Part shown: one piece after another, positions 1-64,000 of the stretch | Numbering within the stretch: the stretch's first letter is position 1 | Layout of the letters: each line of letters opens with the position of its first letter | Origin: Fodinisporobacter ferrooxydans | GTDB taxonomy: Bacteria; Bacillota; Bacilli; Tumebacillales; MYW30-H2 | NCBI RefSeq assembly: GCF_022818495.1 | Contig: NZ_CP089291.1 | Coordinates: 2,869,501 to 2,933,500 of the forward strand | Direction: 5' to 3' | Length of the DNA stretch: 64,000 bases | Made by a program: the position numbers and the translations under genes | Notes under the pieces: generated by a model | Told to the model about the DNA's origin: nothing | Seen by the model: the letters and a program-made list of their open reading frames with translations, nothing else | Database searches by the model: none

Positions 1-1919
1 TGCAAGCGAAATTCACAATTTCCGATTGGTTGGTTGTCGCATATGTGATTCTTCTGCCCATTCAATTTCGAACGCCGATTGGGTTGCGTTTCGCACCGTC
101 TGATGTCTGTTTGCTGTTCTATTTTATGTTTGGATTGTTTCGCATCCAAATCGTCAAGTCAACGTGGAGTCTCTGGCACCTTGGCATGTTGCTCGTGTTT
201 GCAATCGGAAATTATATCTCTCTTTTGCAAAACGGGTATTTGTCGCAATATGTTTTGCTGGAGAAAGACTTCGGCTTGCTTTTGTTATTTCTCAGCTATG
301 TGATGATCGTCTCATTTACCACCGATTGGATCCGTTGCCGGCGGTTGGTTCAATGTTTTATTTTGAGCACAGTATTACAGAATATTGTTGCGATTGCCGC
401 CTTTTTTCTTTTGAAAATAACTGGCTTTAATATCACATGGTTGAACTATGAATCATCCCGCCTTTCCGGTATGCTCGTAGACCCGAACGCGTACGGAGGT
501 CTGCTGGTTCTGGCGTTCGCTCTGCACATCATGACTTCCGGAAAAACAAACCCCATTTTCACCAGGCGGTTTGGCGTATTCTGCACCGTTTCATTAGGAA
601 TCGGGATTTTGCTTACCTTTTCCCGCTCTGCTTGGATTGGACTAGTTACCATTGTATTGGTAGTTGCGTTGTTTCGGCCGATGTATGTATTGAGAATCGT
701 AACAGTAGGCGTGTTCACCTTTGGGATTGTTTTGATCGTTTTGGGAAGCCGGTATCTTCCTGTGATTGAAAGCATGTCATTGCGAATCAAGCAGATTACC
801 GCTCGTATGGACTATATATACACCGCCTTGAATCGATTTAAAGATCATCCGATTTTCGGTGTAGGTGTCGGCACATTTCAAGATCAATACAATTGGATTT
901 TACATAATACAACCCTTTGGTTTCTTGCTGAATTCGGATTGGTTGGAATGGTGACGTTCCTGGGCTTTATTCTCTGGTTTTTTTACAAGGGTATGTCTGC
1001 ATATCGTATAGCCGATGAAAATCAGAAACCACTTGTCTTTGGATTCATGCTTGGCCATCTGTCCATGTTTGGACTGTCGTTGGGGATCGAAGCACTTTAT
1101 CAACGGCATTGGTGGCTGATCATGGGCCTTTTGGCTGCCAGTCATTTTTTAGGGAGCAAGGATCCACTCATATATTCACTACCAATCGGTGTAAGGAGGT
1201 CTACGAAAATGGATGATGCCCTTGACTTGCGGCAACTTTTGAAAATTATCCGCGATCGGATTTGGCTGATCCTCTTGATCACGATCGCGATCACTCTGTT
1301 GGCCGGGGTCGGCGGCCCTTATCTGCTAAAACCGCAATATCAAGCAAGCACTGAGATTTTGTTGAACATTTCAAGTCCGATGAATGGCAACTCACAAGGG
1401 AGTGTCACCCAATCCGAAATTGCATCAAATCTGATGTTGATCGAAACGTTCCGCACAGTCATCAAAAGCCCGCGCATTATGGAGCCGGCCTCAAAGCAGC
1501 TTGGAATACCGATCAATGCACTGATGAAGCAAGTGTCTGTCGATAATGTAACAAACTCTCAAGTGTTATCGATCGTTGCCAAGGATTCGAATCCCAAAGA
1601 AGCGATGCGGATCGCCAACACCGTTGCAAATATTTTCGAAAACCAAATTACCAAGCTGATGAAAGTAGACAATGTGAGTGTGCTGAACCCGGCGAATATG
1701 ACGAAACAAGTGTGGCCAATGCCTTTTCTTACTTCTGCAATCGCTTTTGTTTTTGGATTGATTGTGTCGATCGGGGGAGTCCTCTCCAAGGAATACTTCG
1801 ATACAAGATTGCGGACGGAACAAATTATTGTAAAGCATCTTGGCTTGCCGATCATCGGAAAGGTACCTGTGATCGATACGAATTTGAAAAGAACAACAAG
1901 AAAACCGCATGGTGAATGA
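1..1919 (+). CDS. O-antigen ligase/polymerase fused in frame to a Wzz-type chain-length/kinase-adaptor domain (5' partial)
   Basis: The frame is open from the window edge (first full codon at base 3), so the true start lies upstream; a TTG at 30 is internal. The first ~380 residues form many hydrophobic helices with an O-antigen ligase/Wzy-like pattern (SRSAWIGL, then a FGVGVGTF loop). From MDDALDLRQLL (1209) the protein becomes a Wzz/YveK-type domain: one membrane helix, an extracytoplasmic segment, a second helix near 1710-1780, and a short cytoplasmic tail that would activate the BY-kinase encoded next. There is no stop between the two parts. A good ribosome site (AAGGAGG, about 1193-1199) sits ahead of the ATG at 1209, so the Wzz part (236 aa) may also be made separately. 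The stop overlaps the next gene by 11 nt. Expected role: polymerisation or ligation of exopolysaccharide and control of its length at the membrane. Confidence 0.85.
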   Translation, partial: QAKFTISDWLVVAYVILLPIQFRTPIGLRFAPSDVCLLFYFMFGLFRIQIVKSTWSLWHLGMLLVFAIGNYISLLQNGYLSQYVLLEKDFGLLLLFLSYVMIVSFTTDWIRCRRLVQCFILSTVLQNIVAIAAFFLLKITGFNITWLNYESSRLSGMLVDPNAYGGLLVLAFALHIMTSGKTNPIFTRRFGVFCTVSLGIGILLTFSRSAWIGLVTIVLVVALFRPMYVLRIVTVGVFTFGIVLIVLGSRYLPVIESMSLRIKQITARMDYIYTALNRFKDHPIFGVGVGTFQDQYNWILHNTTLWFLAEFGLVGMVTFLGFILWFFYKGMSAYRIADENQKPLVFGFMLGHLSMFGLSLGIEALYQRHWWLIMGLLAASHFLGSKDPLIYSLPIGVRRSTKMDDALDLRQLLKIIRDRIWLILLITIAITLLAGVGGPYLLKPQYQASTEILLNISSPMNGNSQGSVTQSEIASNLMLIETFRTVIKSPRIMEPASKQLGIPINALMKQVSVDNVTNSQVLSIVAKDSNPKEAMRIANTVANIFENQITKLMKVDNVSVLNPANMTKQVWPMPFLTSAIAFVFGLIVSIGGVLSKEYFDTRLRTEQIIVKHLGLPIIGKVPVIDTNLKRTTRKPHGE

Positions 1920-2631
1920 TCAGATGATGGCAACGGCAGGCGAGAACAAAGGAGGCGAGAACAAACGAATGAAAAAAAAGCCCTATGATATCAATCGGAA
2001 ATTGATTTCATTTCGCAATCCGGATTCACCGACGGTCGAATCATTCCGCAGCATTCGAACCAATATTCGTTTTGCCAGTCAAGGCCGCGAAGTGAGAACC
2101 ATTTTGGTAACGAGTGCGAATGAGAACGAGGGAAAATCACTGATCTGTTCCAATTTGGCTGTTGTGATGGCGCAAAATAATACAAAAACACTCTATGTGG
2201 ATGCGGATATGCGTAAACCAAACGGCCACCATGCGTTTCGGCTGTCGAATGACAAGGGGCTTAGTACGTACCTGTCTTGCGAGCACTCCTTCGAAGAGAT
2301 TCTGCAATACACTGTCGTTCCGTACGTATCTGCCGTTACGGCCGGACAGATTCCCAAGAATCCCCTTGAACTTCTGGAAACTGAATATGTCAATCATTTT
2401 CTAAAAGAGGCTGCCAAATGTTTTGAAGTTGTAATCATCGATAGTCCGCCATTAATTGTCTCAGATGCCCTGCTTTTGGCTTCAAAAGCAGACGGATGCG
2501 TTCTGGTCGTCGATGCGAAGAATACCAAGCGGGAAGATGGGGAAAAAGCGGTTGAAAAGCTGCGCAGCGCCAATGCGAACATTCTGGGCGTAGTCTTAAA
2601 TAACACGAAAGAGAAACAGTACTATTACTAA
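1909..2631 (+). CDS. CpsD/CapB-family bacterial tyrosine kinase (BY-kinase)
   Basis: Cytoplasmic P-loop tyrosine autokinase that partners the Wzz-type membrane adaptor in Gram-positive capsule/EPS systems. Visible are the Walker A segment TSANENEGKS (residues ~68-77), the Walker A' LYVDADMRKP (~95-104), the Walker B VVIIDSPP (~174-181) and a C-terminal tyrosine cluster ending in YYY, the usual autophosphorylation site. Length (240 aa) is normal for the stand-alone kinase form. The start is uncertain: the ATG at 1909 overlaps the upstream gene, ATG 1924 is also in frame, and ATG 1969 lies 13 nt after a GGAGG. The adaptor and kinase being neighbours supports a functional pair. Confidence 0.9.
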   Translation: MVNDQMMATAGENKGGENKRMKKKPYDINRKLISFRNPDSPTVESFRSIRTNIRFASQGREVRTILVTSANENEGKSLICSNLAVVMAQNNTKTLYVDADMRKPNGHHAFRLSNDKGLSTYLSCEHSFEEILQYTVVPYVSAVTAGQIPKNPLELLETEYVNHFLKEAAKCFEVVIIDSPPLIVSDALLLASKADGCVLVVDAKNTKREDGEKAVEKLRSANANILGVVLNNTKEKQYYY

Positions 2632-2644
2632 GAGGATCGGAAAC

Positions 2645-4039
2645 ATGAATATTGGATTTTTGAAAATCATAAAAAGCCGGGTCCGGTTGATGGAGGATCA
2701 AGACTATAAGGAATGGATCAAAAACTCCGGTGTCAGTTTTTTGTTGCGCCTTGTTTCCTTCCTGCTGCTCAACGCATTGAGCTTTTATATCGCCAAAGTC
2801 TATGGAGCGGCGGAACTGGGCGTCTATTCGCTTTCGTTTTCGATCTTGAGCATTAGCCTTGTCGTCGTGCTGATTGGAACAGATACGGCCGTAATACGCA
2901 TGGTTTCTGAACATGCCGGCAATGGTGGCGCCGGGGTTGCCGCTAAAATCGTAAACAGAGTCTTGCAACTGGTTCTTCCGGTTTCAGTTGCGGCAGGTGC
3001 AATACTCTATCTGCAGAGCGATTGGCTTGCGCATTTCGTTTTTCCCGGAACATTATCGGCCGGCGCCATTCAAATCGTCGCGTTGATCTTGCCCTTTTTC
3101 GCGCTTTCGCGGCTGCATGCTGCCGCCTTTCGGGCATTGCAGCATTTCGCACATTCGATCCTGTTTGAAATTATCTGGATTCGCTTTGGCTACTTGGGAT
3201 TGATGATGCTTGCGACAGGGATAATTGGAAAAAGGAATTCGATTGTTCTTGCAACATTGGCCATCATTGTCGTCGGCAATGGAATATGGAGCATCACGGC
3301 TTGGCGCTTGAAGATGTGTAAGGGAAACCGCTCCGGAAGCCTTGAGCATACGTATGAAAAACCAGGTTTGAAGCAGATTCTGGCGTTGTCGGCTCCGATG
3401 TATTTGACATCCTCCATGTATGTGCTCATGGACTGGACGGATTCATTGATGATCGGTATTTTCGGCAGTGCGGAAGATGTCGGCGTCTACAACCTGATCG
3501 CGAAATTATCCATATTGACCTGTTTTGCCACAGAATCTATCAATACATTTCTTGTGCCCAAATTCAGCGAATTGTTTTGGGGGGACAAACAGGCGGATCT
3601 GCAGAAAATGATTCGCTTTTCGACAAAACTGGGGTTCTGGACATCCGTACCGGTCATTCTTTTGACCGTATTGTTTGCACCCTATTTTTTGCCGCTCTTT
3701 GGAGCCAAGTTTACAACAGGCACTACAGCATTGATTCTCCTGTGTTTTGGCCAATTGGTCAATTCTTTGACAGGCAGTGTCATTCCATTGTTGAACATGA
3801 CAGGGCATCAAAAGAAATCGAAAAACATTCTGCTTGTTTCGACTATTTCCAACGTTATACTGAATCCGCTGTTGATTCCGATATTCGGCATGGCAGGAGC
3901 GGCGCTTGCCACTGCGGTCAGCATTGCGATACGGGATGTGGCTGCTTCGTACTGTACGTGGCGAATTTTTCGGTTTCCGACTTGGTATCCTTCTTTTCTG
4001 GCCAATGTGGTTTCATTGCACCGGATGGAAGCTGAATGA
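2645..4039 (+). CDS. Wzx-type polysaccharide flippase (MOP/MATE superfamily)
   Basis: A 464-residue polytopic membrane protein with about 12-14 hydrophobic segments and the polysaccharide-synthase N-terminal pattern (NSGVSFLLRLVSFLLLNALSFY-like amphipathic start, YGAAELGVYSL loop). The family translocates undecaprenyl-diphosphate-linked oligosaccharide repeat units across the cytoplasmic membrane. Its place between the kinase and the sugar-modifying enzymes fits a Wzx/Wzy-dependent polysaccharide pathway. The start is ATG 2645 with a weak AGAGGATC site; ATG 2690 is a possible alternative. Exact substrate unknown. Confidence 0.85.
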   Translation: MNIGFLKIIKSRVRLMEDQDYKEWIKNSGVSFLLRLVSFLLLNALSFYIAKVYGAAELGVYSLSFSILSISLVVVLIGTDTAVIRMVSEHAGNGGAGVAAKIVNRVLQLVLPVSVAAGAILYLQSDWLAHFVFPGTLSAGAIQIVALILPFFALSRLHAAAFRALQHFAHSILFEIIWIRFGYLGLMMLATGIIGKRNSIVLATLAIIVVGNGIWSITAWRLKMCKGNRSGSLEHTYEKPGLKQILALSAPMYLTSSMYVLMDWTDSLMIGIFGSAEDVGVYNLIAKLSILTCFATESINTFLVPKFSELFWGDKQADLQKMIRFSTKLGFWTSVPVILLTVLFAPYFLPLFGAKFTTGTTALILLCFGQLVNSLTGSVIPLLNMTGHQKKSKNILLVSTISNVILNPLLIPIFGMAGAALATAVSIAIRDVAASYCTWRIFRFPTWYPSFLANVVSLHRMEAE

Positions 4040-4052
4040 TACATGATTCAGC

Positions 4053-5132
4053 ATGCAGGGACAGGGGGGATTCGCAAGATGGGCAGAAGAGGAGTGGGAC
4101 CGCACGAAGGAGACCGGGACATTCATCATTTCTTTGGATTTTGAATTGTATTGGGGGGTTCGCGACAAGTGTCCGATCGAACGTTACAGCGGCCATTTGC
4201 AGGGTGCCCGATTGGCAGTCCCGGCCATGCTGGAACTGTATAAGGCATATGATGTTCATGTAACGTGGGCAACCGTAGGGTTTCTGTTTTGCCGGAACAA
4301 ACGGGAACTGCTGCAACGTTTGCCCAAGCGGCAACCTGCATATGAAGAGCAACGGCTCTCGCCATATCCCGAACTGCATCAAATCGGCCAATCAGAACTG
4401 GACGACCCGTTTCATTATGCTCCATCCTTGATCCAACTCATCCGTTCCTGCCCGCATCAGCACATTGGCACACACACCTTTTCGCATTATTATTGCTTGG
4501 CGCCCGGACAGGATGTTTATACGTTTCAGGCGGATGTAACCGCCGCGATTCAGGTTGCCGGAGAGTGGGGCATCAAGATCGGCAGTCTGGTTTTTCCCCG
4601 CAATCAGATAAATGAAGAGTATTTGGCCGCATGTGCGGAAATGGGGATTGCATGTTATCGGGGAAATGAAAGCACATGGCAGTATGAAGCGGACGGATAT
4701 GGGCGCAATTCTTTGCTCAAACGGGCGCTGCGAGTGGCCGACAGCTACTTGAATCTTTCCGGCCATCACTGTGTTTCCCTGGAAGACATACATAAGAGCT
4801 ACCCCTTCAATATTCCGTCCAGCAGATTCTTGCGGCCCTATTCGACGCGGCTGCGAGTGTTGGAACCTTTAAAACTCAGACGTATTTTTTCCGGCATGAC
4901 ATTTGCCGCAAAGCATGGACTTGTGTATCACATCTGGTGGCATCCACACAATTTTGGGGTGAATCTGACAGAAAATATAAATTCCCTGCATAAGATCCTC
5001 AAGCACTATAAAAAATTGCAAGAACGATACGGAATGAAGAGTCTCAGCATGGAGGAATTATCGGAACAAATCCTAACGCAGGCTCCCTTGGGCAAACCGG
5101 TTGAGGAAATGAGAAGGGGTTGTATCCTATGA
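4053..5132 (+). CDS. Polysaccharide deacetylase family protein (NodB-like, EPS locus)
   Basis: A 359-residue protein with the NodB-homology metal-site layout: the Asp motif ISLDFELYWGV (~residues 26-36), the His pair motif HIGTHTFSHYYC (~136-147) and a late His-rich HPHNFGVN. No signal peptide or membrane helix is visible, so action on a cytoplasmic lipid-linked or nucleotide sugar is more likely than on the finished polymer; that is inference. It lies 13 nt after the flippase gene and overlaps the next gene by 4 nt (ATGA), so it is translationally coupled within the EPS operon. The substrate (an N-acetyl sugar) is not determined by the sequence. Confidence 0.8.
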   Translation: MQGQGGFARWAEEEWDRTKETGTFIISLDFELYWGVRDKCPIERYSGHLQGARLAVPAMLELYKAYDVHVTWATVGFLFCRNKRELLQRLPKRQPAYEEQRLSPYPELHQIGQSELDDPFHYAPSLIQLIRSCPHQHIGTHTFSHYYCLAPGQDVYTFQADVTAAIQVAGEWGIKIGSLVFPRNQINEEYLAACAEMGIACYRGNESTWQYEADGYGRNSLLKRALRVADSYLNLSGHHCVSLEDIHKSYPFNIPSSRFLRPYSTRLRVLEPLKLRRIFSGMTFAAKHGLVYHIWWHPHNFGVNLTENINSLHKILKHYKKLQERYGMKSLSMEELSEQILTQAPLGKPVEEMRRGCIL

Positions 5133-6241
5133 GAATACCTTTGTCTAGCCCGGATATTACCGAATTGGAAAAAGATCTTGTGATGGAGGTGCTTGATTCC
5201 GGACAATTGGGGTTAGGTCCGAAAGCAAAACAGTTTGAAGAACAACTGTCCGAATATATTGGCAGCCGTTTCGCGATCGCCTGCAACAGTGGAACGAGCG
5301 CCTTGCATATGTTGATCCGCGCATTGGGCATTCGTGATGGAGATGAAGTGATTACGACACCCTTCAGTTTTGTGGCTTCCAGCAATTGTATTTTATTTGA
5401 GCGGGCCAAGCCAGTGTTTATCGATATCGATGAGAAAACATTGAATATGGATGTTACACAGATCGAAAACAAAATTACCGAGCGCACAAAAGCGATTCTG
5501 CCGGTACATGTGTTTGGCCAGCCCGCCAATATGGACGAGATTCTCAAAATTGCCCGAAAGTACAATTTGCCGGTACTGGAAGATGCTTGCGAGGCAATCG
5601 GCGCAAAATGGAACGGGAAATTGGCCGGCAGCTTTGGGACAGCAGGCGTATTCGCCTTTTATCCGAATAAGCAGGTGACGACGGGGGAAGGCGGTATCAT
5701 CGTTACGGATGACGAAGAACTAGCGGCCGTTTGCTACAGTTTGCGCAATCAGGGACGAGGAAACGATGTGCAATGGCTTTCACACATTCGCCTGGGCTTC
5801 AATTATCGTCTGGATGAGATGAGTGCGGCCTTGGGAACTGCACAAATGAAGCGGATTGAAGAGATTTTGAAAAAGCGGCAGCAAGTCGCAGCCATGTATT
5901 TGGAAAAGTTGCGGGATATACCGGAAATCATACTGCCGACGATTGATGCGCGGGCAGAAATGAGCTGGTTTGTCTTTGTGATTCGCTTTATCGAAGGAAT
6001 TCAACGGAATCAAATGATGGAAGGCTTATTGAAACGCGGAATCGGGTGCCGCCCCTATTTTACCCCCATCCATTTGCAGCCGTTTTATGTCGAACAGTTT
6101 GGATATCAAACCGGGGACTTTCCGGTTACGGAACGAGTATCACAGAGTACATTGGCACTTCCGTTTTACAACCGCCTGACCGAACAGGAAGTGGATCAAG
6201 TGATCCGTGCGATTCGTGAGGAGCTACAAATATTCAGATAA
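5129..6241 (+). CDS. DegT/DnrJ/EryC1 family PLP-dependent sugar aminotransferase
   Basis: A 370-residue fold-type I aminotransferase. Motifs seen: the PLP-phosphate segment CNSGTSALH, the EDACEAIGA segment, and the Schiff-base lysine in FYPNKQVTTGEGG. The family transaminates keto-sugar nucleotides to amino-sugars. The CapD-type 4,6-dehydratase encoded next would supply a 4-keto sugar, so the pair probably makes an amino-dideoxy sugar for the polymer (inference). I chose ATG 5129 because it follows AAGGGG at a good distance and overlaps the upstream stop as ATGA; an in-frame TTG at 5120 lies inside the ribosome site. Confidence 0.9.
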   Translation: MRIPLSSPDITELEKDLVMEVLDSGQLGLGPKAKQFEEQLSEYIGSRFAIACNSGTSALHMLIRALGIRDGDEVITTPFSFVASSNCILFERAKPVFIDIDEKTLNMDVTQIENKITERTKAILPVHVFGQPANMDEILKIARKYNLPVLEDACEAIGAKWNGKLAGSFGTAGVFAFYPNKQVTTGEGGIIVTDDEELAAVCYSLRNQGRGNDVQWLSHIRLGFNYRLDEMSAALGTAQMKRIEEILKKRQQVAAMYLEKLRDIPEIILPTIDARAEMSWFVFVIRFIEGIQRNQMMEGLLKRGIGCRPYFTPIHLQPFYVEQFGYQTGDFPVTERVSQSTLALPFYNRLTEQEVDQVIRAIREELQIFR

Positions 6242-6268
6242 TGGATACCATTTTGGGGGTTGGGGGCA

Positions 6269-7759
6269 ATGTACAAGAACGACCAGATGCAACCAAAGCA
6301 GCACAAGATTTTGATAGTTGGAGCGGGTGATGCAGGTGTTTTGGTGGCAAAGGAGCTGCAGAACACCAAATCAAGGATGACACCGGTAGCATTTGTCGAT
6401 GACGATCCTGCAAAACATCATCGCAGCGTGTTTGGCCTGCCGATCGTCGGCGGATGTGGACAGATCATCGAAGTCGTTCAGAATTTGAATATCGACACAA
6501 TTGTAGTAGCGATTCCGTCCGCATCGCGGGAGAAAATATCAAACATACTCAATATCTGTTATCAGACATCTGCCACAGTCAAGATTCTGCCAAGTGTATC
6601 GGAATGGATCGTCGGCAAGAATACAACCGAATTGATTCGTGAGGTGTCGATGGAGGATTTGTTGGGGAGAGAGCCGATTCAAGTCAATTTAACGGAAGTT
6701 TCCGGTTATATTGCAGGCCAGACGGTACTCGTGACAGGTGCAGGAGGCTCGATCGGCTCGGAGATCTGTCGGCAAATCGCACACTTGGCGCCAAATACAC
6801 TGCTGCTCCTCGGTCATGGGGAAACTAGTATTTTTCAAATTGATCTGGAATTGCGCAATGCGTTCCCGAATTTGTCGATCATACCGATCATTGCTGATAT
6901 TCAAAATCTGTCGGCGATCCGGCAAGTGTTTCATGCGTATGGCCCGAATGTCGTGTTTCATGCGGCCGCACACAAGCACGTAACGTTGATGGAAATGAAT
7001 CCGTTGGAAGCGATCAAGAACAATGTACTTGGAACACGAAACGTAGCGCAATGCGCACATGAGACAAAGGGATCCCATTTTGTCATGATATCCTCTGACA
7101 AGGCGGTCAATCCCACAAGCGTCATGGGGGCGACGAAACGATTGGCCGAGTTGGTGATTCAAAGTTATAACGAAAGAAGTGAGACCAAATTCTCTGCGGT
7201 GCGCTTTGGAAATGTGCTTGGCAGCCGCGGCAGTGTGATTCCTGTTTTCAAACAGCAGATTCAAAAAGGCGGCCCGGTTACCGTTACACACCCGGAAATG
7301 GTGCGTTACTTCATGACGATCAAAGAAGCCGTACAATTAGTGATTCAGGCGGGAGCACTTGCGAAAGGGGGAGAGATTTTCATTCTCGATATGGGCCGGC
7401 CTGTTAAAATTGTGGATCTTGCAAAGGATTTAATCCGCTTGTCCGGCTTTCGGCCCGATATTGACATTCCGATCTCTTTTACCGGCATTCGTCCGGGAGA
7501 AAAGCTATTCGAAGAGTTGTTGACAAATGAAGAGGGCATTTCGGCTACCAAGCACAATACGATCTTTGTCAGCAAGCCATCCGGATATTGCAAAGAAAGC
7601 ACAAGTGAATTTATCTCAATTTTCGAATCGCTTTCGGAAAACACCTATAGCAGAAAAACTCCGGAGGAAATTAAACAGTTGATTTTCTTATATGTGCCGG
7701 AATTATATCAAACTGCCGGATCTGCACTCTTTGATATCACACATACTCTGTCAATGTAG
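6269..7759 (+). CDS. CapD/FlaA1-type UDP-sugar 4,6-dehydratase, soluble form
   Basis: About 496 residues with an N-terminal Rossmann-like domain (GAGDAG) and a C-terminal extended SDR domain starting at GAGGSIGSEICRQI. The catalytic stretch is TSVMGATKRLAE: the SDR tyrosine is replaced by methionine, which is normal in the CapD/PglF/FlaA1 group. The four membrane helices usual at the N-terminus of long CapD proteins are absent, so this is the short, probably cytosolic form. It should produce a UDP-4-keto-6-deoxy sugar for the aminotransferase upstream. ATG 6269 is preferred over TTG 6260 from the position of the G-rich ribosome site. Confidence 0.88.
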   Translation: MYKNDQMQPKQHKILIVGAGDAGVLVAKELQNTKSRMTPVAFVDDDPAKHHRSVFGLPIVGGCGQIIEVVQNLNIDTIVVAIPSASREKISNILNICYQTSATVKILPSVSEWIVGKNTTELIREVSMEDLLGREPIQVNLTEVSGYIAGQTVLVTGAGGSIGSEICRQIAHLAPNTLLLLGHGETSIFQIDLELRNAFPNLSIIPIIADIQNLSAIRQVFHAYGPNVVFHAAAHKHVTLMEMNPLEAIKNNVLGTRNVAQCAHETKGSHFVMISSDKAVNPTSVMGATKRLAELVIQSYNERSETKFSAVRFGNVLGSRGSVIPVFKQQIQKGGPVTVTHPEMVRYFMTIKEAVQLVIQAGALAKGGEIFILDMGRPVKIVDLAKDLIRLSGFRPDIDIPISFTGIRPGEKLFEELLTNEEGISATKHNTIFVSKPSGYCKESTSEFISIFESLSENTYSRKTPEEIKQLIFLYVPELYQTAGSALFDITHTLSM

Positions 7760-7776
7760 GAGGGAAAAAGAGATTT

Positions 7777-8892
7777 GTGAAAAAGGCTGCTTTTGTTGCT
7801 TCCACGTATCGACATATTCAAGCATTTCATATGCCGTATTTGCTTCTTTTACAACGATATGGCTATGAAATTCATGTGTTTGCAAGGGAGGACGAGGCGA
7901 AACGGATCATTCGGGACGCGAATGTCATGTGCCATGATATTCCGATTCAACGAAGCCCTTTCCATTGGGAAAACTGGAGGGCGTTTCGTGAACTCCTGAA
8001 AAGATTCCATGCAGAATCCTTTGACTTGGTACACGTACACACTCCGGTAGCCGGTATTTTGGGGAGAGCGGCTGCCGGGCTGTCAAATGTGCCGAATGTT
8101 CTATATACCGCTCACGGGTTTCACTTTTTTCGCGGTGCGCCGCTTTTGCATTGGATCCTGTATTATCCTTTGGAATATTTGATGGCACGCTTGACTGACC
8201 ATTTGATTGTAATCAATGAAGAAGACTATGATCTGGCACAGCGTTTGCCAGTGCGCGGACAGGTGCATTATGTACCCGGCGTCGGCCTGGATGTCGCTTC
8301 CTATCAACTCCAGGATGGCGATGGGGCGCGCCAACGTCTGCGCAAAGAACTCGGCATTTGCAAAGAAGACTTTGTGATCGTTTGTATCGCCGAGTTTACT
8401 GCGAACAAAAATCAGATGCAGTTAATACATGCGGTTCGCCTGTTGAAAACGCGTGGGAAACATGTGAAATGCCTGTTGGTGGGACAAGGGGAAACGCAAC
8501 GGCAGGTTCGCGAACAGGCAAAACGGCAGGGACTGGAGTCTGACGTATTTTTCTTGGGAACCCGTTTGGATATTGCTGAGATTTTGGCCGCAGCTGATGT
8601 CTGTGCACTTGTCTCCCTGCGCGAGGGGCTGCCGCGTTCCTTGATGGAAGCGATGGCTTGCGGCAAACCGATCGTGGCGACACGTATACGCGGCAACCGG
8701 AATCTGGTGGTTCATGAAGAAACAGGATTTCTTGTAACGCCAGGAAATGCGCAGGAAACGGCAGATGCCATGGTGCGACTGCATGCTTCGCCGGAACTTT
8801 GTGCCACGATGGGACGAAAAAGCAAGATCCTGTCAAAATCTCTCGATTTGTCTGTAATTCTAGCGAAGATGGAGCGTATATATCTATCGTAA
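7777..8892 (+). CDS. Glycosyltransferase family 4 (GT-B), EPS biosynthesis
   Basis: A 371-residue GT-B enzyme with an N-terminal acceptor domain (HVHTPVAGILGRAAA) and a C-terminal nucleotide-sugar domain with the GT4 signature CALVSLREGLPRSLMEAMACGKPIV (EGLPRSLMEAMA carries the usual E-x7-E pair). It starts at GTG 7777 after AGGAGGG. It would add one sugar from a nucleotide donor to the lipid-linked repeat unit on the cytoplasmic face. Donor and acceptor cannot be assigned. Confidence 0.88.
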   Translation: MKKAAFVASTYRHIQAFHMPYLLLLQRYGYEIHVFAREDEAKRIIRDANVMCHDIPIQRSPFHWENWRAFRELLKRFHAESFDLVHVHTPVAGILGRAAAGLSNVPNVLYTAHGFHFFRGAPLLHWILYYPLEYLMARLTDHLIVINEEDYDLAQRLPVRGQVHYVPGVGLDVASYQLQDGDGARQRLRKELGICKEDFVIVCIAEFTANKNQMQLIHAVRLLKTRGKHVKCLLVGQGETQRQVREQAKRQGLESDVFFLGTRLDIAEILAAADVCALVSLREGLPRSLMEAMACGKPIVATRIRGNRNLVVHEETGFLVTPGNAQETADAMVRLHASPELCATMGRKSKILSKSLDLSVILAKMERIYLS

Positions 8893-8938
8893 GATATGTT
8901 TTTAGCATGGGTGCATTCCATGGAAACGGGGTGGCAAT

Positions 8939-9574
8939 TTGGGAGAACGTTTGAATTTTGGAAAACGTTTGTTTGATCTGATTGGCGCCGTCCTGCTTTT
9001 GGTGCTGTTTTCACCCGTGTTGTTGGTGACAGCCATTTTGGTGCGCAGTAAACTTGGAACACCTGTCATATTTATACAGCAACGGGCAGGATATCAAGGG
9101 AGACCCTTTGCAATCTACAAGTTTCGTTCGATGACAAATCAACGGGATGCAGCGGGAAACTTGTTGCCGGACGCCATGAGATTCACCTCATTCGGAAATT
9201 TTCTGCGCAGATCGAGTCTGGACGAATTGCCGCAATTGCTCAATGTGTTGAAAGGGGATTTAAGCTTGGTAGGTCCAAGACCGCTCTTTTTGGAATACTT
9301 GCCGCATTATACGGCTGCTCATGCCAGACGATTGGAGGTAAAACCGGGGATCACCGGATGGGCTCAGGTCAATGGCCGAAATTTGCTGACATGGGAAGAA
9401 AAATTTCAGCTGGATGTGTGGTATGTCGACAATGCAACGGTCTGGTTGGATTTAAAAATCCTTGCAATGACAGTAAAAAAAGTTCTTGCCAAGGAAGGAA
9501 TCGATGGACAAAATCATCTGCCCGTTCCTTATTTTGCCGGAAACTTGCCGGAAAACACATCAACCGGGAATTGA
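8939..9574 (+). CDS. Initiating sugar-phosphate transferase (undecaprenyl-phosphate, PssY/PglC type)
   Basis: A 211-residue monotopic phosphoglycosyl transferase with one N-terminal membrane segment (LFDLIGAVLLLVLFSPVLLV) and the conserved blocks KFRSMT, RRSSLDELPQLLNVLKGDLSLVGPRP and KPGITGWAQVNGRN. The family loads the first sugar-1-phosphate onto undecaprenyl phosphate, so it starts the repeat unit. It begins at TTG 8939 after GGGGTGG. Although late in the gene order, it is the expected first enzyme of the locus. Confidence 0.92.
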   Translation: MGERLNFGKRLFDLIGAVLLLVLFSPVLLVTAILVRSKLGTPVIFIQQRAGYQGRPFAIYKFRSMTNQRDAAGNLLPDAMRFTSFGNFLRRSSLDELPQLLNVLKGDLSLVGPRPLFLEYLPHYTAAHARRLEVKPGITGWAQVNGRNLLTWEEKFQLDVWYVDNATVWLDLKILAMTVKKVLAKEGIDGQNHLPVPYFAGNLPENTSTGN

Positions 9575-9575
9575 A

Positions 9576-10697
9576 ATGAATGGCAGCAGCGAGTGGAACG
9601 ATTTTTTGCGAGGGGTGACCAGGTTGAAAGAAGCAAGCCGACTGGAACGTGCGAGGGCGAAACGCAGGAGGAGACGGCGCAGGCGATTGCTGACTTTCGC
9701 CGGAATCTTTGCAGCAGCAGGGATTCTCGCTGCAGTGGCCGATTGGTATTTGCAGCCGCAGCGTCATTTTCAGCAAGTTCCGATTGTCGGGAGACCTGAT
9801 ACGATCACGCAAACCGATACCCCAACACAAATGGATCGTCCAACATTTCCAAAAGAAACCTCCCCATCCCTATCCGACAACGCACTGCAAAATAGCAATC
9901 TGCAAAATAACAAAATACAGAAAGATGATGCAAAAAGTGCTTCATTTAACGTGTTGATTTTAGGAATCGATGCAAGAGCCGGCGAACAAGCTGCCAGAAC
10001 GGATGTGATCATGGTCGCGCACGTGAATCCAAAGGATACAAGCATTCACCTTGTTTCCATCCCGCGTGATACGCGTGTCTATTTGCCGGGCATCGGCGAA
10101 ACGAAAATCAATCATGCCCACTTTGTAGGAAATCTGCGAGGCGGAAATCATGCTGGAACGAAAATGGCCATTCAAGCTGTGAGTGATTTTTTACATATTC
10201 CGATCAACTATTATGCAAAGATGAATTTCCAAGGGTTTCAGCGCTTTATCGATCAAATTGGCGGAGTGGATGTGACATTTTCACGCACGGTCGGCATTTT
10301 CAAAGCTGGAACGCACCATCTAAACGGGGAACAGACATTAATGGCAGTACGTGAACGCTACTCGCTGCCAAATGGCGATTTTGGCCGGCAATTCGATCAA
10401 TCCCTCGTGCTGCGCTCGATCCTTCGGCAAATGCTTCGCCTGGACAACATTCCAAAGCTGCCTGCCGAAATCAAGGAGATTCGCGCCGATGTGATCGACA
10501 CGAATTTTACATACAGCGATTTGTTGAGTTTTGCCCTTTTGTACAAGGGCCTGGATAATTCTCATATTCAATACGAGCAAATCCCCGGCCACAACGGAGT
10601 GGCAATGGACCCTTTAGTGGGCGCAGAACTCGATTACTGGATTCCCGATCGGAACGCCGTACAGAAAATTTCCCATACATTTTTACAGGACCATTAA
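9576..10697 (+). CDS. LytR-CpsA-Psr (LCP) family glycopolymer ligase
   Basis: About 373 residues: an arginine-rich cytoplasmic head (RAKRRRRRRRRLL), one membrane helix, a Ser/Thr/Gln-rich linker, then the LCP domain with LILGIDARAGEQAARTDVIMVAHV and SIPRDTRVYLPG (polyprenyl-phosphate binding arginines). LCP proteins transfer lipid-linked polymers to peptidoglycan, so the polysaccharide may be anchored to the wall. ATG 9576 overlaps the neighbourhood of the previous stop; TTG 9624, after GAGGGGTGACC, is an equally plausible start in frame. It is the last gene of the polysaccharide locus. Confidence 0.9.
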   Translation: MNGSSEWNDFLRGVTRLKEASRLERARAKRRRRRRRRLLTFAGIFAAAGILAAVADWYLQPQRHFQQVPIVGRPDTITQTDTPTQMDRPTFPKETSPSLSDNALQNSNLQNNKIQKDDAKSASFNVLILGIDARAGEQAARTDVIMVAHVNPKDTSIHLVSIPRDTRVYLPGIGETKINHAHFVGNLRGGNHAGTKMAIQAVSDFLHIPINYYAKMNFQGFQRFIDQIGGVDVTFSRTVGIFKAGTHHLNGEQTLMAVRERYSLPNGDFGRQFDQSLVLRSILRQMLRLDNIPKLPAEIKEIRADVIDTNFTYSDLLSFALLYKGLDNSHIQYEQIPGHNGVAMDPLVGAELDYWIPDRNAVQKISHTFLQDH

Positions 10698-10877
10698 CCC
10701 AAATCAATCGATAAACAAAATCCCTACCCTAATCTTTTCCTTTGCGGAGGGGTTCCGCTTATAAATTTCATGCCCACATGTCACGCAATTGTTGTAAAAT
10801 TAGTAGATCCATCGGGTTGAACCATTCGTTCACAAAGGAAAAACATTACTTTATTGTGGGAAGGTTAGATTATTTTT

Positions 10878-11798
10878 ATGACTTATAAGTTTTTGTATCC
10901 TTTATGTGCCAGTCTTTTCATTCTCAGCGGCTGCGCAAAATATGGCGATTCCAAGCAAGTGCAAACGCCTTCGAAAATAGAGAATCTTCCGATTCACAGC
11001 AACCTTTTGCAAAAGTTCCCTGTTAAAACAATTGATCATATCGTAGTTGTCATTGAGGAAAATCATGCAGACAAAGAGATTATCGGCAATCCTTCAGCGC
11101 CTTATTTTAATTACTTGGCAAAACACGGGGCCAGTTTTACGAATTATCATGCGATTGAACACCCGAGCCAGCCCAATTATCTTGATATTTTTTCCGGATC
11201 GAATCAAGGTGTCAAAAGTGATGCCGTACCGCGTACGAGATTTACAACTGCAAACCTTGCATCCGAACTTCTGGCAAAGCATTTCACGTTTGGCGGATAT
11301 TCGGAAGATTTGCCTGCTGCCGGATTTATGGGAAATCACAATGGATATGCCTTGCTGCCATGGACACAAACCTATGTAAGAAAACACAATCCTTGGGCGG
11401 ATTTCGCAAATCTGCCGACGGCCGTTAACCTGCCGCTCGCAAAATTCCCGCAGGACTTTGATCGATTGCCGACCGTTTCTTTTGTCATACCGAATCTCAA
11501 TCACGATATGCACAATGGAACGATCGGGCAAGCCGATACATGGTTAAAGCAGAATCTTGATGCCTATGTGCAATGGGCAAAAAACCATAATAGTTTATTG
11601 ATTGTTACATGGGACGAAGATGACAACTCGCAAAACAATGTAGTTCCCACCATCTTTGTCGGCCCGATGGTTCAACCGGGAATTTATGCGAGCAATAGCA
11701 ACCATTTTCAATTGCTTCGGACGATTGAAGATTTATACGGATTGCCCTACGCAGGAAGAAGTGCATTTGTTAAACCGATTATGGATATTTGGAAATAA
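10878..11798 (+). CDS. Lipoprotein phosphoesterase (phospholipase C/acid phosphatase superfamily)
   Basis: A 306-residue protein with a lipobox LFILSGCAKYG (Cys19), so membrane-anchored outside the cell. The phosphoesterase-family layout is present: IDHIVVVIEENHADKEI at the start of the domain, SQPNYLDIFSG near the nucleophile position, VIPNLNHDMHNG and TWDEDDNSQNN as metal-binding segments. Such proteins cleave phosphomonoesters or phospholipid heads. It sits 180 nt after the EPS locus with its own ribosome site, probably a separate unit. Confidence 0.8.
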   Translation: MTYKFLYPLCASLFILSGCAKYGDSKQVQTPSKIENLPIHSNLLQKFPVKTIDHIVVVIEENHADKEIIGNPSAPYFNYLAKHGASFTNYHAIEHPSQPNYLDIFSGSNQGVKSDAVPRTRFTTANLASELLAKHFTFGGYSEDLPAAGFMGNHNGYALLPWTQTYVRKHNPWADFANLPTAVNLPLAKFPQDFDRLPTVSFVIPNLNHDMHNGTIGQADTWLKQNLDAYVQWAKNHNSLLIVTWDEDDNSQNNVVPTIFVGPMVQPGIYASNSNHFQLLRTIEDLYGLPYAGRSAFVKPIMDIWK

Positions 11799-11914
11799 TC
11801 TCAGGATCCGTGTCGGAAAATTGGTTTCGTGTTGAGTTGGGTCGTGAACAAGCATAAAAGGGCTTATTCTTTAGTTTTTTCTTATATGACTGACGACAAA
11901 GGGATGGTTCGCGT

Positions 11915-12544
11915 GTGATTCCGTTTAAAAAACGTTACTATGCAGTTGTGCTGACAGCAATCATTAGTATTATGATTGTGATTGCTTTGGTTGCCAGGTT
12001 TGCCGGGACATTTCTCTATTTGAATCAACAACCGATACGATCAGATGCCATTATCGTTTTAAGTGGAGGGGCGGAAAGGGTGGCAAAAGGTGTCCGGCTT
12101 TATCGTGAAGGATATTCCAGGTATATCATTCTTTCCAATGCATTTGATACAAAACCCGTAAAACCAATCGACCAGATCAAACAATATAACATACCCAAAA
12201 AATCGGTCATTCTTGAAACAAAAGCGCAAAGTACGTACGAAAATGCACTGTTTACGGAAAAATTGGTGAAAGAGCATCATTTTACATCTGTCATTGTCGT
12301 TTCATCCAATTATCATATGAGAAGGGTTGCATTTAATTTCGGCAAGGTTTACAGCGGAACGGGCATTCGTCTGACCTATTGTGCATCGAATGATCCGCGA
12401 TTTCATCCGCATCGTTGGTGGGCCAATTCATTCAGCTTGATTACTACATTGGATGAATATATCAAATTAGCGGGAAACGCTTTAGGCATAAATGGTTTGG
12501 CGGCAAAAAAAGTGTTGAATCAAATCAACCATTTTCTGTTGTAG
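11915..12544 (+). CDS. YdcF/ElyC-like (DUF218) membrane protein
   Basis: A 209-residue protein with an N-terminal membrane anchor and the DUF218 core: DAIIVLSGGAERVAKGVRLY, YIILSNAF, AQSTYENALFT and VVSSNYHMRRV. The family is linked to envelope polymer or lipid-carrier metabolism in other bacteria, but its reaction is not established. It starts at GTG 11915. Location beside the polysaccharide and phosphoesterase genes suggests an envelope role (inference). Confidence 0.8.
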   Translation: MIPFKKRYYAVVLTAIISIMIVIALVARFAGTFLYLNQQPIRSDAIIVLSGGAERVAKGVRLYREGYSRYIILSNAFDTKPVKPIDQIKQYNIPKKSVILETKAQSTYENALFTEKLVKEHHFTSVIVVSSNYHMRRVAFNFGKVYSGTGIRLTYCASNDPRFHPHRWWANSFSLITTLDEYIKLAGNALGINGLAAKKVLNQINHFLL

Positions 12545-12697
12545 TACATGAGTTTTTCCGTTACACTTTTGGTATAGTGAAAAATGTTTCTAATGCACCG
12601 TGTTATCAAGGATTTTGAGGATCCAGTTTTTTTGATTTTTGGGTTCGTCGGATGCGAAGATCATTCGCGCGTTAAAAATGTTTTGAGGTGAGCATGT

Positions 12698-13372
12698 TTG
12701 GAAAAATTAGATAAAAAAGACATTCAAAAAATTCGAATGATGGAATATTTTATCACAGCAACAGTCAAAATTATGGAAGATGAAGGAATACAAAATGTCA
12801 CGATACGGAAAGTCGCTGATATAGCGGGTTACAATAGTGCAACAATTTACAACTATTTTCAAGAAATTTCCCATTTGATTTTCTTTGCTGCAATGACTTT
12901 TTTAAAAAAGTATTACGATGCTCTGCCGAAATATATTAAATCGGCTGCAAACCCTTTGGAAAAATATATTTTAATCTGGGAGTGTTTTTGTAAATTCTCT
13001 TTTGATGAACCGGAAACGTATCATGCAATTTTTATTGCTAACTTAGGTATTCAAGCAGAAGATTTTCAAGATTATTACACAATTTTTCCTAAAGATATCA
13101 TCGATATTCCTGAAGAATTAATGCCAATGGTATTAGAATCCAATCTATCTAAAAGGGGAAGAATCGCATTAGAAAGAAGTGTTAAGGAAGGATATATAAA
13201 AGCAGAAAATGCTGAAGAAATTAATGAAATGGCAACATTGGTATGGACAGGAATGCTTACATTGTTTTTGAACAACAGAAGAAATTATACTAAAGAGCAA
13301 GTAGTACGAGAAACAATGAAATATATTCGGCAAATTGTATTAAATGTTAATTATTTTGATTTTCGTTCATAA
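12698..13372 (+). CDS. TetR/AcrR family transcriptional regulator
   Basis: A 224-residue protein with an N-terminal TetR helix-turn-helix (VTIRKVADIAGYNSATIYNYFQ, about residues 33-54) and a helical ligand domain. It starts at TTG 12698, preceded by GAGGTGA. It is noticeably more AT-rich than the polysaccharide genes before it. It is the nearest regulator to the divergent MFS/grd promoter region at 15.0-15.2 kb, where two identical-core palindromes lie, so it is a candidate to bind them; there is no direct evidence. Confidence 0.85.
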   Translation: MEKLDKKDIQKIRMMEYFITATVKIMEDEGIQNVTIRKVADIAGYNSATIYNYFQEISHLIFFAAMTFLKKYYDALPKYIKSAANPLEKYILIWECFCKFSFDEPETYHAIFIANLGIQAEDFQDYYTIFPKDIIDIPEELMPMVLESNLSKRGRIALERSVKEGYIKAENAEEINEMATLVWTGMLTLFLNNRRNYTKEQVVRETMKYIRQIVLNVNYFDFRS

Positions 13373-13489
13373 TCATAAAAATACGACCTTAGGTTATTGT
13401 TAAATGTACATACTTTTGAATTCATCCAATCATTGATGCCCATCCAGCCCGAGCCAGTGCTTCCTTATGATCGTTTCGGGCACCAAACA

Positions 13490-13513
13490 AGCCCCCTCAG
13501 GTACGAGGGGGCT
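13490..13513 (-). terminator. Hairpin downstream of the minus-strand MFS gene
   Basis: A 9-bp perfect stem (AGCCCCCTC / GAGGGGGCT) with a 6-nt loop. Read on the minus strand it follows the MFS gene by about 75 nt and is followed by TTGTTTGG, so it is a plausible intrinsic terminator for that gene. The T-run is short. Confidence 0.6.
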
Positions 13514-13586
13514 GAGTCATTTTCATTCTGTTCGTTTTACCTTGCCGAAGAGTAGGCGAGGGGCGAGCTGTTCACGGTGCTCGACG

Positions 13587-14966
13587 TTAATCAAGTATAT
13601 CCGTCTGTTGCAAAGAGTGTCTCGACGCTATAGCTCCTGTACGGCTATTCTTCACTACACTAGATTCACCAAGGGTAGTGTTTTTTGTTTCAGGTGCAAA
13701 CGCAACACAAATGATCAGGCCGAGAAACGTGAGACCAGTGGCAATATACATCGTTGTCCCGATTCCCATGTTGGTCAGGGCAAATGGAACAGCGAATGTT
13801 CCGACAAATGCTCCAATTCGGCTGATTGCAGTCGTGACACCGACAGCTGAGGCGCGTACATCCGTTGGGAAGAGCTCACTAGGGTAAACCAGATCCAACA
13901 CATTGGGGCCTCCGGAAAAGAGTGCGTAAATTAAAAATCCCGCGAGAACGACCCCGACAGATCCGTTCGGGAAAAGCGCATCGATGAACAGCCCAATGGT
14001 CATGAAGAGAAAGGAAAAGATGATGAGCTTCCGCCGCCCCAGTTTGTTCACAAGGAGCATTGCTGGGATGACACCGATTAAGAAAAACAAACTAATCAAA
14101 GCAGAGCCTAGAATACTTGCGTTTCCTTTGTCGAGATGGAAGGCAGCGAGAATTTCCGGACCAAACGTATACATTGCAAACAACGGAATAATTTGCAGCA
14201 TATAAAACGCGCCGACAAACAGGACGCGCCCTAAGTACCCAGGCTCAAACAATTTTGTAAAGCGTGTTTTTTCTTGAACCTCACCTAATGATTCAATATC
14301 ATATTCAGGTCCAAACACTTGATGAATAACCTGACGCGCCTCATCAATCCGGCCCTTGCTGAGAAGCCAGCGAGGAGACTCCGGCGTCCCAAATCGGAGT
14401 AGTACGATGATGACAGCTGGTACTACACTGCTTGCCAGCATCCACCGCCATGCGTTTGGCCCAGTTCCGAGCAAAAGATAGCCAACTATATAAGCTGCAG
14501 TTGCTCCAACGTACCATGTACAAAATAAAGAACCAACCAGCGGCCCTCGCTGCTTGCGCGGCAGGAATTCTCCAAGCAGTGCTGTTGTAATCGGATAATC
14601 TGCACCAATTGCGATGCCGACTATTAGACGCAAAATAAAGAGCTCAACCGCGTTGCTGACAAAAAATTGCAAAATTGAACCAACAATAAATATGATTAAG
14701 TCTATCGTGTAGAGTGCCTGGCGGCCGAGCAAGTCGGATACATAGCCAAACACAAGACCGCCTAAAAAGATGCCTGCCAGTGCAGAAGCGCCAATCAGAC
14801 CGCTCCATAGAGCACTCAGATGCAACTGGGGAGATAATTGAGACAGTGCGATCCCAATTATACTTAAAATATACCCATCCAGAAACGGCCCGCCGGAAGA
14901 ATAGATCGTTAGCTTTCGATGAAACGAAGTAAACGGCGCATCTTCTATCAATGCCTTAGAACTCAT
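13587..14966 (-). CDS. MFS transporter, sugar-porter type
   Basis: About 459 residues with 12 membrane segments and sugar-porter signatures: SDLLGRQ after helix 2, PESPRWLLSKGR before the central loop, and PETKN near the C-terminus. It is transcribed divergently from the grd operon 1. I place the start at ATG 14966 because AAAGGAG lies 8-9 nt upstream; the ATG at 14975 overlaps that site. The substrate is unknown: the sugar-porter group also includes carriers for aromatic and small organic acids. Sharing the intergenic region with grdE makes co-regulation likely. Confidence 0.85.
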   Translation of the reverse strand: MSSKALIEDAPFTSFHRKLTIYSSGGPFLDGYILSIIGIALSQLSPQLHLSALWSGLIGASALAGIFLGGLVFGYVSDLLGRQALYTIDLIIFIVGSILQFFVSNAVELFILRLIVGIAIGADYPITTALLGEFLPRKQRGPLVGSLFCTWYVGATAAYIVGYLLLGTGPNAWRWMLASSVVPAVIIVLLRFGTPESPRWLLSKGRIDEARQVIHQVFGPEYDIESLGEVQEKTRFTKLFEPGYLGRVLFVGAFYMLQIIPLFAMYTFGPEILAAFHLDKGNASILGSALISLFFLIGVIPAMLLVNKLGRRKLIIFSFLFMTIGLFIDALFPNGSVGVVLAGFLIYALFSGGPNVLDLVYPSELFPTDVRASAVGVTTAISRIGAFVGTFAVPFALTNMGIGTTMYIATGLTFLGLIICVAFAPETKNTTLGESSVVKNSRTGAIASRHSLQQTDILD

Positions 14967-15120
14967 ATCTTCCATCTCCTTTGGTTTGTTGGAATTTGGA
15001 ATGAAAATGATCTAAAATTGAGTCTCGCAATACGGCAAACAAGATTTCAAACATTTCCCAGCCCCCCTTTTTAAAAAGTTCATAATAATTTGAAAATATG
15101 AGCTATAATACTGATTATGA

Positions 15121-15136
15121 AATAATCATGATTATT
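15121..15136. promoter_or_regulatory. Perfect 16-bp palindrome, candidate operator (upstream copy)
   Basis: AATAATCATGATTATT is its own reverse complement. It shares the 14-bp core ATAATCATGATTAT with a second palindrome centred exactly 90 bp downstream. It lies in the divergent region between the MFS gene and grdE. A dimeric repressor such as the nearby TetR protein could bind both, but this is inference. Confidence 0.6.
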
Positions 15137-15210
15137 ATACCTATACATGAAAGCGATTACAATATCATTTATAAAAAATCCTGAATTTTAAAAAAACAGT
15201 TCACAATTTA

Positions 15211-15226
15211 TATAATCATGATTATA
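15211..15226. promoter_or_regulatory. Perfect 16-bp palindrome, candidate operator (downstream copy)
   Basis: TATAATCATGATTATA, with the same 14-bp core as the copy at 15121. It ends about 40 nt before the grdE start and overlaps TATAAT-like hexamers on both strands, so a bound protein would probably block the grd promoter. Confidence 0.6.
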
Positions 15227-15265
15227 ATATAATCGAGATCGAAAATGGCTAAGGAGGGAGATTCA

Positions 15266-16573
15266 TTGAAATTAGAAGTTGGAAATTTTTTTGTCAAGGA
15301 TGTCCTATTTGGTTCCGAAACATCGTTTCAAAATGGAATTTTGACAATTGATAAAGAAGAAGCTTTACAAGTCGTTCGTCAAGATGATCATATTACGGAT
15401 GTGGATTTAGTAATTGCAAAACCAGGTGATCCTATCCGTATTATTCCGGTAAAAGAAGCGATCGAACCGCGGTGTAAAGTTTCGGGAGGAGTCATGTTCC
15501 CAGGTGCGCTAAATAAGCTTGCACCCGCTGGGTCCGGCCGTACACATGTGCTGAAAGGTAGTTGTGTATTGGCGGTCGGGAAACACTGGGGCGGATTTCA
15601 GGACGGACTGATTGATATGAGTGGCCCAGGTGCAGAGAGAACCATGTTTTCTCAACTCATTCACATCTGCTTGGTTGCAGATACAGATGAAGAGTTTGAA
15701 AGATACGAGCAGCAAAAGCGGAATAAAGCATTGCGCTGGGCTGGTATGAGGCTGGCCGAGTATATTGGTCAGTGTGTAAAAAACAGGGAACCGGAAGAAA
15801 TGGAAATCTATGATCTTCCTGCAATCGATAAAAGAAGCGCGGAGGTGAATCAACTTCCGGGTGTGGTATATGTTTTGCAATTGCAGTCGCAAATGCTTGA
15901 AAACGGATACAATGCCTTGGTATATGGGTGGGATACAAATCATATGGTGCCGACGCTCATCCATCCGAACGAACTGCTGGATGGTGCGGTCATTTCGGGA
16001 AGCTTTATGCCTTGTTCGTCGAAAATTTCAACATATCAACATGTGAATAACGCCACCATTAAACGCTTAATGAAAGAACATGGGAAGACAATTAATTTTT
16101 TAGGTGTCATCTTGACGAACCTTAATGTTCAATTGGAAGAGAAGAATCGTTCCGCACTGTTTGTCAGACACATAGCAACTACTTTGGGGGCAAAGGGAGC
16201 CGTTGTTTGTGAAGAAGGGTATGGGAATCCGGATGCCGATTTTATTGCAGTGATCAATGAATTGGAAGATGCGGGAATTCGAGTTGTCGGCATTACGAAT
16301 GAATGTACGGGCCGAGATGGACGCTCCCAATCATTGGTAGATCTTTCGGAAAAGGCAAATGCAATCGTATCAACTGGCAATGTTTCCGAATTATTAAAAC
16401 TTCCGCCGATGGAGATCGTTATTGGTGAACTTGAAGCATTGGCACGGGACGGAAACTCAGGCGGCTGGGAAGGCTGTGTAAAAGAAGACGGATCTATTGA
16501 AATGGAGAATAATGGAATGTTCTGTTCCGACGGAAACACGGGTGAATTTATTAAAACCGTTGTTGAATTATAG
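15266..16573 (+). CDS. grdE: GrdE-type reductase component B proprotein (pyruvoyl precursor), operon 1
   Basis: About 435 residues of the glycine/sarcosine/betaine reductase component B alpha/beta precursor family. Known members self-cleave before a Cys to give a pyruvoyl cofactor that binds the amino substrate; the matching residue here is the Cys in SGSFMPCSSKISTY (residue 250), followed by the conserved YQHVNN and GKTINFLGVI. I place the start at the TTG at 15266: the ATG at 15245 precedes the AAGGAGGGAG ribosome site, and TTG gives an N-terminus (MKLEVGNFFVKDV) that lines up with the operon 2 copy. First gene of the operon, 3 nt before grdB. Markedly divergent from the copy at 46060, so its substrate probably differs. 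Confidence 0.9.
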   Translation: MKLEVGNFFVKDVLFGSETSFQNGILTIDKEEALQVVRQDDHITDVDLVIAKPGDPIRIIPVKEAIEPRCKVSGGVMFPGALNKLAPAGSGRTHVLKGSCVLAVGKHWGGFQDGLIDMSGPGAERTMFSQLIHICLVADTDEEFERYEQQKRNKALRWAGMRLAEYIGQCVKNREPEEMEIYDLPAIDKRSAEVNQLPGVVYVLQLQSQMLENGYNALVYGWDTNHMVPTLIHPNELLDGAVISGSFMPCSSKISTYQHVNNATIKRLMKEHGKTINFLGVILTNLNVQLEEKNRSALFVRHIATTLGAKGAVVCEEGYGNPDADFIAVINELEDAGIRVVGITNECTGRDGRSQSLVDLSEKANAIVSTGNVSELLKLPPMEIVIGELEALARDGNSGGWEGCVKEDGSIEMENNGMFCSDGNTGEFIKTVVEL

Positions 16574-16576
16574 GAG

Positions 16577-17893
16577 GTGACTCGAATGAAAAAAGCTGTC
16601 CATTATATCAATCAATTTTTTGGGCAAATCGGGGGAGAGGAAAAGGCGGACCATCTTCCTGAAATACGGGATGGGGTTGTCGGGCCCGGGATGCTGCTAA
16701 GAAGCCTGCTTGCTCCCGAAATAGAAGTTACACATACAGTCATTTGTGGCGATAATTATTTCGGATCGAAGAAAGAACTGGCGATCGGGCAAATTTTAAG
16801 CTTTTTGTCTGATATAGAATTTGATTACTTTATTGCAGGTCCTGCTTTTCTCGCTGGTCGGTATGGATTTGCTTGCGCGGAAATTTGCAAAGCGGTGCAA
16901 GAGAAATTCGGTGTATCTGTCGTAACGAGCATGCATGTCGAAAACCCTGCCGTTGAAATGTTTCGTAAACAACTTCATATCTTCAGCGGCGGCAACAGCG
17001 CTGCTGCCATGAGAAAAGATGTGCCCGTGCTGGCAAATTTCTTGAAAAAGCTCGCAAAGAGAGAACAAATCGGGGCGGCAAGCACAGAAGGTTATTTTCC
17101 GCGTGGAATACGATTGGAGTCTTTTACAGAAGTACCGGCAGCGGACCGGGTAGTAGACATGCTTCTCAAAAAATTAAATGGAGCAGCGTTTGTGACGGAA
17201 ATGCCCATGCCAAAGATAGATGTTGTTCCTATTGCACCGCCAGTTGACTTGAGTACGGCAACTGTGGCTGTTGTAAGTTCCGGAGGTATTGTTCCAGCAG
17301 GAAATCCCGATCGTATACAATCTGCTTCCGCGACCAAATGGGGAAAATATAGCATTTCTAACCTAGATTCATTGGCGGCAGGGGAATGGCAGACGATTCA
17401 TGCCGGATTTGATCCCACACTTGCAAACGAAAACCCTAACGTTATTGTACCATTGGATGTTCTTCGTGAATTTGAGAGAGAAGGCAGAATAGGGAAGCTG
17501 CATGATTATATCTATTGCACTGTCGGGACCGGGACGAGTCAGGCAGATGCGATGCGGATGGGACAAGAGATTGCCCAACAGTTACACGAGGCCAATGTCT
17601 CCGCCATCATTTTAACATCCACCTGAGGAACTTGTACACGTTGCGGTGCAACGATAACGAGAGAGCTTGAGCGTAGTGGTTTTACGATTGTTCAAATGTG
17701 CAACTTGGTTCCGATTGCCAAAACAGTCGGTGCAAACCGTATTGTTCCGACAGTTTCCATTCCTTGCCCGCTAGGAAATCCGAATCTTTCCAAGGAGGAC
17801 CAGTGGAAGCTGCGAAAACACCGTGTTGCCGTTGCTTTGGATGCTTTGGCTACAGAGATTGATGCAGCTACTGTATTTGAAGTGAAAATCTAG
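16577..17893 (+). CDS. grdB: GrdB-type selenoprotein, reductase component B gamma subunit (UGA = Sec350), operon 1
   Basis: A 438-residue protein read through an in-frame TGA at 17624-17626. Before it the protein ends in AIILTST; after it the same frame continues GTCTRCGATITRELERSG to a stop at 17893. The site matches the ILTST-U-GTCTRCGA context of known GrdB/F/H selenoproteins, with selenocysteine at residue 350. The N-terminus (AVHYINQFFGQIGGEEKAD, VICGDNYF, AGPAFLAGRYG) is typical. Component B removes the amino group of the substrate and passes the carboxymethyl group to GrdA. A 6-bp hairpin follows the TGA. Standard gene calling would split it into a 349-aa and a 65-aa piece. Substrate not determined. 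Confidence 0.93.
17624..17653 (+). promoter_or_regulatory. Selenocysteine UGA with bSECIS-like hairpin in grdB (operon 1)
   Basis: TGA at 17624 is followed 12 nt later by a perfect 6-bp stem CGTTGC / GCAACG (17639-17653) closing a GGT loop (17645-17647). A short stem with G at the loop start, 16-37 nt from UGA, is the recognised bacterial SECIS layout. Confidence 0.8.
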
Positions 17894-17898
17894 TTTAG

Positions 17899-18888
<990 letters not shown>

Positions 18889-18920
18889 ATTCGGAACATT
18901 AGACAAACAGGAGGCTAATT

Positions 18921-20372
18921 ATGATAACGCCGGTTATTAAAGGTACTTCGTCAGTCATCATTCATATTCCTAGCCTGGTACGCCATGGATCCAAACCAGA
19001 GAGAGAAATCAGGAAAGACCCTTTGCTTCTGGAAAAAATTATAGACAGTTTAAGAAGTTATGAGGATGCAGTTTCATATCCGCCCAATCAAACGTTTATC
19101 GGCAACATGAGACCTGATTCTTTACGGGAAATCCCAAGGCCTTGGGTTCAATCGCCCATTCAAAATGCCGGTCGTTTTAGCACAAACGGAGAAATCATGC
19201 CGGAAGACGAGTTTTACGGATGGTTGAAACTATCTGATGAATATAATCTTGTGATGCTTGAAGAATGCTTTCTGGCAAAAGTAAAAGAAAAAATGGCAGG
19301 ACATCCTTTAATTGAAGATGGCGACTTGCAACGGCTTGGAAAAGGTGCGAATAGGGCTGAGATTGAAGAAGCCATTGCGGCCTGCAAAGGGATCCCTTTG
19401 CACGTAAATAAAACGGAAGTCATTGGATGTTTTTTAACCGGCCATGAAGAAGATGATAATTTAACAGCTGAAATTCTCTTGGAGAATTTGTGCAATAAGG
19501 CATCCGGCCTGGTTGCGATGCGGCATGCTTTAAAATCGTTTGATGTTTCGCCGGAGCAAATTGAGTATGTGATCGGGTGTGACGAAGAGGCTGTAGGTGA
19601 CCGCTACCAACGGGGCGGCGGCAATATGGCGAAATCGATCGCAGAATTGGCCGGATGTGTCAATGCGAGCGGTTCCGACCTTAAATCCTTTTGCTGTGCG
19701 CCGACCCATGCGGTCGTTGTGGCTGCAAGCCTTGTTCAATCCGGCTTATATGATGAAGTGCTTGTCGTTGGCGGAGGGTGCTTGGCAAAGCTTGGAATGA
19801 AACTTGCCGGACATTTAAAACATGATATGCCGATTCTGGAGGATCAACTGGGCGCGATTGCCATTTTGATCGGGAAGGACGATGGAAAAAGCCCTGTGAT
19901 CCGACTCGATGCGGTTGGGAAACACAATATTTCAGCTGGTTCATCCGCACAGAATATTTATCAGACACTCGTTGTAAACCCACTTGAGGGCATCGGCAAA
20001 AAAATACTGGATATTGATAAGTATTCGGTAGAAATGCACAATCCGGAAGTTACGGAACCAAACGGCAATGGGGATGTACCGAAGACCAATTATCGAACAC
20101 TCGCAAGCATCGCTGTGATACGCGGGGAAATGGACAAAGCAAAGATCCCGGAATTCGAAATATCCTATGGAATGCCCGGATTCTCTCCCACGCAAGGGCA
20201 TATTGCCGCAGCCATTCCTTTTCTTGTTCATGCCAGAGAGATGATCATGAATGGTGAAATCAACAACACCATGTTTATCGCAAAAGGTAGTTTATTCCTG
20301 GGGAAAATGACAAAATTATCGGATGGAATGTCATTTCTGATTGAAAAAAACACAGGAGGCCTGGAGAGATGA
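18921..20372 (+). CDS. grdC: GrdC-type component C beta subunit (FabH/thiolase-like), operon 1
   Basis: A 483-residue protein of the glycine/sarcosine/betaine reductase component C beta family. It has a 3-oxoacyl-ACP-synthase-III-like core with conserved AELAGCVNASGSDLKSFCCAP (Cys258/Cys259, the expected acyl-accepting position), VVGGGCLAKLGMK and GMPGFSPTQGHIAAAIPF. In the known enzyme, component C converts the carboxymethyl-selenoether on GrdA to an acetyl thioester. The partner GrdD, which releases acetyl phosphate, is not encoded next to it nor anywhere in this window. The stop overlaps the thioredoxin start (ATGA). Confidence 0.9.
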   Translation: MITPVIKGTSSVIIHIPSLVRHGSKPEREIRKDPLLLEKIIDSLRSYEDAVSYPPNQTFIGNMRPDSLREIPRPWVQSPIQNAGRFSTNGEIMPEDEFYGWLKLSDEYNLVMLEECFLAKVKEKMAGHPLIEDGDLQRLGKGANRAEIEEAIAACKGIPLHVNKTEVIGCFLTGHEEDDNLTAEILLENLCNKASGLVAMRHALKSFDVSPEQIEYVIGCDEEAVGDRYQRGGGNMAKSIAELAGCVNASGSDLKSFCCAPTHAVVVAASLVQSGLYDEVLVVGGGCLAKLGMKLAGHLKHDMPILEDQLGAIAILIGKDDGKSPVIRLDAVGKHNISAGSSAQNIYQTLVVNPLEGIGKKILDIDKYSVEMHNPEVTEPNGNGDVPKTNYRTLASIAVIRGEMDKAKIPEFEISYGMPGFSPTQGHIAAAIPFLVHAREMIMNGEINNTMFIAKGSLFLGKMTKLSDGMSFLIEKNTGGLER

Positions 20373-20686
20373 TCGAGGTAAACAAAGAAAATTTCACAAT
20401 AGAAGTTCTTGAATCCGAAATGCCCGTTTTGGTCGATATATGGGGACCTTCCTGTCAACCTTGTCTTGCTTTGCTGCCGCAAGTGGAAAGCCTTTCTGAA
20501 ACCTATCGTGAAAAGGTAAAAATCGTGAAATTAAATAGTGCACAAAATCGCAGGCTTTGTATTGATTTAAAAGTAATAGGATTACCGGCCTTTCTGCTTT
20601 ATAAGAATGGAATAGAAGTCAGTAGACTAAGCAGCAAAGACATTGCGATTCAAGATATTGAAAACGTGCTGGCTGAGCAAGTCTAA
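20369..20686 (+). CDS. trxA: Grd-associated thioredoxin with CQPC active site, operon 1
   Basis: A 105-residue thioredoxin. The active site is WGPSCQPC (Cys29, Cys32) instead of the usual WCGPC, and the cis-Pro segment is VIGLPAFLLYK. Variant active sites are known in Grd-linked thioredoxins. It overlaps grdC by 4 nt and precedes grdA, so it probably reduces the mixed Se-S form of GrdA after each cycle. Confidence 0.9.
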   Translation: MIEVNKENFTIEVLESEMPVLVDIWGPSCQPCLALLPQVESLSETYREKVKIVKLNSAQNRRLCIDLKVIGLPAFLLYKNGIEVSRLSSKDIAIQDIENVLAEQV

Positions 20687-20752
20687 TAAAAAATTGTCAC
20701 ACGTACTTGTAGATTCATTTTTAAATTCAATTTCAAAAAAGGAGAGATTTTT

Positions 20753-21214
20753 ATGTCGCTACAAGGCAAGAAAGTTTTTATTCTCGGTGAGAGAGATGGC
20801 GTGCCTGCTCCCGCTATTGCTGAGTGTGTACAGGCAGCCAATGGAGAAATCATATTTTTTGATACCCAATGTTTTGTCTGAACGGCTGCCGGAGCAATGG
20901 ACCTTGAGGTTCAAGGTCGCCTTATGAAAGCAGTGGAAGAGCATGGCAAAGAAAATATACTGATACTTTTAGGTTCTCCGGACGCCGAAAGTGCGGACAT
21001 TTATGCTGAAACAGTCACGTTGGGGGATCCGACATACGCGGGACCGTTGGCCGGGGTTTCATTGGGCCTCGACGTCTATCACATTTTGGAGGACGAAATA
21101 AAGGCACTCATACCCGAAGGTGTATATCAAGAACAAGCAGGTGTTGCTGAATTATCTTTAGATAAGGATGCAATTTGTGAAATTATGAAAACTGCTCGTT
21201 CGAAAATAAAATAG
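20753..21214 (+). CDS. grdA: GrdA selenoprotein, reductase component A (UGA = Sec43), operon 1
   Basis: A 153-residue protein. ATG 20753 follows GGAGAG; the frame runs through TGA at 20879-20881 to the stop at 21214. The redox site is C-F-V-U (Cys40, Sec43) followed by TAAGAMDLEVQ, the diagnostic GrdA context. GrdA carries the carboxymethyl group as a selenoether between components B and C. A perfect 8-bp hairpin with GGT loop follows the UGA. Without readthrough only the C-terminal 105 residues would be called from ATG 20897. Last gene of the operon, with a terminator 49 nt downstream. Confidence 0.95.
20879..20918 (+). promoter_or_regulatory. Selenocysteine UGA with bSECIS-like hairpin in grdA (operon 1)
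   Basis: TGA at 20879; then, 18 nt after it, the perfect stem GACCTTGA / TCAAGGTC (20900-20918) around a GGT loop (20908-20910). The hairpin is identical in the operon 2 grdA. Loop position is about 27 nt from UGA, within the accepted bacterial SECIS range. Confidence 0.82.
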
Positions 21215-21262
21215 TGAAAAGCGTTGATCCATATTTTCACCAAAGCAGTTAGCTGTAAATTG

Positions 21263-21303
21263 GGCCATTCAAACCAAGTACGATTTGGTTTGAATGGCCT
21301 TTA
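21263..21303 (+). terminator. Intrinsic terminator of grd operon 1
   Basis: A perfect 15-bp stem (GGCCATTCAAACCAA with its complement) with a 7-nt loop, followed by TTT, 49 nt after the grdA stop. The T-run is short but the stem is long. Confidence 0.75.
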
Positions 21304-21432
21304 CAACGAAACTCCGTTCTTAATAGAATCAGCCCTACGAACGATTCAATGATTGTCAAGCCTTCCGAACTGACACCTTTGTCAGCTTTGGAAATTGCGA
21401 AAATATTCGAAGAAAAAAAGCTGAACTTATAG
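21301..21432 (+). pseudogene. Aldehyde dehydrogenase fragment
   Basis: The frame ending at TAG 21430 reads LNRISPTNDSMIVKPSEL then TPLSALEIAKIFEEKKLNL. The segment VKPSELTPLSALEIAKIFEE matches the conserved NAD-site region of aldehyde dehydrogenases (usual pattern VLKPSE-TPL-AL-LAEIFEEAGLP). Nothing before or after in any frame continues the protein, so this is a relic of roughly 40 codons. No promoter or ribosome site. Confidence 0.55.
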
Positions 21433-21506
21433 AATAGGAATATCTTGTTAATACTCTTTTTAATACCATCATGCAAAACGAATAAACAATAAAGGAGCAT
21501 AGATAG

Positions 21507-22868
21507 ATGACAGTTTCCGCAGAATCAACGGGTCATGGCCGTTACAGGGATCGAATCTTGCAAGTGGAACCGTATGGCGTCGAAAGAGTCGATGCATCGG
21601 AACGTCATGGCACACCGTTTCAACTCTTTACATTGTGGCTCGGGGCCAATTTGTCCATTGCGGATTTTGCGCTTGGATTTCTTCCGGTACATTTGGGATT
21701 GTCTTGGCCAATGATACTGGGAAGTATCATAATAGGGAACATACTGGGAGGAGTATTGCTTGCTTTGGCGGCTGTCATGGGACCGACGTTTGGTCTTCCG
21801 CAATTGATGATCGGCCGGATGTCCTTTGGGAGAATCGGCGGATATCTACCTGCCTTGTTGAACTGGATCAGTACGGTTGGCTGGTTTACGGTCAATAATA
21901 TTTTAGGTGTATTCGGTTTGCAGATCCTGTTTCCGCGCCTTTCATTTATCGTAGGCAGCATCATCCTGATTCTCGTGCAAGGATTTTTGGCGATTTATGG
22001 ACATAATCTGATTCATTCTTTTGAACGCATCATGGCTGTTGTGCTTGGCATTCTCTTTTTGATCGCTTCATTTCTCACAGGTTCGCAAATCGCTGCTGTT
22101 TCCTATGCCGGAACTACCCCTCATCCACTGGCAATGGCAGTCATTGTTGCGGGAGCAGCGTTTTCCTATATTGCGAGTTGGGCGCCGTATGCGTCCGATT
22201 ATAGTCGCTATCTTCCGGAACATACGTCAATGGCAAAAGGGTTTGTGTGGGCGTTTCTGGGATCTGTCGCAGCTTCCTTATGGCTTGAGATTTTAGGGGC
22301 TGTTACTGCTGGTATCGCCGGTCCCCATGGCGGGAATGCGATCCATGCATTGGCCAATGTCACGGGAAGATGGGCGATACCGATGGTGATTGCGATAATT
22401 CTTGGCGGAGTAGCGGCGAATGCACTGAATTTATATTCCAATGCGTTGTCGGCGGGAGCCCTTGATCTTCGAATGAGTCGTACTGGTTTAACGGTTGTGG
22501 CGATGGTCGTGGGGCTTTTTTTAAGTCTTGCAGGCGCGGGGAGATTTGAAAGTTTTTACGAAAATTTCTTGCTGTTGCTTGGGTATTGGGTGACGCCGTG
22601 GATTGCAATACTCATTGTAGACTTCTTTATATTTCGACATCGATCCGTTGTTCGTATTGAAAAAGGAACCGTTCCAAATTCCGTGGGAAGTGGAGTGGGT
22701 GCTTTTTTGCTTGGCATACTTGTGTCGATCCCGTTTATGAGCAGTACACTTTATACAGGCCCGGTTGCCAAGCTGCTAAATGGCGCCGATCTCAGTTTTT
22801 ATGTGGGATTTCTGGCTGCCGGCATCCTGTATTTCATATTTCGGCGAAATTCTATGGCAAGAGCTTAA
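21507..22868 (+). CDS. NCS1 family permease (cytosine/purine/hydantoin/allantoin type)
   Basis: A 453-residue carrier with about 12 helices and NCS1 hallmarks: an N-terminal stretch (VEPYGVERVDASERHGTPFQLFTLWLGANLS), GPTFGLPQLMIGRMSFG, and YIASWAPYASDYSRYLP in the middle. The family imports nucleobases, hydantoins, allantoin, thiamine or pyridoxine by H+ or Na+ symport. It follows grd operon 1 after a terminator, so it has its own promoter. It may import the operon 1 substrate, but this rests on position only. RBS AAAGGAG before ATG 21507. Confidence 0.85.
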   Translation: MTVSAESTGHGRYRDRILQVEPYGVERVDASERHGTPFQLFTLWLGANLSIADFALGFLPVHLGLSWPMILGSIIIGNILGGVLLALAAVMGPTFGLPQLMIGRMSFGRIGGYLPALLNWISTVGWFTVNNILGVFGLQILFPRLSFIVGSIILILVQGFLAIYGHNLIHSFERIMAVVLGILFLIASFLTGSQIAAVSYAGTTPHPLAMAVIVAGAAFSYIASWAPYASDYSRYLPEHTSMAKGFVWAFLGSVAASLWLEILGAVTAGIAGPHGGNAIHALANVTGRWAIPMVIAIILGGVAANALNLYSNALSAGALDLRMSRTGLTVVAMVVGLFLSLAGAGRFESFYENFLLLLGYWVTPWIAILIVDFFIFRHRSVVRIEKGTVPNSVGSGVGAFLLGILVSIPFMSSTLYTGPVAKLLNGADLSFYVGFLAAGILYFIFRRNSMARA

Positions 22869-22996
22869 GGGATTGACAAACATGGATTTTTTAATCTATT
22901 TGAAAAAAAGGTTGGGAGCATCCGGGAGAATGGATGCTCTATTTTATATAAAATTGTATCTCGGGTTTACAAAAATCGCGATTAATTATCAAAAAA

Positions 22997-23076
22997 TTGT
23001 TGTAATTCAGAATTGAACATGCTATTATTTTTGTAAGAATTACAACAAAATTTTAATCATTAAAATTTTGTTGTAA
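22997..23076. promoter_or_regulatory. Nested inverted repeats, candidate operator of the threonine synthase-like operon
   Basis: Bases 23040-23076 form a perfect inverted repeat with 18-nt arms around a single C (the left arm begins TTACAACAAAATTTT). The outer half-site TTGTTGTAA occurs a third time at 22997-23005 in direct orientation. The element ends 21 nt before the start codon at 23098, covering the expected promoter and leader. There is no T-run, so an operator (or leader hairpin) is more likely than a terminator. Confidence 0.6.
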
Positions 23077-23097
23077 ATAAAAAGGGGTTGCTGGTGG

Positions 23098-24321
23098 ATG
23101 TCATACAGTTACGTTTCACACTTGTATTGCCCGAAATGTGAATCTGTTTACAATGTAAAGGATGTACATCAATTATGTACGTGTGGTTCTCCGCTATTGG
23201 TGAACTATCACCTTGACGAATTACGCCGAAAACTTCATCCAAGTGATTTGCTAGAGCGAGATTCAACGATTTGGAGATACCATGAATTACTTCCGGTGGA
23301 AGAACAGAAACATGTAGTTTCATTGGGTGAAGGAATGACTCCTTTCATTCCAATGCCTAAATTGGGAAAGGATATGTCTATTTCGAACTTGTATATGAAA
23401 GATGAGGGAATTATTCCAACTGGTACTTTTAAGGCGCGCGGTGCCGCAGTTGGCGTATCAAAAGCAAAAGAATTGGGTATTCAGGAGTTGGCTATGCCGA
23501 CAAACGGGAATGCCGGAGCTGCTTGGGCGCTTTACGCAGCAAGAGCTGGAATACGCACAACGGTTGTCATGCCGGTTGATGCACCGATGATTACGAGAAA
23601 TGAGTGTGCGATATCCGGCTCGAATCTTTATTTGGTAAACGGTTTGATTAGTGACGCGGGGAAAATAGTGGGACAGGCGGTAAGAGATTATGAGCTTTTC
23701 GATGCTTCAACATTAAAAGAACCTTACAGAATTGAAGGAAAGAAAACGATGGGATTAGAAATTGCCGAACAAATGGGATGGAAAATGCCGGATGTCATTT
23801 TATATCCTACTGGCGGTGGAGTAGGCATTATCGGTATATACAAAGCGTTAACCGAATTGCAAACACTTGGTTGGGTTCAAGGACCACTCCCTAGATTGGT
23901 AGCTGTTCAAGCGGCTGGATGTGCGCCGATTGTAAAGGCCTGGGAAGAAGAGAAAACGGAGTCGGAATTTTGGGCAAACTCTTCTACGATAGCATTTGGT
24001 ATAAACGTCCCGAAAGCTCTTGGAGATTTCCTTGTCCTTGATGCGATTTACAAAACAAATGGATGCGCCATTGCCATTGACGACACGTCTATATTAGTTG
24101 AACAACAAAAAGTTGCAGTACTTGAAGGTTCTTTTATATGCCCTGAAGGAGCTTCTACCTTTGTAGCGGCCAGAAGATTAAGAGAGAGCGGTTGGATTAA
24201 AGAAGGCGAGACCGTCGTTGCGCTTAATACCGGGCTAGGCATTAAATATCCGGATACTGTACGCGTAGAAGTACCGTTATTACAACCTGAGGAATGTATT
24301 CAAAGAGGACTGATGGTGTAG
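23098..24321 (+). CDS. Threonine synthase-like PLP enzyme
   Basis: A 407-residue fold-type II PLP enzyme. It has an N-terminal Cys cluster (YCPKCESVYN ... CTCG) typical of threonine-synthase rubredoxin-like heads, the PLP lysine in PTGTFKARGAAVG, the glycine-rich phosphate loop YPTGGGVGI and a C-terminal NTGLGIKYPD. Threonine synthase makes threonine from O-phosphohomoserine, but related enzymes eliminate or substitute at beta carbons. Here it heads a unit with a YheO regulator and RidA, which deals with imines released by such PLP enzymes, so a catabolic lyase role is quite possible. Confidence 0.8.
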   Translation: MSYSYVSHLYCPKCESVYNVKDVHQLCTCGSPLLVNYHLDELRRKLHPSDLLERDSTIWRYHELLPVEEQKHVVSLGEGMTPFIPMPKLGKDMSISNLYMKDEGIIPTGTFKARGAAVGVSKAKELGIQELAMPTNGNAGAAWALYAARAGIRTTVVMPVDAPMITRNECAISGSNLYLVNGLISDAGKIVGQAVRDYELFDASTLKEPYRIEGKKTMGLEIAEQMGWKMPDVILYPTGGGVGIIGIYKALTELQTLGWVQGPLPRLVAVQAAGCAPIVKAWEEEKTESEFWANSSTIAFGINVPKALGDFLVLDAIYKTNGCAIAIDDTSILVEQQKVAVLEGSFICPEGASTFVAARRLRESGWIKEGETVVALNTGLGIKYPDTVRVEVPLLQPEECIQRGLMV

Positions 24322-24996
24322 ATGAAAGAGTGTCATAAAGCAATTTTTGATTTGGCTATTCGAACAGCAGATATGCTCGTGAAAATGTTCGGGTCACGCT
24401 GTGAAGTAGCCGTTCATAATTTTGATAATTTGGAACAGTCTTTAATTCATTTGGCTGGTTCCATCACAGATCGAAAAATTGGTTCTCCTATTACGGATTT
24501 GGTGTTACAAGAATTAAACAAGCCGATAACAGAAATAAACGATATGCCCAATTACAAAACTCAAAGCAAAAATGGGATTGTTATGAAATCATCTACCGTT
24601 TTTTTACGGGATGCAGACGATCACATTATTGGCGCACTTTGCATGAATTACGATATCAGCTTGCTAATGCAACTGGAAGGAGAAGTTGGAAATTTTATTA
24701 CATTTGATGAAGAACAATCAAAATCAGAAAATTTTTTCTCCTCTGTGCACGATGTGATTCAGGGTATGGCTGAACAGGTGCTGCAAGGATTCAAAAAGGC
24801 GCCGTCCGTAATGAGCATGGACGAAAAAGTAGAGTGTGTTCGGCAACTCGAACAAAGAGGGACATTTTTAATCAAAGGGGCAACGGAATACGTAGCAACC
24901 ATTCTAGGTGTCTCGAAGTTTACGATTTATAACTATCTGCAAAAAATTCGAACGCATAATGAATATCATATAGAGGAGGAAGTAAAAGAAAAATGA
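24322..24996 (+). CDS. YheO-like PAS-domain/HTH transcriptional regulator
   Basis: A 224-residue protein of the YheO family. The N-terminal PAS-like domain covers about residues 8-115 (SRCEVAVHNFDNLEQSLIHLAGSITDRKIGSP). The C-terminal HTH is KGATEYVATILGVSKFTIYNYLQKIR. Its start immediately follows the stop of the gene before, and its stop overlaps the RidA start. It is a likely local regulator that may act on the inverted repeat at 23.0 kb. Confidence 0.85.
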   Translation: MKECHKAIFDLAIRTADMLVKMFGSRCEVAVHNFDNLEQSLIHLAGSITDRKIGSPITDLVLQELNKPITEINDMPNYKTQSKNGIVMKSSTVFLRDADDHIIGALCMNYDISLLMQLEGEVGNFITFDEEQSKSENFFSSVHDVIQGMAEQVLQGFKKAPSVMSMDEKVECVRQLEQRGTFLIKGATEYVATILGVSKFTIYNYLQKIRTHNEYHIEEEVKEK

Positions 24997-25385
24997 TGAA
25001 AATGATTCATACTGAAAAAGCGCCGCCAGCAATTGGATCCTATTCCCAGGCAATGAAAGCAGGAGAATTTCTTTTTCTTTCAGGTCAAATTCCCATAAAT
25101 CCCGAAACAAATGAAGTTGTAGAAAAGAACATGATTCTTCAAACACAGCAAGTCATGAGAAATATTAAAGCGATTTTAGAAAGTGAAGGCGTTACATTCG
25201 AGCATATTGTGAAAACAACCATATTTGTTAAGGATTTGAATCAGTTTGCATCTATTAATGAAGAGTATGGTAGATTCTTGGGGAATCATCGCCCTGCTCG
25301 TTCAACAGTGGAGGTAAGTCGCCTTCCGAAAGATGTACTGGTCGAAATTGAAGCCATTGCCTATATGGGTGGTTCCCAAAACTAA
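24993..25385 (+). CDS. RidA family imine/enamine deaminase
   Basis: A 130-residue YjgF/YER057c/UK114 protein with IHTEKAPPAIGSYSQAMKAG, FLSGQIP, and the C-terminal RPARSTVEVSRLPKDVLVEIEAIAY containing the conserved arginine. RidA hydrolyses reactive 2-aminoacrylate-type imines. Coupling to a PLP lyase and its regulator fits a dehydratase/lyase pathway that releases such imines. RBS GAGGAGG about 12 nt upstream. Confidence 0.92.
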   Translation: MMKMIHTEKAPPAIGSYSQAMKAGEFLFLSGQIPINPETNEVVEKNMILQTQQVMRNIKAILESEGVTFEHIVKTTIFVKDLNQFASINEEYGRFLGNHRPARSTVEVSRLPKDVLVEIEAIAYMGGSQN

Positions 25386-25784
25386 AAACGCTGTCGTATA
25401 TCCACTCAACAAAAGAAAAATTGAACGAACTTCCTTTTCACTGATTTGCAGATAACAAAGAAAAATGAGTTCCTTTGGTTTATCCTCAATGTATTACTTT
25501 GCTTCTATGACATCTGCTGCATGTTATTCGATAGCTCGAAATACTTTTTCAGTAATATTCCTGAGCCAGTGTATCAACTTGTTCAGAGAGAGTATCGATC
25601 CCATCTATTACCGTTGTAATAATCATTTACCTTTCTCATTTGCAAGTAATAAAGCCATTGCCTTGATAAACACAAAGAGGCAGATGAATCTATGCCGATT
25701 TAAAACCATATTTTTATATGCTACATTCATACTCATTTACCGCTATGTTCTTGAAAATTATATAACTAAAGGGAGTTGATGCGA
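25386..25784. other. Non-coding stretch, possible decayed minus-strand gene
   Basis: No intact gene is recognisable. On the minus strand a broken reading (DGIDTLSEQVDTLAQEYY, then after a frameshift EKVFRAIE, stop, HAADVIEAK, stop, YIEDKPKELI) has amphipathic protein-like character, suggesting a relic, but I cannot name the family. The plus-strand frame 25465-25779 is open but Ser/Tyr/Phe-rich without motifs and probably spurious. A GGGAG site at 25771 belongs to the next gene. Confidence 0.35.
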
Positions 25785-27050
25785 ATGGATGCTATTGCAT
25801 TGCGGCGGGAGTTTCATAAATATCCGGAGGTTGGTTTTACGGAATTTCGTACTGCATCGAAGGTTGTGGAAATCCTAAAGTCTCTTGGTTACGAGGTGAT
25901 ATATGGTGCTGCTGCGTTAGACCCGCAATCCCGACGAGGTGTTCCTTCTGAAGAAGAACTTGAAGCCGCATATAATAGGGCACTGGCGGGTGGAGCCAAC
26001 CCAAAAATTATTGAAAAAATGAAAGGGGGAAATACGGCAGTCATTGGCATCTTGAAAGGGAAAAGAACTGGCCCGACTGTTGCATTCCGCTTCGATATGG
26101 ATGCGTTGCCTATTCAAGAAAGTACAGATCTCGATCATTTTCCACAATCCTCTGAGTTCAGGTCAAAATATGAAGGGAACATGCATGCTTGTGCACATGA
26201 CGCCCATACGGCGATCGGGTTAAGTCTTGCAGAAAAAATGTCAGATCAAAATTTTTCAGGAACGCTTAAATTAATCTTCCAACCGGCAGAAGAAGGTGGA
26301 CGTGGCGCTTATTCCATTGTGAAAAAGGGTATGGCAGACGATATTGATCAGCTTTTTTGTCTGCATCTTGGTCTTGATGTTCCTTTAGGAGAAATTTATG
26401 GCGGATCAAAAGATTTACTTGCCACTACCAAATTACTCGCGCATTTTCACGGTGTTCCTTCTCATTCCGGTATTTCACCGGAGAAAGGCCGAAACGCATT
26501 ATTAGGTGCTGCAACCGCATTATTGAACATTCATTCTCTTCCAAGGTTCAGTTCGTGTCCTACACGTGTAAATGTGGGCGTGTTAGAAGGAGGAACAGCG
26601 CCAAATATTATTCCACAATACGCAAAAATGATTATTGAGACACGAGCTTCATTGGCGGAAATAAACAACGAATTGGAAAAACGAGTGCGAGATATTATTG
26701 AGCATAGTGCTGCCATGCATGGTTTGCGCTATGAAATAGAAGTGATTGGTGAAGCAACTACCCTCGTATGTGATGAGAATATGATTGCAACAGTCCTTGA
26801 ACAAGCAAAAAACACGAGGGGATTTGACTCTTTCAAAGAGTATTATAATTTTGGAGGAAGTGAAGATGCCAGTTTCCTGATTCGTCGCGTTCAGGAGTGC
26901 GGAGGTCAAGGGACGTATATGGTCATAGGCACTCCGATTGCTGCACCTCATCATCATCAAAAATTTGATATTGGAGAAGACGCAATTCCTATGAGTGTGG
27001 AACTTTTGGAACGTATTGCAAAACGCACGTTACATGTACGGGAGGGTTAA
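25785..27050 (+). CDS. M20 family amidohydrolase (aminoacyl/aminobenzoyl-glutamate hydrolase type)
   Basis: About 421 residues. It has the M20D metal and catalytic layout: FRFDMDALPIQES, NMHACAHDAHTAIG, QPAEEGGRGAYSIVKKG, a lid dimerisation domain, and late GGSEDASFLI and PHHHQKFDIGED. The insertion near residue 50 (LDPQSRRGVPSEEELEAAYNRA) resembles the AbgA branch. Such enzymes cleave N-acyl amino acids or p-aminobenzoyl-glutamate-like amides in the cytosol. I use ATG 25785, 9 nt after GGGAG, rather than the upstream TTG/ATG. It leads directly into a symporter pair, likely its uptake system. Confidence 0.85.
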   Translation: MDAIALRREFHKYPEVGFTEFRTASKVVEILKSLGYEVIYGAAALDPQSRRGVPSEEELEAAYNRALAGGANPKIIEKMKGGNTAVIGILKGKRTGPTVAFRFDMDALPIQESTDLDHFPQSSEFRSKYEGNMHACAHDAHTAIGLSLAEKMSDQNFSGTLKLIFQPAEEGGRGAYSIVKKGMADDIDQLFCLHLGLDVPLGEIYGGSKDLLATTKLLAHFHGVPSHSGISPEKGRNALLGAATALLNIHSLPRFSSCPTRVNVGVLEGGTAPNIIPQYAKMIIETRASLAEINNELEKRVRDIIEHSAAMHGLRYEIEVIGEATTLVCDENMIATVLEQAKNTRGFDSFKEYYNFGGSEDASFLIRRVQECGGQGTYMVIGTPIAAPHHHQKFDIGEDAIPMSVELLERIAKRTLHVREG

Positions 27051-27052
27051 CA

Positions 27053-27310
27053 GTGAACCGCAAAAAAAGAGTGCCAAAATATTGGATTTTCCTTCTTGTG
27101 CCATATATTTGGGATGTGTTGCTGATTCCCTTTATAAATACTAGTAAGATCCATCCGTTCGGTATCCCTTTTTTACTGCTATGGATGCTGCTTGGTGTGA
27201 TCGTTGTGAGCATTTTCATCGGAGTCGTTTATTATCTCGACATACAATCGAATCATTCCGCCGAGCAGACAATTCAAATGATACATCACGTTGAATCGAA
27301 AGGAAGCTGA
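27053..27310 (+). CDS. DUF3311 small membrane protein, SSS symporter partner
   Basis: An 85-residue protein with two membrane helices separated by a short loop (INTSKIHPFGIPFLLLWML), the DUF3311 pattern. This family is found next to Na+/solute symporters (YhjB/YhjC arrangement in Bacillus). It starts at GTG 27053, 2 nt after the hydrolase stop, and the symporter follows 81 nt later. It may be an accessory subunit. Confidence 0.8.
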   Translation: MNRKKRVPKYWIFLLVPYIWDVLLIPFINTSKIHPFGIPFLLLWMLLGVIVVSIFIGVVYYLDIQSNHSAEQTIQMIHHVESKGS

Positions 27311-27391
27311 AATTGCACTTCGGCATGGCAATCTTTCAATACCTGGGAAGACCGAAAATTTTGCCATGCTCAATAGGGGAAGGGGGATAAA

Positions 27392-28903
27392 ATGATGGTA
27401 ATTATGATTGCATTTATGGTATTACTTCTAACTACCGCATGTAGCATGTATTTTGCCATTAAAGGCAGGAAAATGGACATGCGAGAGTGGGCGGTAGGAG
27501 GAAGAAGTTTTGGTACTCTATTATTCTGGTTTTTAAGTGCAGGGGAAATCTTCACAACCTTCGCCTTTCTTGGAGCAAGTGGATGGGCGTATCAATACGG
27601 GGCGCCTGGTTTCTATATTTTGGCTAACGTCGCCTTAGGTTACGTATTAGGTTACTGGCTACTGCCGCGCATCTGGTCGATCGGCAAAAAACACGACATA
27701 TATACACAGGCTGATTTTTTCCGCTTACGATTTGAGAGTAGGTGGTTGGCATCTGCTATTGCGATTATTGGTATTTTAGCTATGATTCCTTACACACAGC
27801 TTCAATTTACCGGATTATCCCTTATCATACAAATCATTTTCCACGGAGCTATTGATAAGACATGGGCAGTGATTGTATCTGGCTTACTTGTGCTTATCTT
27901 TGTTTTTACGGCAGGAATTCGCGGGACTGCCTTTGCATCGATCGTGAAGGATCTGTTAATGCTTGCCGTTCTTATTGGTGTAACCATGACGATCGCATCC
28001 GCTACGCACTTAGGAAGTATCTCGCATATATTTGAGCTTATGAATCAAAAATATTCGACGTATGCGAGTTTGCCAGGTTTAGCGCCGAAAAAAGGACAAA
28101 CCGTATTATGGTTTATGTCAACGATTCTTATGGTGAATGTTGGTTATTGGATGTGGCCGCATCAATTTCAAATGACCTGCTCCGCCAAAAGTGCGGATGC
28201 GATCCGGAAAAACGCTGTATTTCAACCGTTGTATGCCCTTTCTTATTTCTTTGTCTTTGTCATTGGATTTGCTGCTTTGCTCGTATTGCCAAAGCTCAAG
28301 GATAGCAATGCTGCATTGTTGACGTTAATTTCCAATTATTATCCAGGATGGTTCTTGGGATTGCTTGGTGCGGCAGGGATGCTAATTGCGATTATTCCAA
28401 GTTCAGCTTTGTTATTAACGCTGGGAACGATTTTTTCGCAAAGTATTTATCGAAATGTCATACATCCAAATGCTTCCGACAAAAAAGCGCTCATGGTTGG
28501 AAGACTCGCATTAATTGCAGGTGTGATCCTATCTGTATGGCTCACGATTCATAGCAACAAAACCATTGTACAAATCCTTTTGATTGCATATTCTGCCGTA
28601 TCCCAGATTGGACCGGGATTTATTCTTGCACTTCTTTGGAAAAGGATTACTGCATATGGTGTTCTCGCAGGTTCTGTAGCAGGCCTTGTTGGGATCACGG
28701 TACCATCTGTGATCCACTTTGAAAAATCAATTGCTTTTACCATGAATACCGGTTTTATCGCTTTGCTTTTCAATATTGCAATTACTGTATTGGTCAGTCT
28801 TGCAACAAAATCGCCTTCCGATGCAGCGATACGGGTGGGTGTAAATGAGGAAGAAGAGAACATCGCTTTCAACTATCCAGAAGAACAAAAGATAGGCGTA
28901 TGA
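27392..28903 (+). CDS. Sodium:solute symporter (SSS family)
   Basis: A 503-residue carrier with about 13 helices. It has the N-terminal EWAVGGRSFGTLLFWFLSAGEIFTTFAFLGASGWAY of the SSS family, and a middle segment YTQLQFTGLSLIIQ with the family glycine pattern. It probably takes up an amino acid or small organic acid, perhaps the substrate or product of the M20 hydrolase in the same unit. RBS AGGGGGA before ATG 27392. Confidence 0.85.
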   Translation: MMVIMIAFMVLLLTTACSMYFAIKGRKMDMREWAVGGRSFGTLLFWFLSAGEIFTTFAFLGASGWAYQYGAPGFYILANVALGYVLGYWLLPRIWSIGKKHDIYTQADFFRLRFESRWLASAIAIIGILAMIPYTQLQFTGLSLIIQIIFHGAIDKTWAVIVSGLLVLIFVFTAGIRGTAFASIVKDLLMLAVLIGVTMTIASATHLGSISHIFELMNQKYSTYASLPGLAPKKGQTVLWFMSTILMVNVGYWMWPHQFQMTCSAKSADAIRKNAVFQPLYALSYFFVFVIGFAALLVLPKLKDSNAALLTLISNYYPGWFLGLLGAAGMLIAIIPSSALLLTLGTIFSQSIYRNVIHPNASDKKALMVGRLALIAGVILSVWLTIHSNKTIVQILLIAYSAVSQIGPGFILALLWKRITAYGVLAGSVAGLVGITVPSVIHFEKSIAFTMNTGFIALLFNIAITVLVSLATKSPSDAAIRVGVNEEEENIAFNYPEEQKIGV

Positions 28904-28926
28904 TAGAAAAAGAGGCGTGAAGAATT

Positions 28927-28962
28927 TTGACACCAAGTTATTTCCAGGATATTAGATATAAT
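28927..28962 (+). promoter_or_regulatory. Candidate sigma-A promoter of the Dpp-type operon
   Basis: TTGACA at 28927 is followed after 17 nt by TATTAG (28950), with TATAAT 7 nt further on (28957-28962). It lies about 80 nt before the substrate-binding protein gene, and no other promoter-like pair is as good in this gap. Confidence 0.45.
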
Positions 28963-29039
28963 ATACTAAATACTCAATAAATAGTAATAATAATAGGTTT
29001 TAACCGAAAAAAAGTATAAAACTTAAAGGGGGAAAGAGA

Positions 29040-30578
29040 ATGCGGGGAAAATGGAAACAAATAAATATTGGTTTCTCATGCTTTCTACTGGTAAGTTTGG
29101 TTTCAGGTTGCGGTACTTCTGCCACTTCGGGCAGTCAAAGCACAAATGTTCCTACGCTTGTGGTGGATGAGGCAAATGACCCTTCGACATTAGATCCGGG
29201 TTTACAATATAATCTAGAAAGTTACACAGTATATCGGAATATTTTTGATAATCTTTTGCACCGTGATCCAGTTAGTTTAAAAATAGTGCCGTGGGTAGCT
29301 GAATCCTGGAAGCAAGACTCTCCTACCACGTGGACATTTACCATCCGAAACGATATTACGTTCCAAAATGGGGATAAATTAACGGCTGATGATGTAGCGT
29401 TTAGTTTGCAACGAATTTTAGATCCATCTCTGCATAGTCCACAGAATGCTAACTTTAGTGTAGTAAAATCTGTCGCTTCCTCCGGAAATACTGTTACTAT
29501 AACGACAGCTAAGCCCGCTCCAACGCTTTTATCAGAACTTACCACATTAAGTATTGTTCCAAAAAAATATATTCAACAACATGGTAATGAATATTTTAAT
29601 CTACATCCAATAGGCAGCGGTCCTTATGAATTGGATAAGTGGGAAAAAGGAAATCAAGTCGTGTTAAAAGCAAATACAAATTACTGGAAAGGGCAGTCTG
29701 AAATAAAACAGGTTGTATTTCGGTCCGTCCCTAACGATGCCAGCCGGGTCGCAGATCTACAATCTGGGAAAGCCGATATTGCATTTCCGATTAGTCCAGA
29801 TGATGTGCAAACGATTAAGGGCAGTAGCAATTTGCAGGTTCTCTCAGCACCTACAGAACGTGTTGCCTACCTTGCATTTAATGTTTTAGGCAATACACCA
29901 GTCAAATCGGCCCTTCTTCGTCGAGCAATCGCATATGGAATTAATTATCCATCATTAATGTCTTCTTTGGAACATGGATATGCACAACCCGTCAAAGAAG
30001 TACTGACACCCGTTGCATTCGGATATGACAAAAACGTACCCGGGTTTGAATATAACCCGAGTAGAGCGAAAGAGCTCGTACAACAAGCAGGGTATTCCAA
30101 TGGAGTTACGCTAACATTTGCAACTTCCCCTTCCTATGATCAGAGAATTATACAGGCGATTCAAGGAGATTTAAGCCAAATCGGTATTAAAGTAAACATT
30201 GTTAGTACAGATCAGGCAACATACCTGAAGAAAATTCAAAATTCCTCACATAACTGGGGAGATATTCGGATGGGAACGTGGTCTTGTTCGTGCATGGATG
30301 CAGACGGAACCATTTACCCACTTTTCCATACAGGAAGTATCTGGAGCAGCTATTCAAACAAATCGTTCGATTCTTTAGTCGATGATGCGCGCACCAATAC
30401 AGATACGAATCAACGAATGAAGGACTATAATCAAGCATTTACGATCCTTCAAAACGATGTTCCTGGAATCGGTCTTTGGCAAATGGATTCCTTATATGGA
30501 GCTAGCAAAAGAATACAATGGAAACCGGATGCCCAAGAGAATTTCTTTGTGCAAGACATAAAACTACAAAAGAAATAA
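29040..30578 (+). CDS. ABC transporter substrate-binding lipoprotein (peptide/SBP_bac_5 family)
   Basis: A 512-residue family 5 binding protein with a lipobox LVSLVSGCGTS (Cys24). The mature part has DEANDPSTLDPGLQYN, YRNIFDNLLHRDP, the fold marker AESWKQDSPTTWTFTIRNDITFQNGDKLTADDVAFSLQRI, and IGSGPYELDKW. It captures di/oligopeptides or similar compounds outside the membrane for the two permeases that follow. First gene of a long operon reaching at least 38.1 kb. Confidence 0.92.
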   Translation: MRGKWKQINIGFSCFLLVSLVSGCGTSATSGSQSTNVPTLVVDEANDPSTLDPGLQYNLESYTVYRNIFDNLLHRDPVSLKIVPWVAESWKQDSPTTWTFTIRNDITFQNGDKLTADDVAFSLQRILDPSLHSPQNANFSVVKSVASSGNTVTITTAKPAPTLLSELTTLSIVPKKYIQQHGNEYFNLHPIGSGPYELDKWEKGNQVVLKANTNYWKGQSEIKQVVFRSVPNDASRVADLQSGKADIAFPISPDDVQTIKGSSNLQVLSAPTERVAYLAFNVLGNTPVKSALLRRAIAYGINYPSLMSSLEHGYAQPVKEVLTPVAFGYDKNVPGFEYNPSRAKELVQQAGYSNGVTLTFATSPSYDQRIIQAIQGDLSQIGIKVNIVSTDQATYLKKIQNSSHNWGDIRMGTWSCSCMDADGTIYPLFHTGSIWSSYSNKSFDSLVDDARTNTDTNQRMKDYNQAFTILQNDVPGIGLWQMDSLYGASKRIQWKPDAQENFFVQDIKLQKK

Positions 30579-30590
30579 GGGGGAAGATCG

Positions 30591-31520
30591 GTGGGATACG
30601 CTGGAAGACGGATATTCCAAGCTGTTATATCGATTTTGGGAGTCTCAACGATCGTCTTTTTTATATTACACCTTTCAGGTGATCCGGTGCTTCTGATGGT
30701 TCCGCAAAACTCCACTGCTGAAGATATTGCGAATCTTCGGCATTCACTGGGCCTTGATAAGCCTTTGGGCATCCAGTACATCTTATTTATTAAAAATCTT
30801 TTGCAAGGAAATTTAGGATATTCATACGTTCAGAGTCAGCCGGCCATGGATATTGTCATGGAAAGGGTTCCATATACGGTAGAGCTTGCTCTGGCAGCAC
30901 TTGTCATTTCTTTGGCTATCGGCATTACGATCGGAATGCTTACTGCAATCTATCGAGGGAAATGGATCGAACGCATGCTAATGCCGATTATTTTAATTGG
31001 GCAAAGCATGCCAGCGTTTTGGACTGGTATTCTATTGATCATGTTAATGAGTGTACGGTTGCATTTGTTACCTTCCTCGGGTTCAAGTGGAATACAATCG
31101 TTAGTTCTGCCAGCGATAACACTTGCTTCTCTTTCTATGGCGACAGTTGCTCGTATGACGCGCTCCAGCGTAATTGAACAACTTGGAAAAGATTACGTAA
31201 AAACAGCACGGTCAAAAGGTGTTGGGAATGCTCGTTTATTGATTCGACATATTTTACGCAATGCCGCAATTCCCATTATCACAATTATTGGCTTGGAAGC
31301 AGCAAACCTGCTTGGAGGAGCCGTAATTACGGAAACGATATTCGCCTGGCCAGGTCTCGGACAGTTGACGATTCAATCCATAGCGGCAAGAGATTTTCCA
31401 CTTGTTCAAGCAATTGTACTTCTTGGGGCAGGCACCTATATCTTCATTAACTTAATCACAGATTTATTGTATGGATTGGTGGATCCGCGAATTAAATTAG
31501 GGAAGGATGTGGCGGAATGA
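30591..31520 (+). CDS. Dpp/Opp-type ABC permease (DppB-like)
   Basis: A 309-residue inner-membrane permease with six helices, the N-terminal GRRIFQAVISILGVSTIVFFILH of the DppB branch and the EAA-loop near VKTARSKGVGNARLLIRHILRNA. It starts at GTG 30591, 12 nt after the binding protein, and overlaps the next permease by 4 nt. Forms the membrane channel with the DppC-like partner. Confidence 0.92.
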   Translation: MGYAGRRIFQAVISILGVSTIVFFILHLSGDPVLLMVPQNSTAEDIANLRHSLGLDKPLGIQYILFIKNLLQGNLGYSYVQSQPAMDIVMERVPYTVELALAALVISLAIGITIGMLTAIYRGKWIERMLMPIILIGQSMPAFWTGILLIMLMSVRLHLLPSSGSSGIQSLVLPAITLASLSMATVARMTRSSVIEQLGKDYVKTARSKGVGNARLLIRHILRNAAIPIITIIGLEAANLLGGAVITETIFAWPGLGQLTIQSIAARDFPLVQAIVLLGAGTYIFINLITDLLYGLVDPRIKLGKDVAE

Positions 31521-32425
31521 CATCTGATGTAACCAAACTGGATGATTTTACACCTTCCCAATTCAATGCACTTCAAAAACGTTTCAACTGGAAAAATAAA
31601 TGGATTCAAATTGCCCCATTTAGCATTATCCTAGCGGTTTTTATTCTTGTAGCATTGTTGCCAAGTGTTTTTACAAATCATCCACCAAATCTTACAGATT
31701 TATCGCTTCGTCTAAAAGGACCAGGATATAGTTCGCATGGTTCAACTTATTTTTTGGGAACGGATGAATTGGGCAGGGATGTTTATAGTCGTTTGCTATA
31801 TGGGGCAAGGGTATCGTTATCCGTTTCTGTCGCCTCGGTGTTTCTATCTGGTTTGATCGGTGGGCTGCTTGGGATACTTGCGGGTTTCTATAAGAACCGA
31901 GTCGGGACAATGATTATGCGCGTTGCCGATATTGTGCTTTCAATTCCATTTCTATTATTAGCCATTTTGACGGTCGCCGTGTTGGGACCAAATCTTATGA
32001 ATCTTATTATTGTTCTTGGCATTACGCGCTGGCCTCGCTACGCAAGGGTCGCTTTCGGACAAACACTTGCGACTGTGAATCAGGAATTTGTCCAGGCTGC
32101 GAAGGCACTTGGTGCGCGTTCATGGAGATTAATCGTTAAACACATTTTACCTGAGATCATACCATCATTGGTTGTTGTCGCTACACTTGAAGTTGGACTC
32201 ATGATCATATATGAGGCATCACTTTCCTTTATAGGATTGGGTGTTCAACCTCCGAATCCCAGTTGGGGTTCGATGCTCACAGAGGGACAACAATATGTAG
32301 ATACCGCCTGGTGGTTGGCTACATTCCCAGGTATGGCAATTTTTTTAGTCGTACTCTCAATCAATTTGATCGGTGACTTCATTCGAGATGTTTTAGATCC
32401 AAAAGATAAACTATCGAATAAATAG
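31517..32425 (+). CDS. Dpp/Opp-type ABC permease (DppC-like)
   Basis: A 302-residue permease with the DppC N-terminal extension, an HGSTYFLGTDELGRDVYSRLLYGARVSL segment and the EAA-loop VQAAKALGARSWRLIVKHILPEIIP. It pairs with the DppB-like protein; the ATG overlaps its stop. Two enzyme genes separate it from the ATPase genes. Confidence 0.92.
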   Translation: MTSDVTKLDDFTPSQFNALQKRFNWKNKWIQIAPFSIILAVFILVALLPSVFTNHPPNLTDLSLRLKGPGYSSHGSTYFLGTDELGRDVYSRLLYGARVSLSVSVASVFLSGLIGGLLGILAGFYKNRVGTMIMRVADIVLSIPFLLLAILTVAVLGPNLMNLIIVLGITRWPRYARVAFGQTLATVNQEFVQAAKALGARSWRLIVKHILPEIIPSLVVVATLEVGLMIIYEASLSFIGLGVQPPNPSWGSMLTEGQQYVDTAWWLATFPGMAIFLVVLSINLIGDFIRDVLDPKDKLSNK

Positions 32426-32436
32426 AGGGTGATGGA

Positions 32437-33234
32437 ATGTCTGACAAGCAATTTATCGGCAAACGGGTGGTTATAACGGGGGCCGCAGGAGTTATCGGCC
32501 AATGGATTACAAAAGCATTTGCCAAACAAGGAGCGTCCCTTTGTATCTCTGACATACGTAAAGAAGAATTGATTAAGTTAGCCAATGACCCGGACTTGGC
32601 AGGAAGCGATGTGATTCTTCACGCGACAGATTTGCGTGATCCAAATTCGATCAATGAACTGGTAGAGTTAATCCAAGTAAGGTGGCGAGCCGCAGATATT
32701 GTCATCAATAATGCAGGGATATATCCGAGTCAGGAACTCATTCATATGACGAATGAGGAATGGGATGAAGTTTTAGATGTAAATTTGCGAGCCCCTTTTT
32801 TATTAACACGTGAGCTTGCGAAAGTAATGATTCAAAATAGAATCAAGGGTTCGATTATCAATATGAGTTCTGGAGCCGCCACAACCACACGAATTGGAGG
32901 AGGCCATTACTCTGTTTCAAAAGCAGGATTAGCCATGTTAACACGTGCCTTTGCCCTAGAGCTTGCTCCCTATCAAATTCGCGTGAACGCGGTAGGTCCT
33001 GGATTTGCACCAGGAAGTGAAGTGAGTCCATTATCGGAAAACTATATTCAGACGATGATTAGTGGGATTCCTCTTGGCCGCACCTCTGGCCCCGATGATG
33101 CCCCTGAAGCGATTTTATTTTTATGTTCTGAGCGAGCATCATTTATTACCGGGGCTACTTTACCTGTTGATGGTGGGCGCTCCGCCGGAAATTTCAAGTT
33201 GCCCAAAAGTTTTTCTGAAGAGGCGGGTGTCTAA
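32437..33234 (+). CDS. SDR family oxidoreductase
   Basis: A 265-residue short-chain dehydrogenase: NAD(P) site GAAGVIGQWI, NNAGIY, catalytic Ser in INMSSGAA, YSVSKAGLA (Tyr/Lys) and the C-terminal GGRSAG. It lies inside the transporter operon, 11 nt after the permease, so it probably acts on the imported compound or its breakdown product. A second SDR of similar type is at 39175. Confidence 0.88.
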   Translation: MSDKQFIGKRVVITGAAGVIGQWITKAFAKQGASLCISDIRKEELIKLANDPDLAGSDVILHATDLRDPNSINELVELIQVRWRAADIVINNAGIYPSQELIHMTNEEWDEVLDVNLRAPFLLTRELAKVMIQNRIKGSIINMSSGAATTTRIGGGHYSVSKAGLAMLTRAFALELAPYQIRVNAVGPGFAPGSEVSPLSENYIQTMISGIPLGRTSGPDDAPEAILFLCSERASFITGATLPVDGGRSAGNFKLPKSFSEEAGV

Positions 33235-34083
33235 GTGAAAGACTTGGCATATCATTGGCCAGATGGAAAAAAGTGCGCTGTCATACTGAGTTTTGACTTT
33301 GACGGAGAAACTCCTTTTTTGTGGAGATCCCGTAATCAAAATGTGAAGACAATGGGAGAATTTGAACAGCGGCGTTTTGGCCCTCGTCAAGGAGTGCATC
33401 GCATTCTTGATTTGTTGGCAAAGTGGGATAGCAAGGCATCGTTTTTTATACCTGGCCGAATCGCTGAACAGTATCCACAAGCAGTAGAAGAGATAGTGAA
33501 ATATGGGCATGAGATTGGTTTGCATGGGTATCTTCATGAGCGGGTAGATGAATTAAATGAAGAAGAGATAGAAGAGACACTTATACAAGCCAAGGAGTCT
33601 CTACAAAAAATTACAGGTCAACGCCAAATGGGATATCGCTCACCTTCTTGGGAAATGACAGAATCTGCATTTAACATAATCATGCGCCATCAAGTACTTT
33701 ATGATAGTTCCTTAATGGGATATGATCACCCGTATTGGATCGGTGGTTTGCCGGAAATTCCAGTGCAATGGTTGCTGGATGACGCAATTTTCTATCGATA
33801 TACCGGTGGAAGTTCTGCTTCACCACCCCCTATCAATCCCAAGGTTGTAATCGATTCCTGGAAACAAGAATTTGAGGGGATGAAAAGATTTGGCGGACTG
33901 TTTATGGTAACAATGCATCCATGGATCAGTGGTCGAGCTTCACGTATCTTAGCGTTAGAAGAATTGATCAAACATCTAAAAAAGGATACGGAAGTATGGT
34001 GGGCAACGTGTGAAGAAGTGGCTGCATACCACAGAACGGCCTATCCTGATCAATTTCGCGAAACAATACATCACATGCGATAA
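33235..34083 (+). CDS. PuuE-like polysaccharide deacetylase family hydrolase
   Basis: A 282-residue NodB-fold protein of the branch that includes PuuE allantoinases, cyclic imidases and HP0310-type deacetylases: SFDFDGETPFLW (Asp), FFIPGRIAEQYP, HEIGLHGYLHERVDEL (His pair), GYRSPSWEMT and MTMHPWISGRASR (late His). It lacks a signal peptide, so it is cytosolic. In this branch substrates are often cyclic imides or ureides rather than sugars. The gene starts at GTG overlapping the SDR stop. Presence in an uptake operon favours a small C-N hydrolysis step on the imported compound. Confidence 0.78.
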   Translation: MKDLAYHWPDGKKCAVILSFDFDGETPFLWRSRNQNVKTMGEFEQRRFGPRQGVHRILDLLAKWDSKASFFIPGRIAEQYPQAVEEIVKYGHEIGLHGYLHERVDELNEEEIEETLIQAKESLQKITGQRQMGYRSPSWEMTESAFNIIMRHQVLYDSSLMGYDHPYWIGGLPEIPVQWLLDDAIFYRYTGGSSASPPPINPKVVIDSWKQEFEGMKRFGGLFMVTMHPWISGRASRILALEELIKHLKKDTEVWWATCEEVAAYHRTAYPDQFRETIHHMR

Positions 34084-34120
34084 GCCAACATATCTGTTAA
34101 ATATTCAGTAGGGAGTGTCT

Positions 34121-35119
34121 ATGATGGCAGATGAAGTTGTGCTGAATGTTGAAAATTTATCAGTGGTATTTGAAAAGACGGGGCATGAAGTAACCGCATT
34201 GCGAAATATAAGTTTTCAATTGCACCGTGCTGAAATTCTTGGATTGGTTGGAGAGAGTGGATGTGGCAAAAGCCTTACTTCGCTCTCCATTATGCGGCTT
34301 TTGGCACCGAATACCAGAATTACGGACGGTACTGTTCAAATTGATGGTGTACCTGTCACTCAACTAACAGAATCAGAAATGCGGAAGATTCGTGGAAATA
34401 TCATGTCGATGATATTTCAGGAACCAATGACGGCATTAAATCCATTACTTCCAATTGGACGACAGATTGAAGAAACACTCCTATTGCATCGAAACATGAA
34501 AAGGTTGAAACGAAGGCAAAGAGTCATTCAATTATTACATTCAGTTGGAATTCCTGAACCTGAAATACGTTACAATCAGTTTCCCTTTGAACTTTCCGGC
34601 GGGATGCGGCAGCGAGTGATGATTGCACTTGCGCTTGCCTGTGAACCAAAAGTGGTGATTGCTGATGAACCGACGACTGCTTTAGATGTAACGATACAAG
34701 CCCAAATACTTGATTTACTGAAACATATACGAGGTACCTATCAAACTTCAATTTTACTTATTACACACGATATGGGTGTGATTGCGGATGCTGCGGATCG
34801 GGTAGCAGTCATGTACGCTGGACAGATTGTGGAGATTGCAACTGTAGATCATTTGTTTGAACGGCCTGCACACCCCTATACGATTGGGCTGTTACAAAGT
34901 ATCCCAAGTTTATTTGGTGAACACAAAAAAGAATTATACTCGATTTTTGGAAGTGTCCCGGATTTATCAAGACTCCCGAGCGGCTGCCCGTTTCAAAGCA
35001 GGTGCACACATGTATCCGAAATTTGCCGTACGGAAAATCCCACTTTGAAACCGATTGAAAACAATCATATGGTTGCTTGTTGGCATGTGATTCCGAAGGG
35101 GAGTGTGTTGCATGGATAA
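34121..35119 (+). CDS. Dpp/Opp-type ABC ATPase (DppD-like)
   Basis: About 332 residues: Walker [14 protein letters not shown]-loop [12 protein letters not shown], signature [17 protein letters not shown], Walker [14 protein letters not shown]-loop ITHDMG, and the C-terminal Cys motif [14 protein letters not shown] of the oligopeptide ATPase branch (Fe-S-like cluster). ATG 34121 is 5 nt after GGGAG. It overlaps the next ATPase gene by 8 nt. Confidence 0.93.
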
Positions 35120-36107
35120 CGTGGCAGCAAATTCTACACCGTTATTGGTGGTAGAAAATTTAAAAAAACATTACAAAGTAAATACACACTCTGGTAAGCA
35201 TCGAATCGTTCGGGCAGTGGACGGCATCTCATTTCAAATACAGTCTGGTACTACTTTAGGGATCGTCGGGGAAAGTGGCTGCGGGAAATCAACAGCAGGT
35301 CGAGCAATTTTACATCTGACACATCCTACTTCAGGAAACGTTTTATTTGAGGGACGTACGATAACTGCACTGGATCGAAGAGAACTACAAGAACTGCGCA
35401 AAGAAATGCAAATCGTATTTCAGGATCCATATTCTTCTCTAAACTCTCGTATGAAAATCAAAGATATACTTGCAGAGCCTTTTAAGATTCATCGTCTTTA
35501 TCGCGGCTCAGAATTAATCAATCAAATTAAGAAGCTTCTAGAATTCGTTGGCCTCCCGGAAAGCTGTTTGGAAAAATATCCGCATGAATTTTCCGGGGGC
35601 CAGCGGCAGCGTATCGTTATCGCACGTGCGATTGCCTTACGCCCGAAATTCATTGTTTGTGATGAACCTGTTTCTGCCCTTGATGTTTCCGTTCAAGCAC
35701 AAATCGTAAATTTATTTCAACGATTACAAAATGAATTGGGAATAACATATCTATTTATTTCACATGATTTATCGGTGGTTCGCCATATTAGCAGTCAAGT
35801 AGGGGTCATGTATTTAGGAAAAATGGTGGAACTAGGGGATACAGATGCAATTTTTGCTACTCCGTTTCATCCATATACGCAAGCACTAATGAGCGCCATT
35901 CCCCTTCCTGATCCTAAATTACAACGTCAAAAGGAAAGAATTGTTCTTAAAGGCGACTTACCCAGCCCTTTGACACCTCCTTCTGGATGCCGGTTTCATA
36001 CGCGTTGCCCATTTGCTGAAGAATTGTGCAGAATTCAGGAGCCGGAATGGAAAGAGATCGAAGCAAATCATTGGGTTGCTTGTCATTTTGCATCACTGAA
36101 TACATAA
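35112..36107 (+). CDS. Dpp/Opp-type ABC ATPase (DppF-like)
   Basis: About 331 residues: Walker [14 protein letters not shown]-loop IVFQDPYSSLNSRM, signature FSGGQRQRIVIARAI, Walker B FIVCDEPVSALD, H-loop ISHDLSVV, and a C-terminal CRFHTRCPFAEELC. It forms the ATPase heterodimer with the gene before it. I use ATG 35112 after GGGGAGTG; the upstream GTG is inside that site. Confidence 0.93.
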   Translation: MDNVAANSTPLLVVENLKKHYKVNTHSGKHRIVRAVDGISFQIQSGTTLGIVGESGCGKSTAGRAILHLTHPTSGNVLFEGRTITALDRRELQELRKEMQIVFQDPYSSLNSRMKIKDILAEPFKIHRLYRGSELINQIKKLLEFVGLPESCLEKYPHEFSGGQRQRIVIARAIALRPKFIVCDEPVSALDVSVQAQIVNLFQRLQNELGITYLFISHDLSVVRHISSQVGVMYLGKMVELGDTDAIFATPFHPYTQALMSAIPLPDPKLQRQKERIVLKGDLPSPLTPPSGCRFHTRCPFAEELCRIQEPEWKEIEANHWVACHFASLNT

Positions 36108-36124
36108 CGCAAGGGGGAAGTACA

Positions 36125-38068
36125 ATGAGTCTTCGTCCAGAAGATCTGGCAAATCTGATGATGCTTGGTACTCCATCGATCCATCCAAAAGATCAAAGTC
36201 AAATCGTCTTTTCGAAAAGCACACTCGATATGGAACATGATACGTATCGAAGTGAATTAGTCTTCTTTAACATCACGACACGAGAATCACAGTTTGTATT
36301 TGTTGAAGCGGATCGGAAATTTGCTGATCATAGTCCCAAGTGGTCAGAGGACGGAACGCGTATCGCTTTTTTACGTTCGATTCAAGGCAAGGATGAGCTC
36401 TGGTTATATGATGTTTTGGCAGGGGTGCAGGCAAGAATAACGCCAGGAATTAAAGTGAGAGATTTCGTATGGAGCCCAGAGGGTGATCAAATTGCGTTTA
36501 TAAGTAGGGTTCAAGATACGAAAGAAGCGTACTCTGTTAACAGATTGCGTTATAAGCTTGATGGAGAAGGAATGACCCCTGGTTTTACTCACATATTTAC
36601 TGTGGATCTTTTGACAAAACAAATAAAACAAATAACGAATATGGAATCAGACCACGGATGCCCTGCTTATTTTCCAAATGGAAATCGATTCGCCTATGTA
36701 ATGGACTACCCAGAGAAAAACGATGTAGAAAAGCATCCAAAACTAGCGATCCTTGATAGGAATACAGGAAATACTACGATCTGGGATCCACAAGTTCGTT
36801 CCATCTCTTCATTACTAGTCATGGGTGATGGAGTGCTTTATGGTGTTGGAAAGAGATTCTCTGAAAACAGTGTTGAGTTTGATAAAATATTCCGATTGCC
36901 AGAGAATCAACCAGCCGAATGGCTTTCATGGGATATCGATGTACCTGTGGGATTTTTTATTTTAAGTGATGTAAAACGAACGGGGATAAATCCGGTTGCA
37001 CGTGTTTTGCGAGAACAAAATTGTATTGTTTTTACTGGAACGAAAAACGGCAGACAAAGTATTTTGATTTACCACCTACATTCATTGAAAGTTACAGAAA
37101 TACCAATCGAATGTAACGTAATTTCTTTTGACCTTGGACGATGTGACGAAACGGAATGCAATCTTATCTGTTTAGGGGATTCATTTGATAAGCCAGCGGA
37201 AATCTTGCAGGTGAATTGGGATTACGATACAAATATTCAAGTCCAACAGCTAACAAATTTTAACCATGATACCGTTTCACATTGGCCGAAAATGGAAGTT
37301 CACTCATATCAGCACACTTCCGAAGATGGGAAGGAGATTCATGGATGGCTCATGCGGTGCGCCGAGAAACCATTGAATGAGATGCGAGGTACGATACTTG
37401 TCATTCATGGGGGACCGCATTTGGCATTTGGCAATTCTTTTTCTTTTGATTTTTGGTATTTATGCAGCAAAGGATATCAAATCGTTTTTTGCAATCCAAG
37501 GGGAAGTTATGGGTATGGGCAATGCTTTTCAAGTTCAATTCTTGGTGAATGGGGAAAAAGCGATGCAGATGATGTATTGGGATTTTTGGACTGTATCGAT
37601 AAAAAGGATACATTAGCTCGCCCGCTTTTTCTTTCAGGAGGAAGTTACGGGGGATACTTGGTGAATTGGATCATCAGCCACGATTCAAGATTTCGGGCAG
37701 CAATTTCAGAACGATCGATATGTAACTTATATAGCAAAATCGGGAATAGTGATTTGGGATTTAGCATAAACCGAACGGAGTTAAATGGTGCAGATTTATG
37801 GACAAATGAACCGTTCATTCTCGAACGTTCTCCTATTCGATATGCAAATGAAGTTGACACCCCGGTTTTATTAATTCACGGGGAAGAAGATCACCGCTGC
37901 CCCATTGAACAATCAGAACAGTGGTTTACAGCACTGCGAAGATTAGGTAAACAGGTTAAATTCATTCGGTTCCCTGGTGCCAGCCACACTCTTGCTTCAT
38001 CCGGTCGTCCAAAACATCGTTTAGCACGATTACGTGCAATATTGGAGTGGATTGAGTTGCATTCATAA
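36125..38068 (+). CDS. S9 family prolyl-oligopeptidase/acylaminoacyl-peptidase
   Basis: About 647 residues: an N-terminal beta-propeller of WD40-like TolB repeats (SPKWSEDGTRIAFL, VWSPEGDQIAFISR) and a C-terminal alpha/beta hydrolase domain with the nucleophile in LSGGSYGGYL (Ser507), the Asp in HGEEDHRCP and the His in GASHTL. It hydrolyses short peptides in the cytosol. It lies 17 nt after the ATPase gene, so imported peptides are its likely substrate. ATG 36125 after AAGGGGGAAG; an upstream in-frame GTG-region start at 36026 would overlap the ATPase gene and has no RBS. Confidence 0.88.
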   Translation: MSLRPEDLANLMMLGTPSIHPKDQSQIVFSKSTLDMEHDTYRSELVFFNITTRESQFVFVEADRKFADHSPKWSEDGTRIAFLRSIQGKDELWLYDVLAGVQARITPGIKVRDFVWSPEGDQIAFISRVQDTKEAYSVNRLRYKLDGEGMTPGFTHIFTVDLLTKQIKQITNMESDHGCPAYFPNGNRFAYVMDYPEKNDVEKHPKLAILDRNTGNTTIWDPQVRSISSLLVMGDGVLYGVGKRFSENSVEFDKIFRLPENQPAEWLSWDIDVPVGFFILSDVKRTGINPVARVLREQNCIVFTGTKNGRQSILIYHLHSLKVTEIPIECNVISFDLGRCDETECNLICLGDSFDKPAEILQVNWDYDTNIQVQQLTNFNHDTVSHWPKMEVHSYQHTSEDGKEIHGWLMRCAEKPLNEMRGTILVIHGGPHLAFGNSFSFDFWYLCSKGYQIVFCNPRGSYGYGQCFSSSILGEWGKSDADDVLGFLDCIDKKDTLARPLFLSGGSYGGYLVNWIISHDSRFRAAISERSICNLYSKIGNSDLGFSINRTELNGADLWTNEPFILERSPIRYANEVDTPVLLIHGEEDHRCPIEQSEQWFTALRRLGKQVKFIRFPGASHTLASSGRPKHRLARLRAILEWIELHS

Positions 38069-38082
38069 AGCGGGGGGTTATT

Positions 38083-38493
38083 TTGGATAAATTATCGAAT
38101 TATATCACAAGTAATCTGCAAACGATGTTAGCCGATTTGGAAGAGTTGGTGAATCTTGATTCCCCTACCAAGAATAAATATTTAACAGATAAAGCAATGC
38201 AGTTTTTTGTAAAACGTTTTATAGAATTAACGGGAGCATTGGTTGAATGGATTCCACAAACAGAATTTGGTGATATCGCCAAACTAAGTATAGGTTCAGG
38301 GGAGAGACAGACTCCTAATGCAGTTGCTTTGGCAGAGCGATTAAACTTTTCGCTAACGGAGGCAAGTACGGGCGGTGCAAGTAACGGATTTTTAAATGGC
38401 TATAGATTGACGGTTTTAACCATCTGTTCAATATGTACAAAAAACAATACGAATTATTATATTTTTTTTAAAAATAACGTATTGAAATTATAA
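38083..38493 (+). pseudogene. M20 peptidase (carboxypeptidase G2-like) remnant with internal deletion
   Basis: The first ~75 residues (LADLEELVNLDSPTKNKYLT ... EFGDIAKLSIGSGE) match the N-terminus of CPG2-like M20 peptidases up to just before the first metal motif. The frame then jumps to a segment like their C-terminus (AVALAERLNFSLTEASTGGASNG), missing roughly 200 residues with all the metal ligands. After that it runs into unrelated low-complexity Lys/Asn/Ile codons. It cannot be active. It starts at TTG 38083 after GGGGGG, 15 nt behind the S9 peptidase. Confidence 0.7.
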
Positions 38494-38643
38494 AAAATAA
38501 AATATACACTTATTATAAGTTCCTGATAAATGAATGGATTGTTTAGCAGCTTTACCGATCCATCCTCAGTTTTATCGAAGGTCTATTAAAAATAAGGGGT
38601 GGTAACGGTTACACATTATGATCGAAACAAAGGGATAATTGAT

Positions 38644-39087
38644 ATGGATGAAACAGATAAAAGCATTATCGAATATCTGCAGAAGGATGGTCGAACCTCT
38701 TACACGGAAATTGCAAACGATTTAAATGTTACGGTTGCAACAGTGAGAAATCGAGTGCAAAAGTTAATTGAGAATAATATTTTGAAAATAGTTGGTGTTG
38801 TAGATCCATTTTTAACTGGAATGTCAACAGTTGCTATGTTGGGTTTGAAGGTACGGTTAAATAAGCTGGAAGATGTCGTGGATCAAATTGTAAAAATTCC
38901 AGAAGTACGATTTGTTGCTGTTTCAACGGGAAGTTTTGATCTGTTTACAGAAATTATAACTTCTTCAAACGAGGAGTTATACAGAATATTAACAGAGGAA
39001 CTGAGTAAGATCGATGGAATTGAGGATACTGATTCCTCTGTCATATTAAGGATATATAAGCAGTCCTACGACTGGGGAGTCAAGTAA
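38644..39087 (+). CDS. Lrp/AsnC family transcriptional regulator
   Basis: A 147-residue protein starting MDETDKSIIEYLQKDGRTSYTEIANDLNVTVATVRNRVQKL (winged HTH) and followed by an AsnC/RAM effector domain (VAMLGLKVRLNKLEDVV, VSTGSFDLFTEI). ATG 38644 with AAAGGG upstream is the usual family start; an in-frame GTG at 38599 would add 15 residues. It probably controls the surrounding peptide/amino acid genes in response to an amino acid. Confidence 0.88.
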   Translation: MDETDKSIIEYLQKDGRTSYTEIANDLNVTVATVRNRVQKLIENNILKIVGVVDPFLTGMSTVAMLGLKVRLNKLEDVVDQIVKIPEVRFVAVSTGSFDLFTEIITSSNEELYRILTEELSKIDGIEDTDSSVILRIYKQSYDWGVK

Positions 39088-39094
39088 TGATTTT

Positions 39095-39116
39095 AGAGTA
39101 GCTTAATGGCTACTCT
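39095..39116. terminator. Hairpin after the Lrp gene
   Basis: A perfect 8-bp stem AGAGTAGC / GCTACTCT with a 6-nt loop, 8 nt after the Lrp stop. It has TTTT before it but only CATTT after it, so termination strength is uncertain. Confidence 0.5.
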
Positions 39117-39174
39117 CATTTACAACAATATTTATCAGAATATTTAACCTATTGTGTGTAGGGGGTATATTCAA

Positions 39175-39972
39175 ATGAGTTATGGCCTGGCAGACGATGT
39201 GGTCATCGTGACTGGTGCAGCATTAGGGATTGGAAAAGGGATTGCTCAAGCTTTCTTAGATGAAGATGCCAGGGTAATACTTGTAGACATTAATAGAGAA
39301 AATCTATTAGATACTGTAAATGAATTCAAAGAAAAGTATGGGGAAGATAAAGCCAATGAATTAATGGTAGATATAAGGGATCCCTCTGGTTGCAGTAAAA
39401 TTGTCGAATTTGCAATAGAAAGTTTTGGAAAGTTAGATGTTTTGGTCAATTGTGCCGGGATCTATCCATCAACTTCTTCGTTCGAAATTACGGAGAAAGA
39501 ATGGGATAACGTGTTTGATCTTAACGTAAAAGGAAGCTTTTTTCTGGCGCAAGCGGCTGCAGTTAAAATGAAAAATCAAAAGAATGGAGGACGAATCGTT
39601 AATATATCTTCAACAGCCAGTGAAGTTGCAAGGCCCGGTGTAGCACATTATTGTTCATCGAAGGCAGCAGTCAAAATGTTAACGCAAGTTCTTTCTTTGG
39701 AATGGGCACAGTATGGAATTAGAGTAAATGCAGTGGGACCGGGATTGGTGGAAACGGCAACCTTAATAGCTACGTTGACAACAGAAGAAGCACAAAAAGA
39801 ACATAAAGAGAAACTTTCATATTGCCCAATAAGACGTGCTGCATTGGTCCAAGAAATAGCAGAGGCAGTTTTATTCTTTGCCTCTGATCGGTCGAATTAC
39901 ATAACCGGGCAGAATTTGTTGGTAGACGGAGGATATTCGGCAGGCCGCGTGTTTCAATCAAAAACCATTTAG
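39175..39972 (+). CDS. SDR family oxidoreductase
   Basis: A 265-residue classical SDR: GAALGIGKGIA (NAD site), VNCAGIYPS, INISS-type Ser, YCSSKAAVKML (Tyr/Lys) and a C-terminal LVDGGYSAG. It resembles the SDR at 32437 in the NAGIYPS and GGxSAG segments, suggesting a related substrate. ATG 39175 after AGGGGG. It may belong with the M28 peptidase and PanE-like genes downstream. Confidence 0.88.
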   Translation: MSYGLADDVVIVTGAALGIGKGIAQAFLDEDARVILVDINRENLLDTVNEFKEKYGEDKANELMVDIRDPSGCSKIVEFAIESFGKLDVLVNCAGIYPSTSSFEITEKEWDNVFDLNVKGSFFLAQAAAVKMKNQKNGGRIVNISSTASEVARPGVAHYCSSKAAVKMLTQVLSLEWAQYGIRVNAVGPGLVETATLIATLTTEEAQKEHKEKLSYCPIRRAALVQEIAEAVLFFASDRSNYITGQNLLVDGGYSAGRVFQSKTI

Positions 39973-39999
39973 GAGATTTGGTATAGGAACGAGACGTTT

Positions 40000-40264
40000 A
40001 TGTTTTTACAAGAAAAACAAGACGAAATGCTAGAAAACTTAAGATTACTAGTAGAACAGGAGTCACCTTCCAGAAACAAAGTGTTAACGGATCAAGTGGC
40101 GGAACGGGAATTTTACAGCCCCGATTGCTCCTACCATTGATGGTCTAGGTGCGATTGGAGATGGGGCCCATGCGAATTATGAACATCTTGTAATATCTGA
40201 AATGCCGATCCGTAGCGCCTTGGTTTCCTTATTAATAGAAAGATTTGCAAATAATAATTTTTAA
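40000..40264 (+). pseudogene. Second M20 peptidase remnant (N- and C-terminal ends only)
   Basis: ATG 40000 opens MFLQEKQDEMLENLRLLVE then QESPSRNKVLTD, the N-terminus of a CPG2-like M20 enzyme. At about 40100 it passes, with a frame change, into NGNFTAPIAPTIDGLGAIG then DGAHANYEHLVISEMPIRSA, the family C-terminus, ending at TAA 40262. The whole catalytic middle is gone. The same kind of deletion is seen in the remnant at 38083, but the sequences differ, so these are two decayed paralogues. Confidence 0.72.
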
Positions 40265-40292
40265 ATATTCTGTCAACAGGAGGTATATGATT

Positions 40293-42071
40293 TTGAAAAC
40301 ACATATAGCTAATCTTATTGCTGACCTTATGAATGAGGTTAATGAAATTTTTCTTATGGAATATAACAGGCAGATTGCTAGAGAAGTTCGGCTTTCCGGC
40401 ACACCAGAAGAATTACGGGCTTTTGAATATGTAAAACAAACGTTAGATGGGTTTGGACTTTCTACAAAGCTAATGTTTTCCAACGCTTATATAAGTTTAC
40501 CGGGAAATGCTGAGCTGCGGGTAAACGGTACTGTATTTCCGTGTATTACTCATTCCATGTCTACGCCTACTTCTGATGATGGAATTCTAGGAGAACTTGT
40601 CTATGTTAGTAAGGGATTTTACGCAGACTATAAGGACATTGATGCCAAAGGGAAAACTGTTCTTATAGATGGGCTTGCAGTTCCCGGTGCGGTAAAAATT
40701 GCACAGGAGATGGGAGCCGCTGCAGCCCTATTTATTAATGCCAAGTATACACATGAGATGATTGTATCTCCAGTTTGGGGGAATCCGACACCTGAAACCG
40801 TTAATAACTTGCCGAAAATACCTGTAGTTTCAGTTAATCATGCAAATGGAGATGCGATAAAGGGGATTTTGGAACAAAGTGATAATCAGAAAACAAATGT
40901 ATGGTTGAAAACACAAGTGGATACTGATTGGCGTCAGATACCAACATTAATTGCAGAAATTCCAGGATCTGTTGAACCTGATAAATATGTTTTGTTTAGC
41001 GGTCATATTGATTCATGGCACTATGGGGCAATGGATAATGGTTCTGCAAATGCGACTATGGTAGAAGTAGCCCGTATTTTGTCTAAACAGCGCAACAAAC
41101 TTCGTAGATCTTTGCGTTTTGCTTTTTGGTCTGGACATTCCCACGGTCGCTATGCCGGTTCTACGTGGTATTGTGATCAGAATTGGGAAGATCTTTATGA
41201 AAACTGCGTTTTACATGTCAATATTGATTCGGTTGGTGCCAAAGGGGCAACAGTATTAAGCGAATCCAATTGTATGGCTGAAACTAAAGATTTGGCAGCG
41301 AGTGTCGTAGGATTGCTCGCGAATGAGGAATATCAGGGTACTCGCTATGGGAGAGCAGGTGACCAATCTTTTTGGGGAACCGGTACCCCGTCCATCTTTA
41401 TGGGTCTTTCTGAACAACCTGCCTCGTTGGATCCTTCTGCAACGGCGTTTGCACAATTGTTCGGCGGAGGAAAAGCGGGTGGTTTTGGTTGGTGGTGGCA
41501 TACAACAGAGGATACTTTGGATAAAATTGATCCAGAATTTTTAAAACGAGATTGTAAAATTTATGTAGCCGCAATTGTTCGTGCATGCTCGGAAGATTTG
41601 ATTCCGCTCAATCAAGCTGCTGCAATTCAAGAATTAGCAGGGTATTTAAAAGATTACCAGTTGAAAGTCGAAGGTAAGCTAGATTTGAATAAAATCTTAA
41701 ATCGAATAACATCATTAGAAAAACAGGTGATAGACGTCTATCAATTAGCTGATGCGAATGCACTTTCTGCTTATCAAATCCACCTTATAAATGATTGGAT
41801 TATGGAACTATCTCGTATCCTAGTACCATTGAATTACGTAAAGGGTAGTATTTTCGATCATGATGTTGCTTTAAAACAGCCACCTATTCCATCTCTTGCC
41901 GAATTACATCGACTTGCTGAAGTAGAAGTTGGAACAAATGAGTATTATATGTTAGTTACCCTCCTTACAAGAAGAATCAACGAAATTAATTTTGACTTAA
42001 AAAGAGCCAATAGGATTACTGAGGAATTGTTATCGAACCTAAATCGCGCAGGTGCCAAGGTTTTATCGTAA
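40293..42071 (+). CDS. M28-like peptidase with altered metal-site motif
   Basis: About 592 residues: an N-terminal part with a PA-like insertion (VSKGFYADYKDIDAKGKTVLIDG, AAAALFINAKYTHE), then an M28 core with SGHIDSWHYGAMDNGSANAT (His, Asp), HVNIDSVGAKGAT (Asp) and WWHTTEDTLDKID (His). Where M28 enzymes have their Glu-Glu pair this one has FWSGHSHGRYAGSTWY, so the catalytic base and one ligand are replaced. Activity may be altered. TTG 40293 is best spaced after CAGGAGG; ATG 40287 is also in frame. Confidence 0.75.
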   Translation: MKTHIANLIADLMNEVNEIFLMEYNRQIAREVRLSGTPEELRAFEYVKQTLDGFGLSTKLMFSNAYISLPGNAELRVNGTVFPCITHSMSTPTSDDGILGELVYVSKGFYADYKDIDAKGKTVLIDGLAVPGAVKIAQEMGAAAALFINAKYTHEMIVSPVWGNPTPETVNNLPKIPVVSVNHANGDAIKGILEQSDNQKTNVWLKTQVDTDWRQIPTLIAEIPGSVEPDKYVLFSGHIDSWHYGAMDNGSANATMVEVARILSKQRNKLRRSLRFAFWSGHSHGRYAGSTWYCDQNWEDLYENCVLHVNIDSVGAKGATVLSESNCMAETKDLAASVVGLLANEEYQGTRYGRAGDQSFWGTGTPSIFMGLSEQPASLDPSATAFAQLFGGGKAGGFGWWWHTTEDTLDKIDPEFLKRDCKIYVAAIVRACSEDLIPLNQAAAIQELAGYLKDYQLKVEGKLDLNKILNRITSLEKQVIDVYQLADANALSAYQIHLINDWIMELSRILVPLNYVKGSIFDHDVALKQPPIPSLAELHRLAEVEVGTNEYYMLVTLLTRRINEINFDLKRANRITEELLSNLNRAGAKVLS

Positions 42072-42074
42072 GGT

Positions 42075-42150
42075 GAAATAGAGAAAATTATTGAAGAATT
42101 TGGACGTACAGCGAAGCGCGCGGTAGAAGCGGGAACAGCTTTTATTTGTC
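42075..42150 (+). pseudogene. Possible Old-Yellow-Enzyme family fragment
   Basis: The short frame reads EIEKIIEEFGRTAKRAVEAGTAF, close to the EI--II--F--AA-RA-EAGFD helix of NADH:flavin oxidoreductases just before their active-site strand. Nothing else of the enzyme is present and the frame then runs into the start of the next gene. Short, so the assignment is tentative. Confidence 0.4.
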
Positions 42151-42174
42151 ACTACTTCACAGGAGGAGACATTC

Positions 42175-43203
42175 ATGAAAGTTTACGTTGTAGGTGCTGG
42201 TGCCATTGGTGGTGTAGTAGGCGGTTATTTATCGAAAGCGGGATATGATATTACTTTGGCAGACATCGCCAAGGAACATATTGAAGCGATAAAAGCTTCA
42301 GGATTGACAATAGATGTTGATAACCAAAAAATAAATATTCCGGTTAAGGCAATAGATGCTGAAGAGTTTGCCCGCCAAGAATGTCAAAATGTTGATCTTG
42401 TTATTCTTGCAGTTAAAGCACAGCATACAGAACAAGCGTTACGCCCTATTATTCATCATTTGCATTTTAATTCAATTGTACTCTCCATGCAAAATGGATT
42501 ATGTGAAAATGTTATCGCTTCAATAATAGGGAAAGAACGAACAATGGGATGTTTTGTGAATTTGTTTGCTGATTATATGGAACCGGGGGTAATCCAATAT
42601 GGGGGCGTTGGAAGTTTATATATCGGTGAATTGGATGGAAAAATAACTCCTCGCCTTGAACAAATCCATCAAATGCTATTAGCGTGGGGCCCAGCACAAA
42701 TGACTAACAATATATGGGGATATCTATGGAGCAAACTTGCTTATGGCGCTGTATTAACAGCTACAGCTTTAGTAGATGAAACCATGGCAGATGTCATAGA
42801 ACCGATGGAGAATCGGGAATTACTCTTTGTTTTAGCAAGTGAAACATTATCCGTAGCAAATCGTTTAGAGATTTCACCGATGGGTTTTGATGATTGGGAG
42901 CCGACTCTCATCTATCCAAAAGAAACAAGGGATGCGGCAAAATTAAATGATCAATGGAATACTCTCATCAAACGTTTACGCTCCTATAAAAAGGTGAAGA
43001 GTGGAATCTGGCGTGATCTAGCAGTGAGAAAGCGAAAGACAGAGGTGCCCTATCACTTAAATCCTGTGATTGAACAAGGGAAAAAGTTAGGGATCTCGAT
43101 GGAATTGACCAAAAAAGTTGTTTCAATGATCCAGGAAATTGAAAATGGGTCTCGTAAAATGTCATGGAATAACATTGTGGAATTAAAAAATCGAATAAAT
43201 TAA
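42175..43203 (+). CDS. Ketopantoate reductase (ApbA/PanE)-family protein
   Basis: A 342-residue 6-phosphogluconate-dehydrogenase-like reductase: VVGAGAIGGVVGGYLSKAGYDITLAD (NADP site), VDLVILAVKAQHTEQAL, SMQNGLCEN, and a C-terminal helical domain with the catalytic Lys region (WSKLAYGAVLTATAL). Family members reduce ketopantoate or other 2-oxo acids. Location among peptidase/transport genes suggests a catabolic 2-oxo or 2-hydroxy acid step rather than pantothenate synthesis (inference). RBS GGAGGAG. Confidence 0.82.
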   Translation: MKVYVVGAGAIGGVVGGYLSKAGYDITLADIAKEHIEAIKASGLTIDVDNQKINIPVKAIDAEEFARQECQNVDLVILAVKAQHTEQALRPIIHHLHFNSIVLSMQNGLCENVIASIIGKERTMGCFVNLFADYMEPGVIQYGGVGSLYIGELDGKITPRLEQIHQMLLAWGPAQMTNNIWGYLWSKLAYGAVLTATALVDETMADVIEPMENRELLFVLASETLSVANRLEISPMGFDDWEPTLIYPKETRDAAKLNDQWNTLIKRLRSYKKVKSGIWRDLAVRKRKTEVPYHLNPVIEQGKKLGISMELTKKVVSMIQEIENGSRKMSWNNIVELKNRIN

Positions 43204-43230
43204 AGAAACTATCTGTTTAGGAGGGTACAT

Positions 43231-44550
43231 ATGCCATTGACAAATCTACAATCAAACGTTGTGAAGACTGATTCCGAGCTGGCAGAAAAAGCAATGATTC
43301 GTAAAGCTGTCATTGCTGGTTCTATCGGAAACGTAATGGAATGGTACGATTGGTCTATTTATGGATTTTATGCAGCAATTATCTCTAAACAATTTTTCCC
43401 GTCGAAAGATCCTCTTGCTTCTCTTTTACTGACCTTTGCAGTTTTTGCCGTCGGTTTTATTATGAGGCCGTTGGGATCGCTTTTTTTTGGACCTTATGGG
43501 GATCGGGTTGGACGAAGAAAGGCTTTAGCAGCGTCGGTTATTATGATGGCAATTGGCACAGTTTTAATTGGTATCGTTCCTAGTTATGAACAAATAGGTG
43601 TAGCTGCTCCCATTCTACTCGTGGTTGCACGTTTAATTCAAGGATTCTCTGCCGGCGGAGAATGGGGCGGTTCTACTTCTTTCTTAGTAGAATATGCACC
43701 AAAAACAAAAAGAGGACTGTATGGAAGTTGGCAGCAGGTTAGTACAGGCGCAGGTTTATTTGCTGGTTCTCTTGTTTCAACCATCTTCTCATTTTCCATG
43801 TCGCATGAAACACTTAATTCATGGGGATGGAGAATTCCTTTCCTGTTAGGTATTGTTCTTGGATTCGTAGGTCTTTACCTTCGCATGAAGGTTGATGATA
43901 CGCCTATGTTTAAAGAAGCAGAAGGGTCACATGAAATTGTAAAGACGCCTTTGAAAGAAATGTTTGCGAAACATCCAAAACAAATTTTAAAATCAATCGG
44001 CTTTACCATGCATTGGACAGTTTCCTATTATATTTTTCTGGCTTATTTGCCAACTTACATTAATAAAGTTCTACATTTGTCCTTTAGTTTCGCCTTAGCT
44101 GCAAATCTGATTGTACTGACATTCTTTATGTTAATTGTGCCGTTCATGGGGCATCTTTCAGACCGATTTGGTAGAAAACCATTGCTAATATGCTCGTGTT
44201 TAGGATTTATTCTTTTCAGTTACCCTGTGTTCTTTTTGATCGGAAAAGGTGGATTCTTGTTCGTTCTATTACCGCAATTCATCTTTGCAATATTTGAAGC
44301 CATGTATTCCGGAACGGGTCCTGCTGCATTAGCAGAGTTATTCCCTACACGTGTACGAAATAGCGCATTGTCTGTTGGGTATAATTTAGGCGTTGCGCTG
44401 TTTGGTGGCACAGCTCCTTTTATTGCAACATATTTGATTTCTGTTACTCACAATAACTTTTCGCCAACTTATTATGTCATTGGGTGTGCTATTGTAACGT
44501 TCCTTGTTCTTCTCACTCTCAAAGAAACGAATAAAGATGATCTATATTAA
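43231..44550 (+). CDS. MFS transporter, metabolite:H+ symporter (MHS) family
   Basis: A 439-residue carrier with 12 helices and the MHS signature near the N-terminus (GSIGNVMEWYDWSIYGFYAAIISKQFFP), then MRPLGSLFFGPYGDRVGRRKAL. The family carries compounds such as 2-oxoglutarate, citrate, shikimate and proline/betaine. It lies 27 nt after the PanE-like gene and is followed by a terminator, closing this unit. Confidence 0.88.
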   Translation: MPLTNLQSNVVKTDSELAEKAMIRKAVIAGSIGNVMEWYDWSIYGFYAAIISKQFFPSKDPLASLLLTFAVFAVGFIMRPLGSLFFGPYGDRVGRRKALAASVIMMAIGTVLIGIVPSYEQIGVAAPILLVVARLIQGFSAGGEWGGSTSFLVEYAPKTKRGLYGSWQQVSTGAGLFAGSLVSTIFSFSMSHETLNSWGWRIPFLLGIVLGFVGLYLRMKVDDTPMFKEAEGSHEIVKTPLKEMFAKHPKQILKSIGFTMHWTVSYYIFLAYLPTYINKVLHLSFSFALAANLIVLTFFMLIVPFMGHLSDRFGRKPLLICSCLGFILFSYPVFFLIGKGGFLFVLLPQFIFAIFEAMYSGTGPAALAELFPTRVRNSALSVGYNLGVALFGGTAPFIATYLISVTHNNFSPTYYVIGCAIVTFLVLLTLKETNKDDLY

Positions 44551-44649
44551 TAAATTCATTTGTTTTTCTTAGGTTTGTATTATTTTCTCATAGTTATAGT
44601 ATAACGTACTGGTCTCCCTAAGTCGTGTCTAATTTTCTGGGTTCATTAT

Positions 44650-44683
44650 AAGGGTTCCTGGTTTATTATCGGGAACCCTTTTG
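44650..44683 (+). terminator. Intrinsic terminator after the MHS transporter
   Basis: A 9-bp perfect stem AAGGGTTCC / GGAACCCTT with a 13-nt loop and a following TTTTG-type tail, 100 nt after the stop codon. Confidence 0.7.
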
Positions 44684-44987
44684 CACAGAGAAATATATAG
44701 AACCAATTACTAATGCTCATTAATCAATTAACAGAATGATTATGTGAAAATATCGGAAATATTAAGAATCAGGCAGAATCTGCATGATTTTTGAAAGAAA
44801 ATGATTGATTGTTTTTGTAGCAGAGGAGTATGGATTCATTAATTACAGTTCATTTGAAAGCGGGGGCATGCAAGGATTAAGATATCGGATTTTAATCATT
44901 TACATGCATATTTGAATTTTCTAAGAATTATAATCTTTGGCGGGTGCAAGGTTAAATAAGGAATCATTTTTGGTGTAAATTGATTTG
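44684..44987. other. AT-rich intergenic stretch with no recognised feature
   Basis: Between the terminator of the MHS gene and the 3' end of the LysR gene. I see no gene fragment, RNA gene or clear hairpin here. Confidence 0.6.
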
Positions 44988-45899
44988 CTATACTTCTATA
45001 GAACGAGTGAGTACACTGTAATCGAATTGCAACAATCGTGCGATCAGTGTATTTATGGCCAAAAATTCCAAATCATGTTGTCTGGTCAGAAGGCCGACAG
45101 TTCGGATCAGCGGAGAACGTAAAAGGAAGTAGTTGGGATACCCAGGTTGCCGATTAGTTATACAGGTTTCCGGTACCAATGCAACGCCATATCCGCTTTC
45201 AACCAAATATTTTATCGATTCGGTTCGCTCCACTTCCATAACGATGTTTGGTTGATATCCAGCCTTGAAGAAACCGTTTAATATGATCTCACGCAATTGG
45301 AATCCTTTTTCGTAAATAATAAACGGTTCATCTTTAAAATCTTTGAAGTCCAGGGAATGTTTGGGTAAGGATGCGAATCGGTGATGTTCCGGGATTATAA
45401 GAACTAATTTCTCAACATACAATACGGAAGTTAAAAAGGATGTCTCCTTGGAAGGAAGAGTGGTTATGCCGAGATCAATCTCGTAGTTTTTAATAGATTC
45501 TTCTATTTTCGAGGAACCCAATTCCTTTATCGAGCATTGAATTCCCGGAAATTCTTTTAAAAAATCCACAATGAACGGAGGGAGCCATGACAAAGCTATC
45601 GTAGGCAATGCTCCGATTTTGATCTTGCCTCTGAGTCCGTTACGTATATCCTGAAGACCATCTATGGTGTCAGCCATGTACTTTACAATTTGCTCACAGC
45701 GACTTCGCATGAATTCCCCTTCTTCAGTCAGTCGAATTTTTTTCCCATTTCTCTCGAAAAGTTGGCATTTTAGGTCTTGTTCAAGCTTATTGATTTGCTC
45801 ACTGAGTGTAGATTGGCTGACAAAAAGATTGCTCGCAGCTTGTGTAAAATTTAAACAGCGTGCCGTTTCCAAAAAATACTGGATTTGACGGAGTTCCAT
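44988..45899 (-). CDS. LysR family transcriptional regulator divergent from grd operon 2
   Basis: A 303-residue LysR protein: N-terminal HTH (ELRQIQYFLETARCLNFTQAASNLFVSQSTLSEQINKLEQDL) and a periplasmic-binding-like effector domain. The start at 45899 is chosen because GGAGG lies 8 nt upstream; an ATG at 45914 overlaps that site. It is divergent from grdE2, the standard layout for a LysR regulator and its target, so it probably senses the operon 2 substrate or a related metabolite. Confidence 0.9.
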   Translation of the reverse strand: MELRQIQYFLETARCLNFTQAASNLFVSQSTLSEQINKLEQDLKCQLFERNGKKIRLTEEGEFMRSRCEQIVKYMADTIDGLQDIRNGLRGKIKIGALPTIALSWLPPFIVDFLKEFPGIQCSIKELGSSKIEESIKNYEIDLGITTLPSKETSFLTSVLYVEKLVLIIPEHHRFASLPKHSLDFKDFKDEPFIIYEKGFQLREIILNGFFKAGYQPNIVMEVERTESIKYLVESGYGVALVPETCITNRQPGYPNYFLLRSPLIRTVGLLTRQHDLEFLAINTLIARLLQFDYSVLTRSIEV

Positions 45900-45931
45900 T
45901 GTATTTGCCTCCATGTGATGTTAAATGATGG

Positions 45932-45946
45932 ATCGGTTTTACCGAT
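45932..45946. promoter_or_regulatory. Inverted repeat between LysR and grdE2, candidate LysR site
   Basis: ATCGGT-TTT-ACCGAT, a perfect 6+6 repeat with 3-nt spacer, 33 nt upstream of the LysR start and about 115 nt before grdE2. It has the T-N11-A dyad shape LysR proteins usually bind. It does not resemble the palindromes of operon 1. Confidence 0.5.
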
Positions 45947-46059
45947 TCATGCGATAGGAACAAAAGATTATACGTATGATCATTATTCTATTACACTAAA
46001 CATGTATAAACAAACTATTTTAAATACTCATTCTTAATTGTATTGAGGGGGGTGACTAT

Positions 46060-47313
46060 TTGAAGCTGCAAATCAATAAATTTTATGTGAATGACATCCA
46101 GTTTGCCGGGAAAACGGAATTTCGCGCGGGCATTTTAACGATTAACTATCATGAGTTGTCGGATATAGCACTTTCTTTAGGGTATGAGTCTGTATCGTTG
46201 GAAATTGCCCGACCGGGGGAAAACTGTAGGATTGTGCACATCATGGATATCGTTCAACCACGTTGGAAGCCGAACCGTCCATTTGCTTATTCGGGTGCAT
46301 GCGGTTCTGTGCCGTATGCGGCAGGTGAAAATGTTACACATGTGTTGGATGGTATGGCAATTATTCAAACTGGAGTCACGGAAGGAATACAAGAAGGAAT
46401 CATCGACATGTCAGGAACCGGGGCAAAGTACTCCATTTTTTCGCAAACAATAAATTTGGTTATAAATGGTACATTTTCAAGAGAACTGACACGCGAAGAA
46501 TATGACCGTATGCAAAGAGATTGCTTATTTCATATTTCGAACTATTTGGCTGCTGCAACACAGGCTGCAATGCCGGATCAAATAGAAGAATACGACTGGA
46601 AACTTGTTGATCAGACAAATACAGAACTGCCCCGGATCGGTTATGTATACCATGTACAGGCGCAAGGCAGCCTTAGGGACACGTTTGTATATGGAGCATC
46701 CGCCCGCAATACGTTACCTTTCTTTATGAGTCCGTTAGAAGTGTTGGATGGAGCGATTCAAAGCGGAAATTATGTGATTGCTTGCAACAAAAATCCTACG
46801 TATCTGCATGTACTGAACCCAATCGTCACAGAATTATTGGAAAGGCATGGCAGGGAATTGCATTTTGTCGGAATTGTTGTTACCACAGAATATAGCAATT
46901 TGATAGACAAAACCCGAAGCGCCACGCTAGTTGCAAACATGCTTGGCAGTCTTGGCGCTGATGGAGCAATCGTTACAAAAGAAGGCGGCGGGCATGCGGA
47001 TACCGATTTGATGTTGGTGAGTGAAGCATGCAATCAACATGGCATCAAGACGACGCTGATTGTAAACGAAAGCGCGGGATCGAATGGCGATATGCCACCC
47101 TTGATCGATTTCCATGAAAGCGCTGACGGTATTGTCACAATGGGGAACAACGATGCAGTCATACATTTGGATACAGTTTCCAGGGTGCTTGGCGGGGATT
47201 CATTGCAAGGCATGGCGGCAAACCCGCACGACTGTTTATCCCTGCCATTAGCCAAAATCTACGCTTCCACGAATCCCCTTGGCGTATCGCCTATGACTTG
47301 TATAGAGAATTGA
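46060..47313 (+). CDS. grdE: GrdE-type reductase component B proprotein (pyruvoyl precursor), operon 2
   Basis: A 417-residue member of the same family as 15266, with the cleavage Cys in SGNYVIACNKNPTYLH at residue 242, the position reported for the characterised GrdE proprotein. The N-terminus MKLQINKFYVNDIQFAGKTEFR aligns with operon 1. It starts at TTG 46060 after GAGGGGGGTG. It is clearly more divergent from its operon 1 counterpart than the downstream A, C and thioredoxin genes are, which points to a different substrate. 9 nt before grdB2. Confidence 0.9.
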   Translation: MKLQINKFYVNDIQFAGKTEFRAGILTINYHELSDIALSLGYESVSLEIARPGENCRIVHIMDIVQPRWKPNRPFAYSGACGSVPYAAGENVTHVLDGMAIIQTGVTEGIQEGIIDMSGTGAKYSIFSQTINLVINGTFSRELTREEYDRMQRDCLFHISNYLAAATQAAMPDQIEEYDWKLVDQTNTELPRIGYVYHVQAQGSLRDTFVYGASARNTLPFFMSPLEVLDGAIQSGNYVIACNKNPTYLHVLNPIVTELLERHGRELHFVGIVVTTEYSNLIDKTRSATLVANMLGSLGADGAIVTKEGGGHADTDLMLVSEACNQHGIKTTLIVNESAGSNGDMPPLIDFHESADGIVTMGNNDAVIHLDTVSRVLGGDSLQGMAANPHDCLSLPLAKIYASTNPLGVSPMTCIEN

Positions 47314-47322
47314 GGTGAGCAA

Positions 47323-48633
47323 ATGACCATTCGTATCGTGCATTATCTGAATCAGTTTTTTGGGCAGATTGGCGGTGAGGATAAAGCGGGAGCGACACCG
47401 CAATTGGTTGCAAAGGCGATCGGTCCTGGTGTGGTATTGGACTCGCTGTTTGGGGACAAGGCTGCCGTTATCGGCACAGTCATTTGCGGTGACAATTATT
47501 TTGCCGAGAACACTGACGATGCAGCAAGGCAGGTTGTAGATCTGATACGGTCGTTGAATCCTGATCTCGTTGTGGCCGGCCCGGCTTTTAATGCGGGTCG
47601 TTATGGTCCGGCTTGTGCACGGGTTTGCCGGGATGTGACAAAAGAACTGAGAATACCGGCGATCACAGGACTATTTGAAGAAAATCCGGGGTTGGATTTA
47701 TATCGCAAAGAGATTACGGCTGTTCGTACAGGGGATTCTGCAAGAGATATGAAACGCAGCCTCGAAAATATTGTCAAAATTGCCTGGAGAATGGTATCGG
47801 ACGGACAGGAAATACCGGATACGGAAAGAACTCTGCTTCATACCCGGGGGTTTCGGGAAAATCGATTTTGTGAAGCCAGCGGAGCAAAACGTGCAGTCGA
47901 TATGCTTTTGCAAAAAGTAGCCGGGCTTCCTTTTGCCACAGAGCTTGCATTGCCTGCCTTCGATACAGTAAAACCAGCCTTGCCGATAAAGTCCCTACAA
48001 CAGAGTACGATTGCAATTGTTACGGAAGGCGGGCTCGTGTTGCGTGGGAATCCTGAATTGCTGGAATCCTCACGCGCAACCAAACACCTGAAAATATCCA
48101 TCGATGCATGGGACGAAATGCCCGTTGGAGATGTCGAATCCGTGCATGGCGGCTATGACAGGACATACATCAACGCAAATCCGAATCGACTTGTTCCATT
48201 AGATGTTCTTGCAGATATGAAACGCACCGGGGCGATCGGCAACATTCATCCCATTGTTTACTCAACAACCGGAAACGGCACAACGTTGGGCAACGCGAAA
48301 CATTTCGGCCAAGAGATTGCAAACGATTTAAAAACGTATCAGGTGGATGCGGTTATATTGACATCAACCTGAGGCACCGGTACTCGTTGCGGTGCGACGA
48401 TAGCGAAAGAAATTGAAAGAAGCGGAATCCCAGTTGCTCAGATATGTACATTAACGACAATTGCTAAAACTGTTCGATCCAATCGGATTATTCCGGCGAT
48501 CTCCATTCCCCATCCGTGCGGTGATCCCGCTAGAAATTCAGAAGATGAACGCCGATTGCGCCACAATTTAGTTTGGAAGGCTTTGCAAGCTTTGCAAACC
48601 GAAGTGGAAGGTCCGACGATTTTTACTGAATAA
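47323..48633 (+). CDS. grdB: GrdB-type selenoprotein, reductase component B gamma subunit (UGA = Sec350), operon 2
   Basis: A 436-residue protein read through TGA at 48370-48372: AVILTST, Sec350, then GTGTRCGATIAKEIERSG, ending at TAA 48631. The N-terminus (IVHYLNQFFGQIGGEDKAG, VICGDNYFAEN, AGPAFNAGRYGPACARVC) is typical. A 6-bp hairpin with GGT loop follows the UGA, and one stem pair differs from operon 1 (A-U to G-U wobble), so the structure is kept. The downstream coding part (48373-48633) has no start of its own and would be missed if the TGA is taken as stop. Confidence 0.93.
48370..48399 (+). promoter_or_regulatory. Selenocysteine UGA with bSECIS-like hairpin in grdB (operon 2)
   Basis: TGA at 48370, then 12 nt later the stem CGTTGC / GCGACG (48385-48399, one G-U pair) around GGT (48391-48393). 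Same spacing, stem length and loop as operon 1. Confidence 0.8.
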
Positions 48634-48661
48634 AGAGCATGATTCTCGAGGGGGAAAACAC

Positions 48662-50161
48662 ATGGCAAATTCGGGGCCAATGGCGCCAGGTATTGCAACA
48701 ATCGACAACAAACAGAAACAAATCAAGATTGGCAGTATCCTGTTTGCATTTGTAATATTGTTTGGTTTTTTAAGCATTCCGTTTCAACATGGACTTAAGC
48801 CTGCAGGGCACAGTTTATTGGCCGTATTGTTGTTTATGGTTGTACTGTGGGTCACGGAGGCCGTCAGCTATTCTGCCAGTTCCATTATTTTAATTGCAGC
48901 GACCGCAGTCGTTGTGGGGTTTACTCCGGATGGCCATGGCCACATTGTCGGAACAACGGCTGCACTTAACATGGCCTTGTCCGGATTCGCCACAGGAATA
49001 TGGGTTTTGGTCGCTTGTGCTCTGATTATTGCAACAGCATTAGGAAAAACCGGATTAGCCCAGCGAATTGGTCTAAGTGTTCTCTATGTGCTAGGCACGA
49101 ATACAAGGCGGGTATATTTGGGGCTGTCGGTTATGTGCTATATATTTGTCCTGGTGGTGCCGGCACAGGCAGCAGTCGCTGTTGTCATGACGGCCATTTG
49201 TATGGGAATTATTGCGGAATACAATATAAAAAACAATCAAAATTTCGCGAAGGGCATGCTGTTAATCGTCGCACAGGGGTCCGGTATTGCCGGTCTTGGT
49301 ATTCTTACCTCAGGTGCGCCTCCATTGCAAGCAGATCGATTTATTGGTCTGGCAACACATCATACGATTTCATGGATCGACTGGCTGGTGTATGGCTTGC
49401 CATTCAGCATTGCCATGTTTGTCGTGCTTTATTTCCTGATCGTCTGGATGTTTCCGCCGGAAATGGACGAGCTGGAGGGAGGCCGACAACTGCTTCGTTC
49501 CAAATTGCGGGACATGGGGCCGATGCCTGCCAAGGAAAAACGGCTGCTTATCATCATGGTTGCAACGATCATTCTCTGGGCAACAAGTTCCATTCAACCC
49601 ATTGACAATTCGACAGTAGCTGTACTGGCTGCTGCAGCCATTCTGTTTCCCGGCATCGGAGTAGTATCTTGGGACGAAATCGTCAAATCGGTCAATTGGG
49701 GCACCATTATGCTGTTTGGTGCAGCGATTTCGCTAGGAACCTATTTGTTGAAGACAGGAGCGGCTGCCTGGGTTGCAAAAAGCACAATCGGACAGCTTGG
49801 CTTCGAACACTTGCCGATGTGGCTTGTTTTGATTCTTGTGGCGTTTGCTTTCGGAATATTCAGTTTGGGATTTTCGGCACGGACGGCGGCCGTAGCCGCG
49901 CTTGTGCCGACAGTGTTGGGATTTGCACAGAATCTGCATGTCGCAAATATGAATGTCTGGGGTTTTACATTGATACTGTATTACGCGATTCAATTTACAG
50001 CCGTTGTGCCGGTCAACGATCCTATGGCTATCATCGCATTCGGCTCCAATACCTTTACAGTGAAAGATATGCTCAAGTTATCGATTCCATTGGTGATTAT
50101 ATCCATGCTGCTAATCGGGTTGTTTGCAATGACATATTGGCATTGGCTCGGCGTAATTTGA
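48662..50161 (+). CDS. DASS/SLC13-family anion symporter
   Basis: A 499-residue carrier of the divalent-anion:Na+ symporter family, with about 11-12 helices, the TEAVSYSASSIILIAATAVVV segment, LGILTSGAPPLQADRFIG in the middle and VVPVNDPMAIIAFGS near the end in the place of the second SNT-like motif. The family carries dicarboxylates, tartrate, sulfate or sulfonates. It is inside operon 2, 28 nt after grdB2 and 39 nt before trxB2, so it probably imports the operon 2 substrate, suggesting an anionic compound. Confidence 0.85.
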   Translation: MANSGPMAPGIATIDNKQKQIKIGSILFAFVILFGFLSIPFQHGLKPAGHSLLAVLLFMVVLWVTEAVSYSASSIILIAATAVVVGFTPDGHGHIVGTTAALNMALSGFATGIWVLVACALIIATALGKTGLAQRIGLSVLYVLGTNTRRVYLGLSVMCYIFVLVVPAQAAVAVVMTAICMGIIAEYNIKNNQNFAKGMLLIVAQGSGIAGLGILTSGAPPLQADRFIGLATHHTISWIDWLVYGLPFSIAMFVVLYFLIVWMFPPEMDELEGGRQLLRSKLRDMGPMPAKEKRLLIIMVATIILWATSSIQPIDNSTVAVLAAAAILFPGIGVVSWDEIVKSVNWGTIMLFGAAISLGTYLLKTGAAAWVAKSTIGQLGFEHLPMWLVLILVAFAFGIFSLGFSARTAAVAALVPTVLGFAQNLHVANMNVWGFTLILYYAIQFTAVVPVNDPMAIIAFGSNTFTVKDMLKLSIPLVIISMLLIGLFAMTYWHWLGVI

Positions 50162-50188
50162 ATGATTCATGCTAAATGATCCATGTAA

Positions 50189-51175
<987 letters not shown>

Positions 51176-51220
51176 GAGATTCGATGACAAAAGAGATTCC
51201 ATGACAAACAGGAGGCTAGT

Positions 51221-52672
51221 ATGATAAAGCCTGTGATTAAAGGAGCTTCATCTGTAATTGTGCATACACCGAGTCTGGTTCGTTACGGATCAAAACCGGA
51301 AAGAGAAATCAAGAAGGATCCTCTTCTTCTCGAAAAAATACTGGGAAGTTTACGAGGATATGAGGATGCGCTGTCATATCCGCCTAATCAAGTGTTTATC
51401 GGCAATTTGAAGCCGGATGTCTTGCGCGACATGCAAAACCCCTGGTATCAATCGCCAATAAAAGATGCAAGCCGTTTCAGTGCATTTGGTGAAATTATGC
51501 CGGAAGACGAATTTTATGGATGGCTTAAGATAGCTGATGAATATAACCTTGTAATGCTCGAAGAGAGTTTTTTATTGGAAGTAAAAGGGAAGCTTGCAAA
51601 CCATCCTTTAATTAATGAGAGTGATTTACAGCGTTTAGGAAAAGGCGCAAGCAGAGATGCGATTGAAGAAGCGGTTGCATCCGGCAAAGGAATCCCGTTG
51701 CATGTAAATCAAACGGAAACAATCGGATGTTTTTTAACAGGGCATGAAGAGGATGAGAATTTAACACCCGAAATTTTATTGGAAAATTTATGCAATAAGG
51801 CATCCGGTCTGATCGCCATGCGCCATGTGTTAACATCGTTTGAAATTTCACCTGAACAAATCGATTATGTGATAGGGTGTGACGAAGAGGCGGTTGGTGA
51901 CCGGTACCAACGTGGCGGCGGCAATATGGCGAAATCGATCGCTGAACTGGCCGGTTGTGATAACGCAAGCGGTTCAGATTTGAAATCATTTTGCTGTGCC
52001 CCGAATCATGCCATAGTTGTGGCTGCCAGCCTTGTACAATCCGGGTTATATGACGAGGTGCTGGTAATTGGTGGAGGATGCCTGGCTAAACTTGGGATGA
52101 AATATGCCGGACATTTGAAAAATCATATGCCAATTCTGGAAGATCAACTTGGCGCCGTCGCAATTCTGATCGGTAAAGATGATGGAAAAAGCCCGGTGGT
52201 GAGGCTCGATGCAGTTGGAAAGCACAATATATCAGCCGGATCATCCGCACAGAACATTTATCAAACACTCGTTGTAAATCCGTTGGCGCATATCGGCAAA
52301 AAAATAACAGACATTGATAAATATTCGGTAGAATTGCACAATCCGGAAGTTACGGAACCCAATGGCAATGGAAACGTACCAAAAACCAACTATCGAACAC
52401 TTGCGAGCATTGCCGCAATCCGGGGAGAAATGGACAAATCAAACATCCCTAAATTCGAAGTAAAATATGGAATGCCCGGATTTTCACCAACACAAGGGCA
52501 TATTGCCGCATCCATTCCGTTTCTGGTTCATGCCAGGGAGATGATTATGGATGGTGAAATCAATACTGCCATGTTTATTGCGAAAGGAAGTTTGTTCCTT
52601 GGAAAAATGACAAAATTATCAGATGGCATGTCATTTTTAATTGAACAAAATAAAGGGGTGCAGCAGCAATGA
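51221..52672 (+). CDS. grdC: GrdC-type component C beta subunit, operon 2
   Basis: 483 residues, same length as the operon 1 copy; I count 11 differences in the first 60 residues. The candidate acyl-Cys pair in SDLKSFCCAPNHA (258/259) and the GMPGFSPTQGHIAA segment are kept. No GrdD gene follows; the next gene is thioredoxin, overlapping by ATGA exactly as in operon 1. Confidence 0.9.
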   Translation: MIKPVIKGASSVIVHTPSLVRYGSKPEREIKKDPLLLEKILGSLRGYEDALSYPPNQVFIGNLKPDVLRDMQNPWYQSPIKDASRFSAFGEIMPEDEFYGWLKIADEYNLVMLEESFLLEVKGKLANHPLINESDLQRLGKGASRDAIEEAVASGKGIPLHVNQTETIGCFLTGHEEDENLTPEILLENLCNKASGLIAMRHVLTSFEISPEQIDYVIGCDEEAVGDRYQRGGGNMAKSIAELAGCDNASGSDLKSFCCAPNHAIVVAASLVQSGLYDEVLVIGGGCLAKLGMKYAGHLKNHMPILEDQLGAVAILIGKDDGKSPVVRLDAVGKHNISAGSSAQNIYQTLVVNPLAHIGKKITDIDKYSVELHNPEVTEPNGNGNVPKTNYRTLASIAAIRGEMDKSNIPKFEVKYGMPGFSPTQGHIAASIPFLVHAREMIMDGEINTAMFIAKGSLFLGKMTKLSDGMSFLIEQNKGVQQQ

Positions 52673-52986
52673 TAGAGATTAACAAAGAAAATTTTACAAC
52701 GGAAGTTATTGAATCTGATAAACCTGTTTTGATCGATATCTGGGGCCCTTCCTGTCAACCCTGTCTTGCTTTAATGCCGCAAGTGGAACGCTTGTCCGAA
52801 ACATATAGCGATAAAGTCAAGATGGTGAAATTAAACAGTGTACAAAATCGCCGACTTTGTATTGATATTCGCGTGATCGGGTTGCCATCCTTTTTACTTT
52901 ACAAAGATGGCGTAGAAGTAAGCAGATTGAGCAGCAAGGACATTACGATTCAGGATATTGAAAATTTAATCGTTGCGTATGCCTGA
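52669..52986 (+). CDS. trxA: Grd-associated thioredoxin with CQPC active site, operon 2
   Basis: A 105-residue thioredoxin with WGPSCQPC (Cys29, Cys32), as in operon 1, and VIGLPSFLLYK. Same position between grdC and grdA and same overlap. The unusual active site is thus conserved in both copies. Confidence 0.9.
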   Translation: MIEINKENFTTEVIESDKPVLIDIWGPSCQPCLALMPQVERLSETYSDKVKMVKLNSVQNRRLCIDIRVIGLPSFLLYKDGVEVSRLSSKDITIQDIENLIVAYA

Positions 52987-53051
52987 CCAAAAAAATTGTC
53001 TGGTTTTCGATTGTTTTGCACAGTTCAACTTTAAAAATGGGAGATGTTTTT

Positions 53052-53519
53052 ATGTCATTGCAAGGTAAAAAAGTATTTATTTTAGGTGAAAGAGATGGCG
53101 TTCCGGCACCTGCTATCGCAGAATGTGTAGGTGCGGCTAACGGTGAAATTATATTTTTTGATACCCAATGCTTTGTCTGAACAGCCGCCGGCGCTATGGA
53201 CCTTGAGGTTCAAGGTCGACTGTTGAAGGCGGTAGAGGAGCATGGAAAAGAGAACATTCTGGTACTTTTAGGTACTCCTGATGCAGAGAGTGCGGATATT
53301 TATGCCGAAACCGTTACTTTGGGAGATCCGACATACGCGGGGCCGTTGGCGGATGTCGCATTAGAGCTTGATGTGTATCATATTCTGGAAGATGAAATCA
53401 AACGGCTTATACCTGATGATGTATATCAGGAACAAGTAGGCGTTGCCGAATTATCTTTAGAAAAGGAAGCAATTTGTGACAGCATGAAAAGTGCCCGTGC
53501 CAGGATACAGAACAGCTAA
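53052..53519 (+). CDS. grdA: GrdA selenoprotein, reductase component A (UGA = Sec43), operon 2
   Basis: A 155-residue protein from ATG 53052 (GGGAG upstream) through TGA 53178-53180 to 53519. The site is C-F-V-U with TAAGAMDLEVQ after it. The N-terminal 43 residues are almost the same as in operon 1. A perfect 8-bp hairpin with GGT loop follows. Last gene of operon 2. Confidence 0.95.
53178..53217 (+). promoter_or_regulatory. Selenocysteine UGA with bSECIS-like hairpin in grdA (operon 2)
   Basis: TGA at 53178; stem GACCTTGA / TCAAGGTC at 53199-53217 around GGT (53207-53209). Bases immediately outside differ from operon 1 (CGCC versus CGAC after, CAATG versus CTATG before) while the hairpin is unchanged. 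Confidence 0.82.
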
Positions 53520-53567
53520 CATTCAACGATCACAGTAACATTCAAAATCGATGCGGTTCATTCAGGA

Positions 53568-53606
53568 AGAGTCTTAAACCTTTATGGTTTAGGGCTCTTT
53601 TGTGTG
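53568..53606 (+). terminator. Intrinsic terminator of grd operon 2
   Basis: A 13-bp stem with two G-U pairs (AGAGTCTTAAACC / GGTTTAGGGCTCT), loop TTTAT, then a TTTTGTG tail, 48 nt after grdA2. Confidence 0.78.
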
Positions 53607-53957
53607 TTGTCCAAACCCGTTTTGGCATGAGTTGTGCATAAACATAATGGAAAGGGAGGGACGGAATGATTGACTGTATCCCTTTCTACATAGGATGAAT
53701 GGCTTTTTTATGTGGCTATGTCGCAAAGAATGAACTTCAATTCTGACTGCGGCTGTATCGTTGTATCAGTCATTTTTGCATCAATGATTCACATCTGACT
53801 GACTCGCCATCGATTTGACTAGCAACTATACGCTTTACAAAAGTGGGTGATGCCGTGCAAATCCTTCCATTTTATTAGAACAAACGTTTGATAGATATAA
53901 CAATGAATATACATAACAATGGAACAACTATAGTAAACATTTGAAGGGAGAAAGATT
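53607..53957. promoter_or_regulatory. Intergenic control region of the acyl-CoA unit
   Basis: Holds no gene that I can support. It contains AGTCATTTTTGCATCAATG at 53768-53786, which recurs with one mismatch at 59924-59942 before the Liv transporter operon, and a 10-bp palindrome CAAACGTTTG at 53881-53890, about 68 nt before the acyl-CoA dehydrogenase start, followed by the -10-like TATAAC (53896). The palindrome is a plausible TetR-type operator. Confidence 0.45.
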
Positions 53958-55100
53958 ATGATCCAGTTTTCAGAAGAATTACAACAAATTGCTCGAACTG
54001 TACAAAAATTTGTTGACAACGAAGTGGAACCATATGCGAATCAAATCGAGGAAACCGATCACGTACCTGAACATCTATTAGAAAGCGCCAAGCAATTGGG
54101 ACTTTATGGTATGGGAATTCCGGAAGAATACGGTGGACTTGGTCTGGGTGTCGTGGGAAAGAGTCTCGTATTGGAGAAACTTGGCCGCACACATAATGGA
54201 TTTGCTTCCATCATCAGCGCGCATACAGGGATCGGCAGCATAGGGATTGTCCGCCTGGGAAGCGAATATCTGAAGGAGAAGTATTTGCCGGATCTGGCGG
54301 AAGGAAAACGATTGGCTGCTTTTGCTCTTTCTGAACCGGAGGCCGGTTCGGATGCTACCAACATCAAGACGCGGGCCGAGAAAAGGGGAGACCGTTGGAT
54401 CCTGAACGGCATGAAACATTTTATTACAAACGGGCCATATGCGGATGTATTTACAGTCATTGCCGTCAATGATCCGTCAAAGGGGATTCGAGGCGGGTTT
54501 ACGGCATTTGCTGTAGAAAAGGATTTTCCTGGCTTCAAGGTCGGCGCCACAGACAAGAAAATGGGCCTGCGCGGCTCACACACGGCCCAACTCTTTTTCG
54601 AAGATTGTGCGGTCCCGGCAGAAAACGTAATCGGTGAAGTTGGAATGGGCTATGCATCCGCTCTTAAAATTCTGGCGGAAGGACGTTGTACACTTGCGGC
54701 ACGCAGTTACGGTTCTTGTTTAAAACTGATCGAACTGGCAACGGAATACGCCAAGCAGCGGATCCAATTTGGCAAGCCGATTGCGAATAATCAGGGAATA
54801 CAGTGGATATTGGCTGATATGGCAACGGAAACAGAAGTGGGCAGGGCGTTTAACTATCAAGTCGCTCAGATGTTTGAACAAGGGCAAAAAGTGATCAAGG
54901 AAGCGGCCATGACAAAACTATTTGCCACAGAAACGTTTAATCGGGTAGCCGACCGGGCATTGCAAATTTTTGGCGGTGTTGGCTATATGAAAGAATATGC
55001 AGTGGAACGATTCTATCGCGATGCAAGAATTACGAAGATTTATGAAGGTACAAATGAAATTCAGAAAAACATTATTGCAGCACAGCTATTGAAGGAGTAG
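53958..55100 (+). CDS. Acyl-CoA dehydrogenase
   Basis: A 380-residue FAD enzyme with the two family signatures: ALSEPEAGSDATNI (residues ~116-129) and the C-terminal QIFGGVGYMKEYAVERFYRDARITKIYEGTNEIQ containing the expected catalytic Glu in YEGTNE. It makes the 2,3-double bond of acyl-CoA and passes electrons to ETF. It heads a run of beta-oxidation-type genes; the chain length or branching of the substrate is not evident. Confidence 0.93.
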   Translation: MIQFSEELQQIARTVQKFVDNEVEPYANQIEETDHVPEHLLESAKQLGLYGMGIPEEYGGLGLGVVGKSLVLEKLGRTHNGFASIISAHTGIGSIGIVRLGSEYLKEKYLPDLAEGKRLAAFALSEPEAGSDATNIKTRAEKRGDRWILNGMKHFITNGPYADVFTVIAVNDPSKGIRGGFTAFAVEKDFPGFKVGATDKKMGLRGSHTAQLFFEDCAVPAENVIGEVGMGYASALKILAEGRCTLAARSYGSCLKLIELATEYAKQRIQFGKPIANNQGIQWILADMATETEVGRAFNYQVAQMFEQGQKVIKEAAMTKLFATETFNRVADRALQIFGGVGYMKEYAVERFYRDARITKIYEGTNEIQKNIIAAQLLKE

Positions 55101-55232
55101 CGATTCTTCAAGAGAGATACTGCAAGCCATCGCTTTTCTTTTGAAGATTGATAAAAAATACTGGATATGAAACGTGCGGCAGATGAAAGGAATACGAAAG
55201 ATGAAAAATGGATCGAAAGTGGGGCGGACGTT

Positions 55233-56108
55233 TTGAGCGCAACGAATGTTCAAAGAATTATGGTTGCAGGTGCAGGAGCGATGGGATCACAGATTGCCAT
55301 GGTCTGTGCGCTGGCAGGCTATGAAGTTTATTTGCAGGACATCTCCGGCGAAATGCTCCGCAAAGCGGATGGATCTCTCCGAGGCCATATGCGCCGTCGT
55401 GTGGAAAAAGGCCGCTTTACCGAAGAATTTGTCAATGCAGCGTTTGCACGTCTGCACTACACCGAGGATCTGAAGCAAGCTGTCAGCGAAGCAGACGTGG
55501 TGATTGAAGCGATCGTTGAAAAATTGGATGCCAAACGGGAATTGTTTTCACATTTGGATCAACTCGCGCCTTCTCGTGCGATTTTGGCAACCAACAGTTC
55601 TACGATTGTGAGTTCCAAATTGGCAGATGCGACAAATCGTCCCGACAAAGTTTGCAATATGCATTTTTTTAATCCGGCTCTGGTGATGGAACTGGTAGAA
55701 GTCGTGCGCAATCCCGCAACATCCGATGCAACGGTGCAAACCATAGTTGAATTGGCCCGGAATTTAGGAAAGACGCCGATTACATTAAATCAGGAAATAT
55801 CCGGGTTTGTCGCCAATCGCATTCTCGGCGCTTTGATGGATGAAGCGGTTTCACTGTATGAAAAAGGCATTGCATCATTTGAAGATATTGATATTGCCTG
55901 CCTGAAAGCGTTGAATCATCCGATCGGCCCGTTTGCGCTCATGGATTTGACGGGGATTGATGTCAACTACTATGTGCGCATGCAGCGGATGCAGGAGACG
56001 GGAGACGAGTCGTTGGGACCCAAAAAATCGATTGTCGAAAAATTTGAAAAAGGGGAATTGGGACGTAAAACAGGAAAAGGTTGGTATTCGTATCCGCCGC
56101 AAGCGTAA
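55233..56108 (+). CDS. 3-hydroxyacyl-CoA dehydrogenase (3-hydroxybutyryl-CoA dehydrogenase type)
   Basis: About 291 residues: NAD site MVAGAGAMGSQIAMVCALAGY, catalytic stretch ATNSSTIVSS, MHFFNPALVMELVEVV (His) and a C-terminal helical domain HPIGPFALMDLTGID ending GKGWYSYPP. I place the start at TTG 55233 (GGGGCGG upstream), which aligns with the family N-terminus; an in-frame ATG at 55167 would add 22 charged residues without a ribosome site. It oxidises L-3-hydroxyacyl-CoA. Confidence 0.88.
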   Translation: MSATNVQRIMVAGAGAMGSQIAMVCALAGYEVYLQDISGEMLRKADGSLRGHMRRRVEKGRFTEEFVNAAFARLHYTEDLKQAVSEADVVIEAIVEKLDAKRELFSHLDQLAPSRAILATNSSTIVSSKLADATNRPDKVCNMHFFNPALVMELVEVVRNPATSDATVQTIVELARNLGKTPITLNQEISGFVANRILGALMDEAVSLYEKGIASFEDIDIACLKALNHPIGPFALMDLTGIDVNYYVRMQRMQETGDESLGPKKSIVEKFEKGELGRKTGKGWYSYPPQA

Positions 56109-56138
56109 ATACATTTATACAAGCATCAGTCAAATATT

Positions 56139-56211
56139 CCAGCATTAAATGTACATCATTAAATGTGCCAGCATCAAAAGTGCCGGCATCAAATGTACCA
56201 GTACGAAAAAG
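56139..56211 (+). repeat. Short degenerate tandem repeat, ~15-nt unit
   Basis: Five successive near-copies: CCAGCATTAAATGTA (56139), CATCATTAAATGTG (56154), CCAGCATCAAAAGTG (56168), CCGGCATCAAATGTA (56183), CCAGTACGAAAAAG (56198). They lie between the 3-hydroxyacyl-CoA dehydrogenase stop and the SDR ribosome site, so they form the leader of the next gene. Confidence 0.75.
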
Positions 56212-56226
56212 AAAGGCGGGAAGAAG

Positions 56227-56979
56227 ATGCGAGTCAAAGACCGTGTGGCGATTGTTACAGGCTCCGCTCGGGGAATTGGCGCTGCGACTGCAGCACGGTT
56301 GGCAAAAGAGGGCGCTAAAGTCGTCGTCTGTGATGTCAGCGGGCAACAGTGCAGGGAGACGGCTGTCGGGATACGGGCGGATGGCGGAGAAGCGCTGGCT
56401 GTTGCATGTGATGTCACAAGGCGGGAACAAGTGAAAGATCTTGTCCAAAAGACAGTGGACACATATGGTAGAATCGATATTCTCGTCAATAATGCAGGTG
56501 TCATTCGCGACAACCTGGTCCATAAAATGTCGGATGACGATTGGGATACCGTAATGAATGTGCATCTAAAGGGCGCATTTTACGTGACACAGGAAGTACA
56601 AAAGTATATGGTGGCACAACAGTACGGGAAAATCGTCAATATCAGTTCCACATCTGCGCTAGGGAATCGGGGACAACTGAACTATGCGACCGCAAAAGCA
56701 GGCATGCAAGGGTTCACAAAGACGCTGGCGATCGAGCTTGGCCGCTTTCATATCAATGTAAACGCTGTCGCTCCCGGATTTATCGAAACGGATATGACCA
56801 AGGCAACAGCGGAACGGGTTGGAGTTGATTTTGATCAATTCAGGGAAATGGCAAAAGAGCGTTCTGTTTTGCGTACGACAGGTCAGCCGATCGATGTTGC
56901 CAATGCCATTTTGTTTTTCGCATCGGATGAGGCGCGTTTTATTACCGGGCAAGTCCTGTATGTTCGCGGCGGCATTTAA
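56227..56979 (+). CDS. SDR family 3-oxoacyl-ACP/CoA reductase-like (FabG type)
   Basis: 250 residues: [51 protein letters not shown] (Ser, Tyr, Lys), and C-terminal [13 protein letters not shown]. FabG-like proteins inside degradation clusters usually act as 3-hydroxyacyl-CoA dehydrogenases. ATG 56227 follows AAAGGCGGGAAG; an upstream in-frame ATG at 56149 lies within the tandem repeat and is not credible. Confidence 0.88.
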
Positions 56980-57008
56980 TAAATGACTTTTATCTGGAGG
57001 GAAGCAGC

Positions 57009-58202
57009 TTGAGTGAAAATGTGTGGCTGGTGGAGTATGTACGAACCCCGATTGGCAGGCAAGGCGGTGCTTTAAAACGTGTTCGCCCGGATGATTTGGC
57101 GGCACATGCCATTCGTGCAGTTGTAAACCGTGCCGGAGTGAATCCGGCAGATATCGAAGACGTTTTCATGGGATGTGTGAATCAAGCGGGCGAAGACAAT
57201 CGAAATGTGGCTCGCATGGCAGTCTTGCTTGCCGGACTGCCGGAGCGGGTGCCGGGAGTTACAGTCAACCGCCTTTGCGCATCCGGGTTGGAGGCGGTGA
57301 ATCAAGCTGCAAGGGCCATCGCTTTAGGCGAGATCGGCATGGCGATTGCCGGTGGCGTTGAAAGCATGACAAGGGCGCCGCTTGTCATGCAAAAACCTGA
57401 AATGGAATACGTACGAGGAAATCAAATCATGTGGGACACGTCGCTGGGATGGCGAATGGGCAATCCGAAATTCCCATATCCCCAGGAAAGTATGGGAGAA
57501 ACTGCGGAAAACATCGCAGAACAATTTCAAATTTCCCGGGAAGATCAGGATGCTTTCGCGTTTTCGAGTCAAAAGAAAGCTGCACAGGCAAAGGCGAATG
57601 GCGTATTTGCAGAAGAAATTGTGCCACTCACTGTCCGCGAGCGAAAAAATGAAGTTGTGGTGGAAGAAGATGAGCATTTGCGTCCGGATGTGACCATGGA
57701 ATCCCTCGCAACATTGCGTCCCGTGTTTCGGGAAGGAGGTACTGTGACCGCCGGGAATTCATCCGGGATCAATGACGGCGCTGCAGCTCTTTTGCTAGTT
57801 TCGGAGAAGAAAGGCCGCGCATTAGGTCTCAAGCCTCTTGCAAGATATGTGGTGTCTGCATCCGCCGGAGTGAATCCCCGTACCATGGGACTTGGTCCCA
57901 TACCTGCAACACGCAAAGCATTGCAGTTGGCAAATCTGTCTGTGGATGCGATTGATTGGTTTGAGTTGAATGAAGCGTTCGCCGCTCAATCGCTGGCGTG
58001 TATCCGGGAGTTGGGACTGCCCGTGGAACGTGTAAATGCAAATGGCGGAGCGATCGCTCTCGGTCATCCGCTCGGATGTTCAGGCGCCAGAATTGTCGGA
58101 ACGCTCGCCCGTCAGTTGCAGCGAACGAATGGCCGCTACGGTGTGGCAACATTGTGCATCGGTATCGGCCAAGGTCTCGCGACTGTGCTGGAAAGGGTAT
58201 AG
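57009..58202 (+). CDS. Thiolase (acetyl-CoA C-acyltransferase)
   Basis: A 397-residue thiolase with all three signatures: active Cys in [34 protein letters not shown], and [24 protein letters not shown] plus the final CIGIGQG (second Cys). It cleaves 3-oxoacyl-CoA to acetyl-CoA and shortened acyl-CoA. It starts at TTG 57009, after CTGGAGGGAAG. Confidence 0.93.
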
Positions 58203-58329
58203 AAGTTTGCTTGCTGATTGGCAGAGTACGAGAGAGATCTTAAATCCGGCATCTGTTGTTCCGTTTTCAATGAAATCGCATACATGTTGTTGTATGAATA
58301 TAGAATTGATTGAGACGAGGTGAGTCGTT

Positions 58330-59019
58330 ATGTCGATCGAAGCCGCTCAGGGAATTACAAATGTCAAGTTTTTGCCTGCTTCCGAAGCAGTTCAAAACGT
58401 GACTGCGGGTGCGACCGTCATGGTTGGGGGATTCGGGAATTCCGGAGCTCCCGAATTGTTGCTGGATGAATTGATCAAACGGCCGGATATCAAGGATTTA
58501 ACGGTCATCAGCAATAACATTTCAATAGGAACCAATCTCAACAGACTGTTTTTGCATAATAAAATCCGCAAGGCGATCGGTACGTATTTTACGACAAACC
58601 CGGATGTTGTTCGCGCATATCGGGAAGGAAGAATTGAGATTGAATTGTACTGTCAAGGAACATTTTCCGAAGCCATGCGGTTGGGAGGCGCAGGTATTCC
58701 CGCTTTTTACACGCCGACTGCTGCGGGTACGGAGTTGGCGAAGGGGAAAGAAGCGCGAATATTTGACGGACGCGAGTGTGTGCTTGAGCGGAGCCTGACA
58801 GCAGATTTCGCTTTGGTTCGAGGCTATAAGGCAGATCGGGCGGGCAACATTGTGTATCGCAAAACAGCGCGAAATTTCAATCCGCTTATGGCGATGGCAG
58901 GCAAGATTACCATCGTAGAAGTTGACCAGATCGTTGAAGTTGGCGAACTGGATCCGGAAGCGATCGTCACTCCTTTTATCTTTGTCGATGTTGTGGTGAC
59001 AAGGGGGACTGCTAAATGA
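58330..59019 (+). CDS. CoA-transferase subunit A
   Basis: 229 residues of the 3-oxoacid/acetate CoA-transferase alpha family: VMVGGFGNSGAPELLLDELI near the N-terminus, LYCQGTFSEAMRLGGAGIPAFYTPTAAGT, DFALVRGYKADRAGNIVY and MAMAGKITIVEVDQIVEVGELDPE. Pairs with subunit B, whose start overlaps its stop. It activates or exchanges the CoA of an acid for the cluster. Confidence 0.92.
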   Translation: MSIEAAQGITNVKFLPASEAVQNVTAGATVMVGGFGNSGAPELLLDELIKRPDIKDLTVISNNISIGTNLNRLFLHNKIRKAIGTYFTTNPDVVRAYREGRIEIELYCQGTFSEAMRLGGAGIPAFYTPTAAGTELAKGKEARIFDGRECVLERSLTADFALVRGYKADRAGNIVYRKTARNFNPLMAMAGKITIVEVDQIVEVGELDPEAIVTPFIFVDVVVTRGTAK

Positions 59020-59729
59020 ATACACATTTGGCAAACACACGCCAGTTAACAAAAGAACAGATCAAACATTATATCGCTTGGAGATGCGCACAGGAATTGA
59101 CTCCCGGAGTTGTGAATCTTGGCATTGGCATCCCGATTCGTGTTGCAGACTATATCCGTTCCAGTCAAATTTCCTTGCACTCGGAAAACGGCATTCTCGG
59201 GGTAGGACCGACACCGATGCCGGAAGAGCAAGATCCGGATTTGATCAATGCCAGCAAACTGCCGATTTCAGAGTTGGCCTATTCCTCGTTTTTTGACAGT
59301 TCCTGGTCATTTGCCATGATGCGCGGCGGTCATATTGATGCAACGGTGGTCGGCGCACTGCAGGTCGCCGAAAATGGCGACTTGGCAAGCTGGGCGATTC
59401 CCGGGCAGGACGTGCTTGGCGTCGGCGGTGTCATGGATCTGGTCGTAGGCGCAAAACGAGTCATTATCGCGATGACACATCGATCTGCAAAGAGCGAACC
59501 GAAAATCCTTCCCTGCTGTACATATCCACTTACGGCACGCGGGCGAGTCGATACAATCGTTACAGAATACGCGGTCTTTCGGATCAGGGACGGGAAACTT
59601 TGGCTAGAGGAGTTGATTGCCGAGTTGCCGTTGGAGGAATTAAAGCAAATGACGCCTGCCCACTATGAAATCGCGCAAGATTTGCGGCGGCCACTGCGCA
59701 TGGACGTGCTGCCTTTGCTGAAGGTTTAA
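59016..59729 (+). CDS. CoA-transferase subunit B
   Basis: 237 residues with the catalytic Glu motif SLHSENGILGVGP, NLGIGIPIRVADYI at the N-terminus and GAKRVIIAMTHRSAKSEPKIL late. Overlaps subunit A by 4 nt (ATGA). In this family the Glu forms the glutamyl-CoA intermediate. The unit is last in the acyl-CoA gene run. Confidence 0.92.
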   Translation: MNTHLANTRQLTKEQIKHYIAWRCAQELTPGVVNLGIGIPIRVADYIRSSQISLHSENGILGVGPTPMPEEQDPDLINASKLPISELAYSSFFDSSWSFAMMRGGHIDATVVGALQVAENGDLASWAIPGQDVLGVGGVMDLVVGAKRVIIAMTHRSAKSEPKILPCCTYPLTARGRVDTIVTEYAVFRIRDGKLWLEELIAELPLEELKQMTPAHYEIAQDLRRPLRMDVLPLLKV

Positions 59730-60034
59730 AAATCGGCACAAATATTGCATTAAAATACTGTATCCATTGCCGGCAAAACGGATTGGATTGGCATATCGGT
59801 ATAAATGGCTTGTTTTCGAAGAAATCGTTCGTTGTTTTGCACATGTACGTTTGCAGGACAAGGGTGATGATTTATGAAAACGCTTTAGTGAGTTGTTTGT
59901 GAATGAATCATTCCCGTTTGCTAAGTCATTTTTGAATCAATGTATGATTTCGACTTGCTGAGTCAGTCGTTTGCGAATGAGAGATTCTATAAAGCAAAAT
60001 CTATAAAGCGATTTCTATACAAGGGGGCGTCAAA
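59730..60034. promoter_or_regulatory. Intergenic control region of the Liv transporter operon
   Basis: No gene. It contains the near-palindrome GAATGAATCATTC (59901-59913), AGTCATTTTTGAATCAATG (59924-59942, shared with 53768), and three 14-nt-spaced copies of a TCTATA-led unit (TCTATAAAGCAAAA at 59986, TCTATAAAGCGATT at 60000, TCTATACAAGG at 60014) running into the ribosome site. Confidence 0.45.
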
Positions 60035-61261
60035 ATGAAAACTATTTCAAAAATTGCGATTGCATCTTTGCTGGGGGTTTCTGTTACCGCGTGCGGATCG
60101 CCCATCAGTACATCATCTTCCGGTGGCGCAAGCGTCAATCAAAATGCCCAAGGAGTTACGAAGACGGAGATTACAGTGGGAACGTGGGGACCGCTCACCG
60201 GACAATTTGCCGCATATGCAGTCGTTTCACAAGGGGCCAATGCGTACTTCAATTACATCAACCACAATGGAGGAATCAATGGCCGCAAGATCAAGTTTAA
60301 GATATACGATGACCAATATCAGCCGGATAAGTCGGTTACGGCAGCGAAACAATTGGTTGCGGATAAAATATTTGCGGCCGTTGCTCCATTGGGGACAGCG
60401 AACAATCAGGCGGCAGACCCGATTTTGTCAAAACAGGGAATTCCGATTCTCGGGATCGCGACAGGGTCGAGTGAATGGGGGTTCCCGCTGAAAAAAAACG
60501 TGTTTGGATTACAGCCTACATACACGGCGGAAGGGCATATCATGACAAAATTCGCCGTAAAACACAATCATGCAAAGACAATCGGCGTCTTTTATCAAAA
60601 TGACGACTTCGGGAAAGAAGAACTGATGGCAATTGAACAAGAAGCCAAGCAAGAGGGCGCAAAAGTGATTGCAAAAGTCGCGTACAGCAGAGGCGATACC
60701 GATTATTCTTCCTATGCGTTGACGATGAAACAGACAAATCCTGACGCTGTATTTGAAGTCGGTGTGCCGGCACCCCTCGCTCAATTCGAAAAAGGGATTG
60801 CGAATTTAGGTTGGCATCCGCAACAATACATCACCTATGTATCAGGAGACCCTGTCATGTTTCGCCTCGCAGGCCAAGCGTTTGATAAAGTCTATACACC
60901 ATCCTGGTTGAAAAATCTGCACGATCCGCAAGTGAAGGATTTTATAACGGAATATAAGAAAGATTATCCGAACACACCGCCGACGGGATTGGCGCTGTCC
61001 GGCTGGATTGACGCACAAGTATTCGCAGAGGCGGTCAAACGCTGCGGGAACAATCTGTCCTGGAGCAACTTTGAAAAACAAATGGAATCCATTCACAATT
61101 ACACCGATACCGCATCGTCTGAACCAGTCTCGTATTCTTCCACAAACCATCAGGGTGTGCAAAGCATGTCGATCACACAAGCAGATTTCGCTGCGAAAGA
61201 CTTTAAAACAATTGAACCAAGCATCGCCTATCAGCAAACGGATAATCCCTTGAAGAAGTAG
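60035..61261 (+). CDS. Liv-type ABC transporter substrate-binding lipoprotein
   Basis: A 408-residue family 4 binding protein with a lipobox SVTACGS (Cys20), then EITVGTWGPLTGQFAAYAVVSQGANAYFNYIN, RKIKFKIYDDQYQPDKSVTAAKQLV and FYQNDDFGKEE. Such proteins bind branched-chain amino acids, amides or aromatic/short-chain acids. It follows the acyl-CoA genes, so the ligand may feed that pathway (inference). Confidence 0.92.
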   Translation: MKTISKIAIASLLGVSVTACGSPISTSSSGGASVNQNAQGVTKTEITVGTWGPLTGQFAAYAVVSQGANAYFNYINHNGGINGRKIKFKIYDDQYQPDKSVTAAKQLVADKIFAAVAPLGTANNQAADPILSKQGIPILGIATGSSEWGFPLKKNVFGLQPTYTAEGHIMTKFAVKHNHAKTIGVFYQNDDFGKEELMAIEQEAKQEGAKVIAKVAYSRGDTDYSSYALTMKQTNPDAVFEVGVPAPLAQFEKGIANLGWHPQQYITYVSGDPVMFRLAGQAFDKVYTPSWLKNLHDPQVKDFITEYKKDYPNTPPTGLALSGWIDAQVFAEAVKRCGNNLSWSNFEKQMESIHNYTDTASSEPVSYSSTNHQGVQSMSITQADFAAKDFKTIEPSIAYQQTDNPLKK

Positions 61262-61273
61262 AGAGGTGGGCAC

Positions 61274-62146
61274 ATGGTATTGCTGCAGACAGTCGTTAGC
61301 GGTCTGGGAATCGGAAGTTTGTATGCGCTTGCCGCAATTGGCCTGGTGTTGATCTTCAAGACATCCAATGTCGTGAATTTTGCACAGGGGGAAATGGCGA
61401 TGATCTCTACATTCATCGCCTATCAATTCCTTGAAAAATGGGGCGCACCTTATTGGTTGGCGTTTTTGGCGGCGGTCGTGTTTGCGCTTGTGTTCGGATG
61501 GTTCGTCCAATGGGCATTTTTGTCCCGGCTTTCCAGTGCGAATTTGCTAAACCAGATCATTGTCACGTTGGGGCTGTTTCTTGTCCTGGAAGGGGCGGCC
61601 GGATTGATTTGGGGAAACGTGCCGACATCCTTTCCCACCGCCGTATCGACACAACCGGTGCACGCAGCCGGCGTTGTCATGACATGGAACGAAATCTTCA
61701 TCGCATGTGTTACGGTGGTTTTTATGTTGATCTTTTATGCGTTGTTTAAATATACCATGATTGGGCTTGCCATGCGTGGTGTGGCACAAAACATCATTGC
61801 GGCAAAGTTGATGGGGATTTCGGGAAAACAGATTTTCGGCTGGACGTGGGCCGTCAGCACTCTGCTCGGGGCTGTTGCCGGAATCTTGATTGCACCGACC
61901 CTTTTCTTGTCCCCGGCATTTATGGATGTGGTATCGGTCAAAGCGTTTGCCGCTGCTGTCCTCGGCGGGTTCAGTTCCTTGCCGGGAGCGGTTGTCGGCG
62001 GACTGTTGCTGGGCGTGATTGAAAATATTTTCGGCATTTATGTTTCCTCAGCTTTAAAAACAACGTTCGTATTTGCCTTGATCATCGTTGTCCTGTACAT
62101 TCGTCCGACCGGTCTGTTTGGCAAAAAAGAGGTGAAAAAAGTATGA
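61274..62146 (+). CDS. Liv-type ABC permease (LivH-like)
   Basis: A 290-residue permease with about eight helices: GLGIGSLYALAAIGLVLIFKTSNVVNFAQGEMAM at the start and GFSSLPGAVVGGLLLGVIENI late, both LivH landmarks. Lies 12 nt after the binding protein and overlaps livM by 4 nt. Confidence 0.93.
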   Translation: MVLLQTVVSGLGIGSLYALAAIGLVLIFKTSNVVNFAQGEMAMISTFIAYQFLEKWGAPYWLAFLAAVVFALVFGWFVQWAFLSRLSSANLLNQIIVTLGLFLVLEGAAGLIWGNVPTSFPTAVSTQPVHAAGVVMTWNEIFIACVTVVFMLIFYALFKYTMIGLAMRGVAQNIIAAKLMGISGKQIFGWTWAVSTLLGAVAGILIAPTLFLSPAFMDVVSVKAFAAAVLGGFSSLPGAVVGGLLLGVIENIFGIYVSSALKTTFVFALIIVVLYIRPTGLFGKKEVKKV

Positions 62147-63183
62147 GCCGATCGTATACGATAGTGCACAAACGGAGACGGCTGTTGACATGGTTGACGG
62201 TTATTGTGGCACTGGGTCTGCCTTGGGCCGTCGATTCGATCGGCTCTGTTCCCGGTTATATCCTGAACTTGAGTCTGATATTTGCCATCGTGGCGGTCGG
62301 CTTGAATTTGTTGACAGGCTTTAGCGGCCAAGTATCCCTTGGACACGCGGCATTTGTGGTCATCGGCTCGTACACCTCGGCAATCCTGACGTTGAAAGTC
62401 GGCATATCATTCTGGCTGGCATTGCCTGCCGCGGGGCTCATGTCCGGAATCGTAGGTTTTATCGTCGGTTTGCCTGCCGTCCGGTTGACAGGGAATTTGC
62501 TGGCCGTAGCTACATTGGGATTTGGGCTTGCCATACCGGAACTCGTTTTGAAATGGACGAAACTTACAAACGGTGATACGGGATTGAATCCGGATCGGCC
62601 GCAATTGTTTGGATTTTCTTTACAAAATGATTTGTTCTACTACTATCTGATTTTGCTTTGTCTCGCTTTTACGCTTTGGATTTCCAGGAATTTGTTAAAG
62701 GGGAAAGCCGGGCGGGCGTTTCAGGCGATTCGCGACAGTGAGATTGCGGCGACCGCCATGGGGATTTCGATTGTTTACTATAAGTCTCTTGTGTTTGCAA
62801 TCAGTGCCGGGTTTGCAGGAATTGCCGGAAGCTTGTATGCGCACTACGTGAATTTTATCTCGCCGAATGATTTTACCATCGTCAATTCCTTTCTTTTCTT
62901 TGCCATGGTTGTGCTTGGCGGGCTTGCTTCATTGCCAGGCGCAATTCTCGGAGCTGTCGTGATCACCATCCTGGAGCAAGCGACCGGTGGATTGCAAGGG
63001 TTTTCGATCGTTCTTACAGGTGCTGTCATGGTCGGTGTCGTGATGTTTTTCCCGCGGGGATTAATCGCATTGTGGAAGCGGGAGGAACGGGACAGATCGA
63101 TGGAAGACGAAGAAAAGGCAGATTCGCGCATGGCAAACCGGATCAGTACGGAGGTGACAGGTGAACATGTTTCTGAAGTTTGA
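62143..63183 (+). CDS. Liv-type ABC permease (LivM-like)
   Basis: 346 residues with LivM landmarks NLLTGFSGQVSLGHAAFVVIGSYT, AIRDSEIAATAMGI and VVLGGLASLPGAILGA, plus a charged C-terminal tail. It overlaps livH (ATGA) and the start of livG. Confidence 0.93.
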   Translation: MSRSYTIVHKRRRLLTWLTVIVALGLPWAVDSIGSVPGYILNLSLIFAIVAVGLNLLTGFSGQVSLGHAAFVVIGSYTSAILTLKVGISFWLALPAAGLMSGIVGFIVGLPAVRLTGNLLAVATLGFGLAIPELVLKWTKLTNGDTGLNPDRPQLFGFSLQNDLFYYYLILLCLAFTLWISRNLLKGKAGRAFQAIRDSEIAATAMGISIVYYKSLVFAISAGFAGIAGSLYAHYVNFISPNDFTIVNSFLFFAMVVLGGLASLPGAILGAVVITILEQATGGLQGFSIVLTGAVMVGVVMFFPRGLIALWKREERDRSMEDEEKADSRMANRISTEVTGEHVSEV

Positions 63184-63937
63184 TCAGGTAACTCTTCGTT
63201 TTTCCGGGCTGACAGCGCTGTCAAACGTGTCCTTTGGAGTTCCTGAGGGAGCCATTTTTTCCCTGATCGGCCCCAATGGCGCAGGCAAAACTACTTTATT
63301 GAATTGCCTGTCCCGCTTCTATACGCCACAAGCAGGGAGCATCCTGTTTCAGGATCAAAATCTATTCGCCTATAAGCCGCAGCAGGTGATTGATTTGGGG
63401 ATTTCCCGCAGTTTTCAAAATATTGAACTGTTTAAAGGGCTCACTGTGGAGGAAAATTTGCTGATCGGATTGCACAAACGTCTGCAGACAAGCACGCTGG
63501 CGACAGCGCTGCGATTTCCTTCCATGCGCAAAAAAGAGCGGGAGGCGCGTGCGTTTGTCTACGAGATCATGGAACAATTGGGAATCGCGGATTTGGCCTG
63601 CAAATCAGTCAGCCAACTCCCATATGGCATACAAAAGCGGATTGATATTGGCAGAGCGCTTGTTTCCAAACCGAAATTGTTGTTGTTGGATGAGCCGGCT
63701 GCCGGCATGAACGAGTCCGAATCGATGGAATTGGGGGATTGGATTGCTGCATTGCCGGAGCGCTTTGGCGTCACTGTCATGATGATCGAACATGACATGA
63801 CGCTTGTCATGCGTCTGTCACAGCGGATTGCCGTATTGGAGTTTGGCAAATTGATCGCGGTAGGCACGCCGTCCGAGGTGCAGAACAATCCTGCTGTGAT
63901 CGCGGCGTATCTCGGGGAGGAGATGGAGCTTGCTTAA
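63167..63937 (+). CDS. Liv-type ABC ATPase (LivG-like)
   Basis: About 256 residues: Walker A GPNGAGKTTLLN, Q-loop RSFQNIELFKGLTVEENLLIG, signature LPYGIQKRIDIGRAL (the degenerate LivG form), Walker B LLLDEPAAGMNESE, H-loop IEHDM. ATG 63167 is 8 nt after GGAGGTGAC; the in-frame GTG 63161 is too close to that site. Confidence 0.93.
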   Translation: MFLKFDQVTLRFSGLTALSNVSFGVPEGAIFSLIGPNGAGKTTLLNCLSRFYTPQAGSILFQDQNLFAYKPQQVIDLGISRSFQNIELFKGLTVEENLLIGLHKRLQTSTLATALRFPSMRKKEREARAFVYEIMEQLGIADLACKSVSQLPYGIQKRIDIGRALVSKPKLLLLDEPAAGMNESESMELGDWIAALPERFGVTVMMIEHDMTLVMRLSQRIAVLEFGKLIAVGTPSEVQNNPAVIAAYLGEEMELA

Positions 63938-64000
63938 GCTGAATAACGTCTCATGCAAATATGGTGCTGTACTTGCGTTGTCGAATGTATCGATGGAGGT
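63930..64000 (+). CDS. Liv-type ABC ATPase (LivF-like), 3' truncated by window end
   Basis: TTG 63930 after GGGGAGGAG opens a frame reading LKLNNVSCKYGAVLALSNVSMEV, the typical LivF N-terminus just before Walker A. It overlaps the livG stop by 8 nt. Only about 23 residues are inside the window. Confidence 0.8.
   Translation, partial: MLKLNNVSCKYGAVLALSNVSME

Follow-up and report, generated by a model that had tools for sequence, protein, structure and literature searches.

BetI is the TetR-family choline repressor of Proteobacteria. In Bacillus, control of choline and glycine-betaine genes is exerted by the MarR-type proteins GbsR and OpcR, which act on gbsAB, opuB and opuC (PMC7396694). Within the TetR family, some regulators bind as two dimers to operators of 28 bp (QacR), 31 bp (Ms6564) and 32 bp (CgmR) (PMC4150764).

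The locus described here lies in a 64,000-nucleotide stretch of Fodinisporobacter ferrooxydans DNA (the window), in which a TetR-family regulator of 224 amino acids (12698-13372, + strand) is encoded near an MFS transporter gene and a divergent operon of the glycine/sarcosine/betaine reductase type. Two perfect palindromes between the divergent genes are very probably docking sites, as yet putative, of this neighbouring repressor, which in many Bacillota would govern the breakdown of glycine betaine or a closely related compound. We give a probability of roughly 0.85 to the more specific reading that they form the stronger half of each of two tandem operators through which the 12698 regulator would control the grdE and MFS promoters.

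The 12698 regulator resembles BetI in its family and in its proposed control of choline and betaine genes, and BetI models are its best NCBIfam hit (1.4e-10, residues 6-97). It differs in that its scores lie far under the cut-offs (41.1 bits against 201.3, and 36 against 118 with the other model; TIGR03384 and NF001978), in that the match leaves out the ligand domain, and in that its relatives here are Bacillota, in which many of the targets look betaine-using and not betaine-making. As the whole-protein scores are under the curated cut-offs, the regulator was rejected as a BetI equivalog. GbsR and OpcR share with the proposed system the control of choline and glycine-betaine genes, but they belong to another protein family and are tied in that work to osmoprotectant uptake and synthesis (PMC7396694). 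The operators proposed here are as long as that of Ms6564 (31 bp) and their 17-bp pitch would seat two dimers; in contrast to those described for QacR, Ms6564 and CgmR (PMC4150764), their halves are separate, non-overlapping palindromes, and two-dimer binding is putative.

Palindromic operators of a TetR repressor at divergent promoters are a familiar arrangement; what is new is the proposed pair of regulator and operator. Among the titles and abstract openings covered, which included few subscription papers, no description of this regulator or its operator was apparent, the string AATCATGATT included, and no regulator of betaine-reductase selenoenzymes was found among titles and abstract openings.

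The reductase operon and its divergent promoters

The operon begins with a GrdE-like substrate subunit of glycine/sarcosine/betaine reductase (15245-16573, + strand; Pfam PF09338, 4.5e-182), whose true start, judged by eye from the starts of its orthologues, is probably the TTG at 15268 behind AAGGAGGG and not the ATG at 15245 of the longest frame. This is followed by a GrdB/GrdH-like selenoprotein (16577-17887, +), in which the UGA at 17624-17626 is read as selenocysteine, and by the rest of the presumed operon (17917-21214, +), encoding a TrxB-like protein (labelled by eye), GrdC (component C beta), thioredoxin and GrdA. A SECIS_4 element (17627-17664) directly after the grdB UGA and an in-frame UGA at 20879-20881 in grdA identify both genes as encoding predicted selenoproteins, and the operon as that of a predicted selenocysteine-containing reductase of the glycine/sarcosine/betaine type. 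GrdB, compared only up to its UGA, scored best with the betaine-type GrdH model of NCBIfam (533 bits, cut-off 775) and GrdE reached 405 bits with the sarcosine model GrdG (cut-off 780); the substrate-specific cut-offs were passed by neither GrdE nor the UGA-truncated GrdB. The divergent gene (13587-14975, − strand) encodes an MFS transporter (Pfam Sugar_tr, 1.2e-64; MFS_1, 7.6e-34), a homologue of which is also divergent from grdE in the relative G004.

The 12698 regulator, whose recognition helix reads GYNSATIYNYF, has the N-terminal helix-turn-helix (HTH; Pfam TetR_N, PF00440, 1.4e-07, 31.6 bits against a cut-off of 24) and the all-helical ligand domain of its family, and a palindrome covers a predicted target promoter near its gene. 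Its AlphaFold2 model is all-helical, with a mean pLDDT of 92.5, and has TetR-fold matches in the PDB. Many TetR proteins match this model at Z 12-14, Ms6564 and QacR among them, a spread which indicates no particular ligand, and the absence of BetI from the structural matches listed says nothing either way. A sequence search of solved structures returned 23 matches, chiefly to the HTH part.

The distal, MFS-side palindrome AATAATCATGATTATT (15121-15136, core 15122-15135) and the proximal, grdE-side palindrome TATAATCATGATTATA (15211-15226, core 15212-15225) have ATAATCATGATTAT in common, and recomputation of their positions and symmetry upheld the earlier note, which had described two perfect 16-bp palindromes with centres 90 bp apart. 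That note had also seen the core nowhere else in the window, which is correct for the exact 14-bp core, and the genome scan that it proposed as a check returned exactly two copies in the 4.86-Mb genome, both at this locus; copies with one mismatch were absent from the matches listed. Perfect 16-bp palindromes are not very rare in the window, with five found against a simulation mean of 1.5 (five or more in 1 of 100 simulations), so that a lone palindrome has little meaning and repetition is the signal. First-order simulations of the intergenic region, which is 72% A+T, repeated an identical 14-bp palindrome in 1 of 20,000 runs.

Exactly 17 bp from each perfect palindrome lies a weaker partner that had previously been overlooked, ATAATACTGATTAT (15105-15118) beside the distal, MFS operator and ATAATCGAGATCGA (15229-15242, with 3 mismatches in 12 positions) beside the proximal, grdE operator. 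The resulting 31-bp tandem unit, with up to three mismatches allowed, occurs at two places in the whole genome, both within the 15105-15242 region, and at none in a reversed control. By hand calculation 17 bp corresponds to about 1.6 helical turns, which would place two dimers roughly on opposite faces of the DNA.

The consensus of the 14-bp palindrome is the 12-position motif ATAATCNNGATTAT, to which at least 11 places in the genome have one mismatch. The three of these that were inspected (505359, 3906008 and 257920) all fall inside open frames of at least 100 codons. The last is the single one-mismatch site in a 19-kb stretch around the best GbsA homologue of this genome (55%, at 247842), far from the gene and inside a frame.

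Each perfect palindrome overlaps one predicted −10 hexamer, the proximal one that of grdE and the distal one that of the MFS gene, which suggests one operator per divergent promoter. The predicted grdE promoter (15200-15228, +) consists of a −35 element TTCACA (15200-15205), a 17-bp spacer and a −10 element TATAAT (15223-15228), matches 11 of 12 consensus letters and is the best promoter-like site between 14900 and 15400. The predicted MFS promoter (15162-15134, −), with −35 TTGTAA (15162-15157), 17 bp and −10 TATAAT (15139-15134), is one of three sites that tie at 10 of 12; two alternative sites on the + strand, also 10 of 12, begin at 15187 and 15188 and both finish at 15216. In total this interval holds eight promoter-like sites, against 2.6 in shuffled sequence.

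Between the two promoters, and overlapping the predicted MFS −35 element, lies TGAAAGCGATTACA (15148-15161, on both strands), which was likewise overlooked before and has no mismatch to TGWAANCGNTNWCA, which we take to be the CcpA cre consensus. It is the only perfect cre match in the window, where 0.15 are expected. In 11 grdE upstream regions, an exact cre was present in three, a one-mismatch cre in three more and neither in five, with about 0.08 exact and 0.6 matches of up to one mismatch expected, by hand, in the 4.5 kb of DNA concerned; the best 80 of 207 TetR loci (1.56 Mb) hold 26 exact matches and 189 with up to one mismatch. CcpA, acting at this match between the promoters, would probably add catabolite repression.

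Distribution of the motif among TetR relatives

The motif accompanies the TetR subfamily across genomes. In the best 80 of 207 loci of TetR relatives, 1.56 Mb in all, ATAATCNNGATTAT is found 27 times without a mismatch, and 12 of these copies fall in the 320 bp preceding tetR, compared with a mean of 0.39, a maximum of five and none near tetR for 59 permuted control palindromes in the same loci. When up to one mismatch is allowed, the count is 100, with 50 near tetR, in 38 of these 80 loci, and 12 permuted controls gave 2 to 24 copies each, with at most one near tetR (in two controls). The motif often lies about 100 bp upstream of tetR in these relatives. An operator upstream of the regulator's own gene is common, but not universal, for TetR-family repressors; in the window no operator site was found upstream of 12698, though one is present in 38 of the best 80 of 207 relatives, and G004 also has no such site upstream of its tetR.

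The tandem arrangement recurs outside the window. Around 107 sites with up to one mismatch, a scan of partner offsets from 14 to 70 bp gave 6.2 and 5.1 standard deviations at +17 and −17 bp and 2.8 at the next best offset, values which are not probabilities, as the loci are related and pairs of two good sites are counted twice. Of these 107 sites, which were chosen by the same consensus, 101 retain the C and 107 the G near the palindrome centre.

Among 398 genomes of the class, 29 encode a TetR of the 12698 type at 1e-25, seven of which hold nine exact cores, all nine within 20 kb of tetR and five at 95-134 bp from it. Exact cores also occur in 31 of the 369 TetR-negative genomes (34 copies in total; Fisher p 0.013 for 7/29 against 31/369), and because of these the mere presence of a core is a weak sign.

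The recognition helix separates loci with and without the motif. Across 84 loci, including the window, G004, G008 and G034, an intergenic site is present in 56 of 67 with a GYNSAT or near-GYNSAT helix (the other 11 lack one by the same test) and in 1 of 17 with a GYTSST-type helix. A second sample of short loci (30 of its 35 matches), which has the window and some genomes in common with the first, gave 12 of 20 against 0 of 10. Four GYTSST loci (L116, L118, L120 and L128) have no intergenic site even though all four contain BCCT genes and three also contain PepX/CocE-like genes, indicating that the motif follows the recognition helix and not the target genes. Since the GYTSST helix forms one sister clade in the tree, this link amounts to about a single evolutionary contrast.

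In eight of the 17 GYTSST loci (L039, L095, L096, L101, L105, L110, L113 and L124), an amidohydrolase-like gene (labelled by eye) and a small partner (c14) lie near tetR with no motif; these eight probably have a different operator and ligand.

Conservation at orthologous promoters, the lack of which the earlier note had named as grounds for refutation, was also found, with a site of up to one mismatch near the start of 10 of 12 GrdE genes, the window included. The grdE gene of Texcoconibacillus (L054) has only a weaker, degraded 17-bp pair and that of Frackibacter (L094) has no site at its promoter. A degraded 17-bp pair is all that is present at a further close GrdE gene in G284, and no operator site was found at the promoter of a second Ammoniphilus grdE (L168, on contig 44 of G171). 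No site with up to two mismatches was found upstream of the GrdE gene (46% identity) of G017, in which this TetR is absent at 1e-25, or in the 1500 bp upstream of a second GrdE-like gene in the window (L034; 46048-47196, 34% identical). G171 also carries a locus like L050 besides its site-less second close copy of grdE.

The uniqueness of the sites in the genome, their conservation at orthologous promoters and the association of the motif with the TetR subfamily all favour the 12698 protein, named in the earlier note as the nearest regulator, as the likely, still putative, regulator of both promoters.

Spacing, other binders and base composition

The earlier note had taken the 90-bp spacing to be close to a whole number of helical turns and thus suited to looping. 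At 10.5 bp per turn it is 8.57 turns, nearer a half turn, and the spacing is not conserved, the distances between best sites in relatives being 61 or 78 (G008), 78 or 95 (G004), 84, 103, 105, 120, 152 and 972 bp. That TetR dimers on both palindromes loop the intervening 90 bp and thereby repress both promoters is unlikely on these grounds, even with two site sets upstream of most grdE genes examined. The gene divergent from grdE is MFS in the window and G004, BCCT in L051, L055, L068, L084 and L107, and malic-enzyme-like (labelled by eye) in L050, and where such a gene is present further sites are found on its side, that of the G004 MFS gene having three mismatches. In Salsuginibacillus (L059), where grdE lacks a divergent gene, there is a single site of up to two mismatches. 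G008 and L054 keep an additional two-mismatch upstream site without a divergent gene, which leaves a small chance of a residual role for looping. The site sets of a BCCT/DMGDH-like gene pair in L078 are 116 bp apart. With variable spacing that is out of phase, looping over 90 bp is unsupported, and the presence of two sites is explained by the two divergent promoters, one operator serving each.

Another regulator, such as a MarR-type repressor of the GbsR/OpcR kind, could bind the palindromes. The operator of B. subtilis GbsR, which controls choline-to-betaine genes, is an inverted repeat rich in A/T whose halves are 4 bp apart (PMC7396694), and a GbsR-like gene (named by eye) lies beside gbsA in G008. 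A homologue search covering G000, G004, G008 and G034 argues against this, as G004 has sites at both grdE and gbsA and yet no GbsR match at E ≤ 0.001, and the two homologues in the genome of the window (40-42%) are about 1.8 Mb distant. GbsR was rejected as the binder because of the sites in G004. The motif moreover goes with tetR, some copies lying immediately upstream of that gene, and with the TetR recognition helix, and we consider binding by a regulator of this other kind very unlikely.

The palindromes could also be a side effect of promoter DNA that is rich in A/T and contains TATAAT elements, as the 72% A+T of the region and the overlap of the cores with −10 hexamers might suggest. This is the least probable explanation and can be dismissed, given that permuted palindromes of equal composition are on average about 70 times rarer in the same loci, that simulations so seldom repeat a 14-bp palindrome, and that the central C and G are so consistently kept, albeit in sites chosen by that consensus.

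Target genes and the proposed betaine switch

For the preferred reading, with the TetR regulator acting on tandem operators, the targets in relatives indicate a possible ligand. In G004 and G008, tetR adjoins a sodium-solute symporter gene and choline-oxidation genes. G004 has sites at grdE, a site located 79 bp upstream of gbsA and accompanied by a 17-bp partner, and one 387 bp ahead of the symporter gene, and its GbsB and betaine-aldehyde dehydrogenase (BADH) score above their curated cut-offs; G008 has a two-mismatch site upstream of gbsA and a one-mismatch site upstream of tetR. Of 43 BCCT genes, 22 have a site with up to one mismatch close to their start, as do 16 of 40 genes for PepX/CocE-like hydrolases, and the single BCCT that was tested scores above the cut-off of the glycine-betaine equivalog (680 against 650). 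Further sites are located between tetR and a methyltransferase cluster of the MttB superfamily (L106), between BCCT and a DMGDH-like oxidase (L078), and upstream of BCCT in a locus with a DMGDH-like oxidase and a Rieske oxygenase in its cluster (L100).

Glycine betaine is the common denominator of these targets, from which we infer its role as ligand, and it leaves the PepX/CocE-like hydrolase unexplained. The window transporter being MFS and not BCCT counts against the betaine reading. In Neobacillus, Sporosarcina and relatives (L057, L060, L061, L067, L073, L083 and others), the TetR is found with BCCT, the PepX/CocE-like hydrolase and an M24 (creatinase/prolidase-like) peptidase. In Lysinibacillus (L077 and L080-L082), the same TetR is linked to the PepX/CocE-like hydrolase and an MFS-type gene.

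In the mechanism that we propose, each operator would consist of two 14-bp palindromes of the ATAATCNNGATTAT type at a 17-bp pitch, 31 bp in total, with room for two dimers abreast, one operator covering the predicted −10 element and start of the grdE promoter and the other those of the MFS promoter. The bound TetR protein would act by repression rather than activation, blocking RNA polymerase at both promoters, and release of the repressor by a small molecule, for which glycine betaine or another quaternary amine related to it is the likeliest candidate, would turn transporter and reductase on together. The cre match between the operators would probably contribute catabolite repression.

On a broader view, to which we give even odds, this TetR subfamily, apparently undescribed so far, would switch on the use of glycine betaine as food throughout the Bacillota, with glycine betaine as its ligand and one operator grammar (the motif in a 17-bp tandem) governing chemically unrelated routes, namely selenium-dependent betaine reduction, corrinoid methyl transfer (MttB superfamily), oxidative demethylation (DMGDH-like/Rieske), choline oxidation and BCCT uptake. 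The Bacillus betaine regulators found among the titles and abstract openings, GbsR and OpcR, have been described for the osmoprotectant use of betaine. With a conserved repressor whose 31-bp operator is readable, the Bacillota that use glycine betaine as food could be predicted more easily from sequence, and such a repressor would be a candidate betaine biosensor.
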